IMG/VR virus record: IMGVR_UViG_3300031885_003729
Span: 1-37,848 of that record
DNA: 37,848 nucleotides
Direction: 5' to 3' (one strand)
Origin: a virus
The notes beneath the pieces are model-generated. The model made no database searches. It was given only the letters and a program-made list of their open reading frames with translations, and was not told where the DNA came from. Below, piece by piece: positions 1-37,848 of this stretch. Position numbers and translations under genes: made by a program. Position 1 is the stretch's first letter, and each line of letters starts with the position of its first letter.

Positions 1-2
1 TT

Positions 3-1223
3 ACCGTCATGCAGTGGGTGGGGGGTAGCCCATCAGTGATTCAACTTGAAGGATGTCTGCACGAACCCCCACTGACAGGTGGAACAGCGGTACGATTTGG
101 TCTTTTGTCTGGGCATCAGATTCAAGACACGAATGGAAATCCGCTCCAATCTGATCAATATTGGCAAGGGGTATCCTCTAGTTCGTATCCGGCTTTAACG
201 TCATCTGGGCAAGAATCAAGATTGCGCAATATTCTTTTGAATTTTCCAACTATGACTGATAATGCGCATTACAGAAACAAAGATCACTATTTGGTTCAGT
301 ATGGGCCCGGACCTACTACATGGACAATTGACTCATTGGAGTTTGTAAGCACGACTCAGGTGCGACTTTGCTGTAATCCATCTGCGGGAAGTGCTCCTAG
401 TGGACAGACTATCTATGCAAAGGCCTATGCAGGGCATACAATTCTCGATCAATACGGGAATCCCATTAAAGAAGTAATTAGGTCGTTCACTTGTGCAGCA
501 TTTCCAGCTCCTTCTTCTGCGGGACAAAATGATCTATTACGCCAAATTGTGTTGAATTACCCGGTAGCGATGAATGGAAATACTGATTTTGGCGAACCAA
601 CTCACTATACAGTGAAGTATGGTCTTACAACTTGGCCAATCGTATCTACTTCGTACAACCCGACTCCGCCTATCCAGCAGATTACTCTTACTTGTTCTGA
701 TATTACTGACCCTGAGGGTCTACAAGTCAATGTAACGGCTCTTGCCGGGCATGGGATTCTTGATACAAACGATAATCCAATTCTTGAAGTCATACGATCC
801 TTTACTTGTGGCACCTTCCCGGCTGCGTCTGTTCTTGGCTATGATTTTGATGAAGATTTTTGGTCAGTAACATTTACACACGAGATGAGTACAACGTATC
901 TAGAAAATCCTGCATACTATAGTATGAAATACACAGTTACGTATGCCGATTCCCATGCCGATAAAGAAATTACGATACCAATTATTGCAGTAGTAGCTGT
1001 ACCAGGAAATACTATTGTAAAAATCTATCCTGATTTAGATCCGTATGTAGAGTTTTATGAGGTACAACACCATGCTGGGGAAACATGTTCTCACGGGACA
1101 ACGCATGGAAATATTACTTTTTATTACTGTGACGTTTATGTAAATGCCGCCATTCTCGACACACATGGCAATTCGTTGCGGAATAGGTCGTTGCATGTTA
1201 ATGGGCCTTATTATAATCCATGA
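3..1223 (+). CDS. Ig-like repeat structural protein, 3' part (5' end outside window)
   Basis: The reading frame is already open at base 3, so the first ATG (base 9) is probably internal and the protein is truncated by the window edge. About 405 residues are visible, built from degenerate units of roughly 110-120 residues. Each unit contains a segment like AGHxILDxxGNPI followed, in two units, by EVIRSFTC. The pattern 'I-D-x-x-G/D-N-P/S' near the end of a beta-rich unit resembles bacterial SbsA/Big_5 Ig-like domains, common in surface, tail-fibre and adhesin proteins. No catalytic motif was seen. The role as a tail or virion surface protein is inferred from the repeats and phage context. Its DNA is visibly more AT-rich than the following genes. 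The stop overlaps the next start by 4 bases (ATGA), which suggests co-translation. Confidence 0.7.
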   Translation, partial: TVMQWVGGSPSVIQLEGCLHEPPLTGGTAVRFGLLSGHQIQDTNGNPLQSDQYWQGVSSSSYPALTSSGQESRLRNILLNFPTMTDNAHYRNKDHYLVQYGPGPTTWTIDSLEFVSTTQVRLCCNPSAGSAPSGQTIYAKAYAGHTILDQYGNPIKEVIRSFTCAAFPAPSSAGQNDLLRQIVLNYPVAMNGNTDFGEPTHYTVKYGLTTWPIVSTSYNPTPPIQQITLTCSDITDPEGLQVNVTALAGHGILDTNDNPILEVIRSFTCGTFPAASVLGYDFDEDFWSVTFTHEMSTTYLENPAYYSMKYTVTYADSHADKEITIPIIAVVAVPGNTIVKIYPDLDPYVEFYEVQHHAGETCSHGTTHGNITFYYCDVYVNAAILDTHGNSLRNRSLHVNGPYYNP

Positions 1224-1591
1224 TCACATTTTTGAAAAAATCCTGGCTCTGGTTCCTTGCCGCCCTCTCTGGGCTTCTTCTGATCTTTCTCTATCGAAAA
1301 GCTTCGGCACTGCGAAACGAGCTCAAGCTCCTGCAGGCCGTTGAGCTCAAACGCCGAACTCAGCTCGAAGAGGCCCAAGCTTTGGCTCGGGTGGAAGATG
1401 ACCAAAAGAGAATCACCCAGCTAAAAGTCGAACTGTCTTATTTGCGGAGCTCGATCCGGGAACGGGACGAGAAGCTCGTGCTGATTGAGCAGGACGTAAA
1501 AGAACAGACCGATCAGGTTCTGAAGGCCAAGAGCTTCGCGGAGCTCGAGCGTCTCTTGAATTCTTCTCGAGAAGAGGCCCAGAAGAAATGA
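1220..1591 (+). CDS. Small membrane-anchored coiled-coil protein (possible lysis/spanin-like)
   Basis: 123 residues. Residues 8-26 form one hydrophobic segment (WLWFLAALSGLLLIFLY) preceded by two lysines, followed by a long charged heptad-like helix (about 30-118) rich in E, K, R, Q and L. This is an N-in single-pass anchor with a coiled-coil ectodomain. Inner-membrane spanins (Rz) have this architecture and size, but so do other phage membrane proteins. The gene shares ATGA overlaps with both neighbours, placing it in a tight three-gene unit. There are no Cys residues or enzymatic motifs. The spanin assignment is inference only, because no endolysin or holin is visible in the window. Confidence 0.6.
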   Translation: MITFLKKSWLWFLAALSGLLLIFLYRKASALRNELKLLQAVELKRRTQLEEAQALARVEDDQKRITQLKVELSYLRSSIRERDEKLVLIEQDVKEQTDQVLKAKSFAELERLLNSSREEAQKK

Positions 1592-2034
1592 GAACGATTG
1601 CACTTGTTCTTCTGTTTCTGTTTATCCCTCGGGTTCTGGGAGCTCAGGAACTTATGCTTCCTCGCTGGGAGGTAAAAAAAATAGAGGGCGTCGAGTACGC
1701 TTGCTATGGTTTCGAAAACGTGAAGATCCTTGTTCAGATCGATCTAGAACTTCGGTATCGTGGGAAGAAACTTGTTGCTTGTGAAACAGATAAGACCGCT
1801 TTGCTCGATTCTCTGGGTCGATTGGTGGATGCTTCGAACGAGCAGGCTAGCTCCACTAAAACGCTACAGGATTTACTTGGTAAAAAAAATCTCGAAATCG
1901 TCAATCTTGAAAAGCAGAATACTGACCTTTCGAAAAAGACGATTCGAAATAACTTGTCCTGGATCATTAGCTCTGGTCTAATGATTGCTGTTGTAGCCTT
2001 CACGTCAGGTTGGCTGCTTCGTGCCAAGGGCTAG
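1588..2034 (+). CDS. Exported coiled-coil protein with C-terminal membrane anchor
   Basis: 148 residues. The N-terminus looks like a signal peptide (hydrophobic residues 3-16, likely cleavage after VLG at about residue 19), but there is no lipobox cysteine. A helical, charged middle (about 70-120) is followed by a second hydrophobic segment at about 123-143 ending in a basic tail, LLRAKG. The start overlaps the upstream stop as ATGA. Paired with the preceding coiled-coil gene it could form a membrane-spanning complex. The lack of a lipobox argues against a classical outer-membrane spanin (Rz1). A unimolecular spanin-like arrangement (exported N-terminus, C-terminal anchor) is possible but also normally has a lipobox. 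Function unassigned. A strong hairpin follows the stop. Confidence 0.6.
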   Translation: MRTIALVLLFLFIPRVLGAQELMLPRWEVKKIEGVEYACYGFENVKILVQIDLELRYRGKKLVACETDKTALLDSLGRLVDASNEQASSTKTLQDLLGKKNLEIVNLEKQNTDLSKKTIRNNLSWIISSGLMIAVVAFTSGWLLRAKG

Positions 2035-2037
2035 AGA

Positions 2038-2076
2038 AAGGGAAGTGCCCGGTTGCGACCACCGGGCACTTCCCTT
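2038..2076. terminator. Hairpin terminator between convergent genes
   Basis: A perfect 13-bp stem (2040-2052 with 2062-2074), extendable by two A-T pairs, encloses a 9-nt loop. It lies 3 bases after the stop of the upstream plus-strand gene and just beyond the end of the converging minus-strand gene. There is no long T run on either side, so it is either a weakly T-tailed bidirectional terminator or an mRNA 3'-end stabiliser. Confidence 0.75.
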
Positions 2077-2083
2077 GGGCCCA

Positions 2084-2329
2084 CTAGGAAACTACTTCAG
2101 CCGTTACCGGAATCCGCTGTTCAAGTTCTTCAAGTCGCTGCTCGATGCGCTCCCAGGCGCGTTTAGCAGCGATGCTTTGTCGAAACTCGTCCAGCGGTCC
2201 TTTCCACGAATCCGAAATAGGTTCCACCTCCTTGAGCCATAGAGGCACTCTGCTAGTCTTCTCTGTGAAGCAACCATTGACTGTTTTCTGCATGATGTAC
2301 GTCGCCAACCCAAGCAACAGCTTGTTCAC
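2084..2329 (-). CDS. Small hypothetical protein, helical C-terminus
   Basis: 81 residues from a GTG start. The start was chosen because a strong AAGGAGG sits 5 bases upstream. The first half holds a short hydrophobic stretch, MNKLLLGLATYIMQ. The second half, from about residue 50, is a charged amphipathic helix (RAWERIEQRLEELEQR) that looks like a short coiled coil. No family recognised. It is the last gene of the short minus-strand set starting at the RuvC-like gene and ends against the terminator hairpin at 2038-2076. Confidence 0.6.
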   Translation of the reverse strand: MNKLLLGLATYIMQKTVNGCFTEKTSRVPLWLKEVEPISDSWKGPLDEFRQSIAAKRAWERIEQRLEELEQRIPVTAEVVS

Positions 2330-2409
2330 GTTTCCTCCTTCAAGAGGGTTTGTTAGGGTTACAGGTTGACTGCAGATTTGATCAGGTCTCGATGATCAAT
2401 CGTTGTCGG

Positions 2410-2706
2410 TCAGTTTGGCTGCAAGAAGATCGTGGGCTTTCCACCGCCACCGCCGTAGCGGATGGCAAATTCTACCCAACGGACTTTATGTCCTTGGTAA
2501 TAAAAGGTCACACGGATCCCAGCACCGGATTCTTCTTCGTTTTCCGGATTCGATCGCCAATCGTAGAGAGGCGTGACATCTACAACGTCGTAAAGCTCAT
2601 TTCCAGTCGAATGCGGGTAGGTGCCGAATCCTTTGGTAAGGTAATAGTAAGCGAGGCGGATGAAGGGTTTTGTCAGTCCAAGACGGACTTCGGACGAAGT
2701 TTCCAT
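2410..2706 (-). CDS. Hypothetical protein
   Basis: 98 residues. The composition looks like a folded beta-rich protein (YDVVDVTPLYDWRS, IRVTFYYQGHKVRWVEF) with an acidic central turn and a run of five glycines near the C-terminus. There is no recognisable family motif. No clear Shine-Dalgarno lies before the ATG, so the start is uncertain; translation may be coupled to the preceding zinc-knuckle gene 21 bases upstream. An overlapping plus-strand reading frame was judged a shadow. Confidence 0.5.
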   Translation of the reverse strand: METSSEVRLGLTKPFIRLAYYYLTKGFGTYPHSTGNELYDVVDVTPLYDWRSNPENEEESGAGIRVTFYYQGHKVRWVEFAIRYGGGGGKPTIFLQPN

Positions 2707-2727
2707 GCTCTTTTACCACGTCTTTGT

Positions 2728-2925
2728 TTATTTTTCGGTCTTATCGATGTCAACGCAAGCGATAGCAAATGGCTTCCCGGCCTGATCGCGTGTCACGAGG
2801 ATCGAGATCCTACTTGAGCCCGATAAACATTCGGGACATATCCGTCCGATTTCCTCTTGATGCACGGCGACTTCGAGACCATCTTGCTCAAATAGCTGCT
2901 TGCACTTTACGCAGTTGAAGCTCAT
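2728..2925 (-). CDS. Small zinc-ribbon-like protein
   Basis: 65 residues with two Cys pairs: CVKC at residues 5-8 and CPEC at about 30-33. This spacing fits a single treble-clef or zinc-ribbon fold. The C-terminal half (ISILVTRDQAGKPFAIACVD) is beta-like. A GGAGG lies 6 bases before the ATG. It follows the RuvC-like gene by 12 bases in the same transcription unit. Zinc binding is inferred from the Cys spacing, and no partner or nucleic-acid target can be named. Confidence 0.65.
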   Translation of the reverse strand: MSFNCVKCKQLFEQDGLEVAVHQEEIGRICPECLSGSSRISILVTRDQAGKPFAIACVDIDKTEK

Positions 2926-2937
2926 GCCGTCCTCCGT

Positions 2938-3513
2938 TTATAGATTTATCGCAGGTTTTGGTATTCTAGTACAAGTTTTTTTCGGATTTTCAAGTTTGCG
3001 GATTACTTCTAGTTCTGATCGGTAGGGCGAACTTCGCAGCATTGAAGTTCGTCCCAACAGAGCGCATGCGGTGGCATCCGCGGCGTCAAGGCTCTTGATG
3101 GTCCAGCCGTAGTGGGCTTGGATTGCCTTACGGACTTCGTCCTTACTTGCATCTCCTTTTCCTGCGGTGAATTGCTTTACCCGGGTTGGGGGGACAATGA
3201 GCGTTCGAATATTTCGATCATAGAGCCCGAGTTTGATGATCCCGGCGTATTCTCCGATCTTGAAGGCCTTGTTCTGGGATCCGTAGGAGTACCCTTCGAT
3301 GATCGCGAGGGTCGGCTGGAAGGCGTCTATTTTTTCGAATAGGGCATCGCGGAGGCATTGGAGTTTTGCCATCCCTTGTAAGTCGTGGGGACGGATAGTG
3401 AAAGCGTCACAGGTTGTTTCGGTGAGAAGACACACGCCCGTACAGGTACGTGATAGGTCGAGCCCCACCACCCGAATCACGGGCTTGCTTTGATTTTCCT
3501 CTTGTCCTATCAT
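2938..3513 (-). CDS. RuvC-like Holliday junction resolvase
   Basis: 191 residues with the RNase H-fold resolvase pattern: first acidic strand VVGLDLS (D19), second acidic site LAIIEGYSYG (E73), a basic TRVKQFTAGKGDASK segment (about 110-124) typical of RuvC, and the terminal acidic pair in SLDAADATACALL (D143, D146). RuvC-family enzymes are metal-dependent nucleases that resolve four-way junctions. In phages they debranch DNA before packaging. The ATG lacks a good Shine-Dalgarno and sits only 4 bases from the predicted transcription start of the promoter at 3524-3552. It heads the short operon running down to 2084. Confidence 0.88.
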   Translation of the reverse strand: MIGQEENQSKPVIRVVGLDLSRTCTGVCLLTETTCDAFTIRPHDLQGMAKLQCLRDALFEKIDAFQPTLAIIEGYSYGSQNKAFKIGEYAGIIKLGLYDRNIRTLIVPPTRVKQFTAGKGDASKDEVRKAIQAHYGWTIKSLDAADATACALLGRTSMLRSSPYRSELEVIRKLENPKKTCTRIPKPAINL

Positions 3514-3518
3514 ATCTT
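3490..3518 (+). promoter_or_regulatory. Sigma70-like promoter for the 3568 gene
   Basis: TTGATT at 3490-3495, 17-bp spacer, TATCTT at 3513-3518. The predicted start near 3525 would give a leader of about 43 nt to the ATG at 3568. It overlaps the first codons of the divergent RuvC-like gene and abuts that gene's own promoter. Confidence 0.4.
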
Positions 3519-3523
3519 AGACG

Positions 3524-3552
3524 AGTATAGCGAGTCTGGACACGTCCGACAA
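3524..3552 (-). promoter_or_regulatory. Sigma70-like promoter for the RuvC operon
   Basis: Read on the minus strand: TTGTCG (3552-3547), a 17-bp spacer, then TATACT (3529-3524). The predicted start is the A at 3517, giving only a 4-nt leader before the ATG at 3513. Found by eye from consensus, not tested. Confidence 0.5.
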
Positions 3553-3567
3553 GATGAAAGGGACCCC

Positions 3568-4005
3568 ATGTCGACTTCGATCCACCTAGTTCAGGAACGC
3601 GATCTGACCGATCCCGAAGATCCCGAAGGGTTCGATTACAAGCTGACGACCACTTTCTTCTATCCGGGCACTCCGCCCTACCCAGATCCGGATCCGCTGC
3701 CGGCCTTCAAGAAAGAGTTGATCCTCATTTGGAAGAAGACAGCGGACGAAGAAGACGACGAGTACAAGCACATCTGCACGGTCGGGGACATCAATCGGTA
3801 CGGGATCGATCGAGAAACAACTGAGGTCGGTTTTTATTATCGGGTCAGTTCGTGGGTCACCTACTTCACCAACTTGGAAGATCTGACCGCTGCAGCGGAT
3901 GTCCAACAGGAAAAGACCCAGTTCGTAGTCACTGATTGGGAGAACTACGTGGGCACGGATCCATTCCCCAAGACCATCTACAACGGTGACATCAGCCAGT
4001 CGTAA
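3568..4005 (+). CDS. Probable phage structural protein (hypothetical)
   Basis: 145 residues from the internal ATG (MSTSIHLVQERD). This start was chosen because AAAGGGA lies just upstream and it clears the divergent RuvC-like gene; a longer frame back to 3490 would overlap that gene. The protein is acidic, with proline/aspartate-rich segments (PPYPDPDPLP) and aromatic beta-like stretches (VGFYYRVSSWVTYF). It sits 12 bases before a large probable virion gene on the same strand. No domain recognised; the structural role rests on neighbourhood only. Confidence 0.6.
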   Translation: MSTSIHLVQERDLTDPEDPEGFDYKLTTTFFYPGTPPYPDPDPLPAFKKELILIWKKTADEEDDEYKHICTVGDINRYGIDRETTEVGFYYRVSSWVTYFTNLEDLTAAADVQQEKTQFVVTDWENYVGTDPFPKTIYNGDISQS

Positions 4006-4017
4006 CCGAGGTCCCGA

Positions 4018-5334
4018 ATGGCGAACATCCAAATTAACGAAGTACGTACCGTCAAGTACGTCGGTGGCGTGCAGACGTTCGAGATCTTTGTTACTTGCAC
4101 GGGCAAGGGGGACCTTCCGCACACAGGGATCTTCGTCCACAAGATTCTCGATAGCCGGAACTCTCTGGACGATGAATTCCAGAGGGTCGCGAACGTCGCG
4201 GACATCACGACCTACGAGGCTGATCGGGATGAGGCCAATCGGTTGCATGCGGAGTACTGGCTCTCGTCAACGGTGACGCTGGCCTATACCGAGATTGAAG
4301 TCGCCGATCAGGCTGTGCGGATCCTCTCTGATCGGGTCAACACGCTGGCTACGGACTGGGAGACTTACCAGGCATCGTTTGATACCCACGAAGAGTATCC
4401 TGGTGGGCGAGACTATACTTTCCCGACTGGGGACCCGACGTACATCGAAGAGGTCAAAGCTGACTATGTAACTGCAGTGGCTGCATATGACACGGCAGTG
4501 ACTGATCTCGCTACAGCGACAGAAGATTACACTGACGCGACGACTGCGTTGTCCTCGGCCAACTCCGAGCTCTCGAACTGGACCGCGCAGTATAATCTGA
4601 TTCATGGCGGGGGCGGTGAAGCGGGTATCTATAACCAGTTTTCGTTTGCGAATACGAAATTCGACGGCCTTTACGATGATGGGAGCAATATCGTCTCGTC
4701 GATCAATACGTTCCTGTCGGCGCTTGATCAAATCATTCTTGCTCCCAACAGTGGTAGCTATTTGGTCCGATTGACGATGAATTCGGCTGAGGCGTATACG
4801 TCTCCTGGACCAAGTTCAATTGGAAAAACGGTGACCTCTTCTGGTGGGGCAACAGGTGTGCTCCATTACTATCAGGATTCAACCAAGGAGTGGTGGGTCA
4901 CTAACGAGGTCGGGACCTTTTCGGCAAACCAGACGGTTTTGGTTCCTCCTGTGCCTGGGTCGGTGGGGGCCGGTACAATCCAGACCGTGAGCAAGTTCAC
5001 ACCGGTTCCCTACTACTCGATCTACGAAGCGCTCAAGGCCGCCAAAGTGTCGTTTGTTGGGATATTGAATGAGGCCGAGATCGCGAGCGGCCAGATCGCG
5101 AGTGGGTTGGCTTACTGCGATGGGGTGTCGATAGCCACCCAATCAATCATTCAAGGCGAGAAGGAACCTGCACGGGATGCCGCGCAAGTCGAGGTCAATG
5201 AAAAGAAAAAGATTCAACTGGACGCGACAGCCGCGGTGAATGTGGCTTACGATGCTGTGATCACTGCTTATGATACAGTGAAAGAGGTGTGCCCGGATTG
5301 GAGTCCGGACCCACCTCTCCCTGCCCAACCCTAA
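4018..5334 (+). CDS. Large Thr/Ala-rich phage protein, probable virion component
   Basis: 438 residues. A beta-like N-terminal domain (about 1-60) is followed by long alanine/threonine-rich helical stretches (about 90-185, e.g. YDTAVTDLATATEDYTDATT). A Gly/Ser-rich beta section (about 235-330) comes next, then another helical stretch (about 385-425) and a proline-rich end. Alternating coiled-coil and beta segments are typical of fibres, baseplate or head-decoration proteins. GAGG lies 6 bases upstream of the ATG. It abuts the converging minus-strand gene with 1 base between stops. No family recognised; virion role inferred. Confidence 0.6.
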   Translation: MANIQINEVRTVKYVGGVQTFEIFVTCTGKGDLPHTGIFVHKILDSRNSLDDEFQRVANVADITTYEADRDEANRLHAEYWLSSTVTLAYTEIEVADQAVRILSDRVNTLATDWETYQASFDTHEEYPGGRDYTFPTGDPTYIEEVKADYVTAVAAYDTAVTDLATATEDYTDATTALSSANSELSNWTAQYNLIHGGGGEAGIYNQFSFANTKFDGLYDDGSNIVSSINTFLSALDQIILAPNSGSYLVRLTMNSAEAYTSPGPSSIGKTVTSSGGATGVLHYYQDSTKEWWVTNEVGTFSANQTVLVPPVPGSVGAGTIQTVSKFTPVPYYSIYEALKAAKVSFVGILNEAEIASGQIASGLAYCDGVSIATQSIIQGEKEPARDAAQVEVNEKKKIQLDATAAVNVAYDAVITAYDTVKEVCPDWSPDPPLPAQP

Positions 5335-5335
5335 C

Positions 5336-6607
5336 CTACCAGTCGATCGTTGAGATCATCCTGGGCAATTTGTTGAACAACGTGGCGTAGCTGCGGACGA
5401 AGTTATCGCAGTTACGGCTGAAGAATGAGATCCTCAATCCGGCGGAATCCGCGCAGATGGAGTCAATCGCTGAGTACGGGGACCATCCGTCGCCGGTCTT
5501 GAACCGATGGTAACTACAGAGCTCTAGATAGGACCCAAGAGTTTCGTTCGTGATCTCGTGCTGGATGATATGGTCGGTATTACGAGTGTAGTGTCCCCGA
5601 TACCAGTAGCGGGCTTTTAGCCAAGTTTTGGCTACGTCGAAGTTGACATTGCAAAAATACCTTCCTCGTTTGGAATGGAATGTGGCTTGTTGAAAGTCCG
5701 CGGACAGTCCACGAAAGATCAGTAGGAATCCTTGAGAGAAAACCTCGTGACCACCCACGTTGATGAAGAACTTTAGATCTTCCAGACTGAGCCCACGTCG
5801 TTGGCAAACTGTGCGGACCTTGGACATCGCTCGCTCAAGAATGTCTTCTTTCGTGTGTGGACCTCCGCATCGAGAAATCGTCCAGCGCTTTGTGCAATAA
5901 TGGACAAAGTAGCACTCACCGCAATGCTCGAGCTTCTTTCTGGTCTTATGTCCTTCTTGAGCAGCCGCACTCGCTGCTTTTATCCTATGTTCTATGATAT
6001 CGGGCATGTTGATGTGCGCGACTCCGTAAGGGATACTGCGTCTTCGGCGATATTGCTCGATGTGAGTTGTAGGGACCCAGAACATGTCAGGTTGCCCTTG
6101 CACTGGCTTGGTTCGTCTGATTGCTCGCGATTCGTAACGATGATGATGGTGCTTGGGCAAATCGTCGTAACGAAGGAAGTTGGAGTCCGAGCTCTCTGAG
6201 GGCTTGAGTGTGGTGGTGAGCGATTTTGAGAAGCATGGCAAGCTGCCCAGGTGAAACTGGCAGGTTTGGCAACCGTTGAACTTTGACAGGCTAGGGCAGT
6301 TTTCTAGAATCTCGTTCCGGGTCAGGTATCTCTTTTCGTTTTGAAACCAGGTCTTTTTGAACTGCCAGTTGGCATTGCGCTCATCGTCGTAGTGCGGCCG
6401 GGAGGTCGCAATGACTAGCCCTTTGCTAGAGTAGTAGGTGAAGAATCGTCCTAATCCGTAAGAGGTAGCAAGTGGGATCAGCTGTGGGAGTTGTGCTTCA
6501 AAGTCGTGGATCCCGGAGAATCCGAGTCCCCGGAGCTCTGAGTTATCGTAGGATCGGTTGTCGTCAAGACGGATTTCCAGTGCTACTGGGAATACAAAGA
6601 TTGGCAT
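5336..6607 (-). CDS. Cys-rich protein downstream of the reverse transcriptase
   Basis: 423 residues with two Cys clusters: C104-x8-C113-x2-C116-x8-C125 and C229-x2-C232-x5-C238-x8-C247. The second (CGECYFVHYC) has the CX2CX5C spacing seen in zinc knuckles and in some Fe-S clusters. A native run of four histidines occurs at residues 153-156, next to a basic region (about 160-190). The start is supported by GGAGAAG just upstream and lies inside the end of the RT gene (44-base overlap), so the two are probably co-translated. No known family recognised. The N-terminus (IFVFPVALEI) weakly echoes the protein on the other side of the RT (VYFFPIELEP), hinting at shared ancestry, but this is a guess. 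Confidence 0.75.
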   Translation of the reverse strand: MPIFVFPVALEIRLDDNRSYDNSELRGLGFSGIHDFEAQLPQLIPLATSYGLGRFFTYYSSKGLVIATSRPHYDDERNANWQFKKTWFQNEKRYLTRNEILENCPSLSKFNGCQTCQFHLGSLPCFSKSLTTTLKPSESSDSNFLRYDDLPKHHHHRYESRAIRRTKPVQGQPDMFWVPTTHIEQYRRRRSIPYGVAHINMPDIIEHRIKAASAAAQEGHKTRKKLEHCGECYFVHYCTKRWTISRCGGPHTKEDILERAMSKVRTVCQRRGLSLEDLKFFINVGGHEVFSQGFLLIFRGLSADFQQATFHSKRGRYFCNVNFDVAKTWLKARYWYRGHYTRNTDHIIQHEITNETLGSYLELCSYHRFKTGDGWSPYSAIDSICADSAGLRISFFSRNCDNFVRSYATLFNKLPRMISTIDW

Positions 6608-7616
6608 CTTTCTTCTCCAGAGATGCGTCGGCAGCCTCGTACAGCCGAAGAAGCTTGGTTGCCTTGATCGGGTTGATCTGTTTGAAGTAGTTGATCTTGC
6701 CGAAGAGTTTGGTCATAAGAGCAGGTAGGGTGATGGGTTGACCTTCGGCGTGATAAGGGAAATCTTCCCCGTAGCACAGGACGTCGTGTAGAATTCCGCG
6801 AACTCGCAGGTACTCTTCGATGGGGATGTTGGTCTTTTCGTTGACCACCATTCCAAGAACTTTCTGCCTCTGGAAGTAATGTTCCCGGTGGGTTTTTTTG
6901 TAGTGAACTTTGAATCCAGCGCTCTGTACGATTCTGGTCACCAGTCCAATAATCTTTCTGGTCGTCTCTTGGGTTTGTACTTCGGGGTGACTGATGTCGA
7001 GGTCGTCAGAGTACCGGGTGTAGACCCAGTTGGGGTCGAGATCGCTGAGTTCGGCGAGTATCTCTCGATCGAACCGATAGTCGGCGATGACATTGGCAAT
7101 GTATCCGGAGCTGGACGCGCCCTGTGGGACGTAGTTCTCGTACGTCAGCAATGCGGCGAGCAGCCCGGAGACCTGCTGGTTGTAGCCGATTTCGTGAAAG
7201 TAGTTGCGGATCATCGATTGTTTCACGCTGGGAAAGAAGTCTTTGAGGTCCATGCTGATGATGATCTTTCTTCCAACGTGCTGGGCAGCGGTGAAGGAAC
7301 ACGCGCGTCCGGGGACATAGGCGCCGATATGAGAGCCCATCGGTATTTTCTCAAGAATATTGAGAAGAATCGATCTCTGGGCGAACTTCATACGATTTTT
7401 GGGGCACTGGATATGGCGCCACTTACCGTTAGGTTTGGGGATCCGAAAGATCCGGTATTGCTCGTTCCGGGATCGGACTAACCACCACATCGCCCAATTG
7501 TTCATCCCCAGGTGGTACGAGAGCGTCGTGTCGTCGATTGCTAGCGGCAGTTCCGGGTACCTCAAGCGCGTCTGAAACTCCAGCGCACTCAGTCGACTCT
7601 GATAGTAGGTAGTCAT
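6564..7616 (-). CDS. Retron-like reverse transcriptase
   Basis: 350 residues from the ATG at 7616, preferred over an ATG at 7643 because GAAGGAGA lies 7 bases upstream. RT blocks in order: RIFRIPKPNGKWRHI (about 55-69), GSHIGAYVPGRA, motif A SMDLKDFFPS (D123), motif B VPQGASSSGYIAN (163-175), motif C RYSDDLDIS (D204, D205), then QRQKVLGMVVN (249-259). The retron-diagnostic signatures are present in altered form: NAxxH appears as AAQH preceded by T (109-113), and VTG as VLG (253-255). All catalytic aspartates are intact. There is no maturase or endonuclease domain. Retron RTs make short DNA on a structured RNA usually encoded just upstream; here that space is protein-coding. It is the fourth gene of a tight minus-strand row. 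Confidence 0.92.
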   Translation of the reverse strand: MTTYYQSRLSALEFQTRLRYPELPLAIDDTTLSYHLGMNNWAMWWLVRSRNEQYRIFRIPKPNGKWRHIQCPKNRMKFAQRSILLNILEKIPMGSHIGAYVPGRACSFTAAQHVGRKIIISMDLKDFFPSVKQSMIRNYFHEIGYNQQVSGLLAALLTYENYVPQGASSSGYIANVIADYRFDREILAELSDLDPNWVYTRYSDDLDISHPEVQTQETTRKIIGLVTRIVQSAGFKVHYKKTHREHYFQRQKVLGMVVNEKTNIPIEEYLRVRGILHDVLCYGEDFPYHAEGQPITLPALMTKLFGKINYFKQINPIKATKLLRLYEAADASLEKKDANLCIPSSTGNPS

Positions 7617-8328
7617 GAGAGTCTCCTTCGAAGTCTTGCACATATTTGTCTGTGTTCTTTTTTACTTCTTCAGCGAGGCTCAAGCCGGGGATGCTCATAC
7701 GATCCCGACAGAGTTTGTCCAATGGGTGACAATCACCCGCGATTCCTTTGGTGATGAACGCGCAGGCCGAGCAGATGGGCTTATGAACTTGCCCCTTGTA
7801 GATGAGGTAAGCGTGGGTTCTGACCATTCGGCGCATCTGCCGATAGTACGGCGGGGAAGCAAGCTGAGTTGATTCGTAAGCTTTCTCGGGGAGAAGTCCA
7901 AAAACCGGATCGGATCTTTCCTTTCTCGTTTTTTGCGAGACGAGCAATGGAACAACAGAGACGTAATTCGCATAGTTTTGGCGAAAGTGTTCTTTCGCTT
8001 TCTGGGTGAATTCACTCCTGTTCGTCTTAGAAGATGGAGAAGGGAAACCGATTTTGCCGATTAGTTCGTATTCGCCGCCGCGATTCATGGGTAGACTGCG
8101 CAGCTCGCGGAAGTGGACCTTGTTCAAATTGACGAACGACTTGGCGAAGTCCTCTTCATAGATCGATGGATGAGGGTGGACGATTGCTGCGCGAAAAATG
8201 CGGGGGAGCTCGGGTTCGAGCTCTATGGGAAAGAAATAGACTTTCTTTCCTACGGCATGCCCGCCTGACACGTCAGTGTCCTTGATCTCCATCTTGAAGG
8301 CGATCGGGTTACCAACGCTTTTTGACAT
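7429..8328 (-). CDS. Cys-rich protein upstream of the reverse transcriptase
   Basis: 299 residues from the ATG at 8328, chosen because GGAGGGG lies 4-5 bases upstream; a longer frame to 8382 would overlap the VWA gene further. The middle is basic and beta/helix mixed. Residues 186-207 hold C-x2-C-x10-C-x6-C (CSAC ... DC ... LC), a probable metal site. The last 62 codons overlap the first part of the RT gene in another frame, which is unusually long for this compact genome. The overlapped tail is low-complexity-like and may have been gained by loss of an earlier stop. No family recognised. It probably acts with the RT, given the overlap and shared direction. Confidence 0.7.
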   Translation of the reverse strand: MSKSVGNPIAFKMEIKDTDVSGGHAVGKKVYFFPIELEPELPRIFRAAIVHPHPSIYEEDFAKSFVNLNKVHFRELRSLPMNRGGEYELIGKIGFPSPSSKTNRSEFTQKAKEHFRQNYANYVSVVPLLVSQKTRKERSDPVFGLLPEKAYESTQLASPPYYRQMRRMVRTHAYLIYKGQVHKPICSACAFITKGIAGDCHPLDKLCRDRMSIPGLSLAEEVKKNTDKYVQDFEGDSHDYLLSESTECAGVSDALEVPGTAASNRRHDALVPPGDEQLGDVVVSPIPERAIPDLSDPQT

Positions 8329-9202
8329 TGGCCCCTCCAGGCTTGGTGAAGATGCACTTACCCCAGGGGTCTGGGGTCGCACCGTTGGGAGTAACGATCC
8401 AGTAAAATGGGCACTTCACCCGGTTTTCAATCTGAACTCCCCCACCGTGACCGTCGGTGAAGTAGAAGCAGATTCCTGGGTTCAACTCTTTAGCTCTTGC
8501 CAGGGCTAAGTTGAAGTCGGTGCCCCCGCGACCCAGCATGTTTCGTTGGACTTCCTGACCAAGCTCGAGTTTGTACTCTTTGTGAATAGTAACGTCGGCT
8601 TCGACGATAGTGATTTTCATGCCTTTATTCACTTTGCGAAGTTTCTCGAGTTCGCCGATTGCCTGGCTGAGCTCTTCTTCGCCCATCGACCCTGAAGTAT
8701 CAATGAGGAACGCTACTTCGAAGCTTTTGTCCTTCACCGACCCAGGGAAGTGAAATCCATTTGGGATCCCGAATCCTCTTCGATTTGGTCTTCTCATCGA
8801 TCGCTTGCGGTTTGTACGAATCGCATTGATCACAGCGTTTCGCAAGATGGCGAGCCAGTTCACCGAGGACTTGGTGAAGTTCTCGATCAGGCTCTCCAGG
8901 TGACTCGGGATGTTTCCACGGCTCTTCAAGGTTTCCTGCACCGCGCGGATGACGGTCTCCTTGATCTGGGCTTCGGCCTGGTTGATGAGTAGATTGGCTT
9001 CGTCGGTTTCCATCTTTTCCAGTTCTTCGAACTTGTCATCGAAAAAGTGGTTGAATAAGGGGCCTATGTTTCCGGATCCTGTGCCGGACATATCGGCGTA
9101 GTGACGGCCGATAGCGTAGCCTTCGGCCATGTCGTTGAGGGTGATGCTGCCCTCAGAGAACGAAGCGTTGGTGTTGGAGGCGGGGATAACAATGTCGGTC
9201 AT
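8309..9202 (-). CDS. VWA-domain protein (DUF2201-like)
   Basis: 297 residues. The N-terminal half is helical (about 50-135) and ends in a very basic patch (NRKRSMRRPNRR). The C-terminal half is a von Willebrand A fold: MIDAS motif FLIDTSGSMG (D168, S170, S172), then GRGGTDF (MIDAS Thr, about 228) and YFTDGHGGG (about 249-257). This matches the VWA-like domain of DUF2201/COG3864 proteins, which often work with MoxR-type AAA+ ATPases to remodel or load metal into targets. In typical members a metallopeptidase-like domain is fused at the N-terminus; here it is a separate gene immediately upstream, joined by an ATGA overlap. An AAA+ gene is present at 12254-13450. Confidence 0.85.
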   Translation of the reverse strand: MTDIVIPASNTNASFSEGSITLNDMAEGYAIGRHYADMSGTGSGNIGPLFNHFFDDKFEELEKMETDEANLLINQAEAQIKETVIRAVQETLKSRGNIPSHLESLIENFTKSSVNWLAILRNAVINAIRTNRKRSMRRPNRRGFGIPNGFHFPGSVKDKSFEVAFLIDTSGSMGEEELSQAIGELEKLRKVNKGMKITIVEADVTIHKEYKLELGQEVQRNMLGRGGTDFNLALARAKELNPGICFYFTDGHGGGVQIENRVKCPFYWIVTPNGATPDPWGKCIFTKPGGANVKKRW

Positions 9203-9861
9203 GACTTTTTCTCCTCTTTGATGTTCTCGATGCAGCGATCCCGATACCCGGCGATGAAGCCTTCTTTGAACTCAGTGGATTTCCCCTTGAGCTGATCGTC
9301 GACCTTATGTAGTTCGTCGAGTTGCTTTCTGACTTTGCTTTTCTCGTCAGAGGCCATAACCGCGACAAGGTCGTAATACTGCTCGAACGACTTGTTCCGG
9401 GGGAGATCTTTGTAGGGTTCTTTCCCAGGAATGACTCCGCCCAGTTTGTCGTCGTACATCTGACCAGAGTGCTTCGAGTAATTTTTCATCAGGTCGTTGA
9501 CTGCGAGGTCCATGGTAATCGGAACGATCTGCTTGGCGTAGAACTTCTCCTCTTCGTTACTAATGCTCCGGTATTTCCGTAGCGCGCGAGTCTGGTGTTC
9601 GAGCACGATGTGGTGGACCTCGTGCTCGATCAGCATGATCAGAAACTCTAGCGACGGGATTTGGTCAATCCCCTCTTCGTTCACTAAGAGCATGTAGCCA
9701 TTGGGTGTCAGGGTCACTCCGATGATTGGTACGCTCTTGGTTCGTAGGATTGGGAGCGAGGAGACAACCTTGGAGAAAAACATGAAGTTCCCCTGATTGG
9801 ACAGATGGCAGAGGATGTCGGACAATGAGACCTTGACGGGTTCCTTGACGGGTTCGACCAT
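9199..9861 (-). CDS. Putative zinc metallopeptidase-like protein (DUF2201 N-terminal type)
   Basis: 220 residues from the ATG at 9861, selected for the AAAGGAGA about 7 bases upstream over a longer frame to 9933 that would run into the divergent gene. The key motif is LIEHEVHHIVLEH: HExxH with H80, E81 and H84, plus a further H89 that could be the third ligand. The surrounding helix and the later 'DLAVNDLM' segment match the putative metallopeptidase half of DUF2201/COG3864. Protease activity is not established for this family. First gene of the row leading through the VWA protein to the RT. Confidence 0.8.
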   Translation of the reverse strand: MVEPVKEPVKVSLSDILCHLSNQGNFMFFSKVVSSLPILRTKSVPIIGVTLTPNGYMLLVNEEGIDQIPSLEFLIMLIEHEVHHIVLEHQTRALRKYRSISNEEEKFYAKQIVPITMDLAVNDLMKNYSKHSGQMYDDKLGGVIPGKEPYKDLPRNKSFEQYYDLVAVMASDEKSKVRKQLDELHKVDDQLKGKSTEFKEGFIAGYRDRCIENIKEEKKS

Positions 9862-9890
9862 TTGATTCTCCTTTCGTATTAGGCTATTAT
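9862..9890 (+). promoter_or_regulatory. Sigma70-like promoter for the 9920 gene
   Basis: TTGATT at 9862-9867, 17-bp spacer, TATTAT at 9885-9890. The same TTGATT -35 with a 17-bp spacer is seen at 3490. The predicted start near 9897 precedes an AAAGGAGG and the GTG start at 9920. Confidence 0.55.
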
Positions 9891-9919
9891 TCCTTCGGAC
9901 TTTCCAAAGGAGGCCTGTT

Positions 9920-10912
9920 GTGACTGCGTTCATTGACCAATTTTCAGACCATGGCTACCAGATGCTCAACGCTTGCCTTCAGGACTTCCCGGCTATCGAT
10001 GGTTTCATCAAAAATGCGGAACTAGATCCAGTGGAAAATGAGAGGCGGCCCGAGTACGCATTTGCGTGGCCCGAGCGGCGCATGTTTCCCATCGACTCTC
10101 CGGACCAGGCAGCGTTGTCTCGGCTGTACATGGCTAAGCAGGCGAGCCTGCCAGATGGCGTTGTCGCCAACTGCGACAAGGCGCTTTCGATCTATGGCGT
10201 CGAGTTTCCACTCCAGCAGGAAAAAGTAGCCTCTGTCGAGGACGATTCTTGCTACCTTTTACCACAAATCAAACGCTTTTCGGTGAAGACCGCCGAGGAT
10301 CTTCAGCTTGCTTCAGAGGCCCTCGAGCGAAACCAGCGTCGACTCAGTGTTGAGGACCAGGCCACAGCGGCCATGAATCTTGTGAAGCACGCGGTGCTTC
10401 ACAATACTCGCGTACCGAGTCTGATGCTGAAGCTCGCTGGAATGACCGTCTGCGAGACCCAGGTCCTCCGGGATTGGCTGGACGCGCGGGCTCATGTGGC
10501 CCAGGACGCGGACATTGGGTTTGGATTCACAAAGCTTTCCGAGGTATTAGAGCAAGAAGCCCCATTCATCACCGATCGGGACGAGCTGATCAAGATCTCC
10601 GGGGTGATCCAAGAATTGGACGAAGCCGCGGGTTTTCCCCAGCTCTACGGGAAGAAGCTGCTGAATCCTCTCGAATCCGTTTTCAATACGGAAAAAATGG
10701 CGGCTGAGACGATCGAGCTCGCCGGACGGCCAGTGCCGGTCGAGACTCTCTTTGGGACTGACCCCCAGGCCTATGCTGACGCCTTCGGGCCAGAGATCCT
10801 GGAGGACATCGGGGATGGCGCGGGCGGGATCGATCCTGAGAAGGTCATGATCGTATTGCCGACCATGCCGCGGGACCTCTTGAACACCTTTCTGGCCCAA
10901 CTGGGGGTCTGA
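9920..10912 (+). CDS. Uncharacterised phage protein
   Basis: 330 residues from a GTG start with AAAGGAGG about 7 bases upstream. An N-terminal segment with FAWPERRMFPIDSPDQAALS (about 48-67) reads like a conserved core. Most of the rest is helical, with an acidic Gly-rich patch near 295-305. No catalytic motif, Cys cluster or membrane segment was found. The next gene starts directly after its stop. The position beside the AAA+/VWA genes and upstream of TerL suggests a head-morphogenesis or virion role, but this is only positional. A strong 11-bp intragenic hairpin lies at 10380-10404. Confidence 0.7.
   Translation: MTAFIDQFSDHGYQMLNACLQDFPAIDGFIKNAELDPVENERRPEYAFAWPERRMFPIDSPDQAALSRLYMAKQASLPDGVVANCDKALSIYGVEFPLQQEKVASVEDDSCYLLPQIKRFSVKTAEDLQLASEALERNQRRLSVEDQATAAMNLVKHAVLHNTRVPSLMLKLAGMTVCETQVLRDWLDARAHVAQDADIGFGFTKLSEVLEQEAPFITDRDELIKISGVIQELDEAAGFPQLYGKKLLNPLESVFNTEKMAAETIELAGRPVPVETLFGTDPQAYADAFGPEILEDIGDGAGGIDPEKVMIVLPTMPRDLLNTFLAQLGV
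10380..10404. repeat. Intragenic 11-bp perfect inverted repeat
   Basis: TTGTGAAGCAC (10380-10390) and its exact complement GTGCTTCACAA (10394-10404) flank a 3-nt GCG loop. The element lies entirely within the 9920-10912 coding sequence (encoding around NLVKHAVLHN). Confidence 0.85.
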
Positions 10913-11662
10913 GTGTCGATCGACCTCAAAGTCGCGCTGCCTGTCTTGTTCCGGACCGCTCTCCATGCGATGACCTTCTACGAAGAGAAGGATTTCAAGA
11001 GTGCTCCAGACAAGGCCAAAGAATACTTGAAAGATGAGAAGACTTCGCCACTTGGGTTGTATTTTTCATTGGTTCAGTTGTTCCAGGCGAACTCTTTTCT
11101 GGTTTGGGAACCAGAGTCGATTTGGCTCGAGTTGTTCCATGAGCACCAGATCGATTTGCCCCTGGTCAATCGGGACAAGATCTCGGCGTTCATCACGGCT
11201 GTCCACACTGACTCGTTTCATTGGGATGCACTCATCTTTGAGAATGCCAGCAAGGCATTCAATCATGAGATGTCCACACCCGATACTGTTCAAGAAGCTA
11301 CCCCAGCCGAACTGTCCTGGGCGGTCTTTCTCTTCGAGATCTTGGCTCGCCATACGGGCCGAGACCAGGCGTATGACTACGAACCGATCAAATACGCGGC
11401 CCTATCTTGCCACCGCGCTGGGTTGGTTCTGGCCCCAGAGTTACTAGTCTTTGCTCAGGAAGAGCTCGATAAGTTCAATCGAGAAACGACCGTTGCCCAG
11501 GCGGTTTCCGACGCCTGGGCAACGGTCAACAAGGAGAAGCTCGAAGAGCTTTCCTTGGCGGAGTCACCTGTAGACGTCCAGCTGGGGAAGCTGGCCGCTA
11601 TCCATCTGTATGTGGGGGAGCAGGCGGAAGCCCTTCATAGAGAAATAGCCAGCCTAACGTAG
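10913..11662 (+). CDS. Uncharacterised helical phage protein
   Basis: 249 residues from a GTG placed immediately after the upstream stop, with a modest GGGGG 7 bases before. Almost entirely alpha-helical by eye, acidic (many E and D), with aromatic-rich helices. No signature motif or membrane segment. Co-transcribed and probably coupled with the preceding 330-residue protein. The last 65 bases overlap the end of the convergent gene at 11598-12257. The coding sequence contains a striking 15-bp perfect inverted repeat at 11488-11527. Function unknown. Confidence 0.7.
   Translation: MSIDLKVALPVLFRTALHAMTFYEEKDFKSAPDKAKEYLKDEKTSPLGLYFSLVQLFQANSFLVWEPESIWLELFHEHQIDLPLVNRDKISAFITAVHTDSFHWDALIFENASKAFNHEMSTPDTVQEATPAELSWAVFLFEILARHTGRDQAYDYEPIKYAALSCHRAGLVLAPELLVFAQEELDKFNRETTVAQAVSDAWATVNKEKLEELSLAESPVDVQLGKLAAIHLYVGEQAEALHREIASLT
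11488..11527. repeat. Intragenic 15-bp perfect inverted repeat
   Basis: Left arm 11488-11502 (GACCGTTGCCCAGGC) is the exact reverse complement of right arm 11513-11527, with a 10-nt loop. It is not followed by a T run on either strand, and lies about 135 bases before the end of its host gene. Confidence 0.9.
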
Positions 11663-12257
11663 ATTCCATCGGCAGTAAGATCGAGAGTAGTTTCTTTCGG
11701 ATCTGTCGGGTCTGGTCGTAGTCGACTCGATTTCGGAGTGCGGCAGCCAGTCGCTGGGGGTAGTCTTTTACTTCCTCCCGGGGGTCCAGCTTGACCAGTC
11801 GATCGATCTCTTGGAAATAGGAGAGGATCTCCCCTCCCGTTTGCATGAGGAGCAGGTTGAGGAATTTATCCGTACAGGCGGCTGGAAAGCACACCCGTTC
11901 GACCATCCACTGTGGATGCCAGAAATCCCACAGGTCCTGCTTGATCGGTTCTGCAGTGACTTCTGTGAACAGTTTCTGCAGAAAGGAAACGGCATTCAGT
12001 GTATCGTAGAGGGCCAAAGCGAGCTTTTGGGCGTAGGACTTTCCTTCGGTTTCTTTCTGCCCTGCTGTGGACCACATATCGACACACTTGAAGAAGGCTC
12101 TGGCCCTAGGGATAGGGAGCAGGCTCAGCCCTCGAATAAGCCGAGCTAGCTCGTCGGGATTCGGAATCAGTTCTGTTCGGACCAAAGCGACTGCGAATTC
12201 GCAGATCTCCCGTGTGGTTTTGGTTTCGATCCCATCATAGAATTCGTCGAGATTCAT
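11598..12257 (-). CDS. Hypothetical protein partnered with MoxR-like ATPase
   Basis: 219 residues, predominantly helical, with two or three scattered Cys and no clear motif. The start overlaps the stop of the upstream AAA+ ATPase gene as ATGA (12254-12257), so the two are almost certainly co-translated and may form a complex. The tail (EGLPPAPPHTDG) overlaps the convergent plus-strand gene by 65 bases. It lacks a VWA MIDAS motif, so it is not the usual VWA partner of a MoxR ATPase; that partner is more likely the gene at 8309-9202. Confidence 0.7.
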   Translation of the reverse strand: MNLDEFYDGIETKTTREICEFAVALVRTELIPNPDELARLIRGLSLLPIPRARAFFKCVDMWSTAGQKETEGKSYAQKLALALYDTLNAVSFLQKLFTEVTAEPIKQDLWDFWHPQWMVERVCFPAACTDKFLNLLLMQTGGEILSYFQEIDRLVKLDPREEVKDYPQRLAAALRNRVDYDQTRQIRKKLLSILLPMESTLGWLFLYEGLPPAPPHTDG

Positions 12258-13450
12258 GCAGAGGCCTCCTTGAACTTCTTCTCAATCTTCTCAGCCGTCC
12301 CGAAGATCGATCGGGTGATCTTGACCGTGTCCGAGTGTCCCTGCATGGCGATCGAGAGTCTGGCCGCGTAGCCTTGGTGACCATCGACGCTCATCGTATC
12401 GAGTTTCTGGAAGAGCGCTTTGGCGAACTCGAGCGGGAGATCCTGAATGAACTGAACGAACCCATCGAGCTCGCTCTTCTCGGGCAGCTTCTCCGACTCC
12501 ACCATGGTCAGTGACAGACCGTCGATCAGGACCGAGAGGCGATCATTCCGACCGTCTTCGATCAGTTTATGCACCCGTCCCTGCACTGTGTCGTACTTGA
12601 AGATCAGGCTGGGGTCGATGAGAGACTCGCGATCCCGGAGCCAGGTCATGAAGTTGTCGGTCTGACCGAAGCCGATGTGACCAGCGATCTTGTACTTCAG
12701 GGTGGTGATGTGCTTGGCGATGTCCATCTTGTTCGTGTCCATCCACTGCAGTGTCTGACTCACCTTCTCCCAGGAGGCGGGGTTCGAGGCAATCTTGCCT
12801 GCGTCCCGGGCCTGGATATCGACAAGCGCCGAGGGATCTCGGCGGATGTAGTCGACCACGAAGGGGTGGAACTTGTCCTTGGCGTAGCCGAGCCAGACCA
12901 TCGGGTCGGGCTGGATGCCCACGAAGCAAAGCCGGCGCCGGAAGGCCGGGTCCTTCTCGGCCTCATTTACCAGGTAATTCTCTTCCGAGGGGTTCATGCA
13001 GGCCATGATCCGAACGTGCTTGGGCAAGGTGAAGCCGCCGAACCGGCGGTCTTCCATCATGGTGAAGGCTGCGTTCATCACGGCCTTCTCGCCGCGGTTC
13101 CACTCGTCCAGGACCAGCAGCGTCGGCTGGTTGCTATCAATCACGCTCTTGATGGTGTTCTCGCACAGGAAGGCGTAGGTCCCTGAGCCGTTGTTCGGGT
13201 AGGGGATGCCAGAGATGTCCTCGGGCTCCAGGTGGGCCAGGAACAGGAACACCACGCGCCAGCCCTGTGATTCGGCGATCTGCCGAGCGGCTTGAGACTT
13301 TCCGATACCGGTTTCGGACACGAAGACTGGGACATGGTGGCATTCGAAGCAAAGTAGGGCTACCCGCTTGGCTTCCTCTAGTGAGCAGGGGATGACGCCC
13401 AAGTTATCCCAGAAGTAGTTCTTCGCGTTGTTTTCTTTTTTCTCCGCCAT
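12254..13450 (-). CDS. MoxR-like AAA+ ATPase
   Basis: 398 residues from the ATG at 13450, chosen for AAGGAGA upstream; a longer frame to 13519 would run into TerL. Motifs: Walker A ETGIGKS (46-52), Walker B LLVLDEWN (111-118), sensor-1 ACMNPSE (150-156) and an arginine-finger-like AFRRRL (169-174). The C-terminal half is a helical lid-type region with no second enzyme domain. MoxR ATPases act as ring-shaped remodelling chaperones with VWA-domain partners. A VWA protein with a separate HExxH protein lies 2.4 kb downstream on the same strand. The likely job is assembly or activation of a phage complex, but no target can be named. Confidence 0.88.
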   Translation of the reverse strand: MAEKKENNAKNYFWDNLGVIPCSLEEAKRVALLCFECHHVPVFVSETGIGKSQAARQIAESQGWRVVFLFLAHLEPEDISGIPYPNNGSGTYAFLCENTIKSVIDSNQPTLLVLDEWNRGEKAVMNAAFTMMEDRRFGGFTLPKHVRIMACMNPSEENYLVNEAEKDPAFRRRLCFVGIQPDPMVWLGYAKDKFHPFVVDYIRRDPSALVDIQARDAGKIASNPASWEKVSQTLQWMDTNKMDIAKHITTLKYKIAGHIGFGQTDNFMTWLRDRESLIDPSLIFKYDTVQGRVHKLIEDGRNDRLSVLIDGLSLTMVESEKLPEKSELDGFVQFIQDLPLEFAKALFQKLDTMSVDGHQGYAARLSIAMQGHSDTVKITRSIFGTAEKIEKKFKEASA

Positions 13451-13463
13451 TTGAGGCTTCTCC

Positions 13464-13491
13464 TTGTCAAGATTCGATTTTTTGATAAACT
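13464..13491 (+). promoter_or_regulatory. Sigma70-like promoter for TerL
   Basis: TTGTCA at 13464-13469, 16-bp spacer, TAAACT at 13486-13491, leaving a very short leader to the ATG at 13505. The -35 box overlaps the ribosome binding site of the divergent AAA+ gene. Confidence 0.35.
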
Positions 13492-13504
13492 GGATTATGG
13501 AAAC

Positions 13505-15124
13505 ATGAGTGCTAACCAACAGATACGACCTTCGGTTACTCGGTCCAAACTTGCCGAAACTGTCCTTACGGTGGACGGTAAGACGCTTTCATTGCGCGAC
13601 TATCCTTTCTTCTACGATGTTTACGATATCCAACACCCCGAAATACTTCTTAAAACTGGGCGTCAGGTAAGTAAAAGTACGTGCTGTGCAAACTTGATCA
13701 TTACCAACTCAATCGTTCATCCGCACTTCAAGACGCTCTACATCTCGCCGACCAAAGAACAAACTTCAAAATTCTCGAATACCCGTTTGTCCAAGATCAT
13801 CTACTACTCTCCGATGATCTATGACAACTTCTATGATGGGCGAGGAACACACAATGTCCTGTTGCAAATTCTGAGGAATGGTTCCGAAATCAGTTTGTCC
13901 TACGCCGACGACGACCCAGATCGTATTCGTGGAATCTCAGCTGATCAAGAGTTCATCGATGAGGTTCAGGACATTGTCTACGATGCAGTCATTCCAGTGG
14001 TCAAGGAGTGTATGGCTAACTCGGACTATGGCTTTATCACCTATGCTGGAACCCCCAAGACGATGGACAACACGATCGAATTTCTCTGGAAGCACAGCAC
14101 CCAGAGCGAATGGATCATGAAGTGCGAGGGGTGTGGGAATTGGCAGTTCGTCGATTCAGTGAGGTCGATTGGGATGCGTGGCCTCGTGTGCGTCAAGTGT
14201 GACCATGCCCTGAACCCTAGGTTGGGGAAGTGGTACAACTTCAACCCCATGGCTAGCATTAAGGGGTTTCATATCTCTCAACCGATTTTGCCGAAAAATA
14301 ATGAGGTGCCTGAACGCTGGAAGCGAATTCTACAGAAGATGCAGATATATTCCGAGACCAAGTTCAAGAATGAGGTGCTCGGGGTCTCGGATGCAGTCGG
14401 CTCTCGCTGCATTACCCAAGAAGATTTGATCGCGCTTTGTGACAATGAATACTTCGTTGCACTCCCGATCTCTCCCCGGCTTGAGCAAGGGATCCGAACG
14501 ATTGTGGCTGGGGTAGATTGGGGCGGTGGGTCAGATGCCAAAGGGGCCGTCTCTCGGACTGTTCTCTGGGTGTTTGGCTTGACCGAGGACTTCAAGCATA
14601 AGACTATGTTTTTCAAGGTATTTTCTGAAGAGAACCCTTCGGCCAATGTCGATGAGATCGCTGAGATCTGTTCGCAGATCGGGGTGAAGTTCGTGGTGGG
14701 TGATGCGGGTGGTGGGGCGATCGCCAATTCGCGGCTGCGCGATATTCTTGGCCCCCACCGGGTGGGTCAGAGTCAGTACGGTGGTGGAGGGCAGGGAATC
14801 AAGTTGATTCGTTGGAGTCCACAGGCGAACCGATTCATGGTGAACCGGACAGCGGTGATCGATTCTTACATTTTAGCTCTCAAAAACCACGAGGTCATAT
14901 ACCCGAACGTTCGACAGATGGCTGTCTCAATCCAAGATATCATGAACGTTTACGAAGAACGCATTCAAAGTGGTTTGTCCGAGAGACGGATCTGGACTCA
15001 TCCCCCGACCGCCCCGGACGATTGTCTTCACGCCCAGGTCTACGCCTGGTTGGCCATGAAGATCGTCCGGGGTGAGGTCGAGTTCTTCTACGAGTTGCGG
15101 GATACGGAGTGGCAGGTGGCCTAA
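13505..15124 (+). CDS. terL: Terminase large subunit (DNA packaging ATPase/nuclease)
   Basis: 539 residues. The ATPase half has Walker A GRQVSKS (52-58), Walker B FIDEVQD (150-156) and a coupling-type YAGTPK (180-185). The nuclease half has acidic sites GVDWGGG (D338), VVGDAGGG (D400) and a C-terminal PDDCLHA. Between the halves, C207-x2-C210 and C229-x2-C232 form a zinc knuckle, also seen in some other phage terminases. TerL pumps DNA through the portal and cuts the concatemer. The start was chosen at the first ATG clear of the divergent gene; its Shine-Dalgarno is weak. A frame upstream to a TTG at 13451 is less likely. The stop abuts the converging SMR-like gene. Confidence 0.93.
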   Translation: MSANQQIRPSVTRSKLAETVLTVDGKTLSLRDYPFFYDVYDIQHPEILLKTGRQVSKSTCCANLIITNSIVHPHFKTLYISPTKEQTSKFSNTRLSKIIYYSPMIYDNFYDGRGTHNVLLQILRNGSEISLSYADDDPDRIRGISADQEFIDEVQDIVYDAVIPVVKECMANSDYGFITYAGTPKTMDNTIEFLWKHSTQSEWIMKCEGCGNWQFVDSVRSIGMRGLVCVKCDHALNPRLGKWYNFNPMASIKGFHISQPILPKNNEVPERWKRILQKMQIYSETKFKNEVLGVSDAVGSRCITQEDLIALCDNEYFVALPISPRLEQGIRTIVAGVDWGGGSDAKGAVSRTVLWVFGLTEDFKHKTMFFKVFSEENPSANVDEIAEICSQIGVKFVVGDAGGGAIANSRLRDILGPHRVGQSQYGGGGQGIKLIRWSPQANRFMVNRTAVIDSYILALKNHEVIYPNVRQMAVSIQDIMNVYEERIQSGLSERRIWTHPPTAPDDCLHAQVYAWLAMKIVRGEVEFFYELRDTEWQVA

Positions 15125-15439
15125 CTACTGGGCGAGTTCCAGAACAACGATTGCAAGTAGCCCCAGACCAATCCCCGCCCAATGTGCTGGGTGGAGTTGA
15201 TCCCCAAAGAACACTTTGGTGATGAGAAGTAGCATGACGATGTTCAGGACCACGCACAGCACGGAAGCTACAGCTATGGGCTTATAGCGGAAGGCCAAGG
15301 CCAAGCAGTTCATACTGATGAAGTAGCAGAGCAATCCCCAGACATAGGTTAGCCGGTTATTGCTCTCTAGCCAGTAGCGGAGGATGACATCACCCGCTGT
15401 GGAGAAGACACTCCCGAAGATGATGAGAAGGGTTCCCAT
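15125..15439 (-). CDS. SMR/EamA-like small four-helix membrane transporter
   Basis: 104 residues with four hydrophobic segments (about 2-20, 30-51, 57-76, 85-102), the length and topology of small multidrug resistance (EmrE-like) proteins. In helix 1 an acidic residue (D17 in STAGDVILRYW) takes the place of the family's catalytic glutamate E14. The helix 3-4 link VFFGDQLHPAHWAGIGLG matches the family's GxxFxExL...GxxLI pattern. Known members exchange protons for cationic compounds, guanidinium or polyamines. Substrate unknown here. It is the last gene of the replication operon, 8 bases after the previous stop, with no strong Shine-Dalgarno. A four-helix holin-like role is the main alternative. 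Confidence 0.65.
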   Translation of the reverse strand: MGTLLIIFGSVFSTAGDVILRYWLESNNRLTYVWGLLCYFISMNCLALAFRYKPIAVASVLCVVLNIVMLLLITKVFFGDQLHPAHWAGIGLGLLAIVVLELAQ

Positions 15440-15447
15440 TGAATAGG

Positions 15448-16224
15448 TTAGACAGCCCTCGCAACCTGTTCGCTCGGTCGAACCGTCGGCGCTTCAGGCG
15501 GGTAGTGAACCGGGGTGTGGTTGGCAAGTTTCAGGAACGCCTCTTCGTCAGTCTCCAGCATCAGCTTCTGGGCCAGCATGGTGTCAGCGTCGGGAACATA
15601 TTCCCCTGGGTGGGCACAGAGCTTCTTGACGGGCCTCCCGGATTCGTCCAAGAGCTCGATGTTCCGACTCCGGCCTCTCTTGATTCGGTATTTCTTGTCA
15701 CCGACGATTAGGTGGAACAGATTCAGCCGGTCGAGCTCGTCCTGTTGCTGCGGGGTCAGGCACGACCTGAGTAGCTCTTCGGCTCGTTGCTTGGCTTTGG
15801 CCTCTTTCTTCTGGCGTTCTTCAGCCTTTGCCTTCCACTCTGCCTCCCAGCGAGCAGTATTCTCCTCTTCTTGCTGGCGCTGCTCCTGCTCCATCCGATG
15901 CCAGGCTTCCCGCTGCTCGGCCGAGGCCCTCCTGGTCGATTCTCTGGCCTCCTGGTGGACGTTCCATACTTGCCACACTTGGATATCCGTGGTGCTCGAT
16001 CCGGTTCCTGGGTCGATATGAAAAAATGAATTCGTGCTGTCCGAGACCCCAGAAGATCCTTCGGTGTAATCCGAATTCCAAGTTTTCCAGATGATGCGGT
16101 TGCTATGCAGGTAGGATACTGTGTCAATGTAGTCTTTGTTCCAAGAGCTCCAGACGTTCGGGGAATTCGCGTAATCCGTACTAACTGTGGCCGAATTTCC
16201 TCGAATAAAACTAGGGATAAACAT
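15448..16224 (-). CDS. Coiled-coil phage protein with conserved C-terminal domain
   Basis: 258 residues in three parts: a Ser/Trp/Asn-rich N-terminus (1-85), a highly charged coiled coil (about 88-155, E/R/K/Q/A-rich) and a compact C-terminal domain (about 165-245). The last includes KKYRIKRGRSRNIEL, an isolated CAHP (Cys-His-Pro) and a long amphipathic helix. The C-terminal domain resembles an uncharacterised module I associate with phage proteins, but I cannot name it. It follows the small 16229 gene by 4 bases. Possibly a virion or DNA-binding accessory. No enzyme motif seen. Confidence 0.65.
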   Translation of the reverse strand: MFIPSFIRGNSATVSTDYANSPNVWSSWNKDYIDTVSYLHSNRIIWKTWNSDYTEGSSGVSDSTNSFFHIDPGTGSSTTDIQVWQVWNVHQEARESTRRASAEQREAWHRMEQEQRQQEEENTARWEAEWKAKAEERQKKEAKAKQRAEELLRSCLTPQQQDELDRLNLFHLIVGDKKYRIKRGRSRNIELLDESGRPVKKLCAHPGEYVPDADTMLAQKLMLETDEEAFLKLANHTPVHYPPEAPTVRPSEQVARAV

Positions 16225-16228
16225 GGGC

Positions 16229-16456
16229 TCATCCTGCGACAGGGAAGGGGACCATAACGATCCGTTCTGCGTTAGGGTCGAACTCCTTCATGATCTCGCC
16301 CTTCTCGCCTTTTCCCTTGACGGTATAGGCGATGTAGCCTTTCTTCTTGAGGCGGGTGAAAGTCTCCTTGGCTGTCTCTACTTCGTCCTTGTTGTCGGAG
16401 TCCCACATGACCTTGGTGTCTCCGGTGGTGTCCATGATTGCTAGTTCCCCTTTCAT
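16229..16456 (-). CDS. Small conserved-looking phage protein
   Basis: 75 residues with an AAAGGAGA 6 bases before the ATG. Predicted order: two beta strands around a DxTGDTKVMWD turn, a charged helix (DEVETAKETFTRLKKKG), then YIAYTVKG and a final strand. This alpha/beta pattern, with FDPNAE near the end, is reminiscent of small phage proteins often found near replication or tail genes, but the function is unknown. It lies 11 bases downstream of the 16468 gene in the replication operon. Confidence 0.65.
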   Translation of the reverse strand: MKGELAIMDTTGDTKVMWDSDNKDEVETAKETFTRLKKKGYIAYTVKGKGEKGEIMKEFDPNAERIVMVPFPVAG

Positions 16457-16467
16457 GACTTCTCCTT

Positions 16468-16767
16468 TTAGTTGGGTAGGGCGCTCTCGCGCCGACGTAT
16501 ATAAGACAGGTAATCGCCACGCATGTTCTCGGGCATTTCTACTTCTCCTAGGAGCGCGGTAGCGTAAAGAATCATGTCCTGCTTGACAAAAATAACCGGG
16601 GTAAATTCGAATCCGGTTCCATCATCCCGCAAGGAAACGGAAGCCAGGTGACGTACGTGTATTCTTATACCACCATTCACACTGATTTCTTGTCCTGCGA
16701 AGGTTCCTAGAGAAGCCGCGTGATAGTAGACCTTCAGTTGCGGGTCGGACTGCGTGAGCATGTTCAT
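16468..16767 (-). CDS. Hypothetical protein in replication operon
   Basis: 99 residues, beta-rich in the middle (VNGGIRIHVRHLASVSL, FEFTPVIFV) with a short basic C-terminal helix. The start overlaps the DNA polymerase stop as ATGA (16764-16767), so it is translationally coupled to the polymerase. No Cys cluster or catalytic motif. A small polymerase accessory role is possible from position only. Confidence 0.6.
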   Translation of the reverse strand: MNMLTQSDPQLKVYYHAASLGTFAGQEISVNGGIRIHVRHLASVSLRDDGTGFEFTPVIFVKQDMILYATALLGEVEMPENMRGDYLSYIRRRESALPN

Positions 16768-19634
16768 TCGGGGTCCCTTTCCTTAGGTCTCTCGAGTGCT
16801 TCGGTTTCTCCGTAGCTCGGTCCTATCTCCAAATCGTAAGCAAACTTGACTGGGAGGAAGGCAAATTTCTCGGCTACGCGCTGAGTAATGTACTTGTCGA
16901 AGAACGGGTAGAGTTTGTCGATATTCTTCTCGGGGACCTGCAAGACATAAGAGTCGTGAACGGTGATCAGGAGCTCGCCTTCGATCTCGGCGATGTTCTC
17001 GTCGATCTCGACGAGCTGTGACAAAACAAGATCACTTGAAGTGCTTTGAATCTTGAAGTTGATCGCCTCGCGATAAGCGCTGTTCCAGGCCTGCGAGTTG
17101 TCATAATCGAGTATCAGGTTGGGGAATCTTCGATAACGGCCGAAGAGTGTTGATACCTTCTTGTATCGCTTGACCTCTTCTTTGATTTTATCGATATAGT
17201 CCTGGATTCCTGGAAAGCTTTGGAAGAAAAATGCCTGGGTTTGTTTGGCTTCGTCTAGAGGGATCTCGGCCTGCTCTCCGATTTTCTTGGGACCGCCGCC
17301 GTAGGCCGTGCAGAACACACAGGTTTTGGCGATCTTTCTCTTCTTGGCCATGCCAATGTCGGTGTTCTTCTTGGCCTTGATCTCCTCGTAGTCGATTTTG
17401 TAGATTTTCGATGCGACGAAACTGTGGATGTCCTTGCCCTCGTTGAGTGCGGCGATGAGATCTGCGTCTGGGGCGTAGGCGGTGAGCACCCGGAGCTCGG
17501 CGCCCGAGATGTCACAGTTGACGATTACGTGCCCGGGCTTGCTAGGGACGAAGAGCTTCTTGATGTTGTAGCCCGGGTAGAGGACGACTTCTTCCCCATC
17601 GACAACCCGTAAGCGGCGTCCGGAAACTCCACTTAGATTCTGCATATTTGGACCAGTACTGGACAAACGTCCAGTTGTAGTCCCTTGTAGGTGGAACGAG
17701 CAATGAATGCGTCCATCGCTCATCAGGTTCCCCTTGATGCTTTTGTTGATGGTCTTCAGGACCTGCTTGGCCTCTCGGTACTGGATCAGCTTCTCGGCGA
17801 ACTCGGCGCGCGGGTCGTCAGCCGCGTAGTGCTTGACGAAGGCGTCCATCGCCTTTTTGTTGGTGCTTTCAGTGAAGACCCCTGCAATAGCGGTGAATTG
17901 CAAATTCTCAAACATGACCTTGAAGGTCTGCGGCGGGGAATTTGGATTGAAGTCGACACCGGTCAAGCCAATTAGGTCATTGGTGAGGTTCTTGGCTCGG
18001 CTGGTAGCTTCCCTTTCCAGCACTTTCATGTAATCTTTGTCAACTGCGAAACCACAGTATTCCATCTTGGCAATGACCCGGCTAACCGGGATGTAGAGTG
18101 CGCGCATGACGCCCACGCCGCTGTTCATCGTTCCTTCGCGACTGATCCGCTCGATCTGCCCTCGTAGTACTTGCCAGGTAACATCAGCGTCGGCCGAGGC
18201 ATATTTTACGAGAGTCTCGAGTGGAACGTGCTCAAAGCCCCCGGCCTTTTTCTTTTTCTTCGGCGAGTCGAGTTGGAGCTCGGTCTTGAGAGCCTTGATT
18301 GCCTTGTTGGAACGGGCGAGGGCGGACTTGGCGAGTTTGAGCTCTTGGCCCTTGACGATCTTGATCCGTTCTTTGATAGTAGCCTGCTCGAGCAGATGCG
18401 CGCCGAGGGTACACCACTTGACGTACTTTTCATCGTCATCAGAATCGAGGTTGTCAGGGAACTGGTTTCCGACGTACATGTCGAACAGATCCTGATCGGT
18501 GTAGACTTCTCCGGTTTCCCGTTCCTTGCGGAGCTCCTGCTTTAGCTCTTCGTCATAGGCTTGGTAGGCGGGGGCATAGATCGGGCCGATCTTCTTCAGC
18601 GAGAACATGTCCTTCTTGTCTTCGTCCAGGAAATGCTCTCCGAGAAGAGAGTCCCACTTCACGTTGGAGACCTTGATTTTGTAGAGCATCTCCAGGAACT
18701 TCAAATCGTACTTATAGTTGTGAAAGACCTTCGGTTTTCCGCTCTCCAACAGCCAGCGAATTTTGTCGAGGATTTGGTCACGTTCCTCTTTGGAATAGCC
18801 TGCGCTCGGGTGATCGACCAGAATGGTTGCGGCCTTCCCCTCGTCCCAGCCGATCGAGATCATTAGCATTCGCGGGTCTGGATGATCGTAGGGATACAGT
18901 GTGTTTGTCTCAGTGTCGACCGAGATGTTCCATTTCATCGGAGAGATTCCGTCACGCTGATAGTAGAAGATTTCAGTGATCAACTCAGCGACTTCGGTAG
19001 GGGAACGCGGGTAACGGTAGTCGATTTTGATAGGTTCAATTTCGATACCAAGCGCGCGTTGGATGGCTTGATCAAAGATTCTTTCGACTTGATAGAGAAG
19101 CCCTGGAGTAGCAGCGAGTTTCTTGGGAGAGACCAGCGGGAAGATCTTAGTTTTCTTTTCCCCCAAGGGTGTGAGGAGAGAGTAGTCTAAGGACTTTCCG
19201 AAGACAGTTTCGATTTTGCCGACAGGGAGCCCCAAGGCTTTTAGCGGCTCGGAGCCCGTAGTGATAAATACTGGTAGGTCCATCGGGCCAGCTGGGTCAA
19301 TCTCAGCGAGTTCCTTTTTGAGAAGAACGGCGCAGTGCTTCTTATGGTCGGCAGTAGGCTTTGAAATTGTTCGAACGGAGTAGGAGTAGTAGACTTTGAG
19401 GTCCTTGTATCTCTTTTTTTGAACTTCACGGACGACGCGAGAGATCATGCTCTTATCTAGATCCAAGAAAGATCCGGATCCGATGATTGCGTGGTGTGTA
19501 GGCATGAAGGGGATTATCACCAAGTGGGCCGATTTCGGACCGCCTGTGCCAATATTCGCGCAAACTTCTCGGTATGATGGACACCCTTTGCAGAGGTCTG
19601 TTTTCATCTCGGGTGTATAGGTGTGCATTCCCAT
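16764..19634 (-). CDS. polA: Family A DNA polymerase with proofreading and UDG-like N-terminal domain
   Basis: 956 residues; AAAGGAG lies 8 bases upstream of the ATG. Residues 1-200 resemble the uracil-DNA glycosylase superfamily, with an N-terminal C15-x2-C18-x6-C25 but without the usual GEAPG catalytic loop. The 3'-5' exonuclease (about 235-490) has Exo I SVDTET (D240, E242), Exo II HNYKYD (N306, D310) and Exo III YASADAD (about 478-484). A charged, lysine-rich insertion lies at about 370-465. Polymerase domain: TGRLSST (about 654-660), motif A CDISGAELR (D708), motif B R766-x3-K770-x3-F774-x3-YG, motif C VHDSY (892-896) with Ser where E. coli Pol I has Glu. It should be the replicative polymerase, working with the adjacent primase/ATPase. 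Confidence 0.95.
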   Translation of the reverse strand: MGMHTYTPEMKTDLCKGCPSYREVCANIGTGGPKSAHLVIIPFMPTHHAIIGSGSFLDLDKSMISRVVREVQKKRYKDLKVYYSYSVRTISKPTADHKKHCAVLLKKELAEIDPAGPMDLPVFITTGSEPLKALGLPVGKIETVFGKSLDYSLLTPLGEKKTKIFPLVSPKKLAATPGLLYQVERIFDQAIQRALGIEIEPIKIDYRYPRSPTEVAELITEIFYYQRDGISPMKWNISVDTETNTLYPYDHPDPRMLMISIGWDEGKAATILVDHPSAGYSKEERDQILDKIRWLLESGKPKVFHNYKYDLKFLEMLYKIKVSNVKWDSLLGEHFLDEDKKDMFSLKKIGPIYAPAYQAYDEELKQELRKERETGEVYTDQDLFDMYVGNQFPDNLDSDDDEKYVKWCTLGAHLLEQATIKERIKIVKGQELKLAKSALARSNKAIKALKTELQLDSPKKKKKAGGFEHVPLETLVKYASADADVTWQVLRGQIERISREGTMNSGVGVMRALYIPVSRVIAKMEYCGFAVDKDYMKVLEREATSRAKNLTNDLIGLTGVDFNPNSPPQTFKVMFENLQFTAIAGVFTESTNKKAMDAFVKHYAADDPRAEFAEKLIQYREAKQVLKTINKSIKGNLMSDGRIHCSFHLQGTTTGRLSSTGPNMQNLSGVSGRRLRVVDGEEVVLYPGYNIKKLFVPSKPGHVIVNCDISGAELRVLTAYAPDADLIAALNEGKDIHSFVASKIYKIDYEEIKAKKNTDIGMAKKRKIAKTCVFCTAYGGGPKKIGEQAEIPLDEAKQTQAFFFQSFPGIQDYIDKIKEEVKRYKKVSTLFGRYRRFPNLILDYDNSQAWNSAYREAINFKIQSTSSDLVLSQLVEIDENIAEIEGELLITVHDSYVLQVPEKNIDKLYPFFDKYITQRVAEKFAFLPVKFAYDLEIGPSYGETEALERPKERDPE

Positions 19635-19652
19635 GCGAGACTCCTTTGCAAG

Positions 19653-22600
19653 TTATATGTCGCCAAATTTGTGGAGGCAATCGCTTTCTGAAATCAGTTG
19701 CACGGGGGCAGTCATTGAGGCGTGCAAATTTGGAATGATCATTCCTAGTACTTGCAGATCGATGATGGAATAGTCGTACTCGTTTGCTCCAGAACGGAGT
19801 AGATCGTTGACTTTGGTCTGGAGGGGGGAGGGGAGTGAGGTCTTCGAAATGTCGTACTTGCTATTGGCGACAGTGCTACGCAGGCGCTGAGGGGTGCGGA
19901 ATTTGAAATTTTTCGAGTTGGCAAGTACGGTGTTGGAGAGTTCTACCCAGCGGATTAGCAGATGCTTGTCATCGAGAAGATGAACGCCAATAGTTGGAAG
20001 ATCGAAGGCAGTAGGGTCCTGGAGGACTTCCTCGAGTTTGATAATCGATTTCGGATAGTTTGTAGAAACCATCATAGCGGGGAAAGGAGTCCACAGGATG
20101 CTTTTGAGTAATGGGGTTGCATCGTCATCGTCGACCATGTTGGCGATCTGTATGGTTTTTAGTCGAGCGAACTTCTCTATGACTTCGAGATAATCTGGGA
20201 CCCCGACAATCTTCATGATGCAAGCGGCTGGGGCCAAGAGCTCGATTAGTCGGTCCATCAGACCAAATTTGCTCAGTTCATGGATAATCGTCTTACAAGT
20301 TTCTCGGATTTCAGGGATGCGGTGGAAAAGGCAGAGAGTAATTTTTTTACGTAGATCGCGCATCTGCTCTGGATTGAACTTCGCGCGTATCTTGGAGATC
20401 GGTGAGTAGAAGTTGTCGATACGCATGGTCTCGATGGGCACGAATCGGGAAAGGTCTCGGTATTCGTTCATTGAGTGGATCCCAGCGACGAAGACCGGGC
20501 AACGCAAGCTGAAAGCGTGGGAGCTCATGTCCGAGTTGCCCATCATGACCACTGCACCCTTAGAGGTGTTGCGGATGTTGTTCAGGATGGAGTTGACCGC
20601 TTCGCTCTGCTTGGTCAGGCCTGGGCGGTTCGACTGTTCGAACTCGTCTAGGCACAGACGCAGTGTAGATCCATTGATTAGACCACGGATCCCGGCCCAG
20701 GAATAGCTATCGATGTAGTTCGCTGCTTCGCACAGATAGTATCCGTCGGGGTCCCGGGAGCGGTACATGAAGGACATCAGAGCAGATTTTCCGGAGTGGG
20801 AAGGACCTTTCAAACGCAGTGCGGTCATTGTTGGGAAGGCACTGGCGATCGGAGTGTAAAGGACGTCGGCGGCCAGGATCTTCTGGGATAGTCCGTTCTC
20901 CTTTTCCTCAAGTTGCCAACCATTGAGTAGGTCCACGATCGTCTCGAATACCTCTTTGGCATCAAAGCCTTTTCCTTCGTAGAGGTCCCCTGGGGTGTGA
21001 ATGAATTCGCTCCAAGGCGCTGTTCCTGGAATAAAGAGCAGTTGTCCTTCCCTGGCGGTGAGCTTGGGGGTTTCAACGTCAGAAAAAATGATCTCTCCGT
21101 CGGTAATTTCTCCCTTGATCAAGGTTTTCCCATTTGATATGTAAGTCACATCGTCGATAAGATGCATACCGCTGGTCAGCTCCTTGATGGCACCTCGGGG
21201 AGCTGTATTCATATTTACAATCTCAACAGCTTGCTGCAGGCACAGGTTCCGCAGCTTGGTCGCGGCTTCGAATGGCTTCGGATAGAGATCTCCGTTTTTG
21301 GTGAATTTGCTCTCCACTTCCAGAGGCTCGCCAATCTTCTTGCAATATTCTTGAAGAGTCATGCTGATCGCAGTTTGCAATTCCAACCGGCACCGGTCGG
21401 ACTGCTTTCCTACGGGAAGGTTGACCAAGCTTCGGGTTGCCGGGTCGTACATGATGTGGGATCTCGCTCCGTTGGTGTCTTCGTAGTAAAGGGGCGAGAA
21501 GCGCCGTTGTAGGTCGTGAGCGATCTTGATGACAAAGGATGCGATGGAGGACTCGTCTAGATCGTCAAGTAGCGCGGCGGGGATGAGGTCAGTTTTGATC
21601 CCAAGTTCTTTTTCGATTCTTTGGTGCAGGGCCACTCGGTCCGCATCAAAGAGGCATTTGGAGATGTTGGTGATCTGGTTGATCTGAGTGAGGTCATCCG
21701 TGTCGGCGAGCCTTGGGGCTAGGATCTCATAGGCCCAGTCGGACTTGGCCGCGAGGTTGTCCTGCACCATCTTCCAGAATACTTCGAAACCGAATTTCCC
21801 AACCGCCTCTTCTGGGTCGATGCGGGACGGAGCATCGAAGGGCCAGACCATGACTTTCTTTATCAGGTCTGCGCTGCTCTTCAGAATGTGCTGCGCCCAT
21901 CCAATTCCGCCTCCGTCATTATCAGGGACGATGTGCAGGTTCGAGATTCCGAAGTCAGCCAAGAACTGTAGATTGACTTCATGATTCCCTCCAGTTGAGA
22001 TAACGCACAGATCGTCATGTCCCGCGGCGCGGCTGTGGGAGAGGATCGATAGTGCATCGAACTCGCCTTCGAACACGTAAACCGGGTTGTCCTGTAGATT
22101 ACCAAGTAAATGGACGAAAGTGTTCAGGCAGAATACGCCTTCGTAAGTGTCGACGAATTCGTCCGAGATCAACCGAAAATTCTTGGAGAAAGGCTCGCGA
22201 GTTTTGATGTAACTGATCGTAGATGGGGAACTGAAGGGGAACATGGCGATATGGCCGATAGTGTGCAACGCATTGGCCAGGTACACATGGGCCAGAATTG
22301 GCTGGTAAAACTGCGAAATTCGGGAGGTCTCGAGAAACGATTTCAGCTTGGCCACAGGTGGAACGATGCCGATGGGCCAGAGTTGCGAGGTAGAGAAATC
22401 TAGACTGCGTGTGCGTAACCAATTGATGGCTGCTTCGGCGTAAGGTTCGGTCTTGATCAATTGCTCGCGGAATTCATTGTTACAGGCCCGGAAAAAGGCC
22501 ATCTTCATCTCATTGTGCTCCTTGGCCATCTGGAGCTTCTCTGCTGTTTTTCCGGGGAATTTGATGTTGAAGCGCTGGCTCAGATCACCGATGACATTTA

Positions 22601-22889
22601 GTGTGGTGTACCCGGACAGCTTCCGGTAAAAGTCCAATGGGTTCCATTCACGATAACCGCACCCATGGCAGTAAACGAACCCCTTTTCGATCAGGATGTC
22701 CATCGACGGGGTGCTCTCTTGATGCTCTAGGCACGACCCTCGGATGGTACCTCCCGACTTTTTCCATTTTCCGTCTGGCTTGAACTCGCAGGCTACACTA
22801 AACCAATCATCTACACTGATCTTCGTCCAGAGCCCTTTCAGAAATTCGCGACTGAGTGGCGCGGTTTTCTTGTTGGCTTTGGAGCTCAC
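19653..22889 (-). CDS. Primase fused to a helicase-type ATPase
   Basis: 1078 residues from the GTG at 22889. This start was chosen because AAAGGAGAGG lies 8 bases upstream and it overlaps the upstream nuclease stop as GTGA. Zinc finger C53-x2-H56-x17-C74-x2-C77 is the DnaG CHC2 type. The TOPRIM core is YVFEGEFDAL (E274, D278) with VPDNDGGG (D323, D325). A long linker region (about 370-640) precedes an ATPase: LKGPSHSGKSA (Walker A, 693-703), LCLDEFEQS (Walker B, 746-753), and a later helical region. This is the primase-helicase layout of phage P4 alpha or D5-like proteins, but the helicase subclass is uncertain. It ends 18 bases before the polymerase start. Confidence 0.9.
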   Translation of the reverse strand: MSSKANKKTAPLSREFLKGLWTKISVDDWFSVACEFKPDGKWKKSGGTIRGSCLEHQESTPSMDILIEKGFVYCHGCGYREWNPLDFYRKLSGYTTLNVIGDLSQRFNIKFPGKTAEKLQMAKEHNEMKMAFFRACNNEFREQLIKTEPYAEAAINWLRTRSLDFSTSQLWPIGIVPPVAKLKSFLETSRISQFYQPILAHVYLANALHTIGHIAMFPFSSPSTISYIKTREPFSKNFRLISDEFVDTYEGVFCLNTFVHLLGNLQDNPVYVFEGEFDALSILSHSRAAGHDDLCVISTGGNHEVNLQFLADFGISNLHIVPDNDGGGIGWAQHILKSSADLIKKVMVWPFDAPSRIDPEEAVGKFGFEVFWKMVQDNLAAKSDWAYEILAPRLADTDDLTQINQITNISKCLFDADRVALHQRIEKELGIKTDLIPAALLDDLDESSIASFVIKIAHDLQRRFSPLYYEDTNGARSHIMYDPATRSLVNLPVGKQSDRCRLELQTAISMTLQEYCKKIGEPLEVESKFTKNGDLYPKPFEAATKLRNLCLQQAVEIVNMNTAPRGAIKELTSGMHLIDDVTYISNGKTLIKGEITDGEIIFSDVETPKLTAREGQLLFIPGTAPWSEFIHTPGDLYEGKGFDAKEVFETIVDLLNGWQLEEKENGLSQKILAADVLYTPIASAFPTMTALRLKGPSHSGKSALMSFMYRSRDPDGYYLCEAANYIDSYSWAGIRGLINGSTLRLCLDEFEQSNRPGLTKQSEAVNSILNNIRNTSKGAVVMMGNSDMSSHAFSLRCPVFVAGIHSMNEYRDLSRFVPIETMRIDNFYSPISKIRAKFNPEQMRDLRKKITLCLFHRIPEIRETCKTIIHELSKFGLMDRLIELLAPAACIMKIVGVPDYLEVIEKFARLKTIQIANMVDDDDATPLLKSILWTPFPAMMVSTNYPKSIIKLEEVLQDPTAFDLPTIGVHLLDDKHLLIRWVELSNTVLANSKNFKFRTPQRLRSTVANSKYDISKTSLPSPLQTKVNDLLRSGANEYDYSIIDLQVLGMIIPNLHASMTAPVQLISESDCLHKFGDI

Positions 22890-23707
22890 GATTGATCCTC
22901 TCCTTTCGTTACGGGATGCTGCATGTTGAGCGGACAGGCGGGCATGTAGCCACAGAACGAGCACAGCCAACTTTTGATCGCTCGGTCAGTCTGAGCCTGT
23001 TCAGCGCTACCATTGAGGTAGCTGACGAACCAGGGGACGAGGTCGTTTTCAATTGTCACGCGGGATATCATGGGGAGCCAGACAATATGGTCTTTTTGAA
23101 TGAAGTTGAAGGCCATTTGGACCCCGGAGAGATCGGGGAATTTTGTCATAGCGCCCACGGCGTAGAGCTTGTGCTGGTGTCCGTATTTTTCTTGAACTTG
23201 GGGCAGGTCTAGTTTCTCACCGCTTTTGTGGTCGATAATGATCACATAGTTGTCGGGGGTTTTGAATGCTAAGTCCCAGATGCCTTTGAACAGTTCACTC
23301 TTGTCGTTGTACGGTGCAGCCTGAAGGTCGTCGGTGAAGCTGAATTTATGCTCGATAAATTCCTCGGAGATCGAATGCTTTTGTTTGTAGGCCTGAACCT
23401 TTTCGGTAAACATACGAATGTTGTGAAGATAGCTCATAGCTTCTTCTGTTTCTACACTGGTTAGCTTTTCTCTCATGGAGATACCCAATAGAGTTTGTTG
23501 GAGCGCCCCTTCGGGAATCCCTTGTAGAAAAGATTCGAGCATACGATGAACAGCTTTTCCGATTCGAGAGCCCGGACTTCGTGGGGGTGCGATTTCGCGA
23601 ATGCGCTTCAGGTACTTCAGTTGAAAACTAAAAGGGCAATTTCTGGCTAGCGCGGCTTTGCTCATCGACCAAGGTTTCAGAGTACGAGCTGCATCTGAGA
23701 GTTGCAT
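22886..23707 (-). CDS. RecB/Cas4-like PD-(D/E)XK nuclease with Fe-S type cysteines
   Basis: 273 residues from the ATG at 23707 (GGAGG 8 bases upstream); a longer frame to 23827 would cross the terminator and enter the next gene. Nuclease core: GKAVHRMLE (H54), FKGIWDLAF (D145), IIIDHKSGE (D159, K161) and a QHKLYAVGA helix (Q178). C24 near the N-terminus pairs with C249-x2-C252-x5-C258 at the C-terminus, the four-Cys layout that holds a [4Fe-4S] cluster in Cas4 and AddB-type nucleases. Likely role: processing DNA ends during replication-recombination. First gene of the unit leading to primase and polymerase. Confidence 0.88.
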   Translation of the reverse strand: MQLSDAARTLKPWSMSKAALARNCPFSFQLKYLKRIREIAPPRSPGSRIGKAVHRMLESFLQGIPEGALQQTLLGISMREKLTSVETEEAMSYLHNIRMFTEKVQAYKQKHSISEEFIEHKFSFTDDLQAAPYNDKSELFKGIWDLAFKTPDNYVIIIDHKSGEKLDLPQVQEKYGHQHKLYAVGAMTKFPDLSGVQMAFNFIQKDHIVWLPMISRVTIENDLVPWFVSYLNGSAEQAQTDRAIKSWLCSFCGYMPACPLNMQHPVTKGEDQS

Positions 23708-23734
23708 TCGTTGGGCCTCCGCGATGACGGAAGA

Positions 23735-23774
23735 AAGCAATGCCCAGGATAGGGTACCGTCCCGGGCATTGCTT
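23735..23774 (-). terminator. Terminator between the ssDNA-binding-like gene and the nuclease gene
   Basis: Stem GCAATGCCC (23737-23745) with GGGCATTGC (23764-23772), extended by two outer A-T pairs and inner pairs after one mismatch. Read on the minus strand it is followed by TTTCTTCC. It lies downstream of the 23784 gene stop and just before the nuclease start, so it may limit read-through into the replication operon. Confidence 0.7.
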
Positions 23775-23783
23775 GTCGTTTGA

Positions 23784-24614
23784 CTACAGGTTAGCGAAGT
23801 CCGCCATGTTTTTGCCGGGGGCCTCATTGGTCCCTACAGCCGTGGCAATCACTGCAGCGTTCTCGGCGAGCTTGGTGGCCAAGTCGGCTTTTACGGCCAT
23901 GCGCATTTGTTTGAGCGCTTTGTTCAGTTCGGCCCCAGCGAACTGCAGTTCCTTGGGCGATGCCTCGACGAACGTTGTGACTGCTGCGTGGTACGGTCCT
24001 TTGGGCCCTTTGATCTCTTCGGTGTCGAGGGAGTAAACCCGGGTCCAGAGGTTTTGTGCGGCGCTCATGCACTGGCTGATGATGTTCCGGCCAGCTTTGG
24101 CGCTGCCGCCACTGAAGGATACCTTGTACATCTTGGCGAAGTCGAGGGTGATGAAGAAGAAGTTCAAGAAGTCGTTGCAGTCTTGGCGCTGCTTGTCCTT
24201 CCAGGGGCGATCTGGGCACTGAGAACAGATCAGTCCGGCGGTGCTGTGCTCCTTGTCTTCGGAGATGCAGATCTCCTTCTCGCCCATTTCACCGAACTTC
24301 ATTCGGTTTTCCCAGGTGAAGATCGGGATGAGTAGCATCGGTCTTTGATAGATCTCACCAGTGTCTGGAGAATAGAGGTCTCCGTTCTTGGCGGGGAGAT
24401 TGGTGCGGGACATCGCTTGTTTGATCCGAATCATCGGTGGCCGGTAAACATACCGGGACGTGTCGATGTCCCCCAATTCTAGCTTGCTCTCGGCAGGGTT
24501 GAAAAGATTGAAGAGACCAGTCACGTTCTCTCGATACTTCTCAGGAACAGCGGCGGAAAGTTGTTCGAGGCCAAGTTTCTCGGAAGGCGCTACTTTTTGC
24601 ATCTCAGTAGTCAT
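23784..24614 (-). CDS. Candidate ssDNA-binding protein
   Basis: 276 residues, AAGGAGA 6 bases upstream of the ATG. The layout has a charged N-terminus, then beta-rich segments (YRPPMIRIKQAMS, PMLLIPIFTWENRMKF), a Cys motif CSQCPDRPWKDKQRQDC (C-x2-C-x12-C), more aromatic beta strands (NFFFITLDFAKMYKVSFSG) and an Ala-rich helical C-terminus. Phage ssDNA-binding or recombination-mediator proteins with an embedded zinc motif show this order, and the gene stands upstream of nuclease, primase and polymerase. There is no enzyme motif. The name is inference. A strong terminator follows, which would allow higher expression than downstream genes. Confidence 0.55.
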   Translation of the reverse strand: MTTEMQKVAPSEKLGLEQLSAAVPEKYRENVTGLFNLFNPAESKLELGDIDTSRYVYRPPMIRIKQAMSRTNLPAKNGDLYSPDTGEIYQRPMLLIPIFTWENRMKFGEMGEKEICISEDKEHSTAGLICSQCPDRPWKDKQRQDCNDFLNFFFITLDFAKMYKVSFSGGSAKAGRNIISQCMSAAQNLWTRVYSLDTEEIKGPKGPYHAAVTTFVEASPKELQFAGAELNKALKQMRMAVKADLATKLAENAAVIATAVGTNEAPGKNMADFANL

Positions 24615-24708
24615 ATGGGTCTCCTTGAAGAAGAAGTGTTAGGTTCTGAATCCTAGGTCATCCACCCGTCCCGAATCAAGCAAATTTGACAAAAGTTTTA
24701 CATGTGTT

Positions 24709-24743
24709 TTCAGCACGTTGTGAACAAAATTCTAAGTGCTGAA
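24709..24743. promoter_or_regulatory. Operator-like inverted repeat between divergent genes
   Basis: TTCAGCAC (24709-24716) and its exact complement GTGCTGAA (24736-24743) flank a 19-bp centre. The centre contains TTGTGAACAA (24718-24727), itself a TTGT-2-ACAA dyad. The element lies in the 208-bp spacer between the sigma-factor gene and the ssDNA-binding-like gene. A regulator-binding role is inferred. No convincing -10/-35 pair was identified here, although a TTGACA occurs upstream. Confidence 0.45.
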
Positions 24744-24822
24744 TTTTCTTGCTCACCTCCTTTTCTGTCGATAAGCTGATTGCGTATCACCACAATCAAA
24801 CCGACTGGTGCTTGGTTCACGC

Positions 24823-25620
24823 ATGGACCGTACTTTTAGCCAATATTACAAAGAGGTTTCTAATACTAAGCAGCTTTCCCCACACGAAGAGCGCGAACTT
24901 TTTTATCGCTACCAGCGAAAGAAAGACTTCGTTGCACGGGATCACCTTGTTCACAATTGCTTACGTACGGTAGTTAAAATCGCTGCCCGCTATTCGCGGG
25001 ACTCTGAGATCTTCAAGGATTTGATCTCGTCAGGAAATATTGGCATTCTCCATGCGCTTGACCGTTACGACCCTAGCTATAATACGCGTTTCCTCTCCTA
25101 TGCTACCTACTGGATTCATCTGTTCATTCGTGAAGAAGCGAGTTCGAATCTCATCCCGCTCCCCAAATGGCGGAAAAAAGCATTGGCCAAGATTGGTCGT
25201 GAAAAAGAGAAAATATACCAGAGAGAAGGGCGCAAGGCAGAAGAAGCCGATCTGCGCGGTTGTGCCCAACTCTCTGATGTGCAACTCAGGAGACTGCTTC
25301 GTTCGGATGGCAATCCACAATTCACGGTAGCTGAGGAAACGTACGACCCCCATCTATCGGTGGCTGGAAACTTTGGTGGGGACATTGACGCGTCACGAAC
25401 GCGCGAGATGTTCAAAGAACAAGTTCTTCGATTACCCCACAGAGAACGATTTGTTCTCCTGAGCTACTACGGTCTGATTACACCCTCGATGTCTCTTCGT
25501 CAGATAGGTTCAATCATCAACATGAGCTCTGAGCGTGTTCGTCAGATCAAGGTCCAAGCGATGATCCGCGTTCGCGGGAAGCTTAGTCATTGCAATGAGT
25601 TCACGTCTTCTTGTCAGTGA
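24823..25620 (+). CDS. Sigma70-family RNA polymerase sigma factor
   Basis: 265 residues from the ATG at 24823 (MDRTFSQYY). Region 2 (about 36-105) is clear: ARDHLVHNCLRTVVKIAARY, FKDLISSGNIGILHALDRYD, then TRFLSYATYWIHLFIRE, matching core-binding 2.2 and the DNA-melting/-10 recognition 2.3-2.4 helices. Region 3 is short and basic. Region 4 (about 203-258) has LPHRERFVLLSYYG and the helix-turn-helix SLRQIGSIINMSSERVRQIKVQA for -35 recognition. There is no region 1.1, so this is an alternative-type sigma. No good Shine-Dalgarno precedes the ATG. With a phage beta subunit in the same window it probably directs phage promoters. Its 3' end overlaps the convergent ParB-like gene by 7 bases. Confidence 0.93.
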   Translation: MDRTFSQYYKEVSNTKQLSPHEERELFYRYQRKKDFVARDHLVHNCLRTVVKIAARYSRDSEIFKDLISSGNIGILHALDRYDPSYNTRFLSYATYWIHLFIREEASSNLIPLPKWRKKALAKIGREKEKIYQREGRKAEEADLRGCAQLSDVQLRRLLRSDGNPQFTVAEETYDPHLSVAGNFGGDIDASRTREMFKEQVLRLPHRERFVLLSYYGLITPSMSLRQIGSIINMSSERVRQIKVQAMIRVRGKLSHCNEFTSSCQ

Positions 25621-26585
25621 GTCGTGGCTGTATCGGTGAGGGACTGCTCAGGAGCAGTTTCGGTATCCAGGAACGGTTCTTCGATGACCTTGACCTTCCC
25701 AGGTGCATGTGAGACTTCTTCCAGTTCGAGTAATTGCTCGGCCCCACCGAGTTGAAGAGCCCAGGTGATCCCGCGCATCAGGCCCTTCAGGTACTCAGAC
25801 TTCATTCGCTCCTCGCGTTGTTTGGCCTGTATCTGGCGCCGATTGAGTTCGGAGAGAGTGTTGTTGACGTCTTCCCAGTCGCGGGGTTTCATGACGTCTT
25901 TGATGTCCTTGGTCTTTCTTGGACGGCCCTTCTTGGAGTTTTTGATCTTCCCCTCGCCGACGTTGGCGACTAGTTCGCGAAAGGCTTCGATGCCCATCTT
26001 CTCAGCTTTCCCGAGGAGCTTCTTCTGGGTTTTTTCATCAGTGATGCGGCACAACTCTCGAGCGTGGGTCGCGGTGATACGCCCGGCTTCCAGCGAGTCT
26101 TTTACTACGTCGGTGAGCTTGAGCAGTCCGATTCGCTGCGAGATGTAACCGGCGGTCCTATGAATCGCTCGAGCGAGCTCATTCACCGTGAAGACCTTCT
26201 TTTCGATTGCTTGGGCGTATGCCCTTGCCTCTTCCATGGGCTCTAGGTTCAGACGCTCCGCGTTCTCGGTCAGTCGGATGGCAAATTCTTCCTGTTCGCC
26301 GAGCTTGGCGTAGACCTGCGCGGGAATCTGCTTCTGCCCGAGCGCGCGAACGGCGGCGAGACGGCGATGTCCGAAGATGACCTTAAAGCATTGCTTGTCT
26401 TTTGCTTTTTGCAGCAACCCGATGGGTTGCAGCAAGCCCTTCTCCTGAATCGAGGTCTTCAGCTCATTGACCGATTTTTCCCATCCGGGATCCCGAAGAT
26501 TCCCCTCTTCCCAGATGTCATCGACAGCGATGAGAAACTTATGACCCGCGAACTTCTCTTGTGGCTTGTTGGATTTCTTTGTCAC
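25614..26585 (-). CDS. ParB-like nuclease/CTPase-fold DNA-binding protein
   Basis: 323 residues from a GTG with GGAGG 8 bases upstream. The N-terminal ParB/sulfiredoxin domain includes IQEKGLLQPIGLL (46-58) and the catalytic-type box FGHRRLAAVRAL (71-82), with GHRR in place of the usual GERR. ENAERLNLEPMEEARAY (107-123) follows, then a helix-turn-helix (TVNELARAIHRTAGYISQRI, about 133-152). A basic linker (KKGRPRKTK) and a helical C-terminus complete it. ParB proteins bind centromere-like sites as CTP clamps for segregation or regulation. No ParA is visible in this window, so a regulatory or phage-genome-organising role is as likely as partition. It overlaps the upstream small gene by 47 bases. 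Confidence 0.88.
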   Translation of the reverse strand: MTKKSNKPQEKFAGHKFLIAVDDIWEEGNLRDPGWEKSVNELKTSIQEKGLLQPIGLLQKAKDKQCFKVIFGHRRLAAVRALGQKQIPAQVYAKLGEQEEFAIRLTENAERLNLEPMEEARAYAQAIEKKVFTVNELARAIHRTAGYISQRIGLLKLTDVVKDSLEAGRITATHARELCRITDEKTQKKLLGKAEKMGIEAFRELVANVGEGKIKNSKKGRPRKTKDIKDVMKPRDWEDVNNTLSELNRRQIQAKQREERMKSEYLKGLMRGITWALQLGGAEQLLELEEVSHAPGKVKVIEEPFLDTETAPEQSLTDTATTH

Positions 26586-26862
26586 GTTTGTGGCCTCCGT
26601 TGGTAATGAATGCTTGGTTATTGACGACTTCGTGCAGCTCGATGGTCAGGTCTTCTGGGGTTAATTGAGCGCCTTGCAAGATGCGACCAACAGCATGGTA
26701 AAACTCTCGAGAAAACTCATCGACATATTTTCCGGAATTGTGAAAGGATATCCAGAGATTCACGATTCGATCGTATCGATTGACGATGTCACGCTGAACT
26801 TTCTGGACGCGGGAGATCTGCATTTTTTCTTTAACTTTGGGGGGCATTGCCGGTTTCGGCAT
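26539..26862 (-). CDS. Small basic hypothetical protein
   Basis: 107 residues from the ATG at 26862 (GAGGAGG 5 bases upstream), not the longer frame to 26913. The N-terminus is Pro/Lys-rich (MPKPAMPPKVKEKMQ) and the rest helical, ending in a charged tail. The 3' end overlaps the ParB-like start by 47 bases and the start overlaps the upstream zinc-ribbon gene by 32 bases, so the three are probably coupled. No family recognised. Confidence 0.6.
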   Translation of the reverse strand: MPKPAMPPKVKEKMQISRVQKVQRDIVNRYDRIVNLWISFHNSGKYVDEFSREFYHAVGRILQGAQLTPEDLTIELHEVVNNQAFITNGGHKRDKEIQQATREVRGS

Positions 26863-27229
26863 CAAGATCCTCCTCGGGCTCGAATGGTTTGCTGCCGCAA
26901 TGGTAGCAGACATAGACGCGCCCAGCTTTCATCTGATCAGCATCTAACGGCTCTTGGCATTTGGGGCATAGGCCGCTTTGGGTGGCCTGGGTAACTTTTT
27001 CAGGGTCTTCTTTTACGCCGAACTTTTCCATGGTGTACTCCCGAAAGTCCTTTCGCGCAAGTTTGACATTTCGCCCTGCAGCATTCAAGAGCTTTCTGAT
27101 TCTAGTGGCCCCAGTCTTGGTTGGTTTCTTACCCATCTGAAGGGCCTCTCCCAGCAACTTTGACGAAACATCGTAGATGTCGGCAATCATGGCGAATTCG
27201 GATTCGATTCCTGGAATGAGGGTAGACAT
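26831..27229 (-). CDS. Zinc-ribbon protein with basic helical domain
   Basis: 132 residues from the ATG at 27229 (AGGAGA upstream). The first two thirds are helical and strongly basic (KKPTKTGATRIRKLLNAAGRNVKLARK), like small nucleic-acid-binding or histone H1-like proteins. The C-terminal region has CPKC and CYHCG about 20 residues apart, a zinc ribbon, followed by an acidic tail. Probably binds DNA or RNA, but this is inferred. It sits directly before the small basic gene and the ParB-like gene, and 22 bases after the second Cas4-like nuclease. Confidence 0.65.
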   Translation of the reverse strand: MSTLIPGIESEFAMIADIYDVSSKLLGEALQMGKKPTKTGATRIRKLLNAAGRNVKLARKDFREYTMEKFGVKEDPEKVTQATQSGLCPKCQEPLDADQMKAGRVYVCYHCGSKPFEPEEDLDAETGNAPQS

Positions 27230-27251
27230 GTTGTTCTCCTGAATAGTTGTT

Positions 27252-28055
27252 TTATTTCCTACAGATATCGAAGTATCCGCATTGCTTTTCGGTGCAGGAC
27301 CAGCTCCCAGGCGCGCACGGAATGAAGTTCCCGGAGTGAATCCCCTGGACGACCCGTTCGACGAGGAGGTCGAGCCAGACCTGGTCGCGATGGTCTCGTG
27401 TAGCAGAGAGCTTGACAATCTTTGGGGACTTGGTCTTCACGAAACAATCGAAGCGAACGTTGGTGAGCCCAGTGGCTTTGGCGTAGACGGTGAGCTGTAG
27501 ATCTCCTTTGACCTCGGCCTCGGGCTTGGTCATGCTGACCACTTTGTGATCAACGACCGTTCCGCTGCCTGCACCATCGACCAGGTCAATGAAGCCAATG
27601 ATTGGAATCTTGGATGGGCCGACGAGCACCTGGAAGTCCTGTTCGACGCTCTTGGGCTGAACGCTGGGGAGGAAATGTTCATGATATATTTCCAGAAATT
27701 TCATTCCTCGTTTCTCGGCATCCTGGCAATAGACAGTCTTGTCGGACTCCTCCCAGTCTTCGACCTCTTTCTCCTTCTCGGTCCAGGTCTGGCGCCAAGT
27801 GTCTTTCAAGAGATCTAGATAGACGTGCTGACCGGTCATCTTCTCTCGGAGCGCGCGTTCTATCGAGCGGTGCAATACTGATCCTTCGGCCATTGAGGCC
27901 CTGGGTGGCTTGATGATTCCCTGCACATAGCGCCAGAAGTATTGCATCTGGCAGCGCAGGTACGTTTTGATCTGGGATGCGCTGAGGTACCCCGAGGGAA
28001 GCAAGGCGCTCTTCGGGATGTCTCCGTCCTCGAAGAACGGTTCGGGTTCGATCAT
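27252..28055 (-). CDS. Second RecB/Cas4-like PD-(D/E)XK nuclease
   Basis: 267 residues from the ATG at 28055 (AAAGGAGA upstream); the longer frame to 28358 is rejected because it overlaps the 28067 gene. Core motifs: GSVLHRSIERAL (H62), IIGFIDLVDG (D157), VVDHKVVS (D169, K171) and a GDLQLTVYA helix (Q187). C35 near the N-terminus pairs with C254-x4-C259-x5-C265 at the end, again suggesting a Cas4-type [4Fe-4S] cluster. It is clearly a relative, but not a close copy, of the nuclease at 22886. The two may act on different DNA ends or with different motors; the SNF2-like translocase upstream in this row is a candidate partner. Confidence 0.87.
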   Translation of the reverse strand: MIEPEPFFEDGDIPKSALLPSGYLSASQIKTYLRCQMQYFWRYVQGIIKPPRASMAEGSVLHRSIERALREKMTGQHVYLDLLKDTWRQTWTEKEKEVEDWEESDKTVYCQDAEKRGMKFLEIYHEHFLPSVQPKSVEQDFQVLVGPSKIPIIGFIDLVDGAGSGTVVDHKVVSMTKPEAEVKGDLQLTVYAKATGLTNVRFDCFVKTKSPKIVKLSATRDHRDQVWLDLLVERVVQGIHSGNFIPCAPGSWSCTEKQCGYFDICRK

Positions 28056-28066
28056 CCGGTCTCCTT

Positions 28067-28480
28067 TCAGTTTGGTCTTTTTAGGGATTCTCCAGGCATC
28101 ATCTCGCGGATGACAGTTTTGGTGCTCAGGATCTGGTTGGCATACTCGGGGTGAGGGAGCAACTTGGCCAGCTCGTCGATCTCTCCCTGGGAGAGGGTCT
28201 TTCGGGGTTGAGGATTGGAAGGTGGCGGCGGTGCAACGGCCACGGGAGGGTGGACGACGAGCGTTCCGGGTGGGATGGAGGCTCTTGGAGCGATTTGAGC
28301 CAGGGTGACAACGCGAACCATAGGTAAAGATGCTCCGTCGAACTGTGAATCCTTCCAACTGAAGAAGGCTTCTTCCTCGCCAGGCTGGATAAACGGAGCG
28401 AAGCCTCTCTCATTCAAGTCTCGTTCGAGCAATTCCTCGATTTCGGCTCTGTGCCATTGTACTTCGATCTTGACGTCCAT
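28067..28480 (-). CDS. Hypothetical protein with proline-rich linker
   Basis: 137 residues, GGGAGGA 6 bases upstream of the ATG. An N-terminal domain of about 65 residues (KIEVQWHRAEIEELLERDL ...) is joined by a proline-rich linker (about 70-95, including VAPPPPSNPQPRK) to a short helical C-terminus. No known motif. It lies between the SNF2-like translocase gene and the second Cas4-like nuclease, so it may be an adaptor, but this is only positional. Confidence 0.6.
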   Translation of the reverse strand: MDVKIEVQWHRAEIEELLERDLNERGFAPFIQPGEEEAFFSWKDSQFDGASLPMVRVVTLAQIAPRASIPPGTLVVHPPVAVAPPPPSNPQPRKTLSQGEIDELAKLLPHPEYANQILSTKTVIREMMPGESLKRPN

Positions 28481-28521
28481 GAAAATCCTCCCTGTTGAAA
28501 TTCACTCTCTTTTACCACCTT

Positions 28522-30423
28522 TTAGATGGGTTTTGGGACCGTTACGATCCGATCGATTCTCGCTTTGAACTTACACCCTTTCTGGTAAATTTGAACCCCT
28601 TGCGCCATGCAGGCTATCATCTGAGGACAAGTAATACAGGCCAATTTGTCGGCGAGGGTTGTGGCGACCTCTTCTTTCTTCTCTAACGACTGGTACAGAA
28701 AGTCCAGAACCGACCCTCGGCGGGTCAGTCGGTAGACAGTTACTGGCTTGTCTTGGCCGATACGGTAGTTTCTGTCCAAAGATTGGAGATAACTCCCCAG
28801 GTCGTAGTTCAATCCGTAATAGATCATGTACGAGGCCCCGGTGAGGGTGAGGGCCACTCCGGTCGAGATCTGGGCAAGCCAGACACGAAGTTGGGGTTCA
28901 GTATTGAAGCGATCAGCGAGTGAAGGTGCCCGCTGACTATTCGATCCATCGACACGGATATATTCGATCCCTTTTTCTTTGAGCATCGCTTCAACCAGAT
29001 TCAGTTCTTCTAGGAAATGAGCCCAAACGATGATTTTATTGCTGTCTTCTGCAAGAATACCATCTAGAAGTTCGGACAGAGCTTCCGCTTTGCCCCCGTC
29101 CTTGAAGTGGGCCTTCGACCCTAGAGTATTTACCGGGTAAATTCTACAGCCCCCCGTTAGGGGGGTGGTAGAGCTCTGGACGCAATTGGGAAGGTGCTGG
29201 CAGTAGTCGCAGATCTCTTTCGGAATACCATGAATCACAAAGCCAGATAACACTTGCAGCAATTTTTGGATTAGGACGCCGCCGGAAGCGGCAGTGACGG
29301 GATGCTGAGAAACGACCGTGTGCATGTTTTTGACCAATTCGTTGTAGACTTTCTTCTGTTCAGCGGTAAGGTCAAACTCCACGTCTACGATCGTTCGGGG
29401 TGGGAGATCAAGACACTCTTCTTTCTTTTTTCGCAGAGAAATAGGATCAGTTTTCCATTTCAGGATGTCCAAGTTTCGATAGCCAACGACCAGATGAATC
29501 TTCTTTTTCTCTGGGGCCTGCCCTGGTACACGGGGCTTTTTTGGATCGCGGATCTCTTTATCAGTGATCACGCAGAATCGTTTTTGAAAATTCCAGAAAT
29601 CGAGTCCCGCGATGTGGTTCCCCAGGAAGGTCAGTTGCCCCCAGAGGTGTCGCGGGTCGCCCAGTGATGGGGTGCCGCTTAGTAATGTCCGCCGAGAAGC
29701 CTTCGTAGCCAGTGCAATAGCCGCTTTGGTCCGGGTCGAGTTGTGGGTCCGTAAGTAGTGTGACTCGTCGGCAACGATATAATCGTAGTCGAAACTTGCT
29801 CGGATCAGTTCATGGTAGAGCTTGGCAGTGTCATAATTGACGATGAGAATATCGAGCGCTTCGGCATGGGAGAGAGTCCGAAGCTTCGCTTTTCGATCCC
29901 CAACCAAAGCTTCGAAAAGAAAGGCCCCCACCCCGGCATGACGAATAATTTCTTGGGCCCAGTTGTAGATTCCGACGGAGGGGGTGAGGATGAGGGTACG
30001 TTCGTGGGTGTAGCGTATGGCATCAATGACAGCTTTTGTCTTTCCCAGTCCCATGTCATAGAACACCGCCGTTCTGAGCACCTGGGTGATGAACTTTGTT
30101 GCTTCTTCCTGGTGCTGGTAAGGGACTGTCACGTAGGTAAAGCTGGGATCGAGATCGATCTCGAAGGTCGGCATCTTGTCATAGAGTCGATCTTGATTCT
30201 TGATGAACGCAGTTGCTTCATTCGAAAATTGCAAAGTCGGTTCGACGATCATCAGATCGTTGGCGACCTGACGGGTATAGGGGTAGTAGGCTGGAAACAG
30301 CCAGCAGGCCATGGTCTTGGGACGTATGGCACCAAGCACGCGTTTATACTCGTGGCTTGGACTCTGGACGAGGAAGGCAGGTGTCTTCTTGATCCAGAAT
30401 AGGTTACAAGTAGTTGTCGGCAT
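28522..30423 (-). CDS. SNF2-type superfamily 2 translocase/helicase
   Basis: 633 residues. Motif I YDMGLGKTKAV (122-132), motif Ia LILTPSVG, motif II VADESHY (217-223), motif III LLSGTPS (247-253), a motif V-like region near 519-527 (ISTGVALTL) and motif VI LDRNYRIGQ (549-557) mark an SF2 SNF2-like ATPase that tracks along duplex DNA. Two Cys clusters have identical spacing, C-x2-C-x5-C-x11-C: C405/408/414/426 between the RecA lobes, and C596/599/605/617 at the C-terminus. The ribosome site AAAGGA is moderate. It heads the minus-strand row containing a Cas4-like nuclease, a pairing reminiscent of end-resection machines. The exact role (replication, repair, anti-restriction) is unknown. Confidence 0.92.
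   Translation of the reverse strand: MPTTTCNLFWIKKTPAFLVQSPSHEYKRVLGAIRPKTMACWLFPAYYPYTRQVANDLMIVEPTLQFSNEATAFIKNQDRLYDKMPTFEIDLDPSFTYVTVPYQHQEEATKFITQVLRTAVFYDMGLGKTKAVIDAIRYTHERTLILTPSVGIYNWAQEIIRHAGVGAFLFEALVGDRKAKLRTLSHAEALDILIVNYDTAKLYHELIRASFDYDYIVADESHYLRTHNSTRTKAAIALATKASRRTLLSGTPSLGDPRHLWGQLTFLGNHIAGLDFWNFQKRFCVITDKEIRDPKKPRVPGQAPEKKKIHLVVGYRNLDILKWKTDPISLRKKKEECLDLPPRTIVDVEFDLTAEQKKVYNELVKNMHTVVSQHPVTAASGGVLIQKLLQVLSGFVIHGIPKEICDYCQHLPNCVQSSTTPLTGGCRIYPVNTLGSKAHFKDGGKAEALSELLDGILAEDSNKIIVWAHFLEELNLVEAMLKEKGIEYIRVDGSNSQRAPSLADRFNTEPQLRVWLAQISTGVALTLTGASYMIYYGLNYDLGSYLQSLDRNYRIGQDKPVTVYRLTRRGSVLDFLYQSLEKKEEVATTLADKLACITCPQMIACMAQGVQIYQKGCKFKARIDRIVTVPKPI
29144..29171. repeat. GC-rich intragenic hairpin
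   Basis: CCCCCC (29150-29155) and GGGGGG (29160-29165) with a 4-nt GTTA loop. Outside one G-T pair and one mismatch, CTAC pairs with GTAG. It sits within the SNF2-like coding sequence, in the codons of the first Cys cluster. Confidence 0.7.
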
Positions 30424-30507
30424 GACGGGATCCTTTTCCTTTTATTTTTCTGAAAGTTGGCCTAAAGTTACCTAAGTCTCGGAAAAATTTTCAAGGAGCT
30501 ACTGCTT

Positions 30508-32328
30508 ATGACCAATATGATCAGCACCGAAATCGACTTTGTGACTCGAGGTGTTCAGCATCCCAATCCGCTGTTTGATTACCTCACCACGTTTGTTCCA
30601 CGCCGATTGAAGTCGCTGTTTCATTATTGCGAGTACCTCTACTTCAACTGCCCTCAAGTCTTTGCCGCTCTCAGCAAATTTGCAATATACCCGATTACGG
30701 ACTTTGTCTACGAGACCGATAGCGAAGTTTTGAAGAACAAGTACAAGCGTCTCAACGACAAAGTTCTGAAGCTCAAAACCATTCTGATTCAAACGGGTAT
30801 CGATCGGCATGTTTACGGAAATTCGTTCATTTCCATGTACTTTCCATTTCGACGCTTTCTGGTGTGCCCGGACTGCAAAACGAAGTACAACCTGCGGTAT
30901 GTAGAATTCAAGTTTCGAATTCATATGAAGGAGCCGCAGTTCACTTTCCACTGTGAACGATGCGACAAGAGTGTGAAAGCGGAGGTCGAGGACGTTAAGT
31001 TGCGCATGCCCTCTCCGCGGGATATCCACGTCATTCGTTGGGATCCTAAATGCATCGAAATCGATGGCAATCCAATTACGGGAGAGCAAGAGTTCTATTA
31101 CGAGATCCCCAGCGTTATCAAGCAGCAGATCAAAGACGGTAACTCCCATATGTTGGCGACGATGCCAATGGCTTTTTTGAAGACTATCGCTCAGGACAAA
31201 CTGTTCAAGTTTGCCAAAGGCAAGATTTTCTTCATGCGAGCCGAGGGACCAGCTGGAGTGGATAACGATTGGGGATTCCCGCCACTACTCTCAACACTCA
31301 AGCAGTTCATGTACGTCAGCTCGCTGCGCAAGGCGAACGAAGCTATCGCCCTTGAGTACCTGACCCCGTTTCGGGTTCTGCATCCGGCCCAGGCAACTGC
31401 TGCTGGGGACCCAACGATTACGATCTCGTTGAACAACTGGATCAACGAAACCAAGATGAATTTGCAGGCGTGGCGTCGTGACCCTCTCCATTTGATGTTC
31501 TCACCAATACCTCTGGGGGTGACGATGTTGGGTGGTCAGGGTCGCGCGCTTATGGTGACAGGAGAGATCGTCGAGGCTGAAAACTCGATTATCGCGTCTT
31601 TGGGGATTCCTCGGGAGTTTCTCTATGGTGGGTTGTCAGCGACAGGATCCGGGGTAACCCTGAGAATGCTCGAAAATCAACTCTTGAACTATACGACCCA
31701 GCTGATCGCTCAGGCTCAGTGGATCGACGATAAGTGTGCCGAGTTTCTGGGTTGGAAGAAGACCAAAATTGAGCTCGAGCCGTTCAAGTTGGTCGATGAT
31801 GTCCAGCAGAAAGCGATCCTCTTCCAGGCCAATCAGGCGTCTGGGGGAACACTTATCTCAAACACTTCAACTGCCAATTTGCTCGGTCGGGACATCAAAG
31901 ACGAACGGAGTCTCCGAAAGCAAGAGACCTTGGACGAGCAGAGGTTTCAGTTCGAACTTCAGCAGGAAATTCAGAAGATGCAGCAGAGTCTTTCCACTCA
32001 GGCTCAGAGCGCTGTGCAGGCGAATCAACCGCAGGGCTACGATCAACAAGCGATCATCGCTCAAGCTGATACCATTGTGCAGCAGATGATGACCATGGAT
32101 GATAGCTCACGAAGAAGCTTGATGCACTCTCTGCAGATGGAAGACATGGTCATGTACTCTGTAGTCGTTCAGCGCTGGGAGGAAGTCCAGACACAGCAGC
32201 GAGCATCAATTCGGGAGCAGATGAATCAGCAGATGGCTCAAGGCGGAATGGGTGGAATGCCAGGGATGCCCGCTGGGATGCCAGGTGGCATGCCTTCTGG
32301 TGGGACCCCCATGACAGGAGGCATGTAA
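30508..32328 (+). CDS. Portal protein with zinc-ribbon insertion
   Basis: 606 residues, AAGGAG 9 bases before the ATG. The fold order matches phage portals: N-terminal wing helices, central beta region, a SLGIPREFLYGG segment (about residues 365-376) that is a portal-family hallmark, then long helices and a Gln/Met-rich tail. The last 30 residues are Gly/Met/Pro repeats (GGMGGMPGMPAGMPGG). A zinc ribbon, C120-x2-C123 ... C149-x2-C152, is inserted early, paralleling the zinc knuckle of this phage's TerL. The portal forms the dodecameric DNA channel at one capsid vertex and docks TerL. It is followed after 1 base by a small gene. Confidence 0.88.
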   Translation: MTNMISTEIDFVTRGVQHPNPLFDYLTTFVPRRLKSLFHYCEYLYFNCPQVFAALSKFAIYPITDFVYETDSEVLKNKYKRLNDKVLKLKTILIQTGIDRHVYGNSFISMYFPFRRFLVCPDCKTKYNLRYVEFKFRIHMKEPQFTFHCERCDKSVKAEVEDVKLRMPSPRDIHVIRWDPKCIEIDGNPITGEQEFYYEIPSVIKQQIKDGNSHMLATMPMAFLKTIAQDKLFKFAKGKIFFMRAEGPAGVDNDWGFPPLLSTLKQFMYVSSLRKANEAIALEYLTPFRVLHPAQATAAGDPTITISLNNWINETKMNLQAWRRDPLHLMFSPIPLGVTMLGGQGRALMVTGEIVEAENSIIASLGIPREFLYGGLSATGSGVTLRMLENQLLNYTTQLIAQAQWIDDKCAEFLGWKKTKIELEPFKLVDDVQQKAILFQANQASGGTLISNTSTANLLGRDIKDERSLRKQETLDEQRFQFELQQEIQKMQQSLSTQAQSAVQANQPQGYDQQAIIAQADTIVQQMMTMDDSSRRSLMHSLQMEDMVMYSVVVQRWEEVQTQQRASIREQMNQQMAQGGMGGMPGMPAGMPGGMPSGGTPMTGGM

Positions 32329-32329
32329 C

Positions 32330-32740
32330 GTGGATATCAAACCCGCTGGTGGTCCAGAAATTCCTTTTGACAATTCGTTCGCTGATGTTGCGAGTCGATT
32401 CGGGTCAGCGTCCTCTCGGGATGTTCCGCCGGTTCATCCAGCAGATAATTTGTCCTACGTCTCGGATCAAGAGGTCCAAGATTACGTCGATAAAAAGACC
32501 AGCCGAAACCTTTTTACGGTTGGCAAGTATCGATGCTGCGCGGCGGTGTTCACGTTGAACAAACAAGATGATCTCGATGCGTACGAGCTCATCATGAACA
32601 ACTCGCTGCAGAAAGGGTGGATTATCGCTATTGAGGAGCGTAACTGGTCCAAGGACGGTAGCACGCTGATCTGCTTTTTGAAGTATTTGATACCTGAAGA
32701 GCGGCCTGGGGTCGCCAAGAATCCTATACCTTCGCCATGA
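32330..32740 (+). CDS. Hypothetical protein after the portal
   Basis: 136 residues from a GTG with AGGAGG 9 bases upstream, starting 1 base after the portal stop. The N-terminal 35 residues are Gly/Pro/Ser-rich and probably disordered. The remainder is a small alpha/beta domain (YRCCAAVFTLNKQDDLDAYELIM, GWIIAIEERNWS). No family recognised. Translational coupling to the portal suggests a head or portal accessory. Overlaps the convergent gene by 17 bases. Confidence 0.6.
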   Translation: MDIKPAGGPEIPFDNSFADVASRFGSASSRDVPPVHPADNLSYVSDQEVQDYVDKKTSRNLFTVGKYRCCAAVFTLNKQDDLDAYELIMNNSLQKGWIIAIEERNWSKDGSTLICFLKYLIPEERPGVAKNPIPSP

Positions 32741-33059
32741 TCTTGATGTACGCGGATTCATCGAAATGAAACGAGTCGGTGGGCAACTCTTCCATGTAGA
32801 CCGTGTCCACGGTCACTTCGCACTTGTCTTGATTGGCTTTCCAAACGGCGATGGCGAGATTCTGAGAGAAGATAGCGATGGGGTCACTTATGTTCCCTTC
32901 GCCTGTGGCTTGAATCATATTCCCTGATTTTCCATGAGATAAATCGATATCAGATCCGTCAAAACAACCCCAAAAAGCTTTGATGGCGTTAGCGATAGGG
33001 AGGATTTTTTCTTCTTGAATCCCTTCAACAGTAACAGCACAGCGATAATATGCGCTCAT
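32724..33059 (-). CDS. Hypothetical protein
   Basis: 111 residues, GGAGGG 3-4 bases before the ATG. Predicted mixed alpha/beta, with a strand YYRCAVTVEGI at the start, a helix (ILPIANAIKAFWGCFDG), then strands and an acidic C-terminus. No motif recognised. It is the last gene of a short minus-strand set, with a hairpin between it and the genes upstream. Function unknown. Confidence 0.6.
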   Translation of the reverse strand: MSAYYRCAVTVEGIQEEKILPIANAIKAFWGCFDGSDIDLSHGKSGNMIQATGEGNISDPIAIFSQNLAIAVWKANQDKCEVTVDTVYMEELPTDSFHFDESAYIKIMAKV

Positions 33060-33086
33060 GGGCCCTCCAATGAAAAAATATATGAA

Positions 33087-33117
33087 CCCCAGGAATCACA
33101 TAATGTGATCCCTGGGG
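33087..33117 (-). terminator. Hairpin terminator/attenuator before the 32724 gene
   Basis: A 14-bp stem with one mismatch (33087-33100 with 33104-33117) closes a 3-nt loop. Read on the minus strand it is followed by TTCATATATTTTTT, a T-rich tract. It lies downstream of the 33137 gene and 27 bases before the 32724-33059 start, so it may terminate the upstream unit or attenuate entry into the last gene. Confidence 0.75.
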
Positions 33118-33136
33118 CGCATTTGTTCAGTAGCAG

Positions 33137-33229
33137 TTAGTCGTCATTGTCGTTGTCGTCCCCCTCGTCTTGGTTGCTGGTCTCGTCGTCTTCGTCATCA
33201 GGTAGGTCCCATTCGCAAATTTCACACAC
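33137..33229 (-). CDS. Acidic zinc-knuckle microprotein (possible)
   Basis: 30 residues from a GTG with GGAGG 8 bases upstream. Starts VCEICEW, with one CxxC, then is overwhelmingly Asp/Glu/Asn (DDEDDETSNQDEGDDNDNDD). A longer in-frame reading to 33466 exists but looks like non-coding read-through of the neighbour. The terminator hairpin follows. It may be a DNA-mimic-like acidic peptide or not a gene at all; the start and ribosome site are the main support. Confidence 0.4.
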   Translation of the reverse strand: MCEICEWDLPDDEDDETSNQDEGDDNDNDD

Positions 33230-33332
33230 GACTTCGTCCTCCGTTGTGCTGCTGTAAAAGATTTTTGAGATACAACTAGGACTATGATTACTGCATATTC
33301 TTTTACCCGATTTTGAGGGGATTTTCTGGGTA

Positions 33333-33785
33333 CTATTTGAGGTGAGCGGCGTTTTCTTCCGCAAAATTTGGAAACATGGGTAACGTCTTGTCATCGACGT
33401 TGGCTTCAAAGAGCTTGGTCGGTTTGGCCTCGGTGATCTCGGGACGAAGCTCCATCTCGGCGTCAATTCGGTATATCGTGCCCAGGGGATCCATGGCGAG
33501 AAGAATCATGGGCCAGTCATCTTCTTTATCGTAACCGGATTTGTAGATTTTGTAAGCAATGGTCATAGCAGCCCAAGCAGGACCTTCACGGCTAATATCC
33601 GTGAAGATCTCTTCAGCCCAAGCAGGACCTTCACGGCTAATATCCGTGAAGATCTCTTTACTTTTTTTGAACTCTTCGCGAATCTGTTCTTCTCCTAATT
33701 CCACCTCCCTGTCGTACAAACTGTTCGCTACTATGAACCGATAGACTACGTGACGTTTTTGGTTTTTGGGCGAAATCGTTGACAT
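33333..33785 (-). CDS. Hypothetical protein with 15-residue tandem duplication
   Basis: 150 residues. Residues 44-73 contain an exact in-frame tandem duplication of 15 residues (EIFTDISREGPAWA plus one), encoded by two perfect 45-bp DNA copies. The N-terminus is basic, the middle charged, and the C-terminal half mixed alpha/beta (DDWPMILLAMDPLGTIYRID). AAAGGAG lies 13 bases before the ATG, longer than usual, and the first 43 codons overlap the tail of the upstream membrane-protein gene. No family recognised. The duplication looks recent because the copies are identical. Confidence 0.65.
   Translation of the reverse strand: MSTISPKNQKRHVVYRFIVANSLYDREVELGEEQIREEFKKSKEIFTDISREGPAWAEEIFTDISREGPAWAAMTIAYKIYKSGYDKEDDWPMILLAMDPLGTIYRIDAEMELRPEITEAKPTKLFEANVDDKTLPMFPNFAEENAAHLK
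33569..33658. repeat. Perfect 45-bp tandem duplication, each copy with an 8-bp hairpin
   Basis: Bases 33569-33613 and 33614-33658 are identical. Each copy contains CTTCACGG, a 7-nt CTAATAT centre and the complementary CCGTGAAG. The repeat is in frame with the minus-strand gene 33333-33785. Confidence 0.95.
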
Positions 33786-33975
33786 AGTATCTGTTCAGCT
33801 CCTTTCTTTTGGTAAATTTGGGAATCAAGATGGCTATCATCATGGCTCCAGTGGCGACGGCGATAAGTGCGCTCCCATCGGCATAGATTGCATCGATGAA
33901 TGCGAACAGAAAGGTGGAAATGCAGAGCACTGTGGCTCCTGTATAAATGTAGCGAAAAATAGTCTGCTCATTCAT
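33658..33975 (-). CDS. Small two-helix membrane protein
   Basis: 105 residues from the ATG at 33975 (AAGGGG upstream), preferred over a longer frame to 34053. Two hydrophobic segments at about 9-30 (YIYTGATVLCISTFLFAFIDAI) and 35-52 (SALIAVATGAMMIAILIP) are followed by a basic cytoplasmic-type tail. The last 42 codons overlap the next gene in another frame and look low-quality (GGGIRRRTDSRRVQKK), so the original stop may have been lost. A holin-like role is possible from size and topology but unsupported otherwise. Confidence 0.55.
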   Translation of the reverse strand: MNEQTIFRYIYTGATVLCISTFLFAFIDAIYADGSALIAVATGAMMIAILIPKFTKRKELNRYYVNDFAQKPKTSRSLSVHSSEQFVRQGGGIRRRTDSRRVQKK

Positions 33976-34151
33976 TAGAACCCCTTGTCTTGAAAAAAAG
34001 AAAATCGAATCCGTCCAGTCTCTTCTTTCTAGTCTGTGTCTCTTGCGAGTCACTTTCTTTCCAGATGAGTCTTTTCAGATTCATTAGCTTATACCAGATA
34101 ATCGCTAATTTTTTGAAAAGATGGAACTTTCCAAGCGACCACCCGATGGCC

Positions 34152-34157
34152 TATAAT
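34152..34157 (+). promoter_or_regulatory. TATAAT -10 element placing transcription start on the beta ATG
   Basis: A perfect TATAAT whose expected start point (7 bases after the last T) is exactly the A of the ATG at 34164. No good -35 lies 16-18 bases upstream and there is no Shine-Dalgarno. This arrangement predicts a leaderless mRNA. An in-frame ATG at 34146 would place the element inside the coding region instead. Confidence 0.4.
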
Positions 34158-34163
34158 TCGGCC

Positions 34164-37100
34164 ATGACTGAGCCGAAAAAAGACATCCGGATGCTGTTCA
34201 CGACTGCGGAGAACAAGCGGGAAGAAATCCGCGATAAAGTTACGCAGGCGCTTCAGGAAGTTTTCCCCTTCAAGGGGTCCCACTACACGCTGGAGGCCAA
34301 GGACATCAAGGTCGATCCTATCGAACTTAGTCCTGATGACCATAAGCGTGCGTTGCTCCAAGCTCGAACGATTTCAGAACCAGTGAGAGGCACGCTGATT
34401 TTGAAAGATACGGAGACTGGGAAAGTAGTTGATACTCGCGAGCGAACGACGTTAGCACAGATCCCGTATCTCACGCCGATGCATTCGTTCGTGATCAACG
34501 GTATTCCCTATACAGTGAACAATCAACTGAGAGTCAAGCCTGGGGTCTATACGCGAAAGAGAAAGAACGAAGTTCTGGAAGCTTCTTTCAATCTAGCCAA
34601 GGGTGATAATTTTCGGATCTCCATGGATCAGGAGAAGGGTCTGTTCAACATGGAGTACGGGACCACGAAGATTCCACTCTACTCAGTGCTACAGAAACTT
34701 GGAATACCGGATGAGAAGATCGCCAAAGCTTGGAACCCAGATCTTGTGCGGATCAACCGCGAAGAATTTCAGGGCAAGGGGGATAAGCATCTAGAGCGGC
34801 TCTACAATCGGATGGTGTACGATTCCGCTCCTGCCGGAACCATTGAAGAAAAACTCGAAAAAGTCCGGGCCGAGTATGATCGGACATCGATGGATCCAAA
34901 GGTCAATCAGAGAACTTTGGGTAAGGCTTACGACAAGGTTACCCCTGACGTTCTTCTTGATGCTTCGGGTAAGCTCCTGCGAGTTTATCAGAACCCTGAG
35001 GATCTCGATGAGCGCGAATCAATGGCCTTCAAGCAGGTGAAGTCGGTCGATGACTTCTTTGCGGAGCGAATCAAGCTCGATGCTCGTGATTTACGACGTA
35101 AATTGATGTACAAAATCGAGCGCGGGTCGGGCAAGCTCGAGGACCTCCCGGCCGCTCCCTTCACCAAGGGGATTCGTACTTTCCTGACGACCTCATCGCT
35201 GAAAGATGCGCCCTTGCAGATCAATCCGGTCGAGATCATCGATTCGGCGGCGAAGGTCACGCTCTTTGGCGAGGGCGGCATCGGAGACATCTACGCAGTC
35301 CCCGCTGAAGCCCGTAGGCTTCACTTGTCGCAGATCGGCGTCATCGACCCGGTACGAACTCCCGACACCCAGAAGGCCGGGGTGGATCTGAGAACGACCC
35401 TGTTCACGGCTCGAGATAGGGACGGAAATATCTATACTTTACTACGTGATGCGAAGACCGGTCGGAACAAGTTCGTCCCGGTCGAAGAGGCAGCCGATTC
35501 GATCGTTGGTTTCCCAAATCAACATAAGACCGGAAATGTCGATGTCATTGAAAAGAGTCAGATTCGGTCTGTCCCTGCCTCCCGAGTAGATTATTTTATC
35601 CCTGTGACTCAAGCTATGTATTCCCCGTCTACGAACTTGATCCCATTACAGGAATCTGTAGATGGCAATCGTCAGATGATGGCTTCGAAGATGATGACCC
35701 AGGCCCTGCCTCTGGTCCACCGGGAAGCCCCGCTTGTTCAAGTCGCGTCCTACTCTGGATCCAAGTACAAGACAATGGAAGAGGAGATCGCTGTCCGGGC
35801 TGCGCCCCGATCGCCCTTTGCTGGAACGATTCAAAGCATAAAAGACGGATATATCTACATAAAACCTTCCCCAGGGAAGTTTGCCGAACTGGACGAAGAG
35901 ACGAGCTACTTCGAAGGCGACTTGGTCAAGATCGCGGGGGACTCCGCTAGGGTCTCGTATTATCAGAATTTTCCTTTGGCTTCGAAGACCTACTTGGACA
36001 ATCCGTTGCTGGTGAAGGCAGGGGATTCCGTTCGGAACGGCCAGTTGCTGACCGACTCACCCTTCATCAAAGACGGCACGCTCGCCCTTGGAACAAATCT
36101 GACTACGGCCTACTTGCCCTACCGCGGGATGAACTCTAACGATGCGATCGTCATCTCCGAGGGAGCAGCGAAAAAACTGACCAGCCTTCACATGTACAAA
36201 TTAGGCACAGACGTTCTGAACGACATGGAGGTCGATCGGACCAAGCATCAGTCGTACTTTGGCAACAAGTACACAGCCGAGCAGTATGCAAACTTGGATG
36301 ATCAGGGAGTCGTAAAACCCGGTACCCGGGTGCGTAAAGGCGATTTGTTGATTTCGACTTTACAGAAAGCTCAGGTCTCTCCTGAAGCCGAGATGCTAGG
36401 CCGACTTCACAAGAGTCTGGTAAAGCCCTATCGAGATGCTTCAGAGACTTGGGAAAAAGATCATGAGGGCGAAGTCATCGATGTCATGAAGCACGGAAAC
36501 AAGATTCGGATCACTCTGAAAATGCAAGAGCCAATGGTGGTCGGAAGTAAGCTTTGCTACACAGAGGATACTGAGATTCTGACCAAGCAGGGGTGGAAGC
36601 CCGTTGCTGAAGTCACGCTTGAGGATAAGTGCTATACGATTACCACAGAAGGGAAGATCGAACTTCACTACCCCCAGGAGCTGCATCAATACCCTTCAGC
36701 TGGTACGCTGTACTGTTTGAAGTCCCAACAAGTCGATCTGCGTGTAACTTCCGAACACAATTTGCTTATTCAGATGCGAAACAGCGACAAATACGAGTTG
36801 ATTCCAGCCGAGAAAGCGATTGGAAAATGCTGCCGACATCGGAAAAATGGGGATTGGGGAAGAAGCACTCCACTTGTTTACAGCCTTCCGACAATTGATT
36901 ACGCGGTAAATGGCAAAGGATGCCGCATGCAGGAGAAATGCGCCGACCGTTTTTCAGCCATTCCGATGCGTCCGTGGCTCGTATTCTTGGGGGCTTATAT
37001 CGCCAATGGGTCAACAACGATTCATGATCGTACGGATCGTCCTGGTGAGATAATTTATCGTGTGGATCTGCATACTCGAAACGATCAGACTCACTCCGTT

Positions 37101-37848
37101 TCAGGGCACCAACATACATGGCTTAAAAAGACGCTCGATGAGTGTGGGATTCCCTTTACCGAACGGGACGATCGTCTCTGTATTCATTCGAAACAGCTTG
37201 CTTTATTTTTGAAGCCACTGGGGCACGCCGCCGAAAAACGAATCCCTCGTGAAGTCTTCGAATGGGGGAAAGACGCAGCGGAGTGGATTCTGGAAGGACT
37301 TATCGGCTGCGATGGGCACAAGACAGTGAGCGGTTGTATTGGGTATACCACAATCTCCAAACAACTGGCGGGCGACTTCCAACAACTCGCTCTGCACGCT
37401 GGCTTTTCGGCTAATTCGTTTCCGCAAAAGCCTGCAAACGAGAAGTGGTCGCTGCGCTATTCGATTCGTTTGATCAAAGCTCGGTGCAATCCTCACGTCA
37501 ATTTGCACCCCAAAGCACAGAGAGTTTACAAAGAAAAAGAGGAGATTATCATTTCGGACGAGCCTGTTTATGGGATTACCCTCCCGAATCATACTCTCTA
37601 CGTTCGGGTCAATGGGAAGCCAGTTTGGTCTGGTAATAGTGGACGATTCGGAGACAAGGGTGTCGTCTCGAACATCGTGCCAGACGACCAAATGATCAAA
37701 GACGAGACGGGTCGGCCGATCGATGTTCTCTTATCTCCGGCGACAGTTGTTTCAAGATTGAACCCGGCCCAGGTGCTCGAGACTGGCATCGCCAAAGTAG
37801 CGCAAAAAATCGGCAAGCCAATCGCTGTCGAGAATTTTTCGGGCCGGA
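34164..37848 (+). CDS. RNA polymerase beta subunit with intein (3' end outside window)
   Basis: An open frame from the ATG at 34164 to the window edge, with no stop. Beta-subunit landmarks in order: VINGIPYTVNNQL...PGVY (about 112-130), IDPVRTPDTQKAG (about 394-406), LQESVDGNRQMMASKMMTQA (about 494-513), TAYLPYRGMNSNDAIVISE (about 650-668), and after the intein SGRFGDKGVVSNIVP. These match bacterial RpoB regions, including the NTP-contacting lysine pair (E. coli K1065 and K1073). A 361-residue intein splits that pair. The rifampicin-pocket region is strongly shortened compared with RpoB. N-extein 797 residues; only 70 C-extein residues are visible. An alternative ATG at 34146 would add 6 residues. 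With the phage sigma factor it implies phage-directed transcription. Confidence 0.93.
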   Translation, partial: MTEPKKDIRMLFTTAENKREEIRDKVTQALQEVFPFKGSHYTLEAKDIKVDPIELSPDDHKRALLQARTISEPVRGTLILKDTETGKVVDTRERTTLAQIPYLTPMHSFVINGIPYTVNNQLRVKPGVYTRKRKNEVLEASFNLAKGDNFRISMDQEKGLFNMEYGTTKIPLYSVLQKLGIPDEKIAKAWNPDLVRINREEFQGKGDKHLERLYNRMVYDSAPAGTIEEKLEKVRAEYDRTSMDPKVNQRTLGKAYDKVTPDVLLDASGKLLRVYQNPEDLDERESMAFKQVKSVDDFFAERIKLDARDLRRKLMYKIERGSGKLEDLPAAPFTKGIRTFLTTSSLKDAPLQINPVEIIDSAAKVTLFGEGGIGDIYAVPAEARRLHLSQIGVIDPVRTPDTQKAGVDLRTTLFTARDRDGNIYTLLRDAKTGRNKFVPVEEAADSIVGFPNQHKTGNVDVIEKSQIRSVPASRVDYFIPVTQAMYSPSTNLIPLQESVDGNRQMMASKMMTQALPLVHREAPLVQVASYSGSKYKTMEEEIAVRAAPRSPFAGTIQSIKDGYIYIKPSPGKFAELDEETSYFEGDLVKIAGDSARVSYYQNFPLASKTYLDNPLLVKAGDSVRNGQLLTDSPFIKDGTLALGTNLTTAYLPYRGMNSNDAIVISEGAAKKLTSLHMYKLGTDVLNDMEVDRTKHQSYFGNKYTAEQYANLDDQGVVKPGTRVRKGDLLISTLQKAQVSPEAEMLGRLHKSLVKPYRDASETWEKDHEGEVIDVMKHGNKIRITLKMQEPMVVGSKLCYTEDTEILTKQGWKPVAEVTLEDKCYTITTEGKIELHYPQELHQYPSAGTLYCLKSQQVDLRVTSEHNLLIQMRNSDKYELIPAEKAIGKCCRHRKNGDWGRSTPLVYSLPTIDYAVNGKGCRMQEKCADRFSAIPMRPWLVFLGAYIANGSTTIHDRTDRPGEIIYRVDLHTRNDQTHSVSGHQHTWLKKTLDECGIPFTERDDRLCIHSKQLALFLKPLGHAAEKRIPREVFEWGKDAAEWILEGLIGCDGHKTVSGCIGYTTISKQLAGDFQQLALHAGFSANSFPQKPANEKWSLRYSIRLIKARCNPHVNLHPKAQRVYKEKEEIIISDEPVYGITLPNHTLYVRVNGKPVWSGNSGRFGDKGVVSNIVPDDQMIKDETGRPIDVLLSPATVVSRLNPAQVLETGIAKVAQKIGKPIAVENFSGR
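36555..37637 (+). other. Intein with LAGLIDADG-type homing endonuclease region, inside beta subunit
   Basis: 361 residues, bounded by Cys1 (CYTEDTEILTKQGW) and a terminal Asn followed by Ser+1. Block B is LRVTSEHNLL (Thr-x-x-His). DOD endonuclease-like blocks are LVFLGAYIANGS and WILEGLIGCDGHK. Block F is VYGITLPNHTLYVRVNG. Removing it joins ...VVGSKL to SGRFGDKGVV, restoring the RpoB consensus. The penultimate residue is Gly (SGN) rather than the usual His, which can slow or alter Asn cyclisation. Endonuclease activity is plausible because acidic residues are retained, but is not proven. Confidence 0.92.

What the first reader, a model, noticed from the sequence alone, without database searches (positions are those of the whole stretch)
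11488..11527. 15-bp perfect inverted repeat inside a coding sequence
A perfect 15-bp stem with a 10-nt loop is far beyond chance in about 40 bases of coding DNA and lacks a T tail. It could be an intragenic attenuator, RNA-processing site, recombination site or packaging-related signal.
Basis: seen in the sequence. Interest (0 to 1): 0.5.

Follow-up and report, generated by a model that had tools for sequence, protein, structure and literature searches.

The report
Terminator hidden inside opposite-strand gene
The perfect hairpin is most likely the stop signal for transcription of a neighbouring phage operon that runs the other way, written into the coding sequence of the gene it faces; a number of related phages have a differently spelled hairpin in the same stretch.

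Summary
The hairpin is real: a 16-bp perfect stem with an 8-nt loop at 11488-11527, the most stable 44-nt stretch of the window. It lies in a genuine + strand gene, p249 (10913-11662). "No T tail" holds only for the + strand. Read leftward, the stem is followed by GTTTCTCG and begins 70 nt after the stop of p219, last gene of a leftward MoxR-p219 operon. I read it as that operon's intrinsic terminator, embedded antisense in the convergent gene.

p249 and MoxR meet tail to tail in 58 of 61 related loci. Among 43 non-redundant junctions (window included), 22 have a p249 3'-end hairpin more stable than synonymous recoding predicts (p<0.05), against 3 and 7 of 43 for two upstream stretches. Terminator scores above 0 occur antisense in 8 of 43, on the sense strand in 0. 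One clade shows compensatory changes on two of four count measures. The nearest relative lacks the stem, and about half of the junctions show none, so this is recurrence with turnover. No RNA data were available. Terminators inside convergent coding sequence are already described in E. coli (PMC2174442, passages).

The parts
11488..11527 (-). 16-bp perfect hairpin, read as intrinsic terminator of the leftward MoxR-p219 operon
11480..11487 (-). T-containing tail after the stem on the minus strand (5'-GTTTCTCG-3')
   Evidence: sequence
10913..11662 (+). p249, convergent gene that holds the hairpin; conserved in related phages, function unknown
11598..12257 (-). p219, last gene of the leftward operon; no homologue found in the loci or phage records searched
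12254..13519 (-). MoxR-like AAA ATPase gene, first gene of the leftward operon (ORF as listed; true start may be further in)
5280..5321 (-). second hairpin of the same layout: in the 3' end of + gene 4018-5334, downstream of - gene 5336-6607; weak tail (d -17.8)
2038..2076 (-). 16-bp perfect hairpin between convergent genes, minus-strand tail TTTCTCTAG, terminator-like (comparison)
23735..23774 (-). hairpin just after the stop of gene 23784-24614 (-), tail TTTCTTCCG, terminator-like (comparison)

Best explanation
The hairpin is a rho-independent (intrinsic) transcription terminator on the minus strand. RNA polymerase transcribing the leftward MoxR-p219 operon runs past the p219 stop into the 3' end of the convergent gene p249; the GC-rich 16-bp hairpin forms in the RNA and the following U-containing stretch releases the transcript roughly 115-120 nt past the stop. 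This limits antisense transcription into p249 and collisions with rightward polymerases. It sits in a variable stretch of p249 where synonymous and tolerated amino-acid changes can build a stem. Shown by computation: the hairpin, the strand asymmetry of the tail, the position behind a convergent operon, the excess over coding-aware chance here and in many related phages. Inferred: that polymerase stops here, that it is the host core enzyme (a sigma-70-type factor is encoded at 24808-25620), and any benefit to the phage.
For: Leftward terminator score 19.7 against -16.8 rightward; one of three positive sites of the window under the stricter stem cut, all three leftward with tails beginning TTTCT. 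Junction p249/MoxR tail to tail in 58 of 61 loci. Of 43 non-redundant junctions, antisense score >0 in 8, sense in 0, other stretches of the same loci 0.5%. Hairpin beyond synonymous recoding (p<0.05) in 22 of 43 at the p249 3' end against 3 and 7 of 43 in two upstream stretches; below -22 kcal/mol in 16, 0 and 0 of 43. Antisense tail richer in T in 14 of 18 hairpins below -20 kcal/mol. One clade: 18 cells changed on both sides against 8.7 in shuffles, covariation score 0.374 against 0.219, each 0 of 500. Second convergent junction: 4 of 6 testable cases with a hairpin beyond recoding.
Against: The minus-strand tail is short and interrupted: the score is 19.7 only if the outer T-G pair counts as stem, and -1.6 without it; the tool's own terminator scan does not list the site. 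The nearest relative has no stem, and about half of the 43 junctions have none beyond recoding chance. Some strong stems of relatives have poor antisense tails (L037, L048, L053, L077), and two of the 14 tail wins are marginal. Sense-strand scores beyond recoding (p<0.05) also occur in 9 of 43 at the 3' end (2 and 2 of 43 upstream), so strand specificity is not complete. In the clade, two other measures do not exceed shuffles (6 pairs against 5.0, 150 of 500; 19 types against 17.0, 64 of 500). No RNA data.
Confidence: 0.8

Rival explanations
1. Mutational by-product: a template switch at a quasi-palindrome made a perfect inverted repeat in a tolerant stretch of p249, with no function.
For: The stretch is poorly conserved in the protein, the nearest relative lacks the stem, and presence of a stem is scattered on the tree (13 changes, shuffled mean 14.3).
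Against: Stems concentrate at the 3' end facing MoxR and are rare or weaker elsewhere in the gene; tails are mostly richer in T on the MoxR strand (14 of 18); both-sided changes in one clade. It may still be how the stem arose.
Confidence: 0.1
2. Sense-strand element of the p249 mRNA: a 3' stabilising stem, attenuator or RNA-processing site, or a stem acting on both transcripts.
For: The stem folds as well on the + strand (-35.8 kcal/mol); sense scores beyond recoding in 9 of 43 at the 3' end.
Against: It lies within codons that ribosomes must read, 135 nt before the stop; + strand tail has no T run, d -16.8; sense score >0 in 0 of 43.
Confidence: 0.06
3. Recombination, packaging or protein-binding site that uses the palindromic DNA.
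For: Perfect palindromic arms; the terminase gene is about 2 kb away (13451-15124).
Against: Single copy, no exact match in viral contigs, and stems of relatives differ in sequence and exact position, which a sequence-specific site would hardly tolerate.
Confidence: 0.03

Closest known systems
Rho-independent terminators at convergent overlapping genes of E. coli (PMC2174442, passages)
   Same: A terminator hairpin of one gene lies in the coding sequence of the convergent gene; the paper counts 19 of 58 overlaps with one for one gene and 2 with one for both.
   Different: Phage; here the signal recurs at one homologous junction across a phage family with different stems.
Bidirectional intrinsic terminators between convergent genes (e.g. 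PMC3027695, passages)
   Same: Hairpin at a tail-to-tail junction.
   Different: No T run after the stem on the + strand, so it looks one-directional; upstream A tracts are called an essential feature of bidirectional ones (PMC12207403, passages).

Membership tests
Intrinsic (rho-independent) terminator | Stable GC-rich hairpin with a short loop | tested here: met
   16 bp, 8-nt loop, about -35 kcal/mol
Intrinsic (rho-independent) terminator | U tract directly after the stem | tested here: inconclusive
   Minus strand GTTTCTCG; d 19.7 with the outer T-G pair in the stem, -1.6 without; not listed by the scan
Intrinsic (rho-independent) terminator | Lies downstream of a gene end on its own strand | tested here: met
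   Stem begins 70 nt after the p219 stop; in relatives the antisense hairpins lie mostly 80-180 nt inside the facing gene that ends at the MoxR stop
Intrinsic (rho-independent) terminator | RNA 3' ends form there without Rho | not testable with these tools
   No RNA data at hand
Bidirectional terminator | T-rich tails after the stem on both strands | tested here: not met
   + strand tail AACAAGG, d -16.8

The most novel reading that the evidence does not exclude
In this phage family a leftward operon is ended, as a lasting feature of genome architecture, by a terminator encoded antisense within the 3' end of the facing gene. The signal is repeatedly lost and rebuilt with new sequence at shifted codons, so that selection holds position and strand rather than sequence, and it shapes the synonymous sites of the host gene.
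Probability: 0.55. Interest if true: 0.5.

Novelty: new member of a known kind. Interest (0 to 1): 0.35.

Why it matters
It explains a striking intragenic palindrome as an ordinary kind of element read on the other strand, and gives a comparative case of one stretch of DNA serving as codons for one gene and stop signal for another. It also warns that stem conservation between homologues is a poor test of function where a signal may be kept by turnover.

Tried and rejected
Single-protein searches found no relative: p249 and TerL in viral contigs, p249 in phages; the MoxR query opened the family. The genome-contig scan with the p330 alignment gave no relative. Rfam gave no match at gathering scores. 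p249 has no PDB fold match at E 0.001 and one viral match, an uncharacterised phage protein, so its function stays unknown. A motif shared by three stems (TGCCC[A/G]G) was seen and not tested. Two other tail-to-tail junctions of the window (25614/25620 and 32724/32740) show no strong embedded hairpin in the lists printed (one search printed the best 28 of 76). Paper searches; only passages of PMC1852404, PMC12207403, PMC3027695 and PMC2174442 were seen.

Rows dropped: L078-L080 (no convergent MoxR found); then 16 of 59 junctions more than 90% identical over the last 250 nt of p249. The tree used a cut of p<0.02 on the values (19 of 43 with hairpin). In one search eight loci had no convergent ORF found and two were cut; near-identical ones were skipped by the script without being listed; in L054 and L058 the partner gene was recognised by weak scores (91 and 54 bits). 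The terminator score is my own script of the d'Aubenton-Carafa formula, recalled and not taken from a call.

Full report
The window is the whole of a 37,848-base IMG/VR virus record. It encodes a terminase large subunit and a reverse transcriptase, and a family A DNA polymerase, a primase-like protein, ParB, an SNF2-type helicase, RuvC and a sigma-70-type factor, so it is a piece of a tailed-phage genome.

At 11488-11527 there is a perfect 16-bp inverted repeat with an 8-nt loop, the most stable 44-nt stretch of the window at -8.7 sd. The encoded protein does not explain it: 0 of 300 synonymous recodings of the last 90 codons reached its stability.

The gene around it, p249 (10913-11662, +), is real. 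Relatives were found in 61 IMG/VR loci, and the alignment of 11 of them, window included, runs to the last residues. The hairpin covers codons 192-205, a poorly conserved stretch modelled as a short helix (193-204) ahead of the long C-terminal helix. Gene order is kept in the loci laid out: p330 and p249 rightward, MoxR leftward, terminase rightward, with a small extra gene in some. In 58 of 61 loci p249 and MoxR end against each other with a gap of -41 to +184 bp; in three no convergent MoxR was recognised. The window is the odd one: an extra leftward gene, p219, lies between them. p219 has AAGGAGG upstream and a coding score like that of p249, but no homologue in loci L003-L019 or the phage records.

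On the strand of MoxR and p219 the stem begins 70 nt after the last stop codon and is followed by GTTTCTCG. With my script of a published terminator score (formula recalled) it scores 19.7 leftward and -16.8 rightward. Under the stricter stem cut it is one of three positive sites in the window, all leftward, all with tails beginning TTTCT; five Markov copies of the window gave 1, 0, 0, 0 and 0. A laxer cut adds one rightward site. Against this, the score needs the outer T-G pair counted as stem (without it d is -1.6), and the tool's own scan does not list the site.

The relatives weigh between a lone oddity and a function. Of 43 non-redundant junctions, the window among them, 8 score above 0 antisense to the p249 3' end and none on the sense strand; other stretches of the same loci do so in 0.5% of tests. 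In a first recoding test over the last 90 codons 24 of 43 held a hairpin beyond chance at p<0.05. In a second, the last 210 nt did so in 22 of 43, the next 210 nt upstream in 3 and the next in 7; hairpins below -22 kcal/mol occur in 16, 0 and 0. Terminator scores beyond recoding (p<0.05) were found antisense in 16, 2 and 5 of 43 and on the sense strand in 9, 2 and 2, so strand specificity is clear for the strongest scores but not complete. Among 18 hairpins below -20 kcal/mol the antisense tail is richer in T in 14, two of them by little; L037, L048, L053 and L077 go the other way. The stems differ in sequence and in codon position.

In one clade the stem sits on the same codons. Ten sequences, including L071 which has no good stem, show 18 cells with both partners changed against 8.7 in shuffles and a covariation score of 0.374 against 0.219 (each 0 of 500). 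The number of pairs with such changes (6 against 5.0; 150 of 500) and of further pair types (19 against 17.0; 64 of 500) do not stand out. Sliding the register by one lowers paired cells from 83% to 65% or 57%. The ten are related, so these are not probabilities. On a p249 tree built without the hairpin stretch the trait needs 13 changes, about as many as shuffled labels (mean 14.3), at least 7 of them forced by well-supported branches: it comes and goes. The window's nearest row on that tree, L020, lacks it.

A second convergent junction, at the end of the reverse-transcriptase gene set, has the same layout. Of six cases that could be tested, four (window, L013, L019, L054) have a hairpin beyond recoding (p<0.05) in the 3' end of the facing gene, a fifth (L058) only a high terminator score, and L014 neither; in the window that hairpin has a weak tail.

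I therefore read the hairpin as the intrinsic terminator of the leftward MoxR-p219 operon, written into p249. Shown: structure, tail asymmetry, position, recurrence beyond coding-aware chance. Inferred: termination itself, and use of host RNA polymerase (suggested by the sigma factor; the record may be a fragment, so a phage polymerase elsewhere is not excluded). How the junctions without a stem end their operon is open.

The kind is known: in E. coli, 19 of 58 convergent overlaps have a rho-independent terminator for one gene and 2 for both (PMC2174442, passages). What seems less familiar is the repeated rebuilding of the signal at one junction across a phage family. I saw no paper on that in the listings, which cover open-licence papers only.

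Noticed in passing
6564-7643 (-) with 5336-6607 (-): Reverse transcriptase (RVT_1; best PADLOC models RT_XIII and RT_III-A, none tested against a cut-off) beside a 423-aa partner with no Pfam, PHROG or PADLOC match; RT relatives lie at like positions in L013-L016, L018 and L019.
   Followed up: partly
33580-33655: Protein 33333-33785 (-) repeats the peptide EIFTDISREGPAWA in tandem, and the DNA holds two like hairpins 33580-33610 and 33625-33655.
   Followed up: no
9593-9635 and L009:2740-2780: Quasi-palindromes; in the window it encodes IEHEVHHIVLEHQ of the putative metallopeptidase, perhaps forced by the codons of a histidine/glutamate-rich motif.
   Followed up: no
10380-10404 and L014:6498-6524: Perfect 11- and 12-bp stems with 3-nt loops inside the p330 gene; whether they lie on like codons was not checked.
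   Followed up: no
2038-2076, 11488-11527, 23735-23774: The three strongest stems share TGCCC[A/G]G in the 5' arm; possibly a common style of terminator, not tested.
   Followed up: no
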